From positions 261,264 through 325,263 of the forward strand of contig JALHMJ010000001.1 of NCBI GenBank assembly GCA_022844105.1: a stretch of DNA of 64,000 nucleotides, given 5' to 3'. Below the pieces are notes generated by a model. The model saw only the letters and a list, made by a program, of their open reading frames with translations. It searched no databases and was not told the origin of the DNA. The stretch comes from Hyphomicrobium sp. (GTDB taxonomy: Bacteria; Pseudomonadota; Alphaproteobacteria; Rhizobiales; Hyphomicrobiaceae). Below are positions 1-64,000 of this stretch, one piece after another. The position numbers were made by a program, and so were the translations under genes. Within the stretch, counting starts at the first letter, position 1; every line of letters begins with the position of its first letter.

Positions 1-651
1 GGCGGCTTTGGCGGCGCGGATCGTCAGCGGCGCGTTGGCGGCGATCGTGGCGGCGAGCGTGCGGGTTTCGGTTTCGAGTTCGGCGACTGAACAGACACGA
101 TTGATGAGGCCCATGGCGCATGCCTCGGCGGCGGTGTACCGGCGTCCGGTAAACAAAAGTTCCTTGACGGCGGGCGGAGGGGCGAGCGTCAGCAACGTCC
201 GCACCCAGCGGGGGTGATAGCCCAGGCCCAGTTTGGCGGCCGGGATGGCAAAGGTCGCCGTTTCGCTGGCGAGCCTCAGATCGCAGCAAGCCGCTATCCC
301 AAGGCCACCGCCTAGGCAGAATCCGTCGATCATGGCGATGGTCGGTTTTTTGGCGTCGAGCAAGGCGTCGAATGCTGCGTGGTTGAGAGCATCGTAGGTT
401 TCGACCGCCTTGCCGGTGCGGGCGCTGTCGAATTCCGAGATGTCGGCGCCGGCGGAGAAGGCCTTGCCGCCAGCCCCGCTCAACACAATGACGCGGATCG
501 CCGGATCGGCATCGGCGGCGGCGATCAGGTGCGGGACGGCGGCCCACATCTTGGCGGTCAACGCATTGAGCCGAGCCGGATTGTCGAAGATGAGAAGGGC
601 TCGTGCGCCGTCGTGCTGCAACCGGATATCGGGTGTGTGGTCAACGGCCAT
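1..651 (-). CDS. enoyl-CoA hydratase/isomerase family protein (C-terminus cut by window edge)
   Basis: Minus-strand reading gives MAVDHTPDIRLQHDGARALLIFDNPARLNAL...SGAGGKAFSAGADISEF...DGFCLGGGLGIAACCDLRLAS, typical crotonase fold motifs; no stop before base 1. Confidence 0.9.
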   Translation of the reverse strand, partial: MAVDHTPDIRLQHDGARALLIFDNPARLNALTAKMWAAVPHLIAAADADPAIRVIVLSGAGGKAFSAGADISEFDSARTGKAVETYDALNHAAFDALLDAKKPTIAMIDGFCLGGGLGIAACCDLRLASETATFAIPAAKLGLGYHPRWVRTLLTLAPPPAVKELLFTGRRYTAAEACAMGLINRVCSVAELETETRTLAATIAANAPLTIRAAKAA

Positions 652-873
652 GATCCATCCTCGGTCAGCCCCGCGGGCACCTTTCGGCTTCTAAAGCCGC
701 ACAGCGCCGCGAACAACAGGCCGTCTGGTCGCGAGGCCACAGTTCATGGCTGTGTGTGTCCTGCAACTCAAGTCCTCTGCGCTCATTCCCTTCATCGCGA
801 CGGAGGTTTAGATTGACGCTCAGGCTGACGCCGGTTACCCGGTTTCGCTTCATGTTCCAAGGACTGGCGCATC

Positions 874-1773
874 ATGTCCGCTTCCCGACCCCAGAACGCC
901 GACAGAGCCGCAACGCGCGGCGGCGTCAAGCCGAAGTCGAGACCGACGGGGTCTGTCTCGTCGGCCGATGCGGTGTGGGAGCAGGTGCTCGGCGAGGGGC
1001 AGGCGGCCATGGCCGGTGAGCCGGCGTTGACGGGGTTCATTTTCGCGACCGTCGTCAATCACAACCGGCTGGAAGATGCGATCGCGTACCGGGTTGCGCA
1101 AAGGCTCAATCATTCCGACGTCGACGCCGGTCTCATTCTGAGCACGTTCCAGGACGTGCTGCTGAGCCAGCCCGACCTATCGCTGGCGATCCGCGCCGAT
1201 CTTGCGGCGGTCTACGACCGGGACCCGGCCTGCAACCGGTATCTGGAGCCGCTGCTGTTTTTCAAGGGGTTTCACGCTCTCGTCACACACCGGTTCGCGC
1301 ATGAGCTGTGGCGGCAAGGACGCAAGGATTTTGCCCTTTATCTGCAGAGCCAATCGTCGAAGATTTTCGCAACCGATATCCATCCAGCTGCTCGCTTTGG
1401 TCGTGGCATTATGCTTGACCATGCGACCGGGTTCGTCGTCGGCGAGACGGCCGTGGTCGGAGACAACTGCTCGTTCCTGCATGCCGTAACGCTCGGCGGC
1501 AGTGGCAAGTCGATCGGCGACCGGCATCCAAAGATCGGCGCCGGCGTACTGATCGGTGCGGGCGCGAAGGTGCTTGGCAACATTCACGTCGGCAATTGCG
1601 CGCTGGTGGCGGCGGGCAGCGTGGTGTTGCAGGACGTGCCGCCGAACATGACGGTGGCCGGCGTGCCGGCCAAGGTTGTCGGTCGGGTCAGTTGCGCCGA
1701 ACCGGCCCGGTCGATGGATCAAATGATGCTCGGGACCGATTATTTTGGACCTGACGACTACAGCATGTTGTGA
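874..1773 (+). CDS. cysE: serine O-acetyltransferase
   Basis: 299 aa ORF with left-handed beta-helix hexapeptides and DIHPAARFGRGIMLDHATGFVVGETAVVGDNCSFLHAVTLGG. Confidence 0.95.
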   Translation: MSASRPQNADRAATRGGVKPKSRPTGSVSSADAVWEQVLGEGQAAMAGEPALTGFIFATVVNHNRLEDAIAYRVAQRLNHSDVDAGLILSTFQDVLLSQPDLSLAIRADLAAVYDRDPACNRYLEPLLFFKGFHALVTHRFAHELWRQGRKDFALYLQSQSSKIFATDIHPAARFGRGIMLDHATGFVVGETAVVGDNCSFLHAVTLGGSGKSIGDRHPKIGAGVLIGAGAKVLGNIHVGNCALVAAGSVVLQDVPPNMTVAGVPAKVVGRVSCAEPARSMDQMMLGTDYFGPDDYSML

Positions 1774-1828
1774 GCCGCTGCCTTCGCGCAGCGCTTCCTA
1801 CGCCTCAGCATACAATCGGAGAAGAGAC

Positions 1829-2044
1829 GTGAAGAAAGAAGAGATTGCGAAGGTCGAAGCCTTCCTACGCAAGACGTTTGGAACGAAAAATCTGTCGATA
1901 CGCCCGCGGCCCAAAAAAGACGACAGCGCGGAAGTGTATATCGGCGACGACTTTGTAGCCGTCCTGTTCCGCGAAGATGAAGACGGCGAAGTCTCCTACC
2001 AGTTCCAGATGGCCATTCTCGACGTCGATCTGGAAGAAGTCTAA
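1829..2044 (+). CDS. DUF3126 family protein
   Basis: GTG start; [70 protein letters not shown]; typical size and position after cysE. Confidence 0.8.
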
Positions 2045-2066
2045 GGCACGGGGCGCGCGGCGGCCG

Positions 2067-2597
2067 ATGACCATCTACCGTCTGGGAGAGGCATCGGTTG
2101 TGATGCCTGAAGGAGATCGCGCGTGGGTCGCGCCCAATGCGGTGGCGCTCGGCAAGGTGGAACTGTGTGAGGACGCGAGCGTCTGGTTCGGCGCCGTCCT
2201 GCGCGGTGACAACGAATTGATCCGGGTCGGCGCTCGATCCAATGTCCAGGATGGATGCGTGCTGCATACCGATCCGGGATTTCCGCTGGAGATCGGTTCG
2301 GATTGCACCATCGGTCATATGGTCATGCTGCATGGCTGCACCATCGGGAGCGGCAGCCTGATTGGTATCGGCTCGATTATACTCAACGGCGCGAGGATCG
2401 GCGAGGGCTGCCTGATCGGCGCCAATACGCTGATCACCGAAGGTAAGGAATTTCCGCCCAGGTCCATGGTTCTGGGCTCGCCGGGGAAAGTGGTGCGTGA
2501 GCTTAGCGTCGAGGAGAGCGATAGGCTGAAGGCCAGTGCCGGGCGCTATGTGGCGAACTGGAAGCGCTATGTTGCCGGTCTGGCCGAGCAAACCTGA
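2067..2597 (+). CDS. gamma-carbonic anhydrase family protein
   Basis: LbH hexapeptide repeat protein; [30 protein letters not shown] and [13 protein letters not shown] motifs. Confidence 0.9.
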
Positions 2598-2618
2598 TGG
2601 CTGGCTGGCGCCTAACAG

Positions 2619-2648
2619 AAAGCCGGGCGCGTTGCGTCCGGCTTCTTC
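2619..2648. terminator. hairpin terminator-like stem downstream of gamma-CA
   Basis: AAGCCGG(N11)CCGGCTT inverted repeat (2620-2626 / 2638-2644) between two convergent genes; flanked by only a short T-rich run. Confidence 0.5.
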
Positions 2649-2666
2649 GTTCATGTCGATATGCAG

Positions 2667-3308
2667 TTAGCGATCGTTCTGGACGCCGGCCAGTGAAGAG
2701 GGCACGCCGGCATCCTGAGGATCGAGCGACACCCAGACCTTCGGATCAAGATAGGACTGGCGCATCACGAACTGATAGTTCGACCGCGCCCACAGGCGGA
2801 CATCGTCGCTCTTGTTGTCGAGCACGAAATCGCCTTGGCTGGTTCGAGCGGTCAGCACTGCGTGCCCTTCGCCTTTTTCATCGCGAACGACAGTGAGTAG
2901 AAGGGAACTCGAAGGCCAGCCGCGGCCGACCAGAATTTTTTGCTTGAGGAGAGCATAATCCTCGCAGTCGCCCTTGTTGCCCGGGAGCGTCCAGTATTCG
3001 CTGAGGCCATAAATCTCGCTATCGGTCGCCGGCTCGACGGACCGGTTGACCAGGCGATTGACCTCGTCAAGGTCGCTCAGGCTTTCCGGCGTCGCCTCAA
3101 AGCGACTACCGTTGCCGCGCTGAACACAGTACTGAGGGCTTTGTTCGCAAAAGCGGACGAAGCCGTACGGGGGCTGTGACGAGCCGTATACGCGCATGTA
3201 GGCGGCACGTTCGGACATTGTGGTTTTCATCGCTGTTTCGGCCGCAGCCGGTTGAGCGATTAAGGCGCCTAGCGCGGCACCAGCGACGATTACTGAAACG
3301 CACTTCAT
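2667..3308 (-). CDS. bacterial transglutaminase-like cysteine proteinase (BTLCP/LapG family)
   Basis: Signal peptide, then GNKGDCEDYALLKQKIL (Cys), GEGHAVLTART (His), DNKSDDV (Asp) catalytic signature. Confidence 0.85.
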   Translation of the reverse strand: MKCVSVIVAGAALGALIAQPAAAETAMKTTMSERAAYMRVYGSSQPPYGFVRFCEQSPQYCVQRGNGSRFEATPESLSDLDEVNRLVNRSVEPATDSEIYGLSEYWTLPGNKGDCEDYALLKQKILVGRGWPSSSLLLTVVRDEKGEGHAVLTARTSQGDFVLDNKSDDVRLWARSNYQFVMRQSYLDPKVWVSLDPQDAGVPSSLAGVQNDR

Positions 3309-3447
3309 GCGACAACCCCGTACTAATCGCCTTACACTAGCGTAAATTCCTCGATGTCCCCTGAATTCGAAGCCCGGCATTTTCGTAAAACTTTATCTTT
3401 CTGCCGCGCCCATTCGTGTGTCCGCATGTTCCTTTTGCTCTGCTCCG

Positions 3448-4074
3448 TCACATAAAATGCCGGCGCAGAGCCTCCGGTTCCTGGATGTCTATGAACCCGA
3501 TGCCGATGCCGTGTCCGTGATGGCGCATCACGCGCCCGCGCAGGCGGCCAAGCGTCAAGCCGGTGCCCACTGGCGGACGCGGTTCCATCTTCAAGGATGC
3601 GCCTGAGATCGACACGTCGATCACGTCGCATTCAATCGTTTGCCCGCTGTCGAGCACAATAGATTTTGCTGGTTCAGTGGCCGGATAGCGATCGTGCCGG
3701 CGCTGATCGATGCCGGTAAGGAAGTCGCGGTTCACAAGCCAAGTGAGCTGTGCTGCCAGTTTTTCGCGCTTGTGCGCGGTGATCTTGAACAACATGGCAA
3801 AGCCACCTTCGAACACGCGTACGACATTGCCTTCGAGGCCGCCGATGTGATCAAAGTAAACGACGATGCGCTCGCCTTCTTCCACTGCTACCGGAGAATT
3901 GATGGCCGCGCCGCCGACGGAAATGTCGTTCAGTTTGCAGGGGTACTCGTGCCGGCTGGCGCGCATGAAGCGGCCGAGCAGCGTCATGGCCACACGACGG
4001 TAGCGGCGTTGACCGGTCGATGAATGAGCTCTAAGGACGGCGGGTTCCTTGAGAGCCTGAAACGCGATGGACAT
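3448..4074 (-). CDS. tandem PilZ domain protein
   Basis: Two copies of RxxxR plus (D/N)xSxxG: RRYRR...NDISVGG and RRHDR...DVSISG. Confidence 0.85.
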   Translation of the reverse strand: MSIAFQALKEPAVLRAHSSTGQRRYRRVAMTLLGRFMRASRHEYPCKLNDISVGGAAINSPVAVEEGERIVVYFDHIGGLEGNVVRVFEGGFAMLFKITAHKREKLAAQLTWLVNRDFLTGIDQRRHDRYPATEPAKSIVLDSGQTIECDVIDVSISGASLKMEPRPPVGTGLTLGRLRGRVMRHHGHGIGIGFIDIQEPEALRRHFM

Positions 4075-4253
4075 GGTCGTTGGCCCGATAGGCAACCTGC
4101 GGAACTGACCCGGATCGAAATCCAACACTTGGAAGGTGCAGGTATCCGGGCGAAGACAGGACGACTATGGGGCGGAGCCCGTTAATGAACGACTAAAGCC
4201 ATCCCGAAAGTGGACATGCAGCGGGTCGGAAACGGCGGGCCGAGCGCTGGGCA

Positions 4254-4907
4254 TTAGAATTCTGGCGGCGGATCTTGCGGGGCGCCGCTGCGCCCGCCCT
4301 CAAACACTCGAAATTGGCGACGGTCTGAACGAACGATGCGGGCGTGGCGGACCTGGGGCAAAAACGGGGTCTGGCGGTCATCAACGGTCAGGGCTTCGGC
4401 GGTGCTTGGCCGACCATCGGGCCAGATCGTTTCTTCGGCTACGATGCGCATGCTGCAGAGCGGATCGAAACCGAGCCAGGCGGGCGATTCAAGCGGGCTC
4501 AAGGCCCCCAGGAAGCGGTCTGCGATATCCTGGCCGTGGATGAGCGGCAGGATCAGCATTTCGACCAGGAGCGTCTTGCCGGCCGCACTATCGGCTTTTG
4601 CCGTGAGCAGACTGACGCCGCCGTGCATCGAAATGGTATTCAAGCGGTCGCGCAGAACCAGGCTGTCGGCCGCACTCCAGCCTGCGAGGAAGTTGTGGCC
4701 ACGGAATTCCTTGCGAAAGCGCTCGCAGAGCCTAGTACCAGCGAGACGATACGGGAACGTGGTCTGATCCTGTCGTTCCAGAATGAACGTGTCGGGGAGT
4801 GCTTCGCCCAGGCTGGCGGGTTCAATTTCGAAACGGCGCGGGGCCACCCGGCTGCCGCGCAGAGTATTCCAATATGCGTACAGGGACTTGGACGTCTTAT
4901 GTCTCAT
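4254..4907 (-). CDS. PAS domain-containing protein (PAS_5/DUF1488-like alphaproteobacterial family)
   Basis: TFILERQDQTTFPYRLAGTRLCERFRKEFRGHNFLAGWSAADSL... typical of alphaproteobacterial PAS_5 proteins. Confidence 0.75.
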   Translation of the reverse strand: MRHKTSKSLYAYWNTLRGSRVAPRRFEIEPASLGEALPDTFILERQDQTTFPYRLAGTRLCERFRKEFRGHNFLAGWSAADSLVLRDRLNTISMHGGVSLLTAKADSAAGKTLLVEMLILPLIHGQDIADRFLGALSPLESPAWLGFDPLCSMRIVAEETIWPDGRPSTAEALTVDDRQTPFLPQVRHARIVRSDRRQFRVFEGGRSGAPQDPPPEF

Positions 4908-5181
4908 TTTTGGCCATCGATCGTATCCCGCCCTGATGCGGCGGGGACGTTTGGGACCACGCCCGGGTCGACCCGCACGTGCTAACCCCTGGATCGCAGC
5001 ATTTGTGCCATCGGGGCCCATCCAGGTGGACTGGCCAGCGTTCATCTATAAGAAGCGGCGAGGGAATTGCCGTTGGCGGGGTGCGGGCTTTTGAGTTGCC
5101 CAACGTCGGCGCCGTAGCCATCTTGGCGTCATCACAGCGCAGCATCGGTGTCTTTTCCGGCCGAGCCCTGAGGAGGGGACA

Positions 5182-5961
5182 TTGACCATCTTGAACGACG
5201 GACGGCCCGAGAGCGGCGACAGCGGCCATCCTGATCCGGCCGAGACGGCCCGCGAACCGATCTTCAACGTGCCGCCGATGGTGCTCTTCCTGCTCGCAGT
5301 CATGCTTGGCGTCATGGGGTATCGTTTAACGCTCAATCCGGAAGCCGACACGGACTTCGTTCTGGCGCTCGCCCTCATCCCTGCCCGCCTTGCCGGCGAG
5401 GCGGCAAATCTTCCGGGTGGAACCTCGGCGATCTATACCGAGTTCGTGACCCACATGTTCGTCCACGCCGACGCGATGCATCTGGCATTCAACGGTGCTT
5501 CACTGCTGGCGTTTGCGGGAGCTTTGGAAAAGCGGATCGGCGGAATAAGGCTCTTGTTGTTTTTTCTGGCGACTGGCCTCGCGGGCGCAATAACGTTTGT
5601 GGCACTCAACCCGGGATTGATGGCGCCAATGATCGGAGCCTCGGGTGCAATTGCCGGACTGATGGGTGGCGTTATGCGCTTTTTCTTCAGCGCGATGGAT
5701 ACGGGCGGTGGATTGCGCCGGTTAAGTGAAGCGCCGGCGAGCATTCCGCTGCAGCCACTTCGTGTTGCTCTGCAAGACAAGCGTTTGTTGGCAGTTACTG
5801 CCGTATTTGTGGTGATGAATGTCGCTGCGATGGTCGGCTTTGGCGATATCAACGCCTCGAATTCGATTGCGTGGGAGGCCCACGTTGGCGGCTATATCTC
5901 AGGTCTGCTGTTGTTCGGATTATTCGATATTGCACCGCGGCATGAAATCGAGCCGGACTAG
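5182..5961 (+). CDS. rhomboid family intramembrane serine protease
   Basis: FVHADAMHLAFNGASL, GASGAIAGLMGG (Ser) and EAHVGGYISGLL (His) motifs in a multi-TM protein. Confidence 0.92.
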   Translation: MTILNDGRPESGDSGHPDPAETAREPIFNVPPMVLFLLAVMLGVMGYRLTLNPEADTDFVLALALIPARLAGEAANLPGGTSAIYTEFVTHMFVHADAMHLAFNGASLLAFAGALEKRIGGIRLLLFFLATGLAGAITFVALNPGLMAPMIGASGAIAGLMGGVMRFFFSAMDTGGGLRRLSEAPASIPLQPLRVALQDKRLLAVTAVFVVMNVAAMVGFGDINASNSIAWEAHVGGYISGLLLFGLFDIAPRHEIEPD

Positions 5962-6149
5962 AATTAGAATTGCGCTTGAATGATGCGACATTCTGGATCA
6001 CCATTCGCAATGTCACATAGAGCGTCGCGTTGCCCCCGGGATCATAGGATGGCGCGTGCTCGGGCCGTCGGTCATTTCAAGGCGCTCGAGTTCGTGCACT
6101 TCTGGAACTCCTCTTCGTCAACGAACGGCACCAGACGGGAGAAGACAAG

Positions 6150-6581
6150 ATGAACGTCGCAACCATTCTCAAAGGTAAGGGCCGCTCTGTTACCACGGTG
6201 CGGCCGGATCATACGTTGCATGAAGTCACTGCGAAACTCGCCGCGCGCAAGATCGGCGCTGTGGTCGTCGTCGGCGAAAATGGTGCCGTTGACGGCATCT
6301 TGTCGGAGCGTGACGTGATCCGAGCCATCGCGGAGCGCGGCGTTGCCGCACTCGAAATGCCGGTTTCGCGTTTCATGACGCGCGATGTCATCACGTGCAG
6401 CGAAACAAGCCTGGTCGACGAGACGATGGAGATGATGACGGCGGGTCGGTTCCGTCACCTTCCCGTTGTTGAGGACGGATCGCTGGTTGGCATCATCTCG
6501 ATCGGAGACGTCGTTAAAAACCATGTGGCAACAGTGGAGATGGAAGTTTCCGCCATGCGCAATTATCTGGCGACAGGCTGA
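6150..6581 (+). CDS. CBS domain-containing protein
   Basis: Two CBS repeats: KIGAVVVVGENGAVDGILSERDVIRAI and RHLPVVEDGSLVGIISIGDVVK. Confidence 0.93.
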   Translation: MNVATILKGKGRSVTTVRPDHTLHEVTAKLAARKIGAVVVVGENGAVDGILSERDVIRAIAERGVAALEMPVSRFMTRDVITCSETSLVDETMEMMTAGRFRHLPVVEDGSLVGIISIGDVVKNHVATVEMEVSAMRNYLATG

Positions 6582-6610
6582 TCAGCAATTGAAATAACTG
6601 TTGGCGCTTC

Positions 6611-7564
6611 TCACACATGAGCGCCGAGGCGCGCATCGACGTCGCGGCGTAATTTTAGCTCGCGAGCGATGTCTTCGGCCTCGCGCTTGGCGGCTGCCTC
6701 ACCGCGAGCAATCAAGTCATCGGCACGGTGGAAGTCGAACAGTCCGATGCCTTGCAGGCGCGGGCTGATCATGGCGTCGGGCGGGTCGCCGGCTAGACGC
6801 GAACGGGCAATGCGATCCTGGACGATATTGAGTGCATCGACCATGACGGTTGAGATGCCGGGGGCGTTATCGCCACGACCGAAAAGCTGGCGCGTCAACA
6901 GCCAGCGCGCGCCGACGCCTGATTTCTCTCCTGCGGCGGCTTCTTCGCGCTCGCGGGCTTCGTCTTGTTCGACATCATCGACGATGGCATTGGCCGCGGC
7001 GGAGCGGCTTGAGATGTCGTAGTTGAGGTTGACCGCAATGACGTAGCGGGCGCCAAGGGCCCGGCAGACGGACACCGGAATCGGATTGACGAGCGCGCCG
7101 TCAAACAGCCAGCGGCCGTCTATTTTGACCGGCTTGAAAATTCCCGGCAGCGCATAGGAGGCCCGGATCGCATCGACGAGGCGACCGCGGGAGAGCCAGA
7201 CTTCGTGGCCCGAGCCGATTTCGGTCGCAACGGCCGTAAAGCGGCGGTCCAGATCTTCGATGCGCTTGTCGCTCAAATGGCGCTCGAGCCGTTCGCAGAG
7301 CTTCTGACCGGAGATGAGCCCGGTGCCGGCGAGGTTGAAATCGAGATAGCCGAAAACGCGGCGCTTGGTGAGGCTGCGGGCGAAGTCTTCCAGATCGTCC
7401 AGCTGGTTGGCGACATGACAGCCGCCGACGACGGCGCCGATCGAGGTTCCAACGACGATGTCGGGCTTGATGCCGGCGGCCGTCAGGGCGCGCACGACAC
7501 CGATGTGTGCCCATCCGCGCGCCGCACCTGCGCCCAGTGCCAAACCAATCTTGCCGACTGCCAT
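6611..7564 (-). CDS. patatin-like phospholipase family protein (RssA-like)
   Basis: GLALGAGAARGWAHIGVVRAL, GTSIGAVVGG (GxSxG), DGALVNPIPV (DGA). Confidence 0.92.
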   Translation of the reverse strand: MAVGKIGLALGAGAARGWAHIGVVRALTAAGIKPDIVVGTSIGAVVGGCHVANQLDDLEDFARSLTKRRVFGYLDFNLAGTGLISGQKLCERLERHLSDKRIEDLDRRFTAVATEIGSGHEVWLSRGRLVDAIRASYALPGIFKPVKIDGRWLFDGALVNPIPVSVCRALGARYVIAVNLNYDISSRSAAANAIVDDVEQDEAREREEAAAGEKSGVGARWLLTRQLFGRGDNAPGISTVMVDALNIVQDRIARSRLAGDPPDAMISPRLQGIGLFDFHRADDLIARGEAAAKREAEDIARELKLRRDVDARLGAHV

Positions 7565-7732
7565 GTGCGTCTCCGACCGCTTGCGGTCTGTCAAAGCAAG
7601 GCCCGTACCTACTTTGTCGCCATAGCGTGCCAGGAGGACATTAAAGACGCCCTAGAAGATTGGTAAAATGATTACCTCCGAGCGTGCCGAAACCATCCCA
7701 AGCCGGAGAATTGTTCGGCGGACGGACGAATG

Positions 7733-8158
7733 TCAGCGGGGCGTGGTCGTCGGCACGAGTTGGAGGCGCACCGCTTGCCCATCGCCTAAGGCAACGCGGC
7801 GATAGAAACACGATCGTGTGCCGGTATGGCAGGCGGTACCCCTGCCTTTAACGCGGACCTTCATCCAGATCGCGTCCTGGTCACAGTCGACGCGCATTTC
7901 CTCGATTTCGAGTTCGTTGCCGCTTTCCTCGCCTTTCTTCCAGAGCGTGCGTCGCGAGCGGCTCCAGAAGTGGGCCAGACCCGTCTCGATGCTGCGGCTC
8001 AGGGCGTCGGCGTTCATCCAGGCGAACATGAGAACGTCGCCGGATACCGCATCGGTTGCGATCGCGGCTATGAGGCCGTTGCCGTCAAAGCGCGGGGTCA
8101 GGGCTTGGCCCTGTTCAAGGCTTTGCGTATCGGTGGGTGCAGGAAATGTGGGGGGCAT
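7733..8158 (-). CDS. hisI: phosphoribosyl-AMP cyclohydrolase
   Basis: VLMFAWMNADALSRSIETGLAHFWSRSRRTLWKKGEESGN...DCDQDAIWMKVRVKGRGTACHTGTRSCFYR. Confidence 0.96.
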   Translation of the reverse strand: MPPTFPAPTDTQSLEQGQALTPRFDGNGLIAAIATDAVSGDVLMFAWMNADALSRSIETGLAHFWSRSRRTLWKKGEESGNELEIEEMRVDCDQDAIWMKVRVKGRGTACHTGTRSCFYRRVALGDGQAVRLQLVPTTTPR

Positions 8159-8229
8159 GGTGTCGTCCGTTTTGTTTGATCCTATATATAGCGCGGTTCG
8201 CCTTGGCATGGGACCGCAGCGGAGCGTGA

Positions 8230-8697
8230 ATGGCCGAGCTTGACGACATCTACAACACGAAGATCCTCGAACTGGCCGCGGCGATCCCGCGGACGGGACG
8301 TTTGGGCGGCTCTGCGGTGAGTGGAGAGGCGCATTCCAAGCTGTGTGGATCGACGGTTTCGGTCGAGCTCATTGTGGAGGGGGATTGCATTGCCAGTTTT
8401 GCCCAAAACGTGAAGGCGTGCCTGCTTGGCCAGGCGTCAGCTTCCGTTGTCGGGCGCGAGATCGTCGGGACCGAGGTGGCCGAGTTCCGGCAGGTGGCAG
8501 ACGACATGCGCCGGATGCTCAAGGAGAATGGGGCCGGTCCCGGCGGGCGTTGGGTGGATTTGCGGCTCTTGCAACCGGTCCGCGATTACCGACACCGGCA
8601 CGCCTCGACGCTGCTGATTTTCGACGCGGTCGAGCGGGCCTTGCGGGCCGTGGAAGACGGCACGCATCAGACGCCCGTCGTTCAATCGGCAAGCTGA
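8230..8697 (+). CDS. NifU/IscU-like iron-sulfur cluster scaffold-family protein
   Basis: KLCGSTVSVELIVEGDCIASFAQNVKACLLGQASASVV matches the IscU N-terminal fold; third ligand position replaced (RHAST). Confidence 0.85.
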   Translation: MAELDDIYNTKILELAAAIPRTGRLGGSAVSGEAHSKLCGSTVSVELIVEGDCIASFAQNVKACLLGQASASVVGREIVGTEVAEFRQVADDMRRMLKENGAGPGGRWVDLRLLQPVRDYRHRHASTLLIFDAVERALRAVEDGTHQTPVVQSAS

Positions 8698-8701
8698 TCG
8701 C

Positions 8702-9019
8702 GTGGGCCGGTTCAGCCAGACCATGCTCAAGGCGCCGGTGCACCTTTACCGAGCAACGATCAAGCCGTGGGTCGGGATGGAATGCCGGCATCTGCCGAGC
8801 TGTTCGGAATATGCCTTGGAAGCCATCGACCGCAATGGGGCGTGGAAAGGTTTTTGGCTGATGCTGTCGCGGCTGGCTCGGTGCCATCCGTGGGGAACGC
8901 ACGGATATGACCCGGTGCCGGATCTAACCCGTCAGAGGCACCCGTTTGCGCCGTGGCGATATGGCGTGTGGCGGCGGACGACGCCACCCCCATCCAGGCA
9001 ATCAGCGGGGAAGCCCTGA
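8702..9019 (+). CDS. yidD: membrane protein insertion efficiency factor YidD
   Basis: GTG start; PWVGMECRHLPSCSEYALEAIDRNGAWKGFWLMLSRLARCHPWGTHGYDPVP. Confidence 0.95.
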   Translation: MGRFSQTMLKAPVHLYRATIKPWVGMECRHLPSCSEYALEAIDRNGAWKGFWLMLSRLARCHPWGTHGYDPVPDLTRQRHPFAPWRYGVWRRTTPPPSRQSAGKP

Positions 9020-9025
9020 CAGGTT

Positions 9026-9538
9026 TCAGGCGGCGGTTTGCACAATGACCGGATCGGGAATCGGGAGGGGTGGTAATGCCGCGGCCGCCGCATCGGCGGC
9101 AAGGGTGGCCGCTTCAGCGTAATTCCGTGCTGCTTCAGAGGTGTAGGTCGTCTCGCGGCCAAGTTCCATGACGGCGATCGTAAAGTCGACCAAGGCGTCG
9201 AACGCGCGGCACGCGATGAATTCGAAGGCCTTCATTTCCCAGATCGACTGGGCCTGGTAGAGCTGCCCTGCGAGTATTGTTTTGACCGTGATTTCCGGGC
9301 AGGCATCGCTTTTCATAAAGTTCGCCAGATGCGGCGCCAGCGGTGCCGACGGCATCGGAAAGCCGGCGGGAAAGCCAGTCGCGTAGGCCGTCCGCTTGAA
9401 CAAATTCTCGGTGCCGAAAAGTTCTTCGAGTTTCGCCTTGGCCGCAGGATCGACGACGGCCAAAACCTGAATACAAGGCCGGCTGCGGCCCTGAATCGAG
9501 ACCATGCCTTTGCGGATCAGAAGCTTCGGCGGCTGCAT
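9026..9538 (-). CDS. hypothetical protein
   Basis: Long ORF convergent with yidD; no recognisable domain. Confidence 0.65.
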   Translation of the reverse strand: MQPPKLLIRKGMVSIQGRSRPCIQVLAVVDPAAKAKLEELFGTENLFKRTAYATGFPAGFPMPSAPLAPHLANFMKSDACPEITVKTILAGQLYQAQSIWEMKAFEFIACRAFDALVDFTIAVMELGRETTYTSEAARNYAEAATLAADAAAAALPPLPIPDPVIVQTAA

Positions 9539-9681
9539 GCTCAACTCCCCGCTCGCGCGCCGGCCGACCCCCGGCAGTACGCGAAACCATTAATGACCCT
9601 AGCTGGGAAGGGTGAAGGTTCTGGTTGCAACATCCATAAAATTGAAAACACCCTGCGCGAGGCATGTGCGGGAGGATGGAT

Positions 9682-9969
9682 ATGGAATTCGATTATTTGA
9701 TTGCAGCAGGTGTCCTGCTGGCAACCGCTGCCACGGATGCGGCGTATGTGATGTTCACGTCCGCCGTCGTCGCCCGCAAGGCGCTGGCGGCAGCCAACTG
9801 GAGCAGCGCGTGGTACATGCTCTCGTCGTTCGCCGTCATCAGCTACACGCACAACTACGTCTATGTCGCCTTCGCAGTCGTGGGGTCGTGGATCGGTGCG
9901 TATCTGACGTTGAAGTTCTACCACCGCGAGCCGGCCAATCCGCCGGGGCCGTTGAAACCGCAGGTCTAG
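9682..9969 (+). CDS. small integral membrane protein
   Basis: About 3 hydrophobic segments (YLIAAGVLLATAATDAAYVMF...; WYMLSSFAVISY; VYVAFAVVGSWIGAYL). Confidence 0.65.
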   Translation: MEFDYLIAAGVLLATAATDAAYVMFTSAVVARKALAAANWSSAWYMLSSFAVISYTHNYVYVAFAVVGSWIGAYLTLKFYHREPANPPGPLKPQV

Positions 9970-9987
9970 TTCTGCGCTGCGCGAGAG

Positions 9988-12900
9988 TTACGCGATCGCC
10001 GGCTTGACCTTTGTCATGTCGACGTCTTCCTCTTCAGCGCGCGGCCGATGCTCGGCGGCGAGGGCAAGGTAGATGACGGGCAGGATTAGAAGCGTGAACA
10101 GCGTGCCGATTGCCATGCCGCTGACGAGCATGATGCCGATGCTGTTGCGCGCCTCCGCGCCGGCACCCGTCACGAAGACGAGCGGCAGATGTCCGAACAC
10201 GGTTGCTGCTGTTGTCATGAGAATGGGCCGCAGGCGTGTCATGGACGCCTCGCGGATGGCGGCCAACTTGGTGTGGCCCATCTCCTGGAGTTCGTTGGCG
10301 AACGCCACGATCAAAATACCGTTCTTGGCGATGAGACCGACGAGAGTGATCAATCCGATCTGGCTGTAGATGTTGATGGTCGTAAAGCCCAGGAAGGTGA
10401 ACAGCAGCGCGGCTGACAGCGCGAGGGGCACGGAGCCGAGCAGGACGACGAGAGGGTCGCGGAAGCTGCCGAACTGCGCGGCAAGCACCAGATAAATGAG
10501 AAGGATCGAAAAGCCGAGCGTGCTGGCGAGTGTCGTGCCCTCTTGCTTGATCTGGCGCGATTCACCTGCGTAATCGATGGTGTACCCAGCCGGTAGAATG
10601 TCCTTGGCTGCGGCTTCGAGCGCGTCGAGACCGTCCGCCTTGGTAACGCCAGGGACCACGCCTCCGTACACGCGGAAGCTATCGGCCTGTTGGAAACGGG
10701 CAAGCGTGCGCGGGGCGGTCGTCGTTTCGAGGCGAGCGAAAGCGGAGATCGGAACCTGCTGGCCGGCACGGGTTCGCACCTTGTAGTCGAGCAAGGTGGA
10801 AGCCGCGGCGCGCGCGATCTGTTCGACCTGCGGGATGACCTTGTAGGCGCGGCCTTCCCTGGTAAAGCGGTTGACGTAATTGCCGGCAATCAGGATGCCC
10901 AGCTGACGACCGACGTCGGCAAGGTCGAGGCCCAAGTCGGCGACGCGCTCGCGGTCGATCTGAACGCGCACCTGCGGCAGGTCGATCTTGAGGTCCGTGT
11001 CGGCAAACATGAATTTGCCGCTCTTGAATGCGGCGCCGACCAACTGACTGGCGTAGTCGGCCATCTGCTCGGGGGTGCCGGGACCTTTGAGAACGAGTTC
11101 GACGTCGAAGTTTCCGGCACCGGGCAACGGCGGCGGCAGGATCGGATAGATCTGCAGTTCCTTTATCTTTGCCACGCCGCCGAAGATTTCGGGCTGAATC
11201 TCTTGGGCGGAGCGCTGGCGCTCATGCCAGTTCTTGAACAGGTAGCCGCCGAAACCTGTGGACGGGAACACGATCTCGAACATGCTTTCGAATTCGGGCA
11301 ACGCTTTGCCGACGTCGAGGACCTTGTCCATGTTGCCGGTCGTGTAGGGCAGCGATGCATCGGGCGCGGAGTTCACAATCAGTAGCATGAAGCCTTCGTC
11401 TTCGACCGGGGCCAACTCCTTGCCTGAGAACATGTAGAGCGGCACGGCGATCAGGCCGATGAAGACCGCGAAGGCAATGATCGGTCCCTTGAGCGACAGA
11501 GTGGCATCGAGCAGTCGTCCATAGCCGGCTGAAAGGCGATCCATCTGGCGGCCGATGAACAGCGCATAGCGGCTTTCTTGTCCGCCTTGCGGCGCGGTGT
11601 AGGCGCTCATGATGGGCGACAGCGTGATGGCGACGATGCCCGAGACAATGACGGCGGTGGCCAACGTGAAGGCGAATTCCTTGAATAGGACGCCGGTGAG
11701 CCCGGAGAGCAGGCCGATCGGAGCATAGACTGCGGCCAGTGTAATCGTCATGGCGACGATCGGACTGAACAACTGCCGTGAACTGACCAGCGCCGCCTGT
11801 GTCCGGCTCATGCCGTCGCGCATGTGGCGGGAGACATTCTCGACAACGACAATGGCGTCGTCGACAACGAGGCCGACGGACAGAACGATCGCCAACAGTG
11901 TCAGCAGATTGAGTGAGAAGCCCATCGCCATCATGGCCGCCATGGCGCCGATCAGCGAAATCGGGATGGTGACAAGGGGGACCAGCGCACTGCGCCAGGA
12001 CCCCAGGAAGAGGAACACGATGAGACCGACAATCGCCACCGTCTCGGCGAAAGTGGTGAGGATCTCCTGGATCGAGTTTTCCATGTACACGGCGCCGTCA
12101 TAGGCCAGCGCGATCTCCATGCCTTCCGGTAACGCTGGCGCGATCGCCGCCACTTCACGGCGCAGATCCTGCGCGACCTTGATTTCATTCGTGCCAGGAA
12201 GCGGCCAGACCGATAGATAAACCGCGTCCTTGCCGTTGTGTCGTACGTTCGACGTTTCTTCCTCGGCCCCCAACTCGACGCGGCCGAGATCAGAAATGCG
12301 CACCATGCGATCGGAATCCTCGCGCACAATGAGGCGCTCGAATTCCTCCGCGTTGCGCAGATCGGTGTCGGCCAGAAGGTCGACTTGGATCTCGTTGCTC
12401 TTGGCGCGGCCGACGGCGGCGAGGAAGTTGTTGCGGCGAAGCGCCAATTCGACATCGAGTGCACTGAGACTGAAGGCCGATAGACGATCGGCGTCGAGCC
12501 AGATCCGCATGGCTTGGGGCCGGGCCCCTTCGAGGCCGACGCGCTGGACGTTGGATATCGTGCTGAGGCGCGGTTGGATGTTGCGGATCAGGTAGTCGGT
12601 CACCTGTGCCGGCGTCATCGCGCTGGACGTCACGCTGACATAGAACGTGGCATAAGGACGATCGGCACGCTGGACTTCGACGACGGGACTTTCGATTTCA
12701 ATAGGCAATTCGCTGCGGATCTGGTCGAGGCGGTTGCCGACCTCGGCCAGAGCGGTGGTGCTCGGCTGATTGAGTTTGAGGCGCGCTGTGACGGTGCTGA
12801 GGCCGGGGACACTGGATGATTCCACGTAGTCGATGCCGGTCAGTGATGAGACAGCGCGTTCGATGGGCGTTGTGACAAAACCGCGAATGGTGTCGGCCGA

Positions 12901-13062
12901 GGCGCCGACGTAGATCGTCGTGATGACAATCGAGGAACTTTCGATGCGCGGGTATTGCTGGACCGGCAGCTGCGAGGCGGCTCGCAGCCCGATCAGTACG
13001 AGGGCCAGGTTCAACACGATCGCGATGACCGGCCGCCGGACGAAGATATCGAGCGCTTTCAT
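9988..13062 (-). CDS. efflux RND transporter permease subunit
   Basis: 1024 aa; KALDIFVRRPVIAIVLNLALVLIG..., large periplasmic loops, DDAIVVVENVSRHM and IGIMLVSGMAIGTLFTLLILPVIY motifs. Confidence 0.97.
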   Translation of the reverse strand: MKALDIFVRRPVIAIVLNLALVLIGLRAASQLPVQQYPRIESSSIVITTIYVGASADTIRGFVTTPIERAVSSLTGIDYVESSSVPGLSTVTARLKLNQPSTTALAEVGNRLDQIRSELPIEIESPVVEVQRADRPYATFYVSVTSSAMTPAQVTDYLIRNIQPRLSTISNVQRVGLEGARPQAMRIWLDADRLSAFSLSALDVELALRRNNFLAAVGRAKSNEIQVDLLADTDLRNAEEFERLIVREDSDRMVRISDLGRVELGAEEETSNVRHNGKDAVYLSVWPLPGTNEIKVAQDLRREVAAIAPALPEGMEIALAYDGAVYMENSIQEILTTFAETVAIVGLIVFLFLGSWRSALVPLVTIPISLIGAMAAMMAMGFSLNLLTLLAIVLSVGLVVDDAIVVVENVSRHMRDGMSRTQAALVSSRQLFSPIVAMTITLAAVYAPIGLLSGLTGVLFKEFAFTLATAVIVSGIVAITLSPIMSAYTAPQGGQESRYALFIGRQMDRLSAGYGRLLDATLSLKGPIIAFAVFIGLIAVPLYMFSGKELAPVEDEGFMLLIVNSAPDASLPYTTGNMDKVLDVGKALPEFESMFEIVFPSTGFGGYLFKNWHERQRSAQEIQPEIFGGVAKIKELQIYPILPPPLPGAGNFDVELVLKGPGTPEQMADYASQLVGAAFKSGKFMFADTDLKIDLPQVRVQIDRERVADLGLDLADVGRQLGILIAGNYVNRFTREGRAYKVIPQVEQIARAAASTLLDYKVRTRAGQQVPISAFARLETTTAPRTLARFQQADSFRVYGGVVPGVTKADGLDALEAAAKDILPAGYTIDYAGESRQIKQEGTTLASTLGFSILLIYLVLAAQFGSFRDPLVVLLGSVPLALSAALLFTFLGFTTINIYSQIGLITLVGLIAKNGILIVAFANELQEMGHTKLAAIREASMTRLRPILMTTAATVFGHLPLVFVTGAGAEARNSIGIMLVSGMAIGTLFTLLILPVIYLALAAEHRPRAEEEDVDMTKVKPAIA

Positions 13063-13078
13063 ACGACCTCGTTGCCTG

Positions 13079-14191
13079 TCAGTTCAGCGCGGCTGCGCCG
13101 TCGGTGGTTGGCGAGGGCTCGGAGGCGATCAGAAGTCCGTCGCGCAGCTTGAATGACCCGAACGTTGCAATCGGTTCACCCAGTTCGAGGCCCTTATCGA
13201 CAATAATTGTGTCGCCGATCACTGCCCCGGTCTGTATCGGTCGCTGCCGTGCGCGGCTGACGCCATCCTTCGTTTCGATAACGAAAACATGCTGACCGGC
13301 AGGCGAACGGCGAACCGCCGACAGCGGCACGACGATGCGCGACTGCGGTTCGGCGGTCTTGGCGACGACGTCAACGAAAGCGCCGGGTCGCAAGACCGAA
13401 CCCAGACCTTTGGCGAGGGTACGGAAGCGGACGTTGCGGTTGGCCGGATCGACGCTGTCGTCCTCGGCCATGATCTTGATCGGACGGGGACCATCTGTCA
13501 GGGCAGGCGACATCAACGTGACCTCATCGCCGGGACGCAGGAGTGCCGCGTTCTCCTGAGGCAATGCGAAATCGATGAAGAGATCGTCTTCGACGCCCTG
13601 CAATTTGACAATCAGTGTTCCGGCATCGAGGTAAGCACCCGGTTGAAGGTCGGTGATGCCGACACGGGCCTTGAACGGCGCGCCAATGCGCTTCTTGTCG
13701 ATGGCGACACGCAGGTTTTCGGCACGCGCGGTTGCCGACTCGAACTCTTCACGAGATTTGTCGAAATCCTGGATGTTAAAGGCAGGGCTGTCTCGCAGCG
13801 CTTCGCGGCGCGCGAGGTTGGCTTTGGCAAGCCGCGCTTCGGCTTCCGCGGCCTGCATCGCGGCCTTTTCCTGGCGATCGTCGAATTGAACAAGGAGCTG
13901 GCCTTTTTCCACGGTGTCGCCGGACGAGAAGCCGCGCGCTGCGACAAGGCCTGCGATCTCGTTGCGCAGCTCAAGCTGCTGGCTCGCCACGACAGTGCCA
14001 ATCGCGCGCGTCGTCGGTGCCCATGTCGTCGATGTCGCGCGGGCGATGGCCACCGCTTCCTGAGGTTCAGGTCGAGATGTTCCTGACGCAATACCGGCCA
14101 GGATCTGGGTGTATTTGTAAAAACCCAATGCCGCCGTGATGCCGCCGATGAGAACGATCACAACAAACCAGGATAACACGCTGCGAAGCAT
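13079..14191 (-). CDS. efflux RND transporter periplasmic adaptor subunit
   Basis: Membrane fusion protein pattern (IGTVVASQQLELRNEIAGLVAARGFSSGDTVEKGQLLVQFD); operonic with the permease. Confidence 0.95.
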   Translation of the reverse strand: MLRSVLSWFVVIVLIGGITAALGFYKYTQILAGIASGTSRPEPQEAVAIARATSTTWAPTTRAIGTVVASQQLELRNEIAGLVAARGFSSGDTVEKGQLLVQFDDRQEKAAMQAAEAEARLAKANLARREALRDSPAFNIQDFDKSREEFESATARAENLRVAIDKKRIGAPFKARVGITDLQPGAYLDAGTLIVKLQGVEDDLFIDFALPQENAALLRPGDEVTLMSPALTDGPRPIKIMAEDDSVDPANRNVRFRTLAKGLGSVLRPGAFVDVVAKTAEPQSRIVVPLSAVRRSPAGQHVFVIETKDGVSRARQRPIQTGAVIGDTIIVDKGLELGEPIATFGSFKLRDGLLIASEPSPTTDGAAALN

Positions 14192-14284
14192 AACAACCTC
14201 GGTGTGAGCGGGCGGCCGTGACCACCTAGGTCTTGTGGCATATCGACTGCCGGCGCGTCATCAGCCCCATGCCAGTCGAAGCGG

Positions 14285-14298
14285 TGGCCGTACGGCCA
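14285..14298. repeat. 14-bp perfect palindrome TGGCCGTACGGCCA
   Basis: Read directly; lies between the RND adaptor start (14191, -) and thrS (+). Confidence 0.6.
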
Positions 14299-14637
14299 TA
14301 GTGCGGTCAGCCCGAATTACTGGACCAATAAGCGAGCCTAGGAACGTTCGCAACCCGAAGTTGGCGAGGGCCAGGATGGACTTTTAGCTGCAGGGTCATT
14401 CGGGCGGTTCGGTGGCGGGGCCGGAACCTCATTTCGAGGACGAAGTTGCCGAAAGACACCATTCCACGTGAGTTTTATGAGCTTCACGCTGGCCGCTGAT
14501 GGCGCTCGTCACGGCGGCATCCCCAGCCCGATCACATCGACACAATCTTGACATCCTGGCCCGCGCGGCGGCATGACACCGGCGGCATATGTCTTACGCC
14601 GCACCCGTTGGCGGCGAGTGAGCAACAGGAGAGAAAG

Positions 14638-16584
14638 ATGACCGACGTCACTTTGACGTTTCCGGACGGGGCTTCGCGTAAGGTTCCCGGCGGCAGCACG
14701 GGCTTGGACGTGGCGAAGGCCATCTCGCCGTCGCTCGCCAAGCGCACGGTCGCCATGCAACTGAATGGCGTCCTGGCCGACCTTTCCGATCCTATCACCG
14801 CCGACGCCACGATCAATTTTGTCGCTCGGACCGATCCCGCAGCGCTGGAACTCATCCGGCACGATGCCGCGCATGTGATGGCCGAGGCCGTGCAAGCGTT
14901 GTGGCCCGGCACGCAGGTGACCATCGGCCCGGTGATCGAGAACGGATTCTATTACGATTTTGCCAAGGGTGAACCGTTTCTGCCGGAAGACATCGGCAAA
15001 ATCGAAAAGAAGATGGCCGAGATCATCGCGAAGAACGCGCCCTTCACGAAGGAAGTCTGGGCGCGCAATGAGGCGCGAGATGTGTTCGCGGCGATGGGCG
15101 AGGGCTTCAAGGTCGAACTCGTCGACGCGATCCCGGAAGACCAGGACCTCAAAATCTATAAGCAGGGCGCGTGGTTCGATTTATGCCGCGGCCCACACAT
15201 GACATCCACCGGGCACATCGGCAAAGCGTTCAAGCTGATGAAGTTCGCCGGCGCCTATTGGCGCGGGGACTCGAGCCGACCCCAGCTGCAGCGCATCTAT
15301 GGAACCGCGTGGGCAAGTGAAGACGAACTGAAAGCCCATCTGCATCAGCTCGAAGAAGCTGAAAAGCGCGACCATCGCAAACTCGGCCGTGAGATGGATC
15401 TGTTCCATTTCCAGGAAGAGGCTCCAGGCTCGATCTTCTGGCACCCGAATGGTTGGACGCTGTTCCAGACGCTGATTGCCTATATGCGCCGTCAGCAGCA
15501 GCGGGCGGGTTATGTCGAAGTCAATTCACCCGACATGATGGAGAAGCACTTCTGGGAGCTGTCCGGGCATTGGGAGAACTACGGCGAGAACATGTTCACG
15601 ACGACGCTGCCGGACGAGCGTGTGTTCTGCTGCAAGCCGATGAACTGCCCGGGGCATGTACAAATCTACAAGCACGGCCTCAAGAGCTATCGCGACCTGC
15701 CGTTGAAGATCGCCGAGTTCGGCAAGGTGCACCGCTATGAGCCGTCGGGGGCGCTGCATGGCATGCTGCGCGTGCGCCACTTCACACAGGACGATGCGCA
15801 CATTTTCATCACCGAAGATCAGATCATGGAAGAGTGCCTCAAGATCAACGATCTGATGCTCGCGATCTATAAGGACTTCGGCTTCGAGGATATTTTCATC
15901 AAGCTCTCGACGCGGCCGGAAAAGCGGGTCGGCGCGGATGATTTGTGGGATAAAGCTGAAAAGGCGCTGTCGGATGTTCTGGAAGAAGTAAAGCGGCAGT
16001 CCAACGGGCGCATTCGTACAGCCTTGCAGCCCGGCGAGGGTGCGTTCTATGGCCCCAAGCTCGAATACACGTTGAAGGATGCCATCGGTCGCGAATGGCA
16101 ATGCGGCACGACGCAGGTTGATTTCAACCTCGCGGGCCGGCTGGGCGCGTTCTACATCGACGAGAATTCCGACAAGAAGACGCCGGTCATGATCCACCGC
16201 GCCATGTTCGGTTCGCTCGAACGTTTCACCGGAATTCTGATCGAGAACTTCGCTGGTCATTTCCCGCTGTGGCTGGCGCCGCTGCAGGTGGTGGTCGCGA
16301 CGATCACGAGCGAAGCGGACGCCTACGCGAACGAAGTCGTGTCAGCGCTGAAAGCCGCCGGCCTGCGCGTCGAAGCCGACCTGCGCAATGAGAAGATCGG
16401 CTACAAGGTTCGCGAACACTCTCTGGCAAAAGTCCCCGTCATTCTTGCCGTCGGCATGCGGGACGCTGAGGCGCGCAACGTCTCCGTCCGGCGGCTTGGC
16501 TCACAGGAGCAGACGGTGATTGCCTTGGATGAAATTGTGCCGGCGCTCAAGGACGAGGCCACGCCACCGGATTTGCGGGGTTAG
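14638..16584 (+). CDS. thrS: threonine--tRNA ligase
   Basis: TGS domain, [11 protein letters not shown], class II aaRS motifs ([30 protein letters not shown]). Confidence 0.98.
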
Positions 16585-16620
16585 GGGTGAAGGTAGTGTT
16601 GTGGGGGCGAAACGGAACTC

Positions 16621-16675
16621 AACCCACGCTGGGCCATGGATCCTCGGCATAAAGCCGAGGATGACATTTGTGGGT
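16621..16675. repeat. REP-like extragenic palindrome (copy 1)
   Basis: ATCCTCGGC-ATAAA-GCCGAGGAT (16640-16662), with outer CCCAC...GTGGG arms; immediately downstream of thrS. Confidence 0.75.
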
Positions 16676-16776
16676 GAGCCACACCGTTTCCAGCCCACCG
16701 CTGTTATCCCGTGCCGTGTGCCCGCGACCCATCGGGCAGCATGCTTCTTGCATTATTGCGCATACAGTTTTTCATC

Positions 16777-16806
16777 TCGTCATCCCGGCGAAGGCCGGGA
16801 CCCAGT
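16777..16806. repeat. REP-like extragenic palindrome (copy 2, inverted relative to copy 1)
   Basis: CTCGTCATCCCGGCGAAGGCCGGGACCCAG; TCCCGGC/GCCGGGA arms (16783-16789 / 16794-16800). Confidence 0.8.
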
Positions 16807-17015
16807 CAACGGTGAGCGCGACGAACAGAGCATCCGCGTCCATCGCCGTGCCCCATGCCTCACGAGCAATATCGCCGGAAGCTCGTCGCCCTGGGCCGTC
16901 ACCGCTTGAGCAAGCCTATAGGCAAAGTCGAAGAAGACGCGCTGTTGGCCATCAACCGCTCCCTTGTCCTGGTGCTGGGATTGGTCGACTAGACCGAATG
17001 CTCGCCGCACGCCGC

Positions 17016-17564
17016 CTAAATCTCGCCCTTCAGGCCCTTCTCGAAATACTTATGGATCACCTTGTCTTGGTTCTCGAGCAGCCAGTCGATCGAGGGTTCG
17101 CTGCGCATGGCTTTGGTGATGGCGAGCGTCGTCGCCTTGCGGTGGATCTCGAACAGGATCTTGTGGTCGAGATTGTTGTCGTTCGCGACGGACGGATTGA
17201 GCCACACCGACACGACGATACCGAGGTCGTTCGCCTTCTCGCGCGGGATGACGCCCGAGCGCACGCTGTCGAGCACGCCCATGGCGGTGGCGTACTGGAC
17301 GGTGCCCATGAGGATGCTGGTGTAGCGCTCGTTGTCGACCGACACTTTCGACACGCATATCGTCGGCGGGCGCACCATGACGTCGGTGTTAAGCAGTGCC
17401 AGCACACGCGAATGGCCGACAACCTGGTTGCCGAGCAGGTTCGCGAACGCCGTGCCCATGGGGCCATCCATTTCGCCGATGGCAACTTCGGGTTCGGCAG
17501 CCGTACCGGGCGGCCCACCAGCCACGAGGCTTTCACCAATGCGCATGATGATCCGGTCGCTCAT
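17016..17564 (-). CDS. formaldehyde-activating enzyme (Fae) family paralog
   Basis: MRIGESLVAGG...GPMGTAFANLLGN...RPPTICVSKVSVDNERYTSILMGTVQYATAMGVLDSVRSGVIPREKANDL...HRKATTLAITKAM aligns along its length with Fae as recalled. Confidence 0.88.
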   Translation of the reverse strand: MSDRIIMRIGESLVAGGPPGTAAEPEVAIGEMDGPMGTAFANLLGNQVVGHSRVLALLNTDVMVRPPTICVSKVSVDNERYTSILMGTVQYATAMGVLDSVRSGVIPREKANDLGIVVSVWLNPSVANDNNLDHKILFEIHRKATTLAITKAMRSEPSIDWLLENQDKVIHKYFEKGLKGEI

Positions 17565-17654
17565 TTTCGCTCCTTGATGTGCGCGCCAATGGTTGGCTCG
17601 CTGGAGCCGTGACGTATCACGGCCACCGTACCAAAGTGAACACCGGCGACCGCC

Positions 17655-18371
17655 TCACAACCCATAAATAAATCGCACCAGGCCCGCGGGCATCCGGTCG
17701 AGCACAAAAGCTTCCCAATCCGACATCAGCCCCGTGAGAAACGCAAATCCAAGCACGATCAGCAGGCCGCCGAGCGCCGGCTTGAGCCAGCGACTAGCCG
17801 TCATAAGCGCGTCTCGGTTTTTGAATAAGGTCTCGCGCGAGAGCAGCATGATCGCGAGCAACGGCGTAACCGTGCCGAGCGCGAAAGCGAACATGACGGT
17901 GGCCGCGTAGCCAATCGACTGCCCTTGCGCGGCCAGTGCAATTGCCGCCCCTAGCGTTGGTCCGACGCACGGTGTCCAAACCGCGCCGAGGATCGCGCCG
18001 AGCAAAAACTGACCGCTCAATCCATCCGGCGAGTACTCAGACACCCGCGTCTGCAGCCCGCCAGTCGCAACGGAGGCCGCCACCGCGAACCGCTGCTGCA
18101 GAGAAGCGGAGAGCAAAATCGCGCCGAGCCCGATCATAAGCACGGCCGCGATCTGATTGAGCACCTGCGGCGTCAGGCCAATCGCAAACCCCACCGTCGC
18201 CACAAGCAATCCGAACCCCGTGAACGCCAGCACGAGCCCGGCTGCCAGCGCATAAGGCCCGAACCGGTGCGACGACAGCGCTCCGCCCAACACGATTGGC
18301 AACAGTGGCAGAATGCACGGGGATAAAATCGTCACGACGCCTGCGAGGTAGGCGATCAAAACATTGGTCAT
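17655..18371 (-). CDS. CcdA-like cytochrome c biogenesis / thiol-disulfide transmembrane protein
   Basis: AYLAGVVTILSPCILPLLPIVLGG and GAVWTPCVGPTLGAAIALA. Confidence 0.9.
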   Translation of the reverse strand: MTNVLIAYLAGVVTILSPCILPLLPIVLGGALSSHRFGPYALAAGLVLAFTGFGLLVATVGFAIGLTPQVLNQIAAVLMIGLGAILLSASLQQRFAVAASVATGGLQTRVSEYSPDGLSGQFLLGAILGAVWTPCVGPTLGAAIALAAQGQSIGYAATVMFAFALGTVTPLLAIMLLSRETLFKNRDALMTASRWLKPALGGLLIVLGFAFLTGLMSDWEAFVLDRMPAGLVRFIYGL

Positions 18372-18437
18372 TGCGGGATCTCAAACGGTCGAGATGAAAA
18401 CTGCGGCGCGAGATCCGCCGCGCCGCAGTCGGTTCGC

Positions 18438-18833
18438 TTAAGCGCCCTTGGCAATCGCCGCGACGATGGCGTCTGAATCGGTTTCGCCGACGAGGCGGGC
18501 TACTTCCTTGGAACCCTTATAGACGATGATTGTGCTTTGTTTTACGGCCTGGAACCGCTTTACGGGGTCGGCGTCACCCTGAAAATCCACCGTCACAAAT
18601 GTGGCCTTCGGGAATTTTGCCTTGGCGGAATTGAGACCCGGCTGCTGCGCGGCGCACGTAGGGCAGCCTTTTTTGAAAACTTCGACGACGATATGCTGGT
18701 TTGCGGCTTGCGCCTTATCGAACATGGCGGCTTCGTAGGTCGCCTTCTGTTCCAGTGCTTGCACTGGAGCCGCAAATGCAAGCGCCAATCCCGTCAGCGC
18801 GGTGGCGAAGACTTTTTTAAGTGCGGACATCAT
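18438..18833 (-). CDS. periplasmic thioredoxin-family protein
   Basis: Signal peptide, VVEVFKKGCPTCAAQQPGL (CPTC active site); directly upstream of the ccdA-like gene. Confidence 0.88.
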   Translation of the reverse strand: MMSALKKVFATALTGLALAFAAPVQALEQKATYEAAMFDKAQAANQHIVVEVFKKGCPTCAAQQPGLNSAKAKFPKATFVTVDFQGDADPVKRFQAVKQSTIIVYKGSKEVARLVGETDSDAIVAAIAKGA

Positions 18834-18983
18834 TGACTTCTCCTGTTGGCCTTGCGAGGCGCAAAGGCCTCGGTCGGTGTACGGAGCCATCCGCATCAGG
18901 TTTCAAAAAAAATATGACCTTTGTTTTCCATAGTATTCTCAAAGTAAACACCGTGATCTACCTGACACCAGAAGGACTGCGCA

Positions 18984-19493
18984 GTGGAAGATCCCGTGAG
19001 CCAGAAGCCCTTCAGCTATCGGACCGATCCGTCGGTGCCACCGTTTGACGATGCGCATCCGCTCGTCATTTTCGACGGGATGTGTGTGCTGTGTTCTGCG
19101 GGTGTGCAATTTATGCTGGCTCGCGATCCCGATGGGGCCACACGATTTGCAGCGGTGCAGGAGCCGGTCCCGCGCGCGCTTTATCTTCATTATGGTCTTG
19201 ATCCCGTCCGGTTCGACACGTTCTTGGTTCTTGCCGACGGCATGCCCTATTTGAAATGGCAGGGCGTTCTGGCCGCCGGGCGAACGATGCCCGGGGCATG
19301 GCGATGGTTGGCGCAGTTTGGACGGATCGTGCCTAATGTGCTCGGCGACCGGATATACGACATTGTTCAACGCAATCGGATCGGCTGGTTCGGGTCTCGC
19401 GACACGTGCTTCATGCCGTCGCCGGGACAGCGGCGACGCATGCTGGGGCCTGCCAGCATCGGCATCGAGGACACGCGCCGCACCGCTAGTTGA
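18984..19493 (+). CDS. DCC1-like thiol-disulfide oxidoreductase family protein (DUF393)
   Basis: LVIFDGMCVLCSAGVQFMLARDPDGATRFAAVQ (DxxCxxC). Confidence 0.9.
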   Translation: MEDPVSQKPFSYRTDPSVPPFDDAHPLVIFDGMCVLCSAGVQFMLARDPDGATRFAAVQEPVPRALYLHYGLDPVRFDTFLVLADGMPYLKWQGVLAAGRTMPGAWRWLAQFGRIVPNVLGDRIYDIVQRNRIGWFGSRDTCFMPSPGQRRRMLGPASIGIEDTRRTAS

Positions 19494-19851
19494 TGCGTGA
19501 CCACGTGTCGTTTTTGCAGATCAAACCTCCCAAAACGCAGCCGGAGAGCGTCAGGCTATTGCCGCTGAGCGTCACGGTGCCGGAGTAAGTTTGACCGTCG
19601 TCGAGATTGAGAAGTGTGCCCTTCCATTTGTTGTCAGCGCTTTTCTTGGCGCCACAAATAATGGTTCTTCCGACCTTTTCTGGTTCGGGCGATTTGATCA
19701 CCTTCATGCCCAGACCGCCTTTGCAGTCGAACACCGATACATGGGCGCCGTTGCTGCGGAGCCAGGTACCGTTCGCTGAGTTAGCCAAGGCCGGCGAGGC
19801 GGTGATGATGGTGAGGCAAGCGATAGACAAAAAGGACTTTGCCTTTTGCAT
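19486..19851 (-). CDS. DUF2147-type secreted protein
   Basis: Signal peptide; NGTWLRSNGAHVSVFDCKGGLGMKVIK...GTLLNLDDGQTYSGTVTLSGNSLTLSGCVLGGLICKNDTWSR. Confidence 0.8.
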   Translation of the reverse strand: MQKAKSFLSIACLTIITASPALANSANGTWLRSNGAHVSVFDCKGGLGMKVIKSPEPEKVGRTIICGAKKSADNKWKGTLLNLDDGQTYSGTVTLSGNSLTLSGCVLGGLICKNDTWSRIN

Positions 19852-19947
19852 AATGTTCTCTCTCCCTGGAATGGACCAGCATCGAGCGTAGCAGTCTACT
19901 GGAACGCCACAAGGTGCTTGCTGTGCGCCGCCGCGGTGCGTGTTGGC

Positions 19948-20853
19948 TCAAGTCCGCGTATTCTCACCCCAAGCGTAGAGGCCAACTCCGGCAAGGACCA
20001 TGCTCGAGCCGATAGCATCAGCGAGAGTGAAAGGTTCCCCCAATATCATCACGGCCAGTCCGATGGTCACGACGGGGGACACCGTAGAAATCATAGACAC
20101 CGTAGCGCTGGAGATACGCGCCAGACCTGCGTTGATGAGAAAAGTCGGCAGGACGGTTGCAACGATGGCGCAGCCGGCCGAGAGCCAGAGAAAGCGCGGC
20201 GTGGCGGCGAAACTTCCGCTTACAACGAGCTGGTGCAAAATGCAGAAAACGGATGCGCTCGTCAGTGCGATTGCAGTGAAGAGGGCGCTGCCCATGGGGG
20301 CCATGAAGCGTTTGGCATAAATCTGGTGCAACGCAAACGATATGGCCGCGCCGAGGACAAGCAGTGTACCGATGACGGTATCGCGTCCACCTTCCGGCAA
20401 ATCGATAAGAAAGACGATGGCGAGCCCGGTGTACGTGATTGCGGCTGCGATCAGGCCAAATCCCGTGACGCGCTCGCCGTAGAGCAGATAGCTGAGGAAC
20501 ATGACAAACAGCGGATACGTAAAAAGCACCAAACGTTCGAGCTGAGCGGTGATGAACATCAACCCGGCAAAGTCGAATTGCGATGCAACGTAGTATCCCA
20601 GAAAGCCGACGAACGCGGCGCGGGCGATGTCCATCGAAGAGGGCGGCGGTTCATTGCGTGCGCGGCGCTGCGTCCACGCCCAATAGCCGACGAGGGCAAA
20701 GACGGGCATGGCAAAAATCATTCGGTAGGCAAGCATCAGCGCCGCGTCGGCGTGATCCTGATAGGCGAGCTTGATGAAGATGGCCTTGGTCGAAAACAAG
20801 GTCGCACCGAGCCCCGCGAATAGAATGCCGAGCAGGGGTTGACGAGATGACAT
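19948..20853 (-). CDS. DMT family (EamA) transporter
   Basis: Multi-TM protein with two EamA-like halves, e.g. LTSASVFCILHQLV... and SMISTVSPVVTIGLAVMILGEPFTLADAIGSSMVLAGVGLYA. Confidence 0.92.
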   Translation of the reverse strand: MSSRQPLLGILFAGLGATLFSTKAIFIKLAYQDHADAALMLAYRMIFAMPVFALVGYWAWTQRRARNEPPPSSMDIARAAFVGFLGYYVASQFDFAGLMFITAQLERLVLFTYPLFVMFLSYLLYGERVTGFGLIAAAITYTGLAIVFLIDLPEGGRDTVIGTLLVLGAAISFALHQIYAKRFMAPMGSALFTAIALTSASVFCILHQLVVSGSFAATPRFLWLSAGCAIVATVLPTFLINAGLARISSATVSMISTVSPVVTIGLAVMILGEPFTLADAIGSSMVLAGVGLYAWGENTRT

Positions 20854-20948
20854 GGAATAAGCCCGGGCCAGGAGTTGGGCTCCTATGCCCGAGCCTTGAT
20901 TAAACGTCCACGTGGCGGATTAGAACGTTCCTCGCTCGACCCCAGAAT

Positions 20949-21149
20949 TTACGCGGGGTCCTTTCCTGGTTCCTCAACGGGCGGCAGATCGTCAGGGCTT
21001 CGATTGGGATCGACAGGAGCCTCGGAGGGGCGGCCAACTCCGGGCGCGGGTGGCGCAATCTTGTCGATCGGCTCACTGCGCGGGTCTTCTCCGGGTGCTT
21101 TGACACCGGGATTTTCCGGCCGTGTTGCGGGTGGGTTTGTCACGGTCAT
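20949..21149 (-). CDS. small Pro-rich hypothetical protein
   Basis: MTVTNPPATRPENPGVKAPGEDPRSEPIDKIAPPAPGVGRPSEAPVDPNRSPDDLPPVEEPGKDPA; coding status uncertain. Confidence 0.4.
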   Translation of the reverse strand: MTVTNPPATRPENPGVKAPGEDPRSEPIDKIAPPAPGVGRPSEAPVDPNRSPDDLPPVEEPGKDPA

Positions 21150-21247
21150 GCTCGCCTCCTCTTGGTTTACGGAGGAGAACGCGCGAGCGATGGCCACGTT
21201 CCGCATCAACGCTCATGCGGTCACGCGATTTGCAAGACAGTACCGGA

Positions 21248-21703
21248 TCAGTGGCGGGGGCCCGGTCCGCCGAAATATTGCGCCAGTTCTTCGTCAATCC
21301 GCTGGGCAGCCTGCCGCCAGTCGCCCGCGCGTCCAACTGTCGGAGATTCGACGGTGATGACCGCTTCCTCGATCGGCGCTGCGTCAGCGAGCTGCTGATG
21401 CGCGGTCGAAGGGGAGGGTGCATCGAGAGCGGTCGCGGGTTCTGCAATCGCGGTGTGGGTGTGCATGCGGATCGGATCGCGGGCGGGCAATGTGCACAGG
21501 CGTTGCGCCAGCAGCTGCAATTCCGTCATAATGGCCTCGCGCCGTAGCTCGTGCAGCATGGACACACTGCGCACTTCCTTCAGCAGCTGATCATCGGCGC
21601 GGCGAATGGCGTCTGAGAGATCGCGGACGAGATCGAGTTCGCTGCGGGAGGTCTCGTTGAGGCGGGTCAAGAGGTCGTGGACGTGCTGCGGCAGTGCGCT
21701 CAT
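21248..21703 (-). CDS. hypothetical protein (probable coiled coil)
   Basis: MSALPQHVHDLLTRLNETSRSELDLVRDLSDAIRRADDQLLKEVRSVSMLHELRREAIMTELQLLAQRL... Confidence 0.6.
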   Translation of the reverse strand: MSALPQHVHDLLTRLNETSRSELDLVRDLSDAIRRADDQLLKEVRSVSMLHELRREAIMTELQLLAQRLCTLPARDPIRMHTHTAIAEPATALDAPSPSTAHQQLADAAPIEEAVITVESPTVGRAGDWRQAAQRIDEELAQYFGGPGPRH

Positions 21704-21837
21704 GGCTGATCCCTCGTGTCGTCTTGCAGTCCGCCCCTTGGCAGTGAAAACGCTTGATTCCAATGGCCGAAAAGTGTCGCGAGAGGTGCCCGGTGCGAGC
21801 ATAACCCGCGCATTGCAAACGACCGTTCGGTTAAGGC

Positions 21838-22707
21838 TCAGCGGCTGCTTAACGCGAGGCGGAATTTGGATGTTGCGACGAGAGATGGCCCAGGTTCGGG
21901 CGCGCCGGCCGCCGGCTTTGCGATGGAGGGGTAGGCGGCGGCCAAGGCAGCGAGCGCCGCGCGGGCAGCACTCGCAGCGTCCGGATTCGACGCGTCGAGC
22001 GATGGCAACACGATCGCGGATTTGATCTTGGCTGCTTGAAACAGCCCGTAGCCGTCGAGATACGCATCGGGTTCGTCGGGTCTGCGTTTGGCTCGTGCGT
22101 ATTGCAAAGCGGCGCGATCCATCAGATCGGCGAACACAGCCGTGATATCCTTTGGTGTTGGGGAGCCCGGCGCTTTTGCGGCCGCGCCATCGAGTGCTGC
22201 GAATACTGCCTTAGCGGCCGCGTCCACTTTGGCGGGCGGCGCGTTGGAATTGGCAAGGTCCCCGGTTGACTGCATGAGGTCGTCGAATTCATTGACGCCG
22301 AGATTTGTTAGTGCCGGTTCGAGGTCGACGTAGATTTCGCTGCGGGCATGGGCGAACATTTCCGCGCCGGATTGAGCGTTTCCGGCCGCGTAGGCGGCCA
22401 GTCCGGCGAGATAGTGGGCGCGGATCACTTCAAGGCCGGTGAGATAGACCACGGGATCGGTCGTGGCCTTGCTGGCGTCGAACGCGGCCTCGCCTCCAAG
22501 AGCACTTGCACCGCCTTCGCCACCTTCGCCGCCCTCACCACCTTCGCCGCCCTGGGCCACACTGAGGGCGCTGGGGCCTTCGCCTGCGTGGACGGTCGCG
22601 GAATGGCCGTCGTCGGCCGCGGCGGCGGGGATTGTCAAACTACTCGTCACTGGCAGAATGGCTCCTGCCACCGTAAGAGATGTCCAAAGTCGGCGCGTTT
22701 TTCGCAT
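21838..22707 (-). CDS. exported hypothetical protein with (Gly-Gly-Glu)n tract
   Basis: Signal peptide followed by AQGGEGGEGGEGGEGGASALGGEAAF and an Ala-rich alpha-helical domain; divergent from the PKHD hydroxylase. Confidence 0.75.
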   Translation of the reverse strand: MRKTRRLWTSLTVAGAILPVTSSLTIPAAAADDGHSATVHAGEGPSALSVAQGGEGGEGGEGGEGGASALGGEAAFDASKATTDPVVYLTGLEVIRAHYLAGLAAYAAGNAQSGAEMFAHARSEIYVDLEPALTNLGVNEFDDLMQSTGDLANSNAPPAKVDAAAKAVFAALDGAAAKAPGSPTPKDITAVFADLMDRAALQYARAKRRPDEPDAYLDGYGLFQAAKIKSAIVLPSLDASNPDAASAARAALAALAAAYPSIAKPAAGAPEPGPSLVATSKFRLALSSR

Positions 22708-22735
22708 AATTCCGCGTCCTCGATTGGAAGCTTGA

Positions 22736-23404
22736 ATGGTGCTGGTTCATATCCCGAATGTGCTCGATGCTGCAATGCTCGGAAACGTGCGATTGCTTGC
22801 CGAAGGTTTGCAGTGGGGAGCGGGCGCGGCAACGGCGGGATGGCATGCGCGAGCTGTCAAAAACAACGATCAAGCGCTGGCGGGGCCGGTTCTGGAACGG
22901 TTGCAAAATCTGGTGGTCGCCGCGCTGCAGGCAAACCCCGTATTGCAATCGATGGCTCTGCCGCGGCGGATGTTGCCGCCGCTTGTTTCCAGATGCGAGG
23001 CCGGACAGGGCTACGGGACGCATGTTGACGACGCCCTCATTGGTGCGGCGGGGATCCGAAGCGATTTGTCGGTGACGGTTTTTCTGTCCGATCCGAAAAC
23101 CTATGTCGGCGGCGAACTGATGGTGGAGACGCTGGCAGGTGAGGACGATGCCAAGTTCCCGGCCGGCGATGCCGTTTTGTATCCTTCATCGTTGCTGCAC
23201 CGTGTGGCGCCAGTCACCGCGGGTCAGCGGCTTGTTGCCGTGACGTGGATCGAAAGCCGCGTGCGCGACCCGGGACAACGCGAGATCTTGTTCGATCTCG
23301 ACCGGGTGCGCCGCGCGATCTTTGACAAAGAGGGCAAGACCGGCACGTTCGATCTCGTCGCTAAATCGTATGCGAACCTTTTGCGGAGCTGGGCCGACGG
23401 GTAA
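22736..23404 (+). CDS. PKHD-type hydroxylase / Fe(II)-2OG dioxygenase (PiuC family)
   Basis: YGTHVDDALIG (HxD), VYVGGEL-like YVGGELMVET, LHRVAPVTAGQRLVAVTWIES. Confidence 0.92.
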   Translation: MVLVHIPNVLDAAMLGNVRLLAEGLQWGAGAATAGWHARAVKNNDQALAGPVLERLQNLVVAALQANPVLQSMALPRRMLPPLVSRCEAGQGYGTHVDDALIGAAGIRSDLSVTVFLSDPKTYVGGELMVETLAGEDDAKFPAGDAVLYPSSLLHRVAPVTAGQRLVAVTWIESRVRDPGQREILFDLDRVRRAIFDKEGKTGTFDLVAKSYANLLRSWADG

Positions 23405-23551
23405 GCCGCAGCACTATCTGGTCAAGTGACCTACTGAGGGTGCGGACTTAGATTGCAGCGCCTAAAATTTCTTACAGCGGCTTGCGAAGATCGTTTTGAC
23501 TGTGACTGGATGTTCTGGTTAGGCTCAATTGCGTTTCAATGGATAGTTTGA

Positions 23552-24064
23552 ATGATCAGATTTTTGCTAACGCTCTTCATGTTGGTTACCTTTTCCGTTT
23601 GCGTGAAAGCCGAGTGGATCTACCAGTTGGAGGAAAACCCTTTTGAGGGGGATCAGCACATCGGTGTGGCAATTGAGTATTCGGGCTACATGGCTGGATT
23701 TCGGTGCTCTGGACCAGATGACCTGGAATTGGTTTTTGTGACGCCGGAGAAGGCTGAAGGATCACAGGAAACTAGGTTGCTCCAGGCGCTGCCTCAGAGT
23801 TTGCTCGTAGTGGTAGATGGTGCAGAAAAGCTCGAATTTGAAGCCAAGCTCGATGTGACGCCAGACGGCGAAAAATACCGTCTAACAGCATCTGGCGACG
23901 GGTTGGTAGATCTGATTTTCGCCACTTCCGGCGCGAAGCGTCGCTTTGCCGTTGCGCAGGAGGCGTTTGGCAAGGTCGGGCATTCGAAGACGTTCAGCGC
24001 TGGCGGATCATCGCGTGTGCTAAAGCGGCTAATTGAGGGGTGCAAACTGAAGGAGCCGACATAA
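23552..24064 (+). CDS. secreted hypothetical protein
   Basis: Signal peptide MIRFLLTLFMLVTFSVCVKAEW; lower-GC sequence than neighbours. Confidence 0.65.
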   Translation: MIRFLLTLFMLVTFSVCVKAEWIYQLEENPFEGDQHIGVAIEYSGYMAGFRCSGPDDLELVFVTPEKAEGSQETRLLQALPQSLLVVVDGAEKLEFEAKLDVTPDGEKYRLTASGDGLVDLIFATSGAKRRFAVAQEAFGKVGHSKTFSAGGSSRVLKRLIEGCKLKEPT

Positions 24065-24107
24065 CGTCCAAGCTCTTGCCAACTGACTCGATGTGACCAA
24101 TGTCATG

Positions 24108-24533
24108 CTACCGGTCCTCGTATCGGTCCTTGAGTTCTCTGGTGCGGGCGTCCGTCTTTGCCGTTTTGCAGCCGAGGATATCGACGGTTGCGCCACTGCC
24201 GTTGGTCCAGAACATCGCAACGTGGTTGTCGCATTCCGCATCACGAAAGGCGACCCAGGCGCGCTGGGAATTGCGGAGTGCGTTTTCCCACGATTTTGCG
24301 TCCCAGGGAGGATCATCCGCCGCCATGGCGGGGATCGCCTTCAGTGCTGTCTGATACGCGGTATTGAGTTCGGCGTCGGCCTTGGCGAATTCCGCCGACG
24401 CGCACTGGTTCATTTCAGCGGTCGATAAGGCCTGTGCACATTCGACTTGAGGCGGGTCATCGGCATGGGCAAGCTGCAGCGGCATTAGCAGAACGAGCAC
24501 TTGTGTGATGGCGAGGTGTTTGGCGTGTCGCAT
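24108..24533 (-). CDS. lysozyme inhibitor LprI family protein (DUF1311)
   Basis: VECAQALSTAEMNQCASAEFAKADAELNTAYQTAL...NALRNSQRAWVAFRDAECD. Confidence 0.88.
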   Translation of the reverse strand: MRHAKHLAITQVLVLLMPLQLAHADDPPQVECAQALSTAEMNQCASAEFAKADAELNTAYQTALKAIPAMAADDPPWDAKSWENALRNSQRAWVAFRDAECDNHVAMFWTNGSGATVDILGCKTAKTDARTRELKDRYEDR

Positions 24534-24626
24534 GGATGGCTCCGATGACTAGTCAACCATTTCTTAACCTTGATGACGAAAGCATAACAACAGTATCAAC
24601 TGACCGACCCACTTGTTCAGAGGGCC

Positions 24627-25331
24627 ATGCCGACATCATCCGTCCGTCGGGCGTCCGCGCATTCGATGCCGGCCGCCAATGTCTCGTCCCAGCTCATGGG
24701 ATCGGACACACGCCGTCGCAGAACCGATGCTCCCATTCTGGTTCCACTCGACCTGTTACGGCCGACGCAGGGCGCCGTCGGCATGCGGGCGGTGGCGGCC
24801 AAGCGGGAGAAAGTCGCGCGGCGCGCCGAGTGCCGTACGCAGATCCAGCGTTATCTGGAGAAGCGCCCCATTCCCGCGGTGCGTGGTCCCGACGACGGCT
24901 ACTACATCATCGATCACCATCACTTGAGCGTGGCGCTGCTGCAGAACGAAGTGACCGAGGCCTTTATACAGGTGATCGGCGATCTGTCGGGGCTGACGCG
25001 CTCGGATTTCTGGCGGCTGATGGCCAAGCGCGGTTGTGTGCATCCGTTCGATCATCATGGCCAGCGCATTGCGCCGTCGGCGCTGCCGGGCGCAATCCGG
25101 CAACTGAAGCGTGATGCGCATCGTGATCTCGCCTGGTCAGTTCGGGAGGCCGGCGGCTTCATGAAGTCGGATCTGCCTTATTCCGAGTTCCGATGGGCGC
25201 AGTTTTTTCGGTCGCGCATTCCGCGAACGTCGGTGCTGCGTGACTTCGAATATGCGCACGACCGCGGCATGATGCTGGCGCGCTCGGAGGCTGCTTCGCA
25301 TCTGCCGGGGTTCGACGGCCTCAGACTATAG
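24627..25331 (+). CDS. ParB-like domain protein (ParBc_2 type)
   Basis: LVPLDLLRPTQGAVGMRAVAAKREKV...PVRGPDDGYYIIDHHHLSVALLQNEV...; no ParA neighbour. Confidence 0.75.
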   Translation: MPTSSVRRASAHSMPAANVSSQLMGSDTRRRRTDAPILVPLDLLRPTQGAVGMRAVAAKREKVARRAECRTQIQRYLEKRPIPAVRGPDDGYYIIDHHHLSVALLQNEVTEAFIQVIGDLSGLTRSDFWRLMAKRGCVHPFDHHGQRIAPSALPGAIRQLKRDAHRDLAWSVREAGGFMKSDLPYSEFRWAQFFRSRIPRTSVLRDFEYAHDRGMMLARSEAASHLPGFDGLRL

Positions 25332-25339
25332 CGATCGGC

Positions 25340-25801
25340 TCAACCGCGGCCGCGATAGGGCGCGACGCCCTGATCGGGCAGCCAGACGCCCGCTGGCACT
25401 TCACCGCGCTGCCAGAACACGTCAATCGGCATGCCGCCGCGCGGGTACCAGTAGCCGCCGATGCGCAGGAAATGCGGATCGAGCAGGTTTGCGATCCGTC
25501 TGCCGATCGCGACGGTGCAGTCCTCGTGGAAAGCGCCGTGGTTGCGGAATGAGCCAAGGTAGAGTTTCAACGACTTGCTTTCGACGAGCCACTGCTTGGG
25601 CACATAGTCGATCATCAGATGCGCGAAGTCGGGCTGGCCGGTGACCGGGCACAGAGATGTAAATTCCGGTTGCGTAAATCGGGCGACATAGAGCGTATCG
25701 GGATGCGGGTTGGGTACGCGTTCGAGCAGCGCCGCTTCCGGGCTAGCGGGCAACGAGGTCTGCTGACCCAATTGTGTGACGGGCGGGGCCTTGTGTGCCA
25801 T
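25340..25801 (-). CDS. queF: preQ1 synthase (NADPH-dependent 7-cyano-7-deazaguanine reductase)
   Basis: [57 protein letters not shown]. Confidence 0.97.
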
Positions 25802-25804
25802 GAT

Positions 25805-26191
25805 CTACTCCGCGGCCCGCCGCAGCGGCGGCTGCGGTCCGTTATAGATGCATCCCTCGTGGCAGCTGTCGCGGTGGATCTCGATTTGCGCGAGGCCCGG
25901 CACCTTGTTGTCGAGCCGATGCCAGATCCACATGGCGATCCGTTCAAGCGTCGGGGCGGCGAGCCCCTCGACCTCGTTCAACATTCGATGATCGAGAGCA
26001 TCCTGACAATCGACAAGGGCTGCCGATAAATCATCAAAGTGAAACACCACGCCGGTTTCGCGATCGGGCTCCCCGTCGATACACACGCGGGCACGAAACG
26101 AATGCCCGTGGATGCGGGAATTCGGATGGCCCGGAGGTGCGGACGGCAGGTAGTGGGCCGCCTCAAAGAGGAAATCGCGGTAGATGCGCAT
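25805..26191 (-). CDS. queD: 6-carboxytetrahydropterin synthase
   Basis: FEAAHYLPSAPPGHPNSRIHGHSFRARVCIDG...LDHRMLNEVEGLAAPTLERIAMWIW. Confidence 0.95.
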   Translation of the reverse strand: MRIYRDFLFEAAHYLPSAPPGHPNSRIHGHSFRARVCIDGEPDRETGVVFHFDDLSAALVDCQDALDHRMLNEVEGLAAPTLERIAMWIWHRLDNKVPGLAQIEIHRDSCHEGCIYNGPQPPLRRAAE

Positions 26192-26272
26192 GGGGGAGGG
26201 AATAGGGGGGAAGCAGGGCCCGTGCAAGGGGCGGCGATGTCTCGGGGTTAAGCCGAGGCCGGGCTGGCTGGG

Positions 26273-26902
26273 TTAGGGAATTCCCAGAATTTTATGGGTC
26301 TGGACGGAGAGACGCCAAGGCGGGTTTCTCTTGCAGTAGGAGATCGCTGCGGCCGTGTTTGCCTCACGGTCGGGCCCGTCCATGGGTTGCAGGAAGCGAT
26401 GCTCGAATTCCAGATCGCGGTATTGCTCCGGTTCAATGCCGGCTTGGGGATAGACAAGTTTCAGTTCGTCACCCCACTGCTGGACCAAAGGCTGACCCGC
26501 TTTCGGGCTGACGCAGACCCAGTCGATGTCTTGGGGAACCGCGAGCGTTCCGTTGGTTTCGATGGCGATCTGGAAGCCGCGGGCATGCAGGGCCTCGATC
26601 AGGTCCTGATCGACCTGAAGCATCGGTTCACCGCCGGTCAGAACGATCATGGCCGGACCATGGTTGGCTGTGACGGCCGCGCGGCACGCCTGCGCCAAAG
26701 CATCGGCAGTCGCAAACTTGCCGCCGCCTATGCCGTCCGTGCCGACGAAATCCGTGTCACAGAAGCGGCATTGCGCAGTGGCCCGGTCCACTTCGCGACC
26801 GGACCATAAGTTGCAACCCGCGAAGCGGCAGAACACAGCGGGGGTCCCAGCGTTCGCGCCTTCGCCTTGCAGTGTGTAGAAGATTTCCTTGACCTGATAC
26901 AT
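26273..26902 (-). CDS. queE: 7-carboxy-7-deazaguanine synthase
   Basis: YTLQGEGANAGTPAVFCRFAGCNLWSG...CRFCDTDFVGTDG...VLTGGEPMLQVD. Confidence 0.96.
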   Translation of the reverse strand: MYQVKEIFYTLQGEGANAGTPAVFCRFAGCNLWSGREVDRATAQCRFCDTDFVGTDGIGGGKFATADALAQACRAAVTANHGPAMIVLTGGEPMLQVDQDLIEALHARGFQIAIETNGTLAVPQDIDWVCVSPKAGQPLVQQWGDELKLVYPQAGIEPEQYRDLEFEHRFLQPMDGPDREANTAAAISYCKRNPPWRLSVQTHKILGIP

Positions 26903-26952
26903 GGGCCCACACGTAGCTAGCCCGTGGCAGGTGTCAAGATCGGGGGCGAGGC

Positions 26953-27660
26953 ATGCCGAACGCGGAGCGGACTTACAAGTATTTCGACCTCGTCATGGTG
27001 GCCTTCGTGGTCGTGCTGGTCTGTTCGAACCTGATCGGGCCCGCGAAGGCGGCTCAGATCGACCTGCCGCTCATTGGTGCGGTGACCTTCGGCGCCGGAG
27101 TCTTGTTCTTTCCGATTTCATACATTTTCGGCGACATCCTGACGGAAGTGTATGGGTATGCGCGGGCCCGGCGCGTCATTTGGACGGGGTTTGCTGCGCT
27201 GATTTTTGCAGCCGTCATGGCCGCCGTCGTTGTGGCACTGCCGCCGGCGCCGACGTGGGAAAACCAGAAGGTCTATGAGATCGCGTTCGGCAATACGTGG
27301 CGCATCGCGGGGGCGTCCATGATCGCCTACTTCTGTGGCGAATTCGTCAACTCGTTCGTGCTGGCAAAAATGAAGGTGGCGACGAAGGGCGCTTATATGC
27401 GCACACGCTTTGTTGCCTCGACGGTCGCAGGCGAAGCGGTCGACAGCGCCATTTTCTATCCGCTCGCCTTCTGGAATTCCGGCATCATGCCCAACGATCT
27501 CGTGCTGACGCTTGTCGTCTCGCAATTCGTAGCCAAGACGCTCGTTGAAGTCGCGTTTCTGCCGGTCACAACCCGCATCGTGACGGCGTTGAAAAAAGCC
27601 GAGCAGGAGGACCATTACGACCGTGACACGGACTTCAATCCATTCACGCTGAAGGAGTGA
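26953..27660 (+). CDS. yhhQ: queuosine precursor transporter (YhhQ/COG1738 family)
   Basis: YKYFDLVMVAFVVVLVCSNLIGPAKAAQ...FFPISYIFGDILTEVYGYARARRVIWTGF. Confidence 0.94.
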   Translation: MPNAERTYKYFDLVMVAFVVVLVCSNLIGPAKAAQIDLPLIGAVTFGAGVLFFPISYIFGDILTEVYGYARARRVIWTGFAALIFAAVMAAVVVALPPAPTWENQKVYEIAFGNTWRIAGASMIAYFCGEFVNSFVLAKMKVATKGAYMRTRFVASTVAGEAVDSAIFYPLAFWNSGIMPNDLVLTLVVSQFVAKTLVEVAFLPVTTRIVTALKKAEQEDHYDRDTDFNPFTLKE

Positions 27661-28009
27661 GGGCCGCCGCGCTTGTCGATCAGTTCAAAGGCGGTGCGAA
27701 TGCCGGCGTGCCGTTCGGGCAGATGTCCGTTGATTGGACAGAGCGTCGCTAGAACCGCAAGAGCGGCAACGATGTGAACGAGGTGGCGGGCGGATGATTG
27801 AAAATTGATATACATGGCACACAGTCACGAATGGGATGAGCGCTTTGTCGGTCATCGCGTGCCGTTCGTCTGTTCCGCCGGGCACAGCGGGCTCGGTTAG
27901 CGTTCAATTTACCAAACCTATTGGGCATTTGACTAACCGCGAAGAGCGTATGTTGACCCGCAATCCACAGAGGGGTCGCTGCCGGGAGGCGGGCGATGAG
28001 CGGGGGCAT

Positions 28010-28849
28010 ATGCGCGCGATCAGATCAGTTTGCGTTGGCGGCATCGTTGCCATGTTGGCGGTCGTTCTCCACGTGCAGGAAGCTGCCGCGAAGCCACGCT
28101 TGCGCATGATGGAAACATTCTCTTCGACATCAAAACCGCACGATTCGCCGCACGCAAGGACAGACGAGGATGCTGCGGAGAAACTGCCGCTCGACCACAG
28201 CGATGCCGATTCTGATGCGCCTATCGTGCGGCCGTTAACCGTCGATTTACCCAGCTTCGGCGGCAAGGTCACGCCGCCGGAGGTTGTCAAGGTTATGGAC
28301 TTGCCGGATGCGCCCGAGTTTCAGCGCGAGGATGGCGGCTACGTAGATCTGGGTTGGCATTTCATCGGCAGGTCGGGGGGCGAATGGGTGGGCTTCATCG
28401 GCTCGACTACCGAATATCTGACAGTCTCGCCCGAGCAGCTTGCTGCCATCATGTTGGCGGCGAATATCACACGGCTGCCTGATGTTCCGGTCCGCTTGAG
28501 CGGCCGAACTAAATCGACGTCGCAGGGTTCGGATCGAGGCTGGGGCACGATCGGCCTGGTGAGCACCATCGTGTCGGTGATCGCGGCTTTTATGTTGATC
28601 CGCTATTTGCAATGGAAAGCGGCGATGGGCGCGGCATTCCTAATTCGTCGTCTCTTGCAATGGTTCCGCGATCCATCGGGCGCCTCATGGACCGCTGTGG
28701 CGGAACGTCATGTGGCCGTCACTGCGGCCGGTCTTAAGGCAAAGGCATCGTCGCGCCCCGCCGCGCCGTCTCGGGCACAGCGACCGGCAGTTGTCCGATC
28801 ATCAACAGTGGTGAAGGGGTCTGCGTCCATTTTCGGTAGCCGCGCATAG
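28010..28849 (+). CDS. hypothetical exported/membrane protein
   Basis: N-terminal signal-like segment, one internal TM (IGLVSTIVSVIAAFMLIRYL); no recognised domain. Confidence 0.7.
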   Translation: MRAIRSVCVGGIVAMLAVVLHVQEAAAKPRLRMMETFSSTSKPHDSPHARTDEDAAEKLPLDHSDADSDAPIVRPLTVDLPSFGGKVTPPEVVKVMDLPDAPEFQREDGGYVDLGWHFIGRSGGEWVGFIGSTTEYLTVSPEQLAAIMLAANITRLPDVPVRLSGRTKSTSQGSDRGWGTIGLVSTIVSVIAAFMLIRYLQWKAAMGAAFLIRRLLQWFRDPSGASWTAVAERHVAVTAAGLKAKASSRPAAPSRAQRPAVVRSSTVVKGSASIFGSRA

Positions 28850-28856
28850 ATCGGCT

Positions 28857-31043
<2,187 letters not shown>

Positions 31044-31201
31044 TTTTACCGCGGCGGGCAAAATCAGGGTTGCAAGGACGCCAGCCCGAAAATCGTACGG
31101 GGCTTTACTTCGCTTTAAGTGGTGGCGCGTTAGAACGGTCTCGTTCCCGGTTTGATAGTTCCTGCGTCACCACGAACAGCCAGAAGTGTTGCGTACATCC
31201 C

Positions 31202-31504
31202 ATGTATGATTGGCGATCGAGGGTCCGACAGGTTCTTGTGCTGCTTACGAGCCTGTGCGCGACGGCCTACTTCACCCATCACGCAATCCACGGACGGCAT
31301 GGTCTCGAGGCGCGCTCGGCATTGATCGAGCGGGCGGATCTCCTTGAATTCGAGATCCGGAGTCTCGAGACCGTGCGCTCCCGTCTGCGCCACGATGTGG
31401 CTCTTCTGACGAGAAACCAACCCGACTCCGACTTCATTGAAGAAATTGCGCGCGATGTCCTGGGCTATGTTCATCCCGACGACCGCGTGATCGTCACCCG
31501 CTGA
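31202..31504 (+). CDS. FtsB/DivIC family septum formation initiator
   Basis: TM segment plus coiled coil (LEARSALIERADLLEFEIRSLETVRSRLRHDVALL) and ...DFIEEIARDVLGYVHPDDRVIVTR; after eno. Confidence 0.88.
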   Translation: MYDWRSRVRQVLVLLTSLCATAYFTHHAIHGRHGLEARSALIERADLLEFEIRSLETVRSRLRHDVALLTRNQPDSDFIEEIARDVLGYVHPDDRVIVTR

Positions 31505-31512
31505 CGGGCCGC

Positions 31513-31740
31513 CTACTGCCCGTGCCGGAAAACGATGGCCCAGATGTATGCGGGAAGCCGCCCGCTCTTGCTTTCGACGCCGAGGCGGCGCGCGAGTTCG
31601 TAGCCGCGCTGTTCGACCTCCTGCACGGCACTGTCGCTATCGCGTCCATCGACCGAAAGCGGGGTGTGAGGCGTCGCTACCGCAAGGTAATCCTGGAGGG
31701 TCACATTCGCGGTGGGGTTGGTTCGTACGAGATCGTCCAT
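31513..31740 (-). CDS. small hypothetical protein
   Basis: MDDLVRTNPTANVTLQDYLAVATPHTPLSVDGRDSDSAVQEVEQRGYELARRLGVESKSGRLPAYIWAIVFRHGQ. Confidence 0.55.
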   Translation of the reverse strand: MDDLVRTNPTANVTLQDYLAVATPHTPLSVDGRDSDSAVQEVEQRGYELARRLGVESKSGRLPAYIWAIVFRHGQ

Positions 31741-31956
31741 TGCATGGGCCCTAGATCTTGACAAAGAAGGTCAGCGTGGCAATGGGGCGATGAGAAGGCA
31801 CTCCGACGTCCCCCTATGCTATTGGCCGAGTTTTTCTGTTGAAATCGGACATACGACAGTAGCGTGGGGGTGGGTTGCGATCCGCGGCGGCCTGCCGCAG
31901 TATCTATGGGCGGCTGAGATGACAAAGCCGCGGGGTAGGGGACGACACTCACCGTG

Positions 31957-32793
31957 ATGACTGTCACTCGCCAAGTTTCACTTGCGCCAGCGCCGGCCGA
32001 GACTCTTCGTGCCCTTTTTCTAGCGATGTCGCGAATGCGCCGCCTGGAAGAGAAGGCGGGCATGATGTACGCGCTAGGAACCCTTGGCGCGCCATTGCCA
32101 CTCGGGATCGGCCAGGAAGGCGCGATTGCCGCGCTCGCGGCCGCTACGACGCCGGACGATTGCGTGGTCGCGCTCGATGCGGGAGCGGGCTTGGCCCTGG
32201 CTTTGGGTGCGACCCCTGGCGAGATATTTCAGCGCTTACGGTCTTGCGAAGATGACAATGTCGATCGCTCGGCCGTCCTGCGGCTTCCGGGCGAGCCGCC
32301 ACGGCGTCTGGACGTTGCGACGGCCGTGATGACCGCTGCGGCCAGCGGAGCGGGCGTCGTACTGGCGGGGCAGCATGCCGCGCCGCTGATGGCCGCCGCG
32401 GCCGAACTTGCCAATGTCATTCTGGCGGTCGTTATTGCGCCAGCCGATCGCCGGCCGCCGGTGTGGCCTCAATCTCAAGATTTTTTACTGCGCGAATGCG
32501 ACGGCGCCGATGTTGTTGGTGTCAACGTTGCCCTTGTTGCTGCGCGGGAGGGTCATGGCCTCGGCGCCCACCGGATCGGGCTAGCCGTGTTGACGCCGCC
32601 GTACGTGGGGCACGCGCGGACAGAAGGTCAGCGAGCAACCGTGCGGCAGGATCGTCCCGATCCACTTGCGCGATGCCGGCGCTACCTGATCGACGCCGGG
32701 GTAACGGAGGCTGAAATCTTGGCCATCGAGGCATCGGCGCGGGACGAGATGGCGATAGCTGCCCGTGCTGTCGCGCTCGCATGTGCGGAATGA
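31957..32793 (+). CDS. degenerate pyruvate dehydrogenase E1-alpha-like protein (predicted pseudoenzyme)
   Basis: LRALFLAMSRMRRLEEKAGMMYALGTLGAPLPLGIGQEGAIAAL and PYVGHARTEGQ...DPLARCRRYLIDAGVTEAEILAIEASARDEM align with PdhA; GDG...NN ThDP motif absent. Confidence 0.75.
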   Translation: MTVTRQVSLAPAPAETLRALFLAMSRMRRLEEKAGMMYALGTLGAPLPLGIGQEGAIAALAAATTPDDCVVALDAGAGLALALGATPGEIFQRLRSCEDDNVDRSAVLRLPGEPPRRLDVATAVMTAAASGAGVVLAGQHAAPLMAAAAELANVILAVVIAPADRRPPVWPQSQDFLLRECDGADVVGVNVALVAAREGHGLGAHRIGLAVLTPPYVGHARTEGQRATVRQDRPDPLARCRRYLIDAGVTEAEILAIEASARDEMAIAARAVALACAE

Positions 32794-33074
32794 GCGCTGG
32801 TCAGGCGCCAAAGGCGAATCGCCGGGGCCGGCTCGTCGCCCGCCCGTCGGGTGGGCCGTACTTTCGACAGAAATGGTCTTACACCCCGCTGATCGTCATC
32901 GGCCATCGGGGGCAGGTCGGCCTCAACTGGAGGCATCCGGGAGCACCGGTCGCCTTCGCCCTATACGTCTTGGCCCTGCCACTCATCGTTTTGGCAAATC
33001 TGGGCGACCGAGCACATCGAACCTGGATTTCGCGGAACGAGCGGGCCGCATTCAAACGGCGTGGGCTTTTGTGA
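32781..33074 (+). CDS. small hypothetical membrane protein
   Basis: Overlaps the end of the PdhA-like ORF; one TM (VAFALYVLALPLIVLANL). Confidence 0.5.
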   Translation: MCGMSAGQAPKANRRGRLVARPSGGPYFRQKWSYTPLIVIGHRGQVGLNWRHPGAPVAFALYVLALPLIVLANLGDRAHRTWISRNERAAFKRRGLL

Positions 33075-33234
33075 TGTCGAACCGTGGCGGAATGGCCGCG
33101 CATCCACAGATTCGGCGCCATTGATCGCGTTCTTCAACCGCTCAAACGGTTGCCTCGGCTATCTCTCGTGTCATCGACGGTCCTAGAAATCAGTCGTGAA
33201 GAATCGCGACTCAGCGCGACCGAGGGAAATCGCT

Positions 33235-33687
33235 ATGACCAACAATTGCTTGAAATTTGCGCTTGCGGCCCTGGGGGCCTTAACCGTCTCCGGATGCGCT
33301 GATGGTACGAACGGCTTGCTGTCCACGGCCACGATCGGTTCGGGACCGACCACCACAGCTGCGAAATTCGATCCGGCGTGCGTTGCGCTGTCGTCGCGCA
33401 TCGATGCGTTGCGCAAGGATGGTGTCGTCGATCGGGTCGAGAAAGCCGCAGCCGGAACCGGTAAGTCTGTGACCGTCAAGCGTGAATCCCTGGTCAAGAT
33501 CACGGAACTCGATAAAGCCAACGCTGAGTTCCAACGCAAGTGTTCCGTGCCACTGCCGGCCTCCGCGGCTGCACCAGTTGCTCCCGCAGCGGCCAAGCCG
33601 GCGGTGAGCAGTGCTTCTCCGGCAGCGACGGCCACGAAGTCGGCTTCTGTTGCGGCGGCGCCTGCAACGACAGCGAAAGCTCCGTAA
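33235..33687 (+). CDS. hypothetical lipoprotein (paralog 1)
   Basis: Lipobox ALTVSGCADG; CVALSSRIDALRKDGVVDRVEKAAAG...KCSV core; Ala/Pro-rich C-terminus. Confidence 0.7.
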   Translation: MTNNCLKFALAALGALTVSGCADGTNGLLSTATIGSGPTTTAAKFDPACVALSSRIDALRKDGVVDRVEKAAAGTGKSVTVKRESLVKITELDKANAEFQRKCSVPLPASAAAPVAPAAAKPAVSSASPAATATKSASVAAAPATTAKAP

Positions 33688-33909
33688 ACGGGGCTCTGCC
33701 TTCATTCGCTCACGATGACTTGTTTCACTCTTGATGAGCTTGGGTGTGACTGCAGCAATGAGGTCACTATGCGTTCTTGCTATGGGACCTGGGGGTTGCG
33801 GTGCGGGGACGCGTGTGTGAGACACGCATAAGATGGTCGCGCGGGGCGGCAGACGAGGACGGTCGTGGTAACGCTGAAGGTCGGACCACGGCGAGAGGGG
33901 CTGAGGGCG

Positions 33910-34221
33910 ATGGTGTCGTACGAAGTGGTGAGCGCAGGCCGACGCGCGCGCGCAATCGTGGCTGCATGTCTGACCATCTCGGTTGCGGCTTGTGCGGGCG
34001 GCGGTGGTGGCTATGGCGACCCCGGTGCGCGGTCCCTGCCTCCCGGCGAGACATGCCAGTCTTTGCGCGGCCAGCTCGATCGACTTCTTGCCAAGGGCGT
34101 GCAGCCGAAAGTCGAGGCGCTGAGCGCGGGGCGGGCGCTTTCGGCGCGCGATAAGGCCGATGCAGAGTCCTACAATCGCATTCTCAATCAATACCTTGGC
34201 GCACGCTGTCACGTCGCTTAA
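33910..34221 (+). CDS. hypothetical lipoprotein (paralog 2)
   Basis: Lipobox-like SVAACAGG; CQSLRGQLDRLLAKGVQPKVEALSAG...RCHV core resembles the preceding ORF. Confidence 0.65.
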   Translation: MVSYEVVSAGRRARAIVAACLTISVAACAGGGGGYGDPGARSLPPGETCQSLRGQLDRLLAKGVQPKVEALSAGRALSARDKADAESYNRILNQYLGARCHVA

Positions 34222-34243
34222 TCCAGCCCCATAGGTTGTCCGA

Positions 34244-34519
34244 ATGGAACAGGCCATTACCGCGTTGCAGAATCCGTGGGTGGTGATGCTCATCAACGGC
34301 CTTATCGCGGGGTGGCTGGCGGGTCTCCTGCTCGGGGGCGGTGGTTTGATCCGCAACTTGTTGGTCGGTATCATCGGCGCCATTCTTGCCGGCGTATTGA
34401 TCAAGGCTGGTCTGTTGATCTTGCCGTTCACCACCGGATTTGCGCTCGGGGATCAGATCGTCGTTTCGACCGTTGGCGCAATCATCGTTGTTATCATTGC
34501 GCGCATCATCGCTCGTTGA
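34244..34519 (+). CDS. GlsB/YeaQ/YmgE-type (transglycosylase-associated) small membrane protein
   Basis: NGLIAGWLAGLLLGGGGLIRNLLVGIIGAILAGVLIK... Confidence 0.8.
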   Translation: MEQAITALQNPWVVMLINGLIAGWLAGLLLGGGGLIRNLLVGIIGAILAGVLIKAGLLILPFTTGFALGDQIVVSTVGAIIVVIIARIIAR

Positions 34520-34551
34520 GGGTGCATGCGCGCTCAAACAGGTTGCTTTTG

Positions 34552-35034
34552 GTGCCGCGCTTCAATTCTCTCCGCTCCGTTCCGTTCTCGGCCGATGAGA
34601 TGTTTGCACTCGTGGCGGACGTGGACAAATATCCTCTGTTCGTGCCGTTGTGCGAGAGCCTGATCGTGCATAGCCGTGAGACGGCGCCCGATGGTACCGG
34701 CTCGATCACGGCCACGATGGGGATTGGCTACAAGGCGATCAGGGAAGAATTTACGACCCACGTCGCGCTCGATCCGGCCGCGCGGGCGATTGTCGTCCGG
34801 CATAAAAATGGTCCCTTTCGCCGACTTGAGAATGTCTGGGGCTTCACCCCGCAGGGCGAGCAAAGTTGCGATGTGCATTTTGCGATCGACTATGAATTCA
34901 GCTCGCCCCTGCTGGCGGTGATCATGGGGGCTGTTTTCGACAAAGCCTTCCGGCGGTTTGCCGAGGCTTTTGAAGAGCGCGCCACGGTGGTCTATGGACG
35001 CCGCGCCATCGCTGCACCCCAAGCACTGATCTGA
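34552..35034 (+). CDS. RatA/COQ10 family START-like protein
   Basis: FNSLRSVPFSADEMFALVADVDKYPLFVPLCESLIVHSRE...; GTG start likely. Confidence 0.92.
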   Translation: MPRFNSLRSVPFSADEMFALVADVDKYPLFVPLCESLIVHSRETAPDGTGSITATMGIGYKAIREEFTTHVALDPAARAIVVRHKNGPFRRLENVWGFTPQGEQSCDVHFAIDYEFSSPLLAVIMGAVFDKAFRRFAEAFEERATVVYGRRAIAAPQALI

Positions 35035-35123
35035 CACGTCGCGCACAAGGACGATCTGGCCACGCGAAACCCAACGACAGTGCTCGACGTAATAAGCAGA
35101 GACGTTCAACCGGTCGGGGTCAC

Positions 35124-35870
35124 ATGCAGGTTCGCAATAGCTTTCGTTTTTTATTTGTCGCGTCGGTATTTCTTATGTCCGTGTCTTCTGCGCGGGCGAA
35201 CACCGAGGTCACGCTGCGCGCATCCGACGGCGGTGCCGTTTCGGGAATGCGCTGGACTCCGGCGGGTGAAGCGAAGGCCGGCGTACTCCTGTTCCATCAG
35301 GCCGGTTCCAACTACGGCGAGTATGCTCCGATAGGTCCGCGACTTGCCGGTCTTGGCTATGATGTGACGGCGATCGATCAACGGGCGGGGGGAAACGCTT
35401 ACGGACGGGCCAACGCGACGGTTGCCGCGCGCGGCAAAATTTCAGGTTTTCTTGCCGCGCTGCCGGATCTCGAAGCGGCCTTGGCGGATGCACGTCAACG
35501 CCTGCCGGGCAAACCTATCGTCGTGATCGGATCGAGCTACTCGGCCGCGCTGGTTTTTCTGCTGGCTGCGGGTCATCCTACAGATGTGGCGGCCGTGGTT
35601 GCGTTTTCGCCTGGCGAGTATCTGTCGGGTGCATCGGTTGATGCGGCAGCCAAACGTGTGACAGTGCCGGTCTTCGTCACATCGGCGGCAGATAGCTTCG
35701 AGATCAGCGCTGCGGCAGATATCCTGGCGGTAAGCCCGTCCAAGCTAAAGGAACAGTTCGTTCCAAAGGCCGGACCACACGGCGCGTCGTTACTTCGTGC
35801 CGACAGCAATCCCGAGGGGTCGACCGCAGCCTGGGCAGCGCTAGAAGCCTTTCTCGCTCGCGTCGACTGA
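35124..35870 (+). CDS. alpha/beta hydrolase family protein, exported
   Basis: Signal peptide; GVLLFHQAGSNYGEY, IVVIGSSYSAALVF (GxSxS-type nucleophile elbow). Confidence 0.85.
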   Translation: MQVRNSFRFLFVASVFLMSVSSARANTEVTLRASDGGAVSGMRWTPAGEAKAGVLLFHQAGSNYGEYAPIGPRLAGLGYDVTAIDQRAGGNAYGRANATVAARGKISGFLAALPDLEAALADARQRLPGKPIVVIGSSYSAALVFLLAAGHPTDVAAVVAFSPGEYLSGASVDAAAKRVTVPVFVTSAADSFEISAAADILAVSPSKLKEQFVPKAGPHGASLLRADSNPEGSTAAWAALEAFLARVD

Positions 35871-36028
35871 GAGTTTGCGGCAGTGCGAATTGCTGGCTGC
35901 GACAACCTTATGACGGGCCTTGACGATTTCGCACTTTACAGGGGGGAGCGGAGGCCTTATTTCCGCGTCACGCACGGCGGGATAACTCGCACGGCGCTTC
36001 TGGTTTTATCCTGCTGGAGGTCCCGACC

Positions 36029-37210
36029 GTGATGGAACGCTTTCCGTCTGCCGCCGCCCTTGTCGCTGCCAAGCAGCCTGAACGTCCGGTTCTGGCGTCT
36101 CGGCCGCATGCCGCAGCGCGGGCCGCCCGTTGGTTTTTGCAGAATTTTCCCGGCGACGTTGCCTACGCTTACAAGGCCAATTCGTCCGTCTTCATGATCG
36201 GTGCGCTCTATGGCGCCGGTATTCGGCACTTTGACGTTGCCTCAACGCCGGAGTTGGAAGACGCCGCAACCATTCCGAATGCGCACTTGCACTTCATGCA
36301 TCCGGTGAAGTCGCGTCGTTCGATCGCGAAGGCTTATCATTCGCATGGGATCCGCTCATTTTCGCTCGATAGTGAAGATGAGCTGCAAAAGATCGTCACT
36401 GAAACGGGTGCGGCAAGCGATCTGGTTCTGTTCGTGCGCATCGTCGTGCCGCCGATCAACTCGGCCGTGCCGCTTGAGCGGAAGTTCGGCATTTCGGGGG
36501 AAGCGGCGGCTCGGCTCCTGATCAAGGCGCGGCAAGCCGCTGACGAGCTTGGCATCACGTTCCACGTCGGTTCGCAAACCATGACGCCTGATGCGTACTC
36601 GCACGCGCTTGGTGAGGTCGGCAAGCTGATCGGGCATGCGGGTGTCGTCGTCGATCGTCTTGATGTCGGCGGCGGTTTTCCGGCGCTCTATCCGGGTATG
36701 ACACCGGCACCGCTTTCGAGCTTCATGGCAGCCATCCGCGAGGGTGTGGAGAAGCTGCCGGTCCGCGAAGACGTGCGACTGATGTGCGAACCTGGGCGGG
36801 CGCTCGTGGCGGAAGCCGAAAGCGTGATCGTGCGCGTTGAGGCGCGGCGGGGCACCGATCTTTTCATCAACGACGGCGGCTACGGCGTGCTGTTTGATGC
36901 CGCTCATTTGAACTGGGTATTCCCCGCTCAGTTGGTCTCGCGCGTTCCGGCAAAGGGTGAAGGCACGGAAGCCTTCGCGCTGTGGGGGCCAACGTGCGAT
37001 TCGATTGACTTCATGAAAGGGCCGTTCGTGTTGCCCGCGAACATCAAAGAGGGCGACTACATCGAGATCGGCAATGTTGGTGCCTACGGACGAGCCATTG
37101 CCGGCGACTTCAACGGGTACGGCCGGTACGATGAAGTCATTCTCGATGATGAGCCGATGATGTCACTTTACGGCGCGGACGAAATCAACCGCGCGGCGGG
37201 CCAACGTTAA
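36029..37210 (+). CDS. type III (alanine racemase fold) PLP-dependent decarboxylase, ornithine/lysine decarboxylase-like
   Basis: VAYAYKANSSVFMIGALYGAGIRHFDVASTPEL, FHVGSQTMTP, CEPGRALVAEAES, WGPTCDSIDF. Confidence 0.93.
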   Translation: MMERFPSAAALVAAKQPERPVLASRPHAAARAARWFLQNFPGDVAYAYKANSSVFMIGALYGAGIRHFDVASTPELEDAATIPNAHLHFMHPVKSRRSIAKAYHSHGIRSFSLDSEDELQKIVTETGAASDLVLFVRIVVPPINSAVPLERKFGISGEAAARLLIKARQAADELGITFHVGSQTMTPDAYSHALGEVGKLIGHAGVVVDRLDVGGGFPALYPGMTPAPLSSFMAAIREGVEKLPVREDVRLMCEPGRALVAEAESVIVRVEARRGTDLFINDGGYGVLFDAAHLNWVFPAQLVSRVPAKGEGTEAFALWGPTCDSIDFMKGPFVLPANIKEGDYIEIGNVGAYGRAIAGDFNGYGRYDEVILDDEPMMSLYGADEINRAAGQR

Positions 37211-37318
37211 GGCTTGCTCGTCCCTCGCTTACCCACAGGCGAAAGACGCGCGCCCTCTCTCGGCGGCACCCGAATCACAGCACGACTCATGCTCATTCAG
37301 CAGTCTGAGGAGATGAGC

Positions 37319-37618
37319 ATGACAAGCGTTGTGGGCTTATGGAACCGACTTTGCGGTGACATGTCCCTACCCGAAGTCACGCCCGCTGCCGGACCGCCAT
37401 CTGGGCGATCCGCCGGGCAGATGATTGCCGGCTGCGAATATGAATTGCGCCAGCTGCGCCGCGACATCACGCCGACGGTATCGGTCACCGCCGCTGTGCG
37501 CTTGTCCGGCGAGCCGTTCGTTCTGGGTGCAAAGCTGCGTAACGCGGCTTATCGCGCTCGACTCGCGGCGGTGGTACAGGAAGAACGGCCCAACCCTGAT
37601 ACTTGCCCGTCCGCCTGA
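37319..37618 (+). CDS. small hypothetical protein
   Basis: MTSVVGLWNRLCGDMSLPEVTP...; intact ORF between lysA-like decarboxylase and modE-like gene. Confidence 0.45.
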   Translation: MTSVVGLWNRLCGDMSLPEVTPAAGPPSGRSAGQMIAGCEYELRQLRRDITPTVSVTAAVRLSGEPFVLGAKLRNAAYRARLAAVVQEERPNPDTCPSA

Positions 37619-37695
37619 CCCCCATTCCCCCAAATTCTCGACTTGGCTGTTGTCCGGTCGCGCCGCTAATCAGGACGGGGGAAAGGATAATTGTC

Positions 37696-38082
37696 ATGAC
37701 ACGGATCCGGCTGCGGGTTGATTTTGATCGCGACCGTTACATCGGTCACGGGCGCATTGAGTTGCTTGAACTCATCGGCCGTCACGGGTCGATTGCCCAG
37801 GCAGCGAAAGCCATGGGTATGTCGTACAAGCGTGCGTGGTATCTCATCGACGAATTCAACAGCCTGTTCAGTGAGCCGCTCATCGCACGTCAGCACGGCG
37901 GCAAGGGCGGGGGCTCAGCGGCGTTGACGCCGTTCGGGGCGCGGCTGGTGGAGGAGTACCGCGCAATGGAAACTAAAGCTCTCAGCGTGTTTGCCGAGCC
38001 GATCATGTTTCTGGAAAGCCATTTGGCAGCCAAGGCTGTTGCTCCGGCAAGATCGGCAAAGTCCCGTAAGCCAGCTGTCTGA
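37696..38082 (+). CDS. ModE-type winged-helix transcriptional regulator (HTH domain only)
   Basis: GRIELLELIGRHGSIAQAAKAMGMSYKRAWYLIDEFNSLFSEPLIARQHGGKGGGSAALTPFGARLVEEYR; no Mop/TOBE domain in 128 aa. Confidence 0.92.
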   Translation: MTRIRLRVDFDRDRYIGHGRIELLELIGRHGSIAQAAKAMGMSYKRAWYLIDEFNSLFSEPLIARQHGGKGGGSAALTPFGARLVEEYRAMETKALSVFAEPIMFLESHLAAKAVAPARSAKSRKPAV

Positions 38083-38757
38083 TCAGCGCGCGAGGATCTG
38101 CGCCGGGGGGCCCGCTGCTGTGATGCGGCCACGCTCGATGCGAAGTGCACTGTCGCCAAGCCGGACGGCTTCGTCGCGCCCGTGCGTGACATAGAGCACG
38201 GGCACATGGAATTCGTCGCGGATGCGGGCGATGAGCGGCAGGATGGCGTGCCGCTTGTCTTCATCAAGTCCCGACAAGGGTTCGTCCATCAGCAGCAGGC
38301 GGGGCGAGGACAGGAGCGCCCTGGCGAGGGCGACGCGGCTTTTTTCTCCACCCGACAAGCGGGCCGGCCGGCGGGAGAGCAGTTGCGAAATACCGAGAAC
38401 CTCGATGACATGATCGCTCTCGATGACGGTGTCAGCCCGGCCCCGGAACCAGCTGCCGAAGGCAAGATTTTGCGCGACCGTCAGATGCGGGAATAGCTGC
38501 GCATCCTGGAACACGAGACCGATGCGGCGCTTGTAGGGCTTAACGAACACGCGGGCGCTTGTATCGGTCAGCACGTCGCTGCCGATAACGATGCGGCCGC
38601 GATCAGGCTTTTCCAGCCCGGCGATCAGATGCAGCATCGTCGTCTTGCCGGCACCAGAGGGCCCGAACAGAACTGTGATGCCAGTGCCTGCCGAAAAGGT
38701 GGCGTCGAGCGCGAAGCTGCCCAGCCGCAAAGTGCAATCGAATTCGAGTACGCTCAT
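38083..38757 (-). CDS. modC: molybdate ABC transporter ATP-binding protein (short form)
   Basis: FGPSGAGKTTMLHLIAGL, LSGGEKSRVALARALLSSPRLLLMDEPLSGLD; 224 aa, lacking C-terminal TOBE/Mop. Confidence 0.92.
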   Translation of the reverse strand: MSVLEFDCTLRLGSFALDATFSAGTGITVLFGPSGAGKTTMLHLIAGLEKPDRGRIVIGSDVLTDTSARVFVKPYKRRIGLVFQDAQLFPHLTVAQNLAFGSWFRGRADTVIESDHVIEVLGISQLLSRRPARLSGGEKSRVALARALLSSPRLLLMDEPLSGLDEDKRHAILPLIARIRDEFHVPVLYVTHGRDEAVRLGDSALRIERGRITAAGPPAQILAR

Positions 38758-39473
38758 TCGAAGACCGAGGTGCGCTTGAGGACCTTCTGGCTCAAGACTT
38801 CGGACGCAATGAGCGCCAGCAGCGCGATGGTGACGGAGACGGCAGCAAGGCGCAGTGCGCTTGCCTCGCCGCCGGGCACTTGTGTGTAGGTGTAGATTGC
38901 GGAGGGGATCGTCTGGGTTTCGCCAGGTATGTTGGAGACGAACGTGATCGTGGCGCCGAATTCGCCGAGCGCTTTGGCAAAACAGAGAATGACGCCGACG
39001 AGGATGCCGGGCGCCGCGAGCGGCAACGTGACGGTGAAGAATGTCGCCATCGGTCCCGCACCGAGTGTGCCGGCGGCTCGTTCCAGACGGCGGTCAATTG
39101 TTTCGAAGGAAAGGCGGATGGCGCGGAGCATGAGCGGAAAGCTCATCACTGCAGCGGCCAGCGCCGCGCCGGTCCAGCGGAACGAGAACGTCAATCCCAG
39201 CGTGTCATAGAGGAATGCCCCGGCCGGCCCCTGCCGCCCAAACGCCAGCAGCAGAAAGTAGCCGGTGACGACCGGCGGCAGAACGAGCGGAAGATGCAGC
39301 AAGCCGTTCAGCAGTGTCTTGCCAGGAAATGACCATCGCGCAAGTGCATACCCCGCCAGAATCGCGACAGGAAGCGAGGCCAGCGTTGCTGTGATGGCGA
39401 CCCGTACGCTCAGGCCGATGGCTGTCCATTCTTCAGGCGTGAACTCGGGCAAGAATGGCATGAACTCTGGCAT
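38754..39473 (-). CDS. modB: molybdate ABC transporter permease
   Basis: FTPEEWTAIGLSVRVAITATLASLPVAILAGYALARWSFPGKTLLNGLLHLPLVLPPVVTGYFLLL; KALGEFGATITFVSNIPGETQTIPSAIYTY. Confidence 0.96.
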   Translation of the reverse strand: MPEFMPFLPEFTPEEWTAIGLSVRVAITATLASLPVAILAGYALARWSFPGKTLLNGLLHLPLVLPPVVTGYFLLLAFGRQGPAGAFLYDTLGLTFSFRWTGAALAAAVMSFPLMLRAIRLSFETIDRRLERAAGTLGAGPMATFFTVTLPLAAPGILVGVILCFAKALGEFGATITFVSNIPGETQTIPSAIYTYTQVPGGEASALRLAAVSVTIALLALIASEVLSQKVLKRTSVFE

Positions 39474-39488
39474 TCGTTTTCTCTTCGA

Positions 39489-40307
39489 TCACTGCGCTGG
39501 GCCAAAGCCATGTGCTGCAAACAGCGCTGCGCCTTCGCTTGACTTAAGAAAGCTGATGAAGGCTGCCGCCGCGTCGGGCGAAGCCGCAGCCTTCGTCACG
39601 GCGGCAGGATAAATGATCGCTGGATGGGAGTTGGCGGGGAACGTCGCCACGATGCGCACGGTTGGATCGGCGTTGGCATCGGAAGCATAGACAATTCCAA
39701 GCGGCGCTTCTGCGCGCGAGACGAGCGCCAAGGCCGCGCGGACATTTTCCGCCGGAGCCAATTTGTTTTCGACGCCGGCCCAGGCACCCATGCTTTGCAA
39801 GGCGGCCTTGGCATATTTGCCGGCCGGGACGGCTTTGACATCAGCGACAGCAAGGCGTCCGTCGCCGAGGATGCTGGCCAAATCAACGCCGGGCGTCAGG
39901 GTCACCGTCGCCTGGCTCGACCGCGGCGCGATGAGCACCAACGTATTGGTTGCAACAACGGTGCGCGTTTCGGCGCGCACCAGATCCTTGCCGACAAGAT
40001 AGTCCATCCAATCGGCATCGGCGCTGATGAAGACGTCGGCAGGAGCGCCCTGTTCGATCTGTTTGGCCAGGGCGGATGACGACGCGAGCGCCACGATCGG
40101 CTTGGGCTTCCCAGCGTCCTGCATCGCTTTGCCTGCCGCGTCGAGCACATTCTTCAGGCTAGAAGCGGCGAAGATGGTGGCGCCCGACTGAGCCGCGCGG
40201 GGCGTTGGAGCTTCGGCGTGCCCCGTATCACACCAGCCCACTGCAAAGGCCAGGGTCACTGCAACGGCGACTGCCGATCGTAACATCGACACTTTCAAAA
40301 GATGCAT
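39489..40307 (-). CDS. modA: molybdate ABC transporter substrate-binding protein
   Basis: TIFAASSLKNVLDAAGKAMQ...SSALAKQIEQGAPADVFISADADWMDYL. Confidence 0.95.
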   Translation of the reverse strand: MHLLKVSMLRSAVAVAVTLAFAVGWCDTGHAEAPTPRAAQSGATIFAASSLKNVLDAAGKAMQDAGKPKPIVALASSSALAKQIEQGAPADVFISADADWMDYLVGKDLVRAETRTVVATNTLVLIAPRSSQATVTLTPGVDLASILGDGRLAVADVKAVPAGKYAKAALQSMGAWAGVENKLAPAENVRAALALVSRAEAPLGIVYASDANADPTVRIVATFPANSHPAIIYPAAVTKAAASPDAAAAFISFLKSSEGAALFAAHGFGPAQ

Positions 40308-40320
40308 CGTTCGTCTCTCC

Positions 40321-40353
40321 AACGCGGATATAGCCGACCGGATATATCGCGTT
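40321..40353 (-). promoter_or_regulatory. candidate ModE-binding site (Mo-box-like) upstream of modA
   Basis: AACGCGGATATA-N10-TATATCGCGTT inverted repeat (one extra G in left arm), 14-46 nt upstream of modA ATG. Confidence 0.7.
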
Positions 40354-40481
40354 AGGACGCAAAATACCACCTGTGCATTGTTGTTTTTCGAAGTAACCAA
40401 TTACAAGTCGAGCGCGCTGTACGGTTTAAAGTCCGATCGTCAGCAAATGGCGATGGCAAAGACCGGCAAAGGACCGTTGGC

Positions 40482-41354
40482 ATGAAGGGCATCATTCTGG
40501 CGGGCGGCAGCGGCACGCGGCTGTATCCGTTGACCTATGCGGTCTCCAAACAGCTGTTGCCGGTGTATGACAAGCCGATGATCTATTACCCGCTTTCAGT
40601 TCTGATGCTGGCGGGCATCCGCGAAATTCTTATCATCACGACGCCGCATGATCAGCCGCTGTTCAAGCAATTGCTCGGTGACGGCGAACTGCTTGGCCTG
40701 TCGATATCGTATGCCGTTCAACCGGCGCCCGACGGGCTCGCGCAAGCGTTCATCATCGGCGCCGATTTCATTGGGACGGATCGCGTCGCACTCGTACTCG
40801 GTGACAACATCTTTTACGGGCATGGCTTGCCGGAACTGCTGAGCCAAGCGGTCGAGACCCCCGTCGGCGCCAGCATTTTTGCCTATGAAGTTGCCGACCC
40901 GGAACGCTATGGCGTGGTGGCATTCGATACTTCGGGCCGGGCCACCTCGATCGAGGAAAAGCCGCACACGCCGAAATCAAATTTTGCCGTGACGGGGCTC
41001 TACTTCTACGACAACGACGTGGTTGAGATTGCGCGGGATATCAAACCATCCGCGCGCGGTGAACTGGAAATCACCACGCTCAACGAGCACTATCTTCAAG
41101 CTGGAAAACTCAACGTCATCCGCATGGGTCGCGGCTTTGCGTGGCTCGACACCGGGACTTTCGACAGCTTATTAGCGGCCGGGGAATTTGTATCGACCCT
41201 GGAACAACGCCAGAGCCTGAAGATTTGCTGTCCCGAAGAGATCGCGCTGCGGCAGGGTTTCACGACGATAGAGAAGATGGGTCCGTGGCTCGACCGGCTC
41301 GGCAAGTCGGCGTACGCTTCTTACGTACGCAAGGTAGCGGCCCGGTTGGAGTGA
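40482..41354 (+). CDS. rfbA: glucose-1-phosphate thymidylyltransferase
   Basis: [55 protein letters not shown]. Confidence 0.97.
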
Positions 41355-41377
41355 CGGGTGGCAACTTGCAACTCATG

Positions 41378-42973
41378 TCAGCCGGCCAGGTGTTTCCAAA
41401 CCCTTGAAATGACGATTGAGCCTTCGCCTACCGCCGAGGCGACCCGCTTAATGGATGTCGCGCGGACGTCGCCCACTGCAAACACGCCGGGGCGCGATGT
41501 GCTGAAGTCCGCCGTGCTCATGATGTATCCTTGCTTGTCCAATTCCAAAAACTCCGACAGCCAACTTGTGTTGGGGGCTGCGCCGACCATCAGGAAAAGT
41601 CCCGCGGCTGGGAGCTGGACCGTCTCCCCGCTGTCCTGTTTGGCCAACGTCACGCGCTCAAGTTGGTCGCCACCATGCAGGCCGGTCACCTCTGATCGGA
41701 AATGCAGAGTAATCGAGGGCGTCTTATGGATGCGATCGATCAGGTAATCCGACATCGAGGCCGCCAGCGATGTGCCACGCACGACAAGATGAACATGGCC
41801 GGCGCGCTGGCTGAGAAACATCGCCGCTTGGCCGGCCGAGTTGCCGCCTCCGACAACGACCGCATCTGCACCGCGCAGATGGCGAGCCTCGATCTCGGTG
41901 GCGGCATAGGACACCCCTGCGCCTTCGAATTCGTCCAGCCGAGCGATCGGCAAGCGCCGATATTGCACGCCGGTCGCAACGACGATGGCACGGCCCTTCA
42001 CATTGACACCGTCGTCCAGTTCCAGTGCAAAACCGGCAGCGTTCTCGTGGATCGCGCAAACGCGGCGCGGCACGGCGAAGCGGGTGCCGAATTTCAGCGC
42101 TTGTATTTCACCCCGCGCACAAAGGTCCGCGCCCGAAATGCCGGTAGGAAAGCCCATGTAGTTCTCGATGCGCGACGACGTCGCCGCCTGACCACCGACG
42201 GATAATTCATCGATCACGAGGGCGCGCAGACCTTCCGCTCCAGCGTAGACGCCAGCAGCGATCCCCGCCGGTCCGGCGCCGACGATGACGACATCGAATT
42301 GGGCGCCTTCCTCGACGGCCGAGTCCAGCCCGAAGTGCCGCGCGATTCTGCGTGGGGTAGGGTCGGTTAAGACCGTGGCTTCACCAAGCACGACTACGGG
42401 TTGGCCGGCGGTAATCCCGCAGCGCGTGGCGAGCATCTGTGCCTCGTCGCTGTCCAGTGTCAACGATCGGAATGGAATGCGATTGGAGGCTGCAAATGCT
42501 TCGACGCGCCGAACGCCGCGATCTTCGGCGGCACCGATCAGCGTCAATCCCGCCTGATCGCTGTCGATGAGGCGTCGGCGCCGGGCCGCCAGGACCGTCA
42601 CAATGATATCGCTCATGTCTGGGATAGCGGACATCAACTGTAACACTGCGTCTCGCGGAACCCGGATCGCGCGCAGAGGTGTGACGGCTCGGTTGGTCAG
42701 CATGATAGTGCCGCCGGTCAACAAGCTCATCTCGCCGGTAAATTGCGTAGGCCCCAACGTCGCGTTGCCGTAGCGTTCACCTGTCACCTCATCATAGGCT
42801 GCAGCCTCGCCTTCGAGAATGTAGAAGAACGCGTCGCTGGGTTGGCCAAAAGCGACGAGGGTCTCGCCCGGCGCAAAATTCACGACCTCGCCCGCGGCAT
42901 GCAACTGGGCGACATGGGCGGGCGCCAGGGGCTTGCGGACGTAGGTCGCTAAGTCAGGCGCGGCATGTTCCAT
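41378..42973 (-). CDS. cyclic nucleotide-binding domain fused to thioredoxin reductase-like FAD oxidoreductase
   Basis: N-terminal cNMP fold (GEVVNFAPGETLVAFGQPSDAFFYILEGEA...), C-terminal VVIVGAGPAGIAAGVYAGAEGLRALVID and VVVGGGNSAGQAAMFLS. Confidence 0.92.
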   Translation of the reverse strand: MEHAAPDLATYVRKPLAPAHVAQLHAAGEVVNFAPGETLVAFGQPSDAFFYILEGEAAAYDEVTGERYGNATLGPTQFTGEMSLLTGGTIMLTNRAVTPLRAIRVPRDAVLQLMSAIPDMSDIIVTVLAARRRRLIDSDQAGLTLIGAAEDRGVRRVEAFAASNRIPFRSLTLDSDEAQMLATRCGITAGQPVVVLGEATVLTDPTPRRIARHFGLDSAVEEGAQFDVVIVGAGPAGIAAGVYAGAEGLRALVIDELSVGGQAATSSRIENYMGFPTGISGADLCARGEIQALKFGTRFAVPRRVCAIHENAAGFALELDDGVNVKGRAIVVATGVQYRRLPIARLDEFEGAGVSYAATEIEARHLRGADAVVVGGGNSAGQAAMFLSQRAGHVHLVVRGTSLAASMSDYLIDRIHKTPSITLHFRSEVTGLHGGDQLERVTLAKQDSGETVQLPAAGLFLMVGAAPNTSWLSEFLELDKQGYIMSTADFSTSRPGVFAVGDVRATSIKRVASAVGEGSIVISRVWKHLAG

Positions 42974-43154
42974 TTACTGAAGCCCCTCATCATTTGCAGG
43001 CGTACCCGGCGCGCCCCATCATCGGAAAACGTGCGCTGGTTGCCAACGTCTCCAATTGTCCAACGGCACGGCATGTGTCGCTGTCGAACGCAGACGTGGG
43101 CCCACCGATACGGGCGTACTTTCTATTGCCTGATGATTTTTGTATTTCTTTACA

Positions 43155-43229
43155 TGGTGGGCGGTGCAGGGATTGAACCTGCGACCCCACCCGTGTGAAG
43201 GGTGTGCTCTACCGCTGAGCTAACCGCCC
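43155..43229 (-). tRNA. tRNA-Val (CAC)
   Basis: Minus strand GGGCGGTTAGCTCAGCGGTAGAGCACACCCTTCACACGGGTGGGGTCGCAGGTTCAATCCCTGCACCGCCCACCA; anticodon loop TTCACAC; CCA encoded. Confidence 0.95.
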
Positions 43230-43350
43230 GGTCCGGATTGCAAATATCGAGGCGTCACACGCGACAGCCGTCCGAGAGGCGCGTTATGGAGAGCCGCCGT
43301 CGGGGTGTCAAGCGGACCGGAAAGGGTTCCGCGAGGCACGTCGTTGCAGG

Positions 43351-43578
43351 TCATCGCATCCGGCGGAGTAGAAACCGGAAGACGCCGTCGGAGTGGCTGC
43401 CCTCCAAAAGGACGTGCCCAGTGGTTTCGGCAAAAACCCGAAAGTCATCGTGCGCGCCCGGGTCCGTCGACAACACTTCGAGAATGCCGCCGACCGGCAA
43501 CTCGCCAATGGCCTTGCGGGCCTTGAGAATCGGAAGCGGGCAGGGCATCCCGCGGGTATCAATCGTTTTGTAGGCCAT
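43351..43578 (-). CDS. sulfurtransferase TusA family protein
   Basis: KTIDTRGMPCPLPILKARKAIGELPVGGILEVLSTDPGAHDDFRVFAETTGHVLL. Confidence 0.92.
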   Translation of the reverse strand: MAYKTIDTRGMPCPLPILKARKAIGELPVGGILEVLSTDPGAHDDFRVFAETTGHVLLEGSHSDGVFRFLLRRMR

Positions 43579-43830
43579 AATCTCGCAAATGCCGCAGTTG
43601 ACGCGCCCGGCGTCGGCCCGGCGAGGCCATATTGCGGCTTTTAATATGAAAGACTTAGGCTCTCAAGACAGCCGTTTGAATAGACCGGAAACCATTGTCA
43701 CGCTGAAGCCTCTTTGCGGGCCGTTCTCCAAAGGTCTTTGGTGTTCGAGGCGAAGCGGCTATAGGGTGCCCGCCGGGGGACGTGCCGGGGCACTGCAACG
43801 ACATGGGCCGGCCCAGAGGGGATATACCAG

Positions 43831-46179
43831 ATGGCATCCGGGGACGCGCCGCGCCGCTCGTTTCTGTTCTCGTTCGGGATCGATAAATTGGGGCTCGTGG
43901 CGCTGCGGGCGCCGCGCTTGTCCGCGCTTGTGATCGCGCTCATCACGGCGTTCGCCGTCTATGGGCTGACGAACCTGCGCGTCGATGACAGTCTGGCGGA
44001 ACTGTTCCGGACCGACACCAAGGAGTTCCGTCAATACGAGGAAATCGACCGGCGCTTTCCTTCGAGCGAATACGATGTGCTGGTTGCTGTGGATGGCAAG
44101 AACCTCGTGACTCGCGCGGGGTTGCAGGCCGTCGTCAACATGGTCGTCGAACTGCAACTAACTGATGGCGTCGAAGGCATTGTGTCGATGTTGTCGGCGC
44201 GATCCAAGCCCGACGCGACCGGGTATGCCGCGCCGGTGGTTCCAGATGTGTTGCCCGATGACGGCCCGGCGTTCGACGCGATGATAGCCGATCTGAAGGC
44301 GAACGATATCGTCAAAGGCAAGTTCATTTCCGAAGACGGTGAACTGGCGCTGGTCGTTATTGCGCTCGATCGCAAGGTCGTCGAGGCGCAGACGGCGCGC
44401 ACGGTCATCGGCGGTATTCAGGCGGTCGTCGACAAGGAGTTGGAGGGATCGGGTCTGAATGCGAAGCTCACCGGTGCGCCGGTGATGCAACTTGAAATCC
44501 GTAACGCCGTCGAGCGCGACCGGTTGATCTACAACGGGCTTGGATTTCTCGCCGGTCTCAGTGTCGCGTTTTTGTTTTTCCGGCGGCTGTCGCTGACGCT
44601 GATTGCGGTGGCGGGGCCGACGATCGCGATCCTTTGGACGCTGGGCGTGCTCGGTGGACTGGATTACCGGCTCAATCTGTTTGTCAACGTGATCACGCCT
44701 TTGATCCTGGTGTCGGGGTTCTCCGACAGCATGCATCTGGTGTTCGCGATCCGGCGCGATATCCTGGCTGGCGTGCCGCGGGTCGAGGCGGCCAGGAACG
44801 CCGTGCGTGACGTGGCGCCGGCTTGTCTGCTGACGGCCATGAACGCGGCGCTGGCGCTCTTGTCGTTCCAATTCGCCGATTCTGCGTTGATCCGAACCTT
44901 CGGGCAAGCAGCGCTGTTGGCCGTGGCAATCTCTTATATTGCCGTCGCGGTGGTGGTGCCGACGCTGGCCGCTCTACTCATTCAGCCGGAAGCGGAAACC
45001 ATTCCCGACATCAAGGAACATGACACCGGGGGTGTTGGTTTCTTGCAGAGAGTGACGGAAAGAATCATTGCCTTCGTCATCGCGTGGCCGATCATCTTTG
45101 TTGCTTTCGGTATCGGTGCGGTGGGGTTCACCGGATGGGCCTATTCGCAGTTGACACCGATGTACCGGTTGGCCGACCAGGTGCCCGATAAGGAGCAGGC
45201 GCTCGCGGCCACGGCGAAGCTCGACCAGAAGCTGACCGGCGCCAATCCCGTCCATGTGATGATCCAGTGGAAGACGGGCACCGACGCCAACCCGAGTATC
45301 GGTCTGTATGATGTTGCAACGATGTCGGTGATCGCGCGGGCGCATCAGGTTCTGGAAACAGAAGCCGGTCTGGGGAATGTGTGGTCGCTGGAAAGCTTGC
45401 GGCGGTGGCTGACGGAGGCTGGCGACGCGCGCGTCGAGACGATCAAAAGTTACGTCGACATTTTACCCAAGCATCTCGTGCACCGGTTCATCGATCAGAC
45501 CGAAAGCGCAGTGCTGGTGACCGCGCGGTTGCCGGATATCGACGCCAGCCAGATCCTGCCGATCGTGGATAAGATCGATCAGGCGCTGGAACCGATCAGG
45601 AAAGAGTATCCAGCCTACGAAATCAGTGTGACCGGGTTGCCGGCCATTGCCGCGCGTAATTCAGCCAAGCTGATCACCGAAATGAATTGGGGGCTGGTCG
45701 GCGACATTTTCGTCATCTTCATCTTCCTCGGCATCGCGCTGCGGTCCGTCATGGTCGGTGTCGCCGCCGTGTTGCCGTCTCTGTTCCCGATCTTTGCCAC
45801 GGGGGCGCTACTTTGGGCCACCGGTCAGGGTATGCAGTTCGCGTCCATCATGGCGTTGACCGTTGCGTTCTCACTGGCCATCGATAGCACCATCCACTTC
45901 CTCAACCGCTTTCGGCTGGAGGAAGACCGGATCGGGCCTGGCCCCCAGTCCGCGCATCAGGCGTTGATGGCGACCGCGCATCACATCGGGCCGGCTGTGG
46001 TGCTGACAACCATCGTACTGGCGCTGGGACTCGGCGTGACGATGCTGTCACATCTGCCGTCGCTGCGTCTGTTCGGTGAGCTGGCCGGCATCTGCCTCGC
46101 GGCGTCGCTGATCGGACAGCTCGTCATTCTGCCGGCCACAATCGCACTGTTCCGGCGCTATTTTCCCTTGCGCGCCTAG
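43831..46179 (+). CDS. MMPL/RND superfamily predicted exporter (COG1033)
   Basis: 782 aa, two RND halves (NLRVDDSLAELFRTDTKEFRQYEEIDRRFPSSEYDVLVAV; FSLAIDSTIHFLNRFRLEE). Confidence 0.93.
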   Translation: MASGDAPRRSFLFSFGIDKLGLVALRAPRLSALVIALITAFAVYGLTNLRVDDSLAELFRTDTKEFRQYEEIDRRFPSSEYDVLVAVDGKNLVTRAGLQAVVNMVVELQLTDGVEGIVSMLSARSKPDATGYAAPVVPDVLPDDGPAFDAMIADLKANDIVKGKFISEDGELALVVIALDRKVVEAQTARTVIGGIQAVVDKELEGSGLNAKLTGAPVMQLEIRNAVERDRLIYNGLGFLAGLSVAFLFFRRLSLTLIAVAGPTIAILWTLGVLGGLDYRLNLFVNVITPLILVSGFSDSMHLVFAIRRDILAGVPRVEAARNAVRDVAPACLLTAMNAALALLSFQFADSALIRTFGQAALLAVAISYIAVAVVVPTLAALLIQPEAETIPDIKEHDTGGVGFLQRVTERIIAFVIAWPIIFVAFGIGAVGFTGWAYSQLTPMYRLADQVPDKEQALAATAKLDQKLTGANPVHVMIQWKTGTDANPSIGLYDVATMSVIARAHQVLETEAGLGNVWSLESLRRWLTEAGDARVETIKSYVDILPKHLVHRFIDQTESAVLVTARLPDIDASQILPIVDKIDQALEPIRKEYPAYEISVTGLPAIAARNSAKLITEMNWGLVGDIFVIFIFLGIALRSVMVGVAAVLPSLFPIFATGALLWATGQGMQFASIMALTVAFSLAIDSTIHFLNRFRLEEDRIGPGPQSAHQALMATAHHIGPAVVLTTIVLALGLGVTMLSHLPSLRLFGELAGICLAASLIGQLVILPATIALFRRYFPLRA

Positions 46180-46334
46180 TGTCCTGTGCGGGCCGGCTGC
46201 ACCGGACCTCCACTCCCGGTTTGCCGATTTGGAGCACTGTTCCGTGGGGGACAGCGGCAGTCGGGACGCGCGGCTAAACCTTGTCGCATCGAGAATGAAC
46301 CGGCCCGATGGCCTCGACTGACAAGGGGACTGAC

Positions 46335-46592
46335 ATGCTCGCCACCACCAAGACAGCTTCCGCCCTGGCGATTGCTCTTGCGGCCTTCGCATTTGCCGCT
46401 CCGGCCGAAGCGGGCGGCCGCGGTAAGGAATTTTATTCGCAGACTTACGTGAGCGACAGACCGCTGCACGGTTTTGAAGGCCGGGCTCCCTATGGCGACT
46501 ATTACTGCAGCTACGTGCGCATCCCGGTGCACAAGATGATCAACGGGCGCATGAAGGTGGTGGCCTGGACGCTGACCCAGAATTGCTACTGA
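46335..46592 (+). CDS. small secreted hypothetical protein
   Basis: Clear signal peptide (MLATTKTASALAIALAAFAFAAPAEA) and two-Cys mature part. Confidence 0.7.
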   Translation: MLATTKTASALAIALAAFAFAAPAEAGGRGKEFYSQTYVSDRPLHGFEGRAPYGDYYCSYVRIPVHKMINGRMKVVAWTLTQNCY

Positions 46593-46744
46593 GTTTTCCG
46601 CTCCGTTCGCTTCTCCCAAGCGCCTTGCAGCTTCCGATTGCGACAGCGATCGGGAGCAGCACTGTTTCAAGACAGGCGACTGAGTTTGGCAACGATGCAC
46701 TCAACGAGGTCGAGCCATTGCATCGTCCATTCGGTCATTCGAGT

Positions 46745-47407
46745 TCACCAGTCGTCGCGCCAGAGGGGGAACGCCATGGCTCCGTTCGGGATGGTCACGG
46801 TGCCGCGCTTGTCGATGCCGCCGTTGACGCCCAGTTCGCCGGCAAATTTGTTGACAATGTCGGCCTTGAGGCCGGCGCTGGCATCGCCAGCGAACTGCAG
46901 CGCGTATTCGAACCGGCCGACAGCGAGGCGAACGATCTGGAATTGATTGCGACTTTTGTCGCCCTTCGGATTGGCCGATCCCAGGCACTTTTTGCGCAAT
47001 GCAATGAGCTTTGCTTCATCGTACTCGTAAATGGTGCCGGTGAAGGTCAGGTTGACGGCGGTGACGTGGTTGCCCTTGAACGACGCGTTGAGAATATTGG
47101 CCCAGCCGGCGGAGAGGCCGAATGACTTCTGGTCGTGGCTGGAGAACGCCGCACCATCGAGTATCTGGCTGAAGCCGTCCTCATCGAACTTGGCGCGGCA
47201 GCGCACAACATTGACTTTCAGAAGGCGGTCACCGGTGCGATCGTATGTGCGCTTGTCGAGGTACCCGCGCGCAATGGTGCCCGGTGTGTAATAGGCGAGC
47301 GGCGGCGACATGCGAATGACATTCAGATTGTCGTAGATCGAATCGGCTGCCGCGCCTCCGGCGGCGCCCGTCACGAACCCCGTTACAAGCAAACCAAGTC
47401 GACGCAT
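46745..47407 (-). CDS. exported hypothetical protein
   Basis: Signal peptide MRRLGLLVTGFVTGAAGGAAA; 220 aa, no recognised domain. Confidence 0.75.
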   Translation of the reverse strand: MRRLGLLVTGFVTGAAGGAAADSIYDNLNVIRMSPPLAYYTPGTIARGYLDKRTYDRTGDRLLKVNVVRCRAKFDEDGFSQILDGAAFSSHDQKSFGLSAGWANILNASFKGNHVTAVNLTFTGTIYEYDEAKLIALRKKCLGSANPKGDKSRNQFQIVRLAVGRFEYALQFAGDASAGLKADIVNKFAGELGVNGGIDKRGTVTIPNGAMAFPLWRDDW

Positions 47408-47560
47408 ACCAGAACCCCCACGCCCACGCGGCGAGGGTATTTAACCGCTCGACCTCGCAGGCGAGAAGCACGCTGCCGGTCAGTGGCTGCGGATTGCACT
47501 CCGTAGTGGCTTCAAAGCAGCACAAGACGCTGGGCGGCCGTTCGGCGATGCAACAAACAG

Positions 47561-48871
47561 CTAAAGCGGGAATTCGCGGCGTGCTGGGCCGACGTACAAC
47601 TGACGCGGCCTCCCGATGCGCTGCTCGGGATCTTCAATCATTTCGCGCCACTGGGCGATCCAGCCGACGGTCCTGGCCACGGCAAACAGCACGGTGAACA
47701 TTTCCACGGGGAAGCCGATCGCCCGCAGCGTGATGCCGGAATAGAAGTCGATGTTGGGGTAGAGCTTCTTGCTGACGAAGTACTCGTCCTGTAGCGCGAT
47801 CCGCTCCAACTCCATCGCGACCTTCAGCAGCGGGTCGTCACGCTTGTCGAGGGCATCGAGGACCTCGTGGCAGGTCTTCTGCATGACCTTGGCGCGTGGA
47901 TCGTAGTTTTTATAGACGCGGTGGCCAAAGCCCATCAGGCGGAAGCCCGACGACTTATCCTTGGCCTTGGCGATGAATTCGGGAATGCGCTCGACGGAGC
48001 CGATTTCCGACAGCATCGTCAGGGCGGCTTCGTTGGCGCCGCCGTGGGCCGGGCCCCACAGGCAGGCAATTCCGGACGCGATGCAGGCAAACGGATTGGC
48101 GCCCGATGAGCCCGCGAGCCGGACCGTCGACGTCGAGGCGTTCTGTTCGTGGTCGGCGTGCAGGATGAAAATGCGGTCGAGCGCGCGGGCAACGACCGGA
48201 TTCACGATGTAGGGTTCGCACGGCACTGCGAAGCACATCTGCAGGAAGTTGGAGGTGTAGTCGAGATCGTTGCGGGGATAGATGAACGGATGACCGATCG
48301 AATATTTGTAGGCCATCGCGGCAATGGTCGGCATTTTTGCGATCATGCGGTTGGTCGCGACGCGGCGGTGCTCGGGGTTCGTGATGTCGGTGCTGTCGTG
48401 GTAGAACGCCGACAGAGCGCCGACGACGCCGACCATGACGGCCATTGGATGCGCGTCCCGGCGGAACCCGGTGTAGAAGCGCGTCATCTGCTCGTGGACC
48501 ATCGTGTGGTGGGTGATGGTGCGGCGGAATTCGCGGAACTGCTCGTTGGTTGGCAACTCGCCGTTGAGCAGCAGAAAACAGGTGGCGAGAAAGTTCGAGT
48601 GCTCGGCAATCTGTTCGATCGGATAGCCGCGATAAAGCAATTCGCCTTTATCGCCATCGATGAAGGTAATCTTCGAGGCGCAGTTGGCCGTCGAGGTGAA
48701 TCCGGGATCGTAGGAAAAGCAGCCGGTGTCCTTGTACAGTTTTCCGATGTCCATCACCGACGGCCCAATCGTGCCGTGGCGCAGCGGAAACTCGGTCGGC
48801 TTGCCCTGGTAGGAGAGTGTGGCGCTGCCTTCGACGATGCCCGCCGTGGGGGGCTGCTCCTGGATTGTCAT
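47561..48871 (-). CDS. gltA: citrate synthase
   Basis: [66 protein letters not shown]. Confidence 0.98.
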
Positions 48872-49025
48872 GGATGTCTCCTTCGCCGAGTCTTGAGATG
48901 GCCCGGCCATGGCATTCCGCCAAAATGTTGCACTGCCGAATGTTATACCGCGACTGCACAGTGTTGGCCAATGCCGCCTAAGGATAAGTCCTGCCCGCAA
49001 ATCAGGCGACTGCAGACCGTCAACA

Positions 49026-50561
49026 TTACGCGGCGTGGTCGCGCAGACGAGCCAAAGATTCATCGCGGCCAAGTACGGCCATGACGTCGAAGACAGGCGG
49101 GGAAACCGTGCGCCCGGTCAGCGCCGCCCGTAAGGGTTGCGCTACTTTACCAAGTTTGGAGCCGGTGCGCTCGGCATAGGTGCGCACGGCCGTCTCCAGA
49201 TCGGCCGCGGTCCATGCGGCCGTCGTCTCAAGCTGCGGCAGCAATCCGCCGATCACCGCCCTTGCCTCCGCATCGATCAGCTTTGCCGCCTTTTCATCCA
49301 GAGCCAGTGGCCGCTCCGCGACAAGATAGAGCACTCCAGAGAGCAATTCGGCCAGCGTCCTGGCGCGCTCCTTCAGCGAGGGGATGGCGGCTGCGAACCG
49401 GTCCCACCCCTTGGCCTCGAACTTCTGCGATAGTTCCACGCCGGATTTCAGTTTGGGCAGAACGGTTGATACTTCATGGGCAAGCGCGACGTCGGAGCGG
49501 GGCGGCGCCTTTGGATCGACCGTCATGGTGGTGAGGGCGGCAAAATCGAGGTACGGCAGCATTTGCCGGATACGCTCGACGAGTTCTTGCGTGTCGGCTT
49601 CGCGGATGTAGTGGGCGTTCAAGTCATCAAGTTTTTTGAAGTCAAAGCGTGATGCACTTTTGTTGATGTCTTCGATGTCGAACCACGCGATGAGTTGATC
49701 GGTCGACATGATTTCGTCGTCGCCATGGCTCCAGCCGAGGCGGACCAGATAATTGCGCAAGGCTGCGGGCAGATAACCCATCGTGCGGTACTCTTCGATG
49801 CCCTGAGCGCCATGCCGCTTGGAGAGCTTGGCGCCATCGGCTCCATGGATCAGCGGCACGTGCGCCCATGCCGGCACGACCCATCCCATGCCGTTGTAGA
49901 TCTGGGTTTGCCGTGCGGCGTTGGTCAGATGATCGACGCCGCGGACAACGTGCGTGATGCCCATGTCATGGTCATCCACAACGACGGCGAGATTGTAGGT
50001 CGGGTTGCCGTCGGAGCGCAGGATGATGAGATCGTCGAGGTCCTTGTTGGCAAATGTCACGCGGCCTTGAACGCGGTCGTCGACGACCGTTTCACCTTCG
50101 CGAGGGGCCTTGAGGCGGATCGTGAATGGGGCGCCGGGGGGCGCTTCGGAGGGGTCGCGGTCGCGCCAGGGCGAGCGGATGGTGAGCGGACGCTTTTCGG
50201 CTTCGGCGGTTTTGCGCATCTCGTCGAGTTCGCCGGCTGTGAGATAGCAGCGATAGGCGTTTCCGGAAGCGAGCAGCGCCTCGGCAACTTCGCGGTGGCG
50301 CGGGGCAGCAGCAAACTGAGAGACGGGTTCGCCTTCCCAATCGAGCTGCAACCACTGAAGCCCATCCAGAATGGCTGCGACGGCGGCCGGGTTGTTGCGT
50401 TCGCGATCGGTATCCTCGATGCGCAGCACGAAGCGGCCGCCGCGACCCTTGGCGTATAGCCAATTAAAAAGGGCTGTGCGGGCGCCGCCGATGTGCAGGT
50501 AGCCGGTGGGGGAGGGCGCAAACCGGACAACGGGTTTGCCGCTCTCAGTCGTTGTGCTCAT
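49026..50561 (-). CDS. gltX: glutamate--tRNA ligase
   Basis: [25 protein letters not shown] and [17 protein letters not shown]. Confidence 0.97.
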
Positions 50562-50636
50562 GAGCGTCTTCGCATGATTGGGATTTGTGGGATGATGACC
50601 CCCTGTAGCACACGCCTTGCGGGCGTTTAAAGGGTG

Positions 50637-52997
50637 ATGTCTCAGGTGGGGAGCGGAGCAGCGGATCACGAGCCCGAGGTGGATTTGCCCCCGCGCGGGC
50701 ACAGCCGCACGGCAGACGGGCGGTCTTCGGCCTGGCTGGAATTGGGACCGCGCCTGCGAACGTGGTTTTGGCGATCGTTCGCGGAGGAAAGGGCGAGGTT
50801 CGTCAACTGGCTGCCGGTGGTTTTCGGAGCTGGGATCTGGGTTTACTTCACGCTGGGTACCGAGCCGACGGCTGCGTTGGCCGGTTTACCCCTAGTTACG
50901 GGCGTAATCCTGGCAGCGCTCGCGCAACGCGACGGTGCGCTGCGGCTGATCGGCGTTCTCCTCATCGTTGCGGGTGCCGGCTTTGCCGTCGCCAAGGCGA
51001 GGTCCGCGTTCGTTGCGGCACCTGTTCTTGAGAAGAATTTGCGCGGTGTCAGCGTGACGGGGGTCGTGGAGCGGCGGGAACCGCATGCCAAACGGGGCGA
51101 GCGGCTGACATTACGTCTGATCTCTGTGGGCGATGTCGAACCGGCGCTATTGCCGAATCGGGCCCGTATTCGCACCCTTATGCCGGCCGGCGACATCGTG
51201 CCTGGCGACGTCGTGCAACTGACTGCGACGCTGTCGCCGCCGTCTGTACCGGCATTGCCCGGCGGACACGATTTCGCGCGGGCAGCCTACTTCGAAGGCG
51301 TGGGCGCCGTCGGCTTTGCGCTGCGGGCGCCGGTGAAGTTGTCACCGGAACCGCCGTTGGAGCCGAACCTGTCGCTTCGCACGCGGGCCTTTATCGAGGA
51401 CCTGCGACAGGACATCGGGCGGCGCATCCAATTGGCATTGCCTGGTGAGCGCGGCGCGCTCGCCACCGCGCTGATCACCGGCGAGCGGGGCGGAGTGTCC
51501 GAAGCGACGACTGACGCGTATCGCGACAGTGGCCTTGTCCATATTCTCTCGATTTCGGGTCTGCACATGGCGATCATGGCCGGGGCCGTGTTCGCCCTAT
51601 TGCGGTTGGCCATGGCGGCCATCCCGGCACTGGCGCTGACGCAACCGATCAAGAAGTGGGCGGCCGCAGGCGGGGCGATCGGCGCGATCCTCTACTTCGC
51701 CATCTCCGGCGGTTCGGCGGCAACGCTGAGATCAGCCATCATGATGATCGTGTTCTTTCTCGCGATCATGCTCGGGCGTCCGGCCATCGCGATGCGCAAC
51801 GTGGCCATCGCAGCGCTGGCGATCCTCGTTGTCTTTCCCGAAAGCTTGCTCGATGTCGGTTTTCAGATGTCGTTTGCAGCAGTGGCGGCGCTGGTTGCCG
51901 CTTACGAAGCGGTGCGACTGCACATGGATCGGCGCGCGTTCACGCCGGGTCCGATGTGGGCGGGAGCATTGTTTCTGGGTGGCATACTCTTTTCGACGTT
52001 GATCGCTGGGTTCGCTGTGACGCCGCTGTCGGTCTACCATTTCCACGCCATGCAGCACTATGCGCCGCTCGCCAATCTCGTTGCGGTGCCGGTGTGCAAT
52101 CTCGTGGTCATGCCGGCGGCATTGGCGACACTGGCTGCGATGCCTTTCGGGTTGGAGGTGTGGCCCCTTTGGGTGATGGGAGGCGGCATCGACCTGATGG
52201 GTGCAACAGCCCGCTTCGTCGCTGAATTACCGGGTGCGGTGACGCATCTGCCTCAAGTGCCGGACGCCGCGTTTGTCCTCGTACTGGGCGGCGGGTTGTG
52301 GCTCGTTCTATGGCAAAAGTCTTGGCGGCTTGCGGGAATTCCGCTCGTTCTCTTAGGCCTTCTCCTGGCGCCTGGGTCCCCTCGGCCCGACATTCTGATC
52401 GGGCGAGAGGGCGGTCTGGTCGCGGTGCGGGACGCGAAGGGCAGTCTCGTTGCGCGCGCGGAACGAGCGTCGACATTCGAATTGAAGCGTTGGCTGGAAG
52501 CTGATGGCGATGCGCGCGATCCGAAACTTGTCCGCAACGGGCGTGCGTTTCGATGCGATGCACTGGGTTGTGTGACAGAGATCGCCGGCGGCATACTGGC
52601 GATTTCGCGCCATCCCGCAGGGACGGGTGATGATTGCGTTCGCGCGCGCGTGCTGATCACACTGGGCGCCGCGCCTGGTCATTGCATTGGTCCGCAGGAG
52701 GTGCTCGACCGTGATCTGTTGAAGGCGAGCGGTACGATTGCCCTCTACCGCGACGGCAGTGGCGGCTTTCGTCGCGAAAGCGTGTCGGAGGCGCGTGGGA
52801 CACGGCCATGGTCTATTCCACCGAGGCCACGCCGTTCGCGCCCTGTTACGATGCTAGGCGAGACTACATCCAGGACGCGCGTGTCGCCGGTAGAGGGCAC
52901 GGTGGATATCAGCCGGTATGCGGCACCCCAAGCCGTTGCTGATGCTTTCGATGTGCCAGCCGAGTTGCGCCCCGACGTTGAGGACGACCTGCCTTGA
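50637..52997 (+). CDS. ComEC/Rec2 family competence membrane protein
   Basis: [26 protein letters not shown] and large multi-TM domain; divergent from gltX. Confidence 0.94.
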
Positions 52998-53004
52998 ACT
53001 GATG

Positions 53005-53718
53005 TCAGTATTTGCGGATGAGACCCACAAGGCGGCCTTGAATATCGACCTGATCAGGGCGGAAAATGCGCGTCTCGTAGGCCGGATTTGCCGCTTCCAG
53101 CGCAATGGTCGAACCCTTCTTGCGCAGGCGCTTCAGAGTCGCCTCTTCTTTTTCGACCAGGGCCACGACGATGTCGCCGTTTTCGGCGGAATGGCAACGA
53201 CGGACGATGACCGTATCACCGTCGTGAATGCCGGCTTCGATCATCGAATCGCCTTTCACCTCGAGCGCATAGTGCTCGCCCGAGCCCAGCATGTCGGGCG
53301 GGCATGTGATGTCGCTGGAATGGTTTTGAATGGCGCTGATCGGAACGCCTGCAGCGATGCGGCCCATGAGCGGAACGCAGACCGAACGGCTGTCGATTTG
53401 ATAGGCTGGCGGCAGAGACGGCTCGCTGGATCGTCGGTCGCCCTCAATCACGCTCGGCTGGAAACCACGCCGTGGCGGCTCGTGGGCGGGGGCGGGCAGG
53501 CTGTTTTCCGGCAGTTTGATGACTTCGATCGCTCGGGCGCGGTGCGGGAGGCGGCGAATGAAGCCGCGCTCGACAAGGGCGGTAATGAGGCGGTGAATTC
53601 CGGATTTTGATTTCAGGTCCAGCGCATCGCGCATTTCGTCAAATGAGGGCGGGACGCCTTCATCCTGCATGCGGGCGTGGATGAACAGCAACAGTTCTTT
53701 CTGTTTCTGGGTCAGCAT
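53005..53718 (-). CDS. lexA: LexA repressor
   Basis: [45 protein letters not shown]...[17 protein letters not shown]...[21 protein letters not shown]. Confidence 0.98.
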
Positions 53719-53801
53719 GGCGAAATCAATGCTCCGGTTCGAATGTCCCAAGGATTACGGCTGACGCACGGGTAAGGACAAATCAGGAACGTACCCTAGC
53801 C

Positions 53802-53816
53802 GTTCCCCTCGTGTTC
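53802..53816. promoter_or_regulatory. candidate LexA/SOS box (GTTC-N7-GTTC)
   Basis: GTTC CCCTCGT GTTC in the lexA upstream region, matching the alphaproteobacterial direct-repeat SOS box. Confidence 0.8.
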
Positions 53817-53908
53817 CGCAAGCCCCCCAGCTTTGACGGCTTTGAAGCACGGGAAAACGTTTCCGCATCCATTGTCAACGAGGGGCGTAGTCGGGCTATA
53901 AAAGGGCC

Positions 53909-54772
53909 ATGAACAACTCAGAAGCCTTGCGGCCTGCCCGCGCCGTTATGGCCGGCCGAGTGACGTTTTCCAACGACGGGCCGATCGCGATTCTCGCCGG
54001 CCCGTGCCAGATGGAAAGCCGCCAGCACGCGCTGGAAATGGCCGCGGCGCTTAAAGAAATCAGCGGTCGGCTCGGCATCGGTCTCGTCTATAAGTCATCG
54101 TTCGACAAGGCCAATCGCACATCGTTATCTGGAAAGCGCGGGATCGGCCTTGACGCAGCGTTGTCGGTTTTTGCCGAGATCCGCGAGTCCCTTGGCCTAC
54201 CGATTGTGACGGATGTGCACGAAGTCGGGCACTGCGCCCGGGTGGCCCCGGTGGTCGATATTCTCCAAATTCCGGCGTTCCTGTGCCGTCAAACGGATCT
54301 CTTGATTGCGGCGGCCGAGACCGGCCGCGTCGTGAAAATCAAAAAGGGGCAGTTTTTGGCTCCTTGGGACATGAAGAACGTCGTCGCAAAGGTCGTGGGC
54401 AGCGGCAATTCGAACATTCTATTGACCGAGCGTGGGGTGTCTTTCGGATACAATACGCTGGTCGCCGACATGCGGTCGCTTCCGATCATGGCGGAAACGG
54501 GGGCCCCGGTGATTTTCGACGCGACGCACTCGGTGCAGCAGCCGGGTGGTCAGGGGACGAGTTCGGGTGGTGATCGACGCTTCGTCCCAGTCCTTGCCCG
54601 CGCCGCGGTCGCGGTCGGTGTTGCCGGTCTCTTCATCGAGACTCATGAATCGCCCGACCGCGCACCCTCGGACGGACCGAACATGGTGCCGCTGTCGGAG
54701 TTTGAGGATCTGGTGCGCGAACTTATGGAGATCGATGCCGTGGTCAAAAAGCAGAAACGCGCGCAGGCCTGA
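53909..54772 (+). CDS. kdsA: 3-deoxy-8-phosphooctulonate synthase
   Basis: LAGPCQMESRQHALEMAAALKEI...YKSSFDKANRTSLSGKRGIGL...DATHSVQQPGGQGTSSGGDRRF. Confidence 0.97.
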   Translation: MNNSEALRPARAVMAGRVTFSNDGPIAILAGPCQMESRQHALEMAAALKEISGRLGIGLVYKSSFDKANRTSLSGKRGIGLDAALSVFAEIRESLGLPIVTDVHEVGHCARVAPVVDILQIPAFLCRQTDLLIAAAETGRVVKIKKGQFLAPWDMKNVVAKVVGSGNSNILLTERGVSFGYNTLVADMRSLPIMAETGAPVIFDATHSVQQPGGQGTSSGGDRRFVPVLARAAVAVGVAGLFIETHESPDRAPSDGPNMVPLSEFEDLVRELMEIDAVVKKQKRAQA

Positions 54773-54862
54773 GCCGCGCGCGATTCCACTTCAATTCACA
54801 GTTGGGACGAGACCGCTATCCCAGGCCGAACCTCCGGGAAAGCGTACGATCGTGGCCGGTGA

Positions 54863-55102
54863 TTATTCTCCGGCGAGGAAGAGGGCGGCGGTATGGATGA
54901 TGCCGGCGAAGCCGGGTTCGTCGGTGGTGCCCGCCAATGCGTGGTGCTGGGCCGCGACGGCACAGCTGGTATCGGAGCAGATGCCGCCGGGTTCATGAGC
55001 GACTGCGTTCAGTGCGGCGGTGCTCGTGATGGTGACAAACAAACCGAATGTGTAAACGCAGGCGATGGCGCAGATCGCTCGCAGAGTGTTGTCAAAGGAC
55101 AT
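54863..55102 (-). CDS. small membrane hypothetical protein
   Basis: MSFDNTLRAICAIACVYTFGLFVTITSTAALNAVAHEPGG... Confidence 0.5.
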   Translation of the reverse strand: MSFDNTLRAICAIACVYTFGLFVTITSTAALNAVAHEPGGICSDTSCAVAAQHHALAGTTDEPGFAGIIHTAALFLAGE

Positions 55103-55305
55103 GGCTGGACCTTGCGGGGGTGAACGAGAGAGACGTACGTCCAGAAAACGCAGGGATACTCATTGATCACGCGGATTAATCTTGCCGATCGTGGGCACCG
55201 TGCCGGGGCTGAACCCGTTCACAATGCAGTAGGGAATGCTAACAGAGTCCTAATGGTTAGCCACAGGTGAATGCGGCCGCGTAGTGAAGACCTGACGAGC
55301 TGAAA

Positions 55306-55340
55306 CAAAAAAGCCACCAGAAGGGTTCCGGTGGCTTTTT
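55306..55340. terminator. bidirectional rho-independent terminator
   Basis: AAAAAAGCCACCAGAAGGGTTCCGGTGGCTTTTT: GCCACC...GGTGGC stem with A-tract and T-tract; just past chrR on the minus strand. Confidence 0.92.
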
Positions 55341-55370
55341 GCTGTCGTGAAAGCGATCTGTGTGTTGGCG

Positions 55371-56003
55371 CTATAGGCCGGCAAGCGGCTGTAACAGGCG
55401 TGCGAAGAGGCCGGTGAAGCGTGGCTTCTCGTCGGACGCGGCAAGGCAAATACAGCCCTGCTGGAGGTCGGCAATGGGGCGATGTTCAACATCATCGCCG
55501 AGATCGGCGATGTCACCTCGGCGGAATGTGCCGAAATCATCGGCATAGGCGCCGTCAAGGACGAGAGTGAGTTCGGTACCGCCGTGGCCATGCTCAGGCA
55601 AGCGCGTGCCGGGCGCTGCCTTCAAGAGTCGTAAGTCGCCCTTGGCTTTGGCCGACAGCGGCAGCGGATAATGCCAAATGCCCGGGCCGGCGCGCCGCCA
55701 GGGAACGTCGTCAAACCGGCCTTCCAGCGCGGCCTTCAACGCCGCCGGCATCTCGTCGACATCCAATTCGTCGAGAGCGGCTTCTCCGGAGCGCATGGCG
55801 ACGACGGGAGCGCCGCGCGTGACCGGCTCCGGCTTCAGAGCCTCGAAGAGAGCTTCGCCGATCACGGCATGCTTCTTCAGTTCCTGGCGGCAGCGCGGGC
55901 AGACTGCAAGATGGGATGAAACGACAGCGGCTAGCGCCTCCGGCTGGGCACCTGCAGCGCAGCTCATGAGCGTCGAGTCATCAAGGTGATGGGTGATCTT
56001 CAT
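55371..56003 (-). CDS. chrR: ChrR-type zinc-binding anti-sigma factor with C-terminal cupin
   Basis: KITHHLDDSTLMSCAAG...SHLAVCPRCRQEL zinc site, C-terminal RLPEHGHGGTELTLVLDGAYADDFGTFRRGDI cupin; operonic with the ECF sigma. Confidence 0.9.
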   Translation of the reverse strand: MKITHHLDDSTLMSCAAGAQPEALAAVVSSHLAVCPRCRQELKKHAVIGEALFEALKPEPVTRGAPVVAMRSGEAALDELDVDEMPAALKAALEGRFDDVPWRRAGPGIWHYPLPLSAKAKGDLRLLKAAPGTRLPEHGHGGTELTLVLDGAYADDFGTFRRGDIADLGDDVEHRPIADLQQGCICLAASDEKPRFTGLFARLLQPLAGL

Positions 56004-56007
56004 TGTC

Positions 56008-56541
56008 TTAACGAATGTCCTCGACTGCTTCTTTCACCTTTTGGTACGCGAGCCTCATACGCGACTTCACGGTCCCGAGCGGTAACTGCAGCCGCTCTGC
56101 GATTTCACTGTGCGATAGCCCTTCCACATACGAGAGGGTAACGACTTCGGACTGGTCGGGCGGCAAAGTTGCTAGTGCGGCGCGCACCTTGTCGCGGCGC
56201 TCGCGTTCGGTGACCTCCTGTTCCGGATCGGGGGCGTCGGAGGCCTCCTCATCGCGATTTTCGGGCAGTGGCTGCCAGGACACTTCGCGGCGGAGCCGAT
56301 CGATCCGAAGGTTGCGCGCAATCGTGAATATCCACGTCGTCGCGCTGCCTTTCTCGTCGGAATAGAGCTGAGCTTTGCGCCAGACGGTAAGGAGGGTTTC
56401 TTGAGCCAGGTCTTCAGCCGTCGTCGCGTCGGCTCCCTGGCGCATCATGTAGGATTTGACGCGCGGGCCGTACAGCTCGAACAGCTTGCGGAATGCCTCG
56501 ACATCCCGGCTTTGGGCAACTTTCTGCAGGAGGTCGGACAT
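56008..56541 (-). CDS. rpoE: ECF sigma factor of the RpoE-ChrR (ECF11) group
   Basis: DVEAFRKLFELYGPRVKSYMMRQGADATTAEDLAQETLLTVWRKAQLYSDEKGSATTWIFTIARNLRIDRLRRE; region 4 HSEIAERLQLPLGTVKSRMRLAYQKVK. Confidence 0.93.
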   Translation of the reverse strand: MSDLLQKVAQSRDVEAFRKLFELYGPRVKSYMMRQGADATTAEDLAQETLLTVWRKAQLYSDEKGSATTWIFTIARNLRIDRLRREVSWQPLPENRDEEASDAPDPEQEVTERERRDKVRAALATLPPDQSEVVTLSYVEGLSHSEIAERLQLPLGTVKSRMRLAYQKVKEAVEDIR

Positions 56542-56633
56542 GGTCCTCGGGATGATAACAGAATACGGGCGCCGAGTGGCTCGCGCATTCTCCAAGACAT
56601 GGACCATAGCTTAACCTCGCATCCGATGCCAAA

Positions 56634-56661
56634 CATACGGCGGGGTAAAGGTTCCAGATCA
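56634..56661 (-). promoter_or_regulatory. candidate ECF11-type autoregulated promoter
   Basis: Minus strand TGATCT-N16-CGTATG upstream of rpoE; resembles TGATC/CGTA elements of ChrR-linked sigmas. Confidence 0.5.
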
Positions 56662-56685
56662 AATCGGGCCTTCTAGGGAGAACGC

Positions 56686-58518
56686 ATGCCGGACGTACAA
56701 CTTAGTTCTATTGCCGTCTTGCTCGCAGCCGTCGCCATTGCGGCCCCCATCGCGCGGACGCTGGGGATCGGTACGGTATTGGGGTATCTGGCCGCCGGAG
56801 CAGTCGTGGGACCGTTCGGCCTGGGCGGGCTCTTTTCCACGGGCGAGGCCAAGGAAATCCTGCATCTGGCAGAATTTGGCGTCGTGCTGCTGCTGTTCCT
56901 GATCGGTTTGGAGTTGCGGCCGTTGCGGCTCTGGGCGATGCGGGGCGCGATTTTCGGCCTCGGCGGCGCGCAGGTCGCCATAACCGCTATGCTGCTGACG
57001 GCGATTGCGATGGCGTTTGCATTGCCTTGGAAAAGCGCCCTGTTCATGGGCTTCGCCTTGGCGCTGTCGTCAACGGCCTTCGCACTGCAGGTTATGGATG
57101 AGAACGGCGAGCTTGGCACGAAGCATGGCCGGCTCGGGTTCGCGGTGCTGCTGTTCCAGGATCTGGCCGCCATACCACTGATCGCGCTGGCGCCGCTGTT
57201 CGCGGTTGCCTTTGTCGCCGATGCCCCACAGCTCGATTTTACTGCGGCTGCCAAAACGCTTGGTGTCATCGTCGCGGTGGCCGGCATCGGTTGGCTGACG
57301 CTGGACGTTTTCATCCGGCTCGTTGCCAGAACGCGGGTGCGTGAAGCCATGACGGCGGCGGCCCTGCTGACCGTGGTCACGGCCGCAGCCATTATGCAAT
57401 GGGCCGGTGTCACAGCGTCTCTGGGTGCGTTCATCGCCGGTGCCCTGCTGGCCGAGAGCTCGTACCGGCATCAACTCGAAGCGGATATTCAGCCGTTCGA
57501 GGGGCTGCTGCTCGGTCTCTTCTTCACGGCGATCGGCATGTCGCTTGACCTCGATCTGCTCGTCAGTCGCTGGCGGGAAGTGTTGATGTTCGCGGCCATT
57601 CTAGTCGTCGTCAAGGCGATGGTGCTTTACGGGCTGGGCCGGTGGCAGGGTCTTGGCGACCGCGGCGCGCGGCGCATGGGGCTCTCGCTCAGCCAGGGCG
57701 GAGAATTTGCGTTTGTACTTTTCGCGGCCGGGTTCAGTGCCGGCGTGCTGACGCGGGACACGCAATCGCTGCTTGTTCTCGTCGTCACCGTGTCGATGAT
57801 CGCGACGCCTTTTCTGCTCGTCCTCGACAGTCGACTGACACGCAAACCGACACAGGGTGCGGCCTTCGACGTGCTGCCGGAAAATGCAGGTCACGTCGTC
57901 ATCGCCGGCTTCGGCCGCTATGGCCAGATCGTCGCCCGCGTACTGCGCGCGAAAAAAATACCATTTACCGCGCTCGACATCAGTGCCGAGCAGGTCGAAC
58001 TCGTCCGAAAATTCGGGTCGGAAGCTTTTTTTGGTGATGCCAGCCGGCCCGATATTTTGGTCGCAGCTAAAATCGGCGATGCGCGGGCCTTTGTTCTGGC
58101 CATCGACGATGTCGAAGCCTCCTTGAAAACGGCGGAGTTCGTGACGGCAAATTGGCCGAAAGTGCCGATCTATGCGCGGGCCAGAAACCGCGATCACGCG
58201 CATCGCTATCTCGATCTTGGCGTGACGCTCATCCAGCGCGAAACGCTTCTTTCGGCTCTGGAGACGACGAAGCAGCTGCTCAAGGGGCTTGGCTACACCG
58301 ACCGCGAAGCGGAACGCACGGTCGCTACTTTTCGCGCACATGACGAGCGCCGCCTGGCGGAGGACTATAAGCACTATACAAACATCGAAAAAATGCAGTC
58401 CAAGGCCCGATCGGCCGCCGCAACGCTCGAACAGCTGTTCGAGGAAGACGCGCGCGAAACGGAAGCGGCTGCTGCGAAGACGTCAGCCGCGGGCGAGCGC
58501 GCGCGTGCGGCGGAGTAA
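56686..58518 (+). CDS. CPA2 family monovalent cation:proton antiporter (KefB/KefC-like, with TrkA-N domain)
   Basis: GTVLGYLAAGAVVGPFGLGGLF...; C-terminal HVVIAGFGRYGQIVARVLRAKKIPFTALD. Confidence 0.95.
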   Translation: MPDVQLSSIAVLLAAVAIAAPIARTLGIGTVLGYLAAGAVVGPFGLGGLFSTGEAKEILHLAEFGVVLLLFLIGLELRPLRLWAMRGAIFGLGGAQVAITAMLLTAIAMAFALPWKSALFMGFALALSSTAFALQVMDENGELGTKHGRLGFAVLLFQDLAAIPLIALAPLFAVAFVADAPQLDFTAAAKTLGVIVAVAGIGWLTLDVFIRLVARTRVREAMTAAALLTVVTAAAIMQWAGVTASLGAFIAGALLAESSYRHQLEADIQPFEGLLLGLFFTAIGMSLDLDLLVSRWREVLMFAAILVVVKAMVLYGLGRWQGLGDRGARRMGLSLSQGGEFAFVLFAAGFSAGVLTRDTQSLLVLVVTVSMIATPFLLVLDSRLTRKPTQGAAFDVLPENAGHVVIAGFGRYGQIVARVLRAKKIPFTALDISAEQVELVRKFGSEAFFGDASRPDILVAAKIGDARAFVLAIDDVEASLKTAEFVTANWPKVPIYARARNRDHAHRYLDLGVTLIQRETLLSALETTKQLLKGLGYTDREAERTVATFRAHDERRLAEDYKHYTNIEKMQSKARSAAATLEQLFEEDARETEAAAAKTSAAGERARAAE

Positions 58519-58642
58519 ATGGCTGAATTGTGACGAAATCTACGTTTCGTCAGCGGCTTAATTCTTCGTCATCTGCGATCCGGTCGTCGCTCGCTGCACG
58601 TTACATGCCTCGTTGTGTTCAACCACATTGAGGTTCCTGACT

Positions 58643-59113
58643 ATGAAGTTCGTGAAGCTTATCGCTACTGCTGCGGTGCTTGCGATGTCGGCCGCTTCGG
58701 CCAACGCCGCCAACATCGTCGAGACGGCAAAGAGTGCCGGTCAGTTTGGCACCCTGCTGACGGCTGCCAAGGCCGCCGGCCTCGTCCCGGCACTCAAGAG
58801 CAAGGGACCGCTGACGGTGTTTGCGCCGACGGATGCGGCGTTCGCCAAGCTACCGAAGGGCACGGTCGAAACGCTGCTGAAGCCGGAGAACAAGCATAAG
58901 CTTGCTGCGATCCTGAAGTACCACGTCGTGGCGGGTGAAATCGAAGCCGCCGATATCAAGCCCGGCCGCTCACACGTAAAAACGCTCAACGGCAAGTCCC
59001 TGACCGTTCGCAAACACGGTGGCGTAACGGTCAATGGGGCTCGCGTCGTGGCCGCCGACGTGAACGCGTCCAACGGTGTCATCCACGTCATCAATCGGGT
59101 CTTGATACCATAA
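58643..59113 (+). CDS. fasciclin domain-containing protein, secreted
   Basis: Signal peptide; [42 protein letters not shown]...[13 protein letters not shown]. Confidence 0.95.
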
Positions 59114-59371
59114 TGACGCGGGGTAGATCCGATCTGGAGCAACCCCCGTTATGATGCTGTTGCGGGGTTGATCCGGCAGGGATCGGCGCCGCTATATCGT
59201 TTCGACGAAGAAAAGCCAAATCTTCAACAATACGGGGGCGTCCTGGGGAACTGGGGCGCCCTTTTGCACGTGTTCGGGGTCCGCTGCCGTAGACGAGCCG
59301 TGTCAGCGCCGCTAAACCTGCCGCGCCGGAACAAATTTCTCCTCCGGACAAAGACAAAAGGGCGCGGGCGA

Positions 59372-61348
59372 ATGGTGGATGCGAAGACGGCGGTTAGCAC
59401 CCGCGAGATGGCCAATGCCATACGGGTGTTGTCCATGGACGCGGTGCAGAAGGCGAATTCCGGCCATCCGGGAATGCCAATGGGCATGGCCGATGTGGCG
59501 ACCGTCCTTTTCACCGAACACCTTCGCTTCGATCCGGTCGATCCGACGTGGCCCGACCGCGACCGTTTTGTTCTCTCGGCCGGCCACGGCTCGATGCTTC
59601 TCTATTCGTTGCTCTATCTCACCGGGTATCCGGGGATGGATATCGATGAGCTAAAGAACTTTCGCCAATTGGGTTCTAAAACCGCTGGCCATCCCGAATA
59701 CGGACATGCGCCGGGCATCGAGACCACGACGGGTCCGCTCGGACAAGGGATCGCGAATGCGGTCGGCATGGCGCTCGCCGAGCGCATGCTGGCGGCACGG
59801 CACGGCGGTGAACTCGTCGATCATCATACCTACGTCATTGCCGGTGACGGCTGCCTCATGGAAGGGCTCAGCCACGAGGCGATCTCGCTGGCGGGTCACT
59901 TGAAGCTCGGCAAGCTCATCGTTTTCTGGGACGACAACTCGATCTCCATTGACGGCGCGACCAATTTGTCCGTGTCAGACGATCAATTGAAGCGGTTCGC
60001 GGCGTGCGGCTGGAATACGATTGCCGTGGATGGCCATGACCACGCGGCCATTTCGGCAGCCATCACCAAAGCCAAGGCCGACCCGTCGAAACCGTGGCTG
60101 ATTGCTGCGCGCACGATCATCGGTTACGGCGCGCCGACGAAGCAAGGAACGAAAGATACGCACGGCAGTCCGCTGGGGGCGGAAGAAGTCGATCGGACCC
60201 GCGCTGCTCTCGGATGGTCGTCGCCACCTTTTGAAATTCCCGGCGACATTCTCGCCGCCTGGCGCGCGGTCGGCGCCAAAGGCGACAAGCTCGGCGCCCA
60301 GTGGCGCAAACGAGCTGGCGGCATGGACGGTGTCCACGATTTGCACGTCGATGATGCGGCACTCGTTGCGGCCATCACTGCCGCCAAGAGCCAGTTCGAG
60401 AGCGACACGGCCAAGCGCGCGTCCCGCGTTTGGTCGCAAATGACGTTGGAGCATCTGATCCCGGCCATTCCGCAGCTCGTTGGCGGGTCGGCCGATTTGA
60501 CGCCATCCAATGGCACGAAGACATCGCATTACAAGCCCGTGGCAGCCGACAAATACGACGGCAACTACATCCATTTCGGCGTGCGCGAGCATGCCATGGC
60601 AGGGGCTATGAACGGCATCGCACTGCACCGCGGACTGATTCCGTTCGGGGCGACATTCCTAGTGTTCACCGACTATTGCCGGCCATCGATCCGGTTGTCG
60701 GCGCTGATGGGATTGCGGTCCATCTACGTGATGACGCACGACAGCATCGGCGTCGGCGAGGACGGTCCAACGCATCAGCCGGTTGAACATCTCGCGGCGC
60801 TGCGTGCGATCCCGGGTTTGCAGGTTCTGCGGCCGGCGGATGCAATGGAAACGGCGGAGGCATGGCACGTCGCGCTCTCCTCCAATACGCGGCCGACGGT
60901 GATGGCGCTGACGCGCGATGCCGTGCCGACAAAATTAAGGTCTGGCAGCGTTGGTGAAAATCTGCTGGCTCGCGGCGCCTATGTCGTCAGCGGTGGCGAG
61001 GCGCGCGACGTGACGCTGATTGCAACGGGCTCGGAGGTGGCGATCGCGGTCGATGCCGCAGCTTTGCTCAGCCAGTCCGGTATCAGCGCCGCGGTTGTAT
61101 CCATGCCGTCGTTTGAATTGTTTCGCGAGCAGCCAAGTTCGTATCAGGACAGCGTCCTGGGACACGCGCCGCGTGTTGCCGTCGAAGCAGCGATCGTCCA
61201 GGGGTGGCACGAGTGGCTGCGGCCGGGTGACCGGTTTGTCGGGATGACGGGTTTCGGGGCGTCCGCACCGGCCAAGAAACTTTATGAGCATTTCGGCATT
61301 ACTGCCAGCAAGGTGGCTGACGCCGCCAAGGCCAGCCTCAAAGCCTGA
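59372..61348 (+). CDS. tkt: transketolase
   Basis: [73 protein letters not shown]. Confidence 0.97.
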
Positions 61349-61371
61349 CCAAGACCCCAACAGAGTGCGCG

Positions 61372-62571
61372 ATGAACCTCGACAACTTGAAGACGACCGA
61401 CGGCATCGATGTGGCCGGCAAGCGCGTCCTGTATCGCGCCGACCTCAACGTTCCGGCCAAGGACGGCGTCATAACGGACGCAACGCGCCTGGAACGCGTC
61501 GCGCCGGGGCTTCAGGCTTTAGCTGCCCGTGGCGCCAAGGTGATCGTGATCTCGCATTTCGGGCGTCCGAAGTCGGGACCCGATAAAGAGAATTCTCTGG
61601 GCCTGGTGGCCGCGGCACTCGGCGGTCTCCTGCAGCGCCACGTTTCTCTCGCCGGTGACTGCATCGGCCTGCATGCCCACGCCATCGTCGATGCCCTGAA
61701 GCCTGGAGACGTCTGCGTTCTGGAGAACACGCGGTTTCACAAGGGCGAAGAAACGAACGATCCGGCCTTCGCCGAGGCGCTGGCTGAACTTGGCGATATT
61801 TTTGTCAATGACGCTTTCTCCGCCGCGCATCGGGCGCATGCCTCGACGGAGGGGCTGACACATCATCTGCCGTCCTATGCGGGACCGCTGATGATGGAGG
61901 AGATCAACGCGCTGAAGGCGGCGCTGGAAGTTCCCAAGCGTCCGACAGTCGCCGTCGTCGGCGGTGCCAAGGTCTCGACAAAGATTCCCATTCTGACCAA
62001 TCTCGTTGGCAAGGTCGACAAACTCATCATCGGCGGCGGGATGGCGAATACCTTCCTGCAAGCTCAAGGCATCGATGTCGGACGGTCGCTCGCCGAGCCC
62101 GAATTTCATGACATGGCGCGAGACATCATGACGATGGCCAAAGCGCACGGGTGTGACGTCATCTTGCCGTCGGACGCGGTGATTGCACGTGAGTTTAAGC
62201 CGGGTGCCGCGTGTGAGGTGGTGGGCGTTGAAAATGTGCCAACCGATGCGATGATCCTCGATATTGGACCGGCTTCGATCGCCAGCATGGGGGCTCATCT
62301 GCGCCAATGCCGGACGCTGCTGTGGAACGGGCCGATGGGTGCGTTCGAAATCAGTCCGTTCGGTGAGGGCACGTTCACGCTCGCCCGCGACGCGGCAAAT
62401 CAGACGCGCGAGGGAACGTTGCTGTCCATCGCCGGGGGTGGGGATACGGTTGCCGCGCTCAATGCGGCCGGTGTCGCTGGCGAATTCACTTATGTCTCGA
62501 CGGCGGGTGGCGCATTTCTTGAGTGGCTCGAAGGCAAAGACCTTCCAGGCATTTCGGCGCTGACGCGGTGA
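61372..62571 (+). CDS. pgk: phosphoglycerate kinase
   Basis: GKRVLYRADLNVPAKDGVITDATRLERVAPGLQAL...ENTRFHKGEETNDPAFAEALAELGDIFVNDAFSAAHRAHAST. Confidence 0.98.
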   Translation: MNLDNLKTTDGIDVAGKRVLYRADLNVPAKDGVITDATRLERVAPGLQALAARGAKVIVISHFGRPKSGPDKENSLGLVAAALGGLLQRHVSLAGDCIGLHAHAIVDALKPGDVCVLENTRFHKGEETNDPAFAEALAELGDIFVNDAFSAAHRAHASTEGLTHHLPSYAGPLMMEEINALKAALEVPKRPTVAVVGGAKVSTKIPILTNLVGKVDKLIIGGGMANTFLQAQGIDVGRSLAEPEFHDMARDIMTMAKAHGCDVILPSDAVIAREFKPGAACEVVGVENVPTDAMILDIGPASIASMGAHLRQCRTLLWNGPMGAFEISPFGEGTFTLARDAANQTREGTLLSIAGGGDTVAALNAAGVAGEFTYVSTAGGAFLEWLEGKDLPGISALTR

Positions 62572-63269
62572 GACCAATTCGCGCCGTCGTCTTCGATCTC
62601 GACGGGACGCTCATCGACAGCGTTCCCGACATTGCCGCCGCGCTTAACGACTGCCTGTTGGTTGAGGGTCTTTCACCTCTGACTGAGGTAGAAGTTACGG
62701 CGCTGGTCGGTGGAGGGGCGCGCGAACTCGTTGCGCGAGCGCTGGGCAACACATTTTCGGCGATCCACGTCGATCGCGTGTTTGGCGATTTCCTGGCGCG
62801 CTACGAAGCCGAGCCGGTGCGGCGAACGCGCCTTTATTCCGGCGCCCGAGAGCTACTTGATTATCTGAACTCCATTGGGCTGCCGCTTGCCATTTGCACC
62901 AACAAACCGATAGGCTTAACGCGGTGTATCCTGGATCGGCTCGATCTCTCCGCCACCTTTTGCGAGGTTTGGGCCGGCGAAGCGGGGCGACCCTTAAAAC
63001 CGGACCCGGCGTGCTTGCGTACATTATGTTTCGACCTCGGTACGACGCCCGCGGAAACGCTCATGGTGGGCGACAGTCACGTGGATGTCGATGCTGCTCG
63101 GGCTGCGGGCTGTCCGTCGATGGTCGTTGCGCATGGCTATGAACAGCGGCCACGCGACAGCCTGGGGGCCGACGTGGTGGTTGCAGGGCTGGCGGAGGCT
63201 GGCCGCGAAATCGCCTGCTGGCTGGGGCATGACCAGTTGTCTGCCGCACCGGCTCGCGCCCCGTCGTAG
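62568..63269 (+). CDS. gph: phosphoglycolate phosphatase-type HAD hydrolase
   Basis: VRPIRAVVFDLDGTLIDSVPDIAAALNDCL...MVGDSHVDVDAARAAGCPSMVVAHGY; GTG start overlaps pgk stop (GTGA). Confidence 0.9.
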   Translation: MRPIRAVVFDLDGTLIDSVPDIAAALNDCLLVEGLSPLTEVEVTALVGGGARELVARALGNTFSAIHVDRVFGDFLARYEAEPVRRTRLYSGARELLDYLNSIGLPLAICTNKPIGLTRCILDRLDLSATFCEVWAGEAGRPLKPDPACLRTLCFDLGTTPAETLMVGDSHVDVDAARAAGCPSMVVAHGYEQRPRDSLGADVVVAGLAEAGREIACWLGHDQLSAAPARAPS

Positions 63270-63304
63270 CTGACGGCCCACCCAACGGGAAAGTTGCTTA
63301 ATTC

Positions 63305-64000
63305 ATGTTCGCCGAAGCCCATCTCTATCCCGGTGTCGCGCTCGCGGGTCTTGTGAGCTTTCTGTCGCCTTGCGTCTTGCCGCTGGTGCCCCCTTATCTT
63401 GGCTACATCGGCGGCACGACCATCGACGGTTTGACGGCTGAGAAGGGCTTGGAAACGCGCGTCTGGCGACGTGTCGTCGTGGCTTCGGTGTTTTTCGTGC
63501 TGGGCTTTACAACGGTGTTCATCGCGCTGGGCGCGACGGCTTCGGTGCTCGGACAATTCGTGCAGGAATACCGGACACAGCTCGCTTCCCTCGCGGGTAT
63601 CGTCATCATTCTTTTCGGGCTGCACTTCCTTGGCGTTTTGCATGTTCCGCTGCTGCATTCGCACAAGCGGATTCATGCTGATGTCGACGGGGCCAGTTTC
63701 GCGGGCGCGTATGTCTTGGGGCTCGCCTTTGCCTTCGGCTGGACGCCTTGCATCGGCCCGATCCTGGCGACGGTCCTGGCGCTTGCCGCCAACGCCGATA
63801 GTCTGGGTGCCGGGGTGCGGTTGCTGGCCGTCTATTCGTTGGGCCTGGGCGTTCCGTTTGTTCTGGCAGCTGTTGCGATCCGTCCGTTTCTGTCTTTCAT
63901 GAACCGCTTCAAGCGCCACCTGGGCGTCATGGAAAAAATCATGGGGGCCTTGCTGGTGCTCACCGGGATCGCGTTCCTCAATGTCTTCGACTGGTTCTCG
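63305..64000 (+). CDS. CcdA family cytochrome c biogenesis protein (C-terminus cut by window edge)
   Basis: ALAGLVSFLSPCVLPLVPPYLGYIGG and AFGWTPCIGPILATVLALA. Confidence 0.93.
   Translation, partial: MFAEAHLYPGVALAGLVSFLSPCVLPLVPPYLGYIGGTTIDGLTAEKGLETRVWRRVVVASVFFVLGFTTVFIALGATASVLGQFVQEYRTQLASLAGIVIILFGLHFLGVLHVPLLHSHKRIHADVDGASFAGAYVLGLAFAFGWTPCIGPILATVLALAANADSLGAGVRLLAVYSLGLGVPFVLAAVAIRPFLSFMNRFKRHLGVMEKIMGALLVLTGIAFLNVFDWFS

Follow-up and report, generated by a model that had tools for sequence, protein, structure and literature searches.

A shortened relative of pyruvate dehydrogenase E1-alpha, probably kept as a pseudoenzyme, in Hyphomicrobium

Here, we report an open reading frame in a 64,000-nucleotide stretch of the genome of a Hyphomicrobium, a bacterium that lives on one-carbon compounds (the window), that encodes a shortened relative of PdhA, the E1-alpha subunit of the pyruvate dehydrogenase complex (PDH). 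With a probability of roughly 0.7, this former pdhA survives as a pseudoenzyme whose role is non-catalytic, in binding or regulation. Sequence evidence speaks strongly for a protein that is both constrained and catalytically dead, and an E1-alpha that seems to have lost the ability to bind its cofactor and to be under selection suggests a second job for the subunit. The protein shares with metabolic pseudoenzymes of regulatory or scaffolding function the loss of catalytic residues and the retention of fold and selection, and differs from them in that the whole parent complex is gone as well. A PDH E1-alpha pseudoenzyme of this kind was not found among the open-access papers searched. The genus is apparently without PDH genes and its family shows PDH loci at graded stages of dismantling; if one subunit indeed outlives the enzyme time after time, this natural series singles out a second function of a central metabolic protein and opens it to direct tests.

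Kinship with E1-alpha and the altered catalytic middle

The frame lies on the forward strand and runs from a GTG at position 31954, or an ATG at 31957, to a TGA at 32793 (278–279 codons). The sequence-only reading had placed the gene at 31957–32793; the frame proved real and open, but the GTG is the likelier start since GTG-ACN is found at the matching place in five relatives, and the pdhA-like gene is here given as 31954–32793. An assembly artefact is ruled out, as six separate genomes agree on the gene.

Profile-profile comparison was chosen for the question of kinship because a Pfam and NCBIfam scan was ambiguous by itself, its scores staying under the respective cut-offs. NCBIfam TIGR03182 matched the protein with an E-value of 1.4e-11 and 43.9 bits, below the equivalog cut-off of 393.85 bits, and also matched the orthologues (six of six), while Pfam E1_dh (PF00676) gave 15.2 bits against a gathering score of 22. 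When the profile of the six orthologues was aligned by hhalign with nine genuine E1-alphas, 257 columns were joined at 26% identity (probability 99.6, E-value 3.4e-24). A search with PF00676, as the sequence-only reading had proposed, was thus not in itself decisive and the relationship was found by the profile-profile route; the claim that both ends of the product align with E1-alpha is confirmed by this alignment together with the TIGR03182 match. On these sequence comparisons the frame is proven to encode a shortened relative of PDH E1-alpha, the resemblance being far above chance. Common ancestry with PdhA (TIGR03182/TIGR03181; PF00676) extends along nearly the entire length and the locus is shared, and both proteins have an N-terminal ..PCPL.IGQE block and a C-terminal GH...DP.A...L...G block. 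Unlike PdhA, with its approximately 340 residues, the pdhA-like protein has 278 and is without the YRxHG, GDG...NN, SMHMF/GGHGIVG and phosphorylation-loop-A segments, its scores lie below the Pfam and NCBIfam cut-offs, and neither E1-beta nor a PDH E2 was found in its genus.

The GDG...NN motif of thiamine diphosphate (ThDP) enzymes holds Mg2+ and ThDP. In the alignment with genuine PdhAs, ALDAGAG occupies the position of YRxHG, AGQHAAP that of GDGAANQGQ and APADRRP that of ENNxYAMG, the stretch SMHMF...GGHGIVG is partly deleted, and the loop after ENN is mostly deleted. Both YRxHG and GDG...NN are replaced in six of six orthologues, which do not qualify as functional ThDP-dependent PDH E1 proteins. 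The earlier description of a lost ThDP signature and a missing middle accordingly stands, the replacements and deletions being seen in all six species.

Conservation is concentrated at the two ends. The best conserved N-terminal block (MRRLEEKAGMMYALG..LPLGIGQEGAIAAL.., positions 32031–32169, forward strand) contains R26, R28, R29, E31–M36, Y38, G52 and E54 as invariant residues in alignment A1. A C-terminal block (LTPPYxGHAR ... DPLA...RR.L...G ... ARDEM..AARA, 32590–32775, forward strand) has the invariants L212, T213, P214, Y216, G218, H219, R221, R230, D235, R241, G248, E258, R262, D263, E264, R270 and A271, and still carries the G-H of the E1-alpha GHS loop. Altogether the alignment of orthologues has approximately 60 invariant columns, with P.PL..G.E near the N-terminus and LTPxYxGHxR ... 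RDE..A..RA near the C-terminus as retained motifs, and mean pairwise identity is 60% in columns 14–98, 35% in columns 99–178 and 53% in columns 179–282. The AF2 model (pTM 0.75, mean pLDDT 66) is confident in the terminal helices, above all helices 236–246 and 251–277, and weak in the middle. Structure prediction, called for by the sequence-only reading, favours the kinship with E1-alpha: Foldseek against the PDB matched the model to PDH and branched-chain E1-alphas with TM-scores by query of 0.59–0.69, the model being guided by an alignment that contained E1-alphas, while folding from the single sequence gave a pLDDT of 39 and an unusable model.

The former catalytic domain contains the invariant residues R109, P111 and G112, D164, R165 and P167, and R179, E180, C181, D182 and G183, which could indicate a remodelled pocket that senses a small ligand such as pyruvate or another 2-oxo acid. 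This explanation is unlikely, however, as part of RECDG is ancestral, VDG being common in E1-alpha, and the middle is the most variable part of the protein.

The ancestral locus and the apparent loss of PDH

Genera whose PDH appears intact have the gene order eno-ftsB-pdhA-pdhB-pdhC-lp1-lp2-(lpd)-lipA-ratA; the genus of the window instead has eno-ftsB-[pdhA-like]-small ORF-lp1-lp2-GlsB-ratA, without pdhB, pdhC or lipA at the locus. All members described here are on the forward strand. Upstream, synteny identifies the enolase gene eno (29757–31043) and an ftsB-like septum formation initiator gene, named from its sequence (31202–31504). The pdhA-like gene is overlapped at its end by a small, membrane-protein-like ORF of 97 codons (32781–33074), which occupies the position of pdhB/pdhC, is 40–44% identical in four of five genus relatives and has no Pfam match. 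The lipoprotein-like genes lp1 (33196–33687) and lp2 (33865–34221) belong to the ancestral PDH locus and were seen at almost every locus inspected in the family; neither matched a Pfam family. A ratA/COQ10-type gene (34546–35034), also recognized by synteny, closes the locus. Just before it, where most outgroups have lipA, this gene is absent at 34519–34546 in the genus; 2-oxoglutarate dehydrogenase (OGDH) should need lipoate. The reverse strand carries an ORF of 83 codons (31513–31764) between ftsB and the pdhA-like gene; three relatives have it at 45–48% identity, and Pfam gave no match to it. The neighbouring genes are colinear with those of the family, which argues for vertical descent of the pdhA-like gene. 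Transfer from elsewhere was considered and rejected, a scan of a collection of genome contigs having matched nothing but ordinary E1-alphas from Spirochaetes, Bacteroidetes and Nocardia. Across 397 genomes of the order, no further full-length match to the protein was found at an E-value of 1e-12.

Whole-genome searches covered the six genus genomes, four of which are at least 96% complete, and found no other complete PDH E1-alpha in them. The E1_dh profile detected the E1 of OGDH and, weakly, transketolase and 1-deoxyxylulose-5-phosphate synthase (DXS). One draft (G005; 89% completeness, 6% contamination) has E1_dh fragments of unassigned source at contig ends (C19, 108 bits, and C39). A separate E1-beta was not found in the six genomes: none has more than three long proteins matching Transketolase_C (PF02780), and those of G000 proved to be transketolase and two DXS paralogues, which rules out the third protein as a fused E1. 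The two DXS paralogues of the genus correspond to L002 and L004 (G000:C6 and G000:C3). Nothing reached the cut-off for aceE in the six genomes, pyruvate:ferredoxin oxidoreductase was not found in them, and no PDH-type E2 was found, the single E2 of each genome adjoining the E1 of OGDH. From these searches the genus seems to have lost the complex that converts pyruvate to acetyl-CoA.

What is left of this class of enzymes in the genus is one OGDH E1, one E2 and an E3. E1-alpha belongs by origin to a 2-oxoacid dehydrogenase complex, and the pdhA-like protein could therefore work with another such enzyme, for instance as an accessory subunit of the OGDH complex, the sole one left. We consider this improbable: the OGDH E1 is of the single-chain type, which needs no alpha subunit, and the OGDH genes lie on another contig (G000:C16), not co-located with the pdhA-like gene.

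A lack of PDH in Hyphomicrobium was reportedly described in the 1970s. Cleavage of malyl-CoA in the serine cycle yields acetyl-CoA. G000 contains a serine-cycle operon, sga-mcl-mtkA-mtkB-ppc, encoding serine-glyoxylate aminotransferase, malyl-CoA lyase, malate-CoA ligase and PEP carboxylase, in which mtkA scores over the NCBIfam cut-off for malate-CoA ligase. Such an operon can supply acetyl-CoA, which makes it understandable that a cell can do without PDH. Since the 1970s a low or missing PDH activity has been under discussion for methane and methanol users with the serine cycle, while pdh genes are still present and expressed in sequenced representatives such as Methylosinus trichosporium OB3b (PMC3615186).

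Conservation and selection across the genus

The pdhA-like gene is of full length, free of stops and in the same slot in all six genus genomes, at 42–84% pairwise identity; the orthologues that the sequence-only reading had suggested to seek in the eno-ftsB context are thus all in place. Pairwise dN/dS, calculated by the Nei-Gojobori method with our own script, was 0.34 in the closest pair (dN 0.091, dS 0.267) and 0.15–0.32 in the other pairs, for which dS is high and rough. These values indicate purifying selection, and no frameshifted copy occurs among the six genomes. In the closest pair the neighbouring genes have dN/dS of 0.01–0.16 (eno 0.01, ftsB 0.13, ratA 0.08); the pdhA-like gene evolves faster than these, so part of it may be weakly constrained. 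In a neutral simulation without indels, 1.8% of the frames stayed open at d=0.27, the distance of the closest pair, and 0 of 2000 at d=1.3. The gene thus combines lost catalytic motifs with purifying selection across species, as in a retained pseudoenzyme.

A conserved 30-bp element, TTGCSATMYGYGGCGGSCTGHCGCAGTATC (31875–31904, forward strand), precedes the GTG start by 42–50 nt in six of six genomes, each of which contains exactly one copy at up to 3 mismatches; 24 of its 30 positions are invariant. It may be a promoter/operator or a leader. A sigma-70 scan makes no call on the element, Rfam gave no match to a known RNA element, and membership in a regulon is ruled out by the single copy per genome. 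An N-terminal extension of the protein was likewise rejected, since the element, inspected by eye, is in frame in G001–G004 and out of frame in G000 and G005.

A slowly decaying, functionless pdhA relic, open by chance or because the loss is recent, would agree with the faster evolution of the gene relative to its neighbours and with a lost and poorly conserved catalytic middle, but it is highly unlikely given the full frame in all six species across near-saturated synonymous distances, dN/dS well below 1, the conserved blocks and upstream element, and a neutral probability of staying open of 0.02 at the smaller simulated distance and none at the larger, even without indels. Of the two fates offered by the sequence-only reading, recent decay is not borne out; the retained pseudoenzyme draws support from the six full-length frames, the dN/dS values, the simulation and the upstream element.

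Dismantled PDH loci in related genera and a possible second function

About five further cases of PDH dismantling at the same locus were observed in other genera, and the pdhA frame was intact in every case. In g12 (four species) pdhC is missing from the locus, the lipoyl lysine of PdhB is replaced and its catalytic His128 (human numbering, by our own count) is changed to Asp. The locus of g20 (two species) is also without pdhC; GDG of PdhA has become GKG or GQG, Glu59 of PdhB is changed to Pro and the lipoyl lysine is lost. G082 (g14) has no pdhC at the locus, a changed GDG, Leu for Glu59 and no lipoyl lysine, while in G093 the lipoyl lysine is lost in both PdhB and PdhC and the E2 motif DHRxxDG reads DQRxxDA. 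A degenerate pdhA alone remains at the locus in g15 (two species). Purifying selection is seen here too, with dN/dS of 0.15–0.26 for pdhA in g12, g20 and g15 and for pdhB in g12 and g20. Several of these genera have more E1-alpha-like genes away from the PDH locus.

The degenerate PdhA proteins of g15 (G085, G086), g20 (G094, G095) and g14 (G082) resemble the one in the window, being encoded in the same slot by an open frame with GDG destroyed, at loci from which PDH is partly or wholly missing. They differ from it in being longer (approximately 310–340 amino acids), and the four tested still score above the Pfam cut-off; g20 and G082 also keep a degenerate pdhB, unlike the genus of the window. 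In a tree built from six neighbouring genes (midpoint rooted, one locus), the genus of the window stands beside g14 and g19 (support 100) and g12 beside the intact g10 (support 87). Since this tree interleaves dismantled with intact lineages, five to six losses, including that in the genus of the window, look independent, and those in g15, g20 and G082 are probably separate from the latter. This parallel dismantling, like the absence of the rest of PDH from the genus genomes, lay beyond the sight of the sequence-only reading and is in favour of a retained pseudoenzyme.

Under the reading of a retained pseudoenzyme, PDH would have become dispensable in a serine-cycle ancestor that obtained acetyl-CoA through malyl-CoA lyase. 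Subsequently pdhB and pdhC would have disappeared, and E1-alpha would have had its ThDP/Mg site and catalytic loops deleted or overwritten, so that the helical blocks at its N- and C-terminus remained, as a protein of 278 residues. This protein presumably folds as a trimmed E1-alpha, the helical ends of which could bind another protein, or a ligand, in the manner of a scaffold or regulator. That E1-alpha was repeatedly retained once its partners were gone suggests a second function that predates the losses, one probably present in E1-alpha before PDH was lost. More tentatively, the PDH E1-alpha of the whole family might have an ancestral function independent of PDH catalysis, so that serine-cycle lineages repeatedly lost E2, then E1-beta and then the ThDP site while keeping E1-alpha, the genus of the window representing the most reduced form; we hold this wider scenario to be somewhat less likely than its negation. 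A connection of the pdhA-like protein with cell division or carbon supply amounts to no more than a lead. In Bacillus subtilis, E1-alpha reportedly affects Z-ring placement (Monahan 2014); with the neighbouring ftsB this precedent offers a lead to division and nothing firmer, because the adjacency to ftsB is ancestral.

PDH loci of several genera of the family (L089–L092, L175–L184) look catalytically dead in various ways, through the lipoyl lysine, His128/Glu59 of E1-beta, the E2 His or GDG, even though the frames have stayed open. In G041 (g10, L184) the pdhA frame is apparently split into two overlapping pieces; either the gene is frameshifted while the rest of the PDH locus is intact, or the sequencing was at fault.
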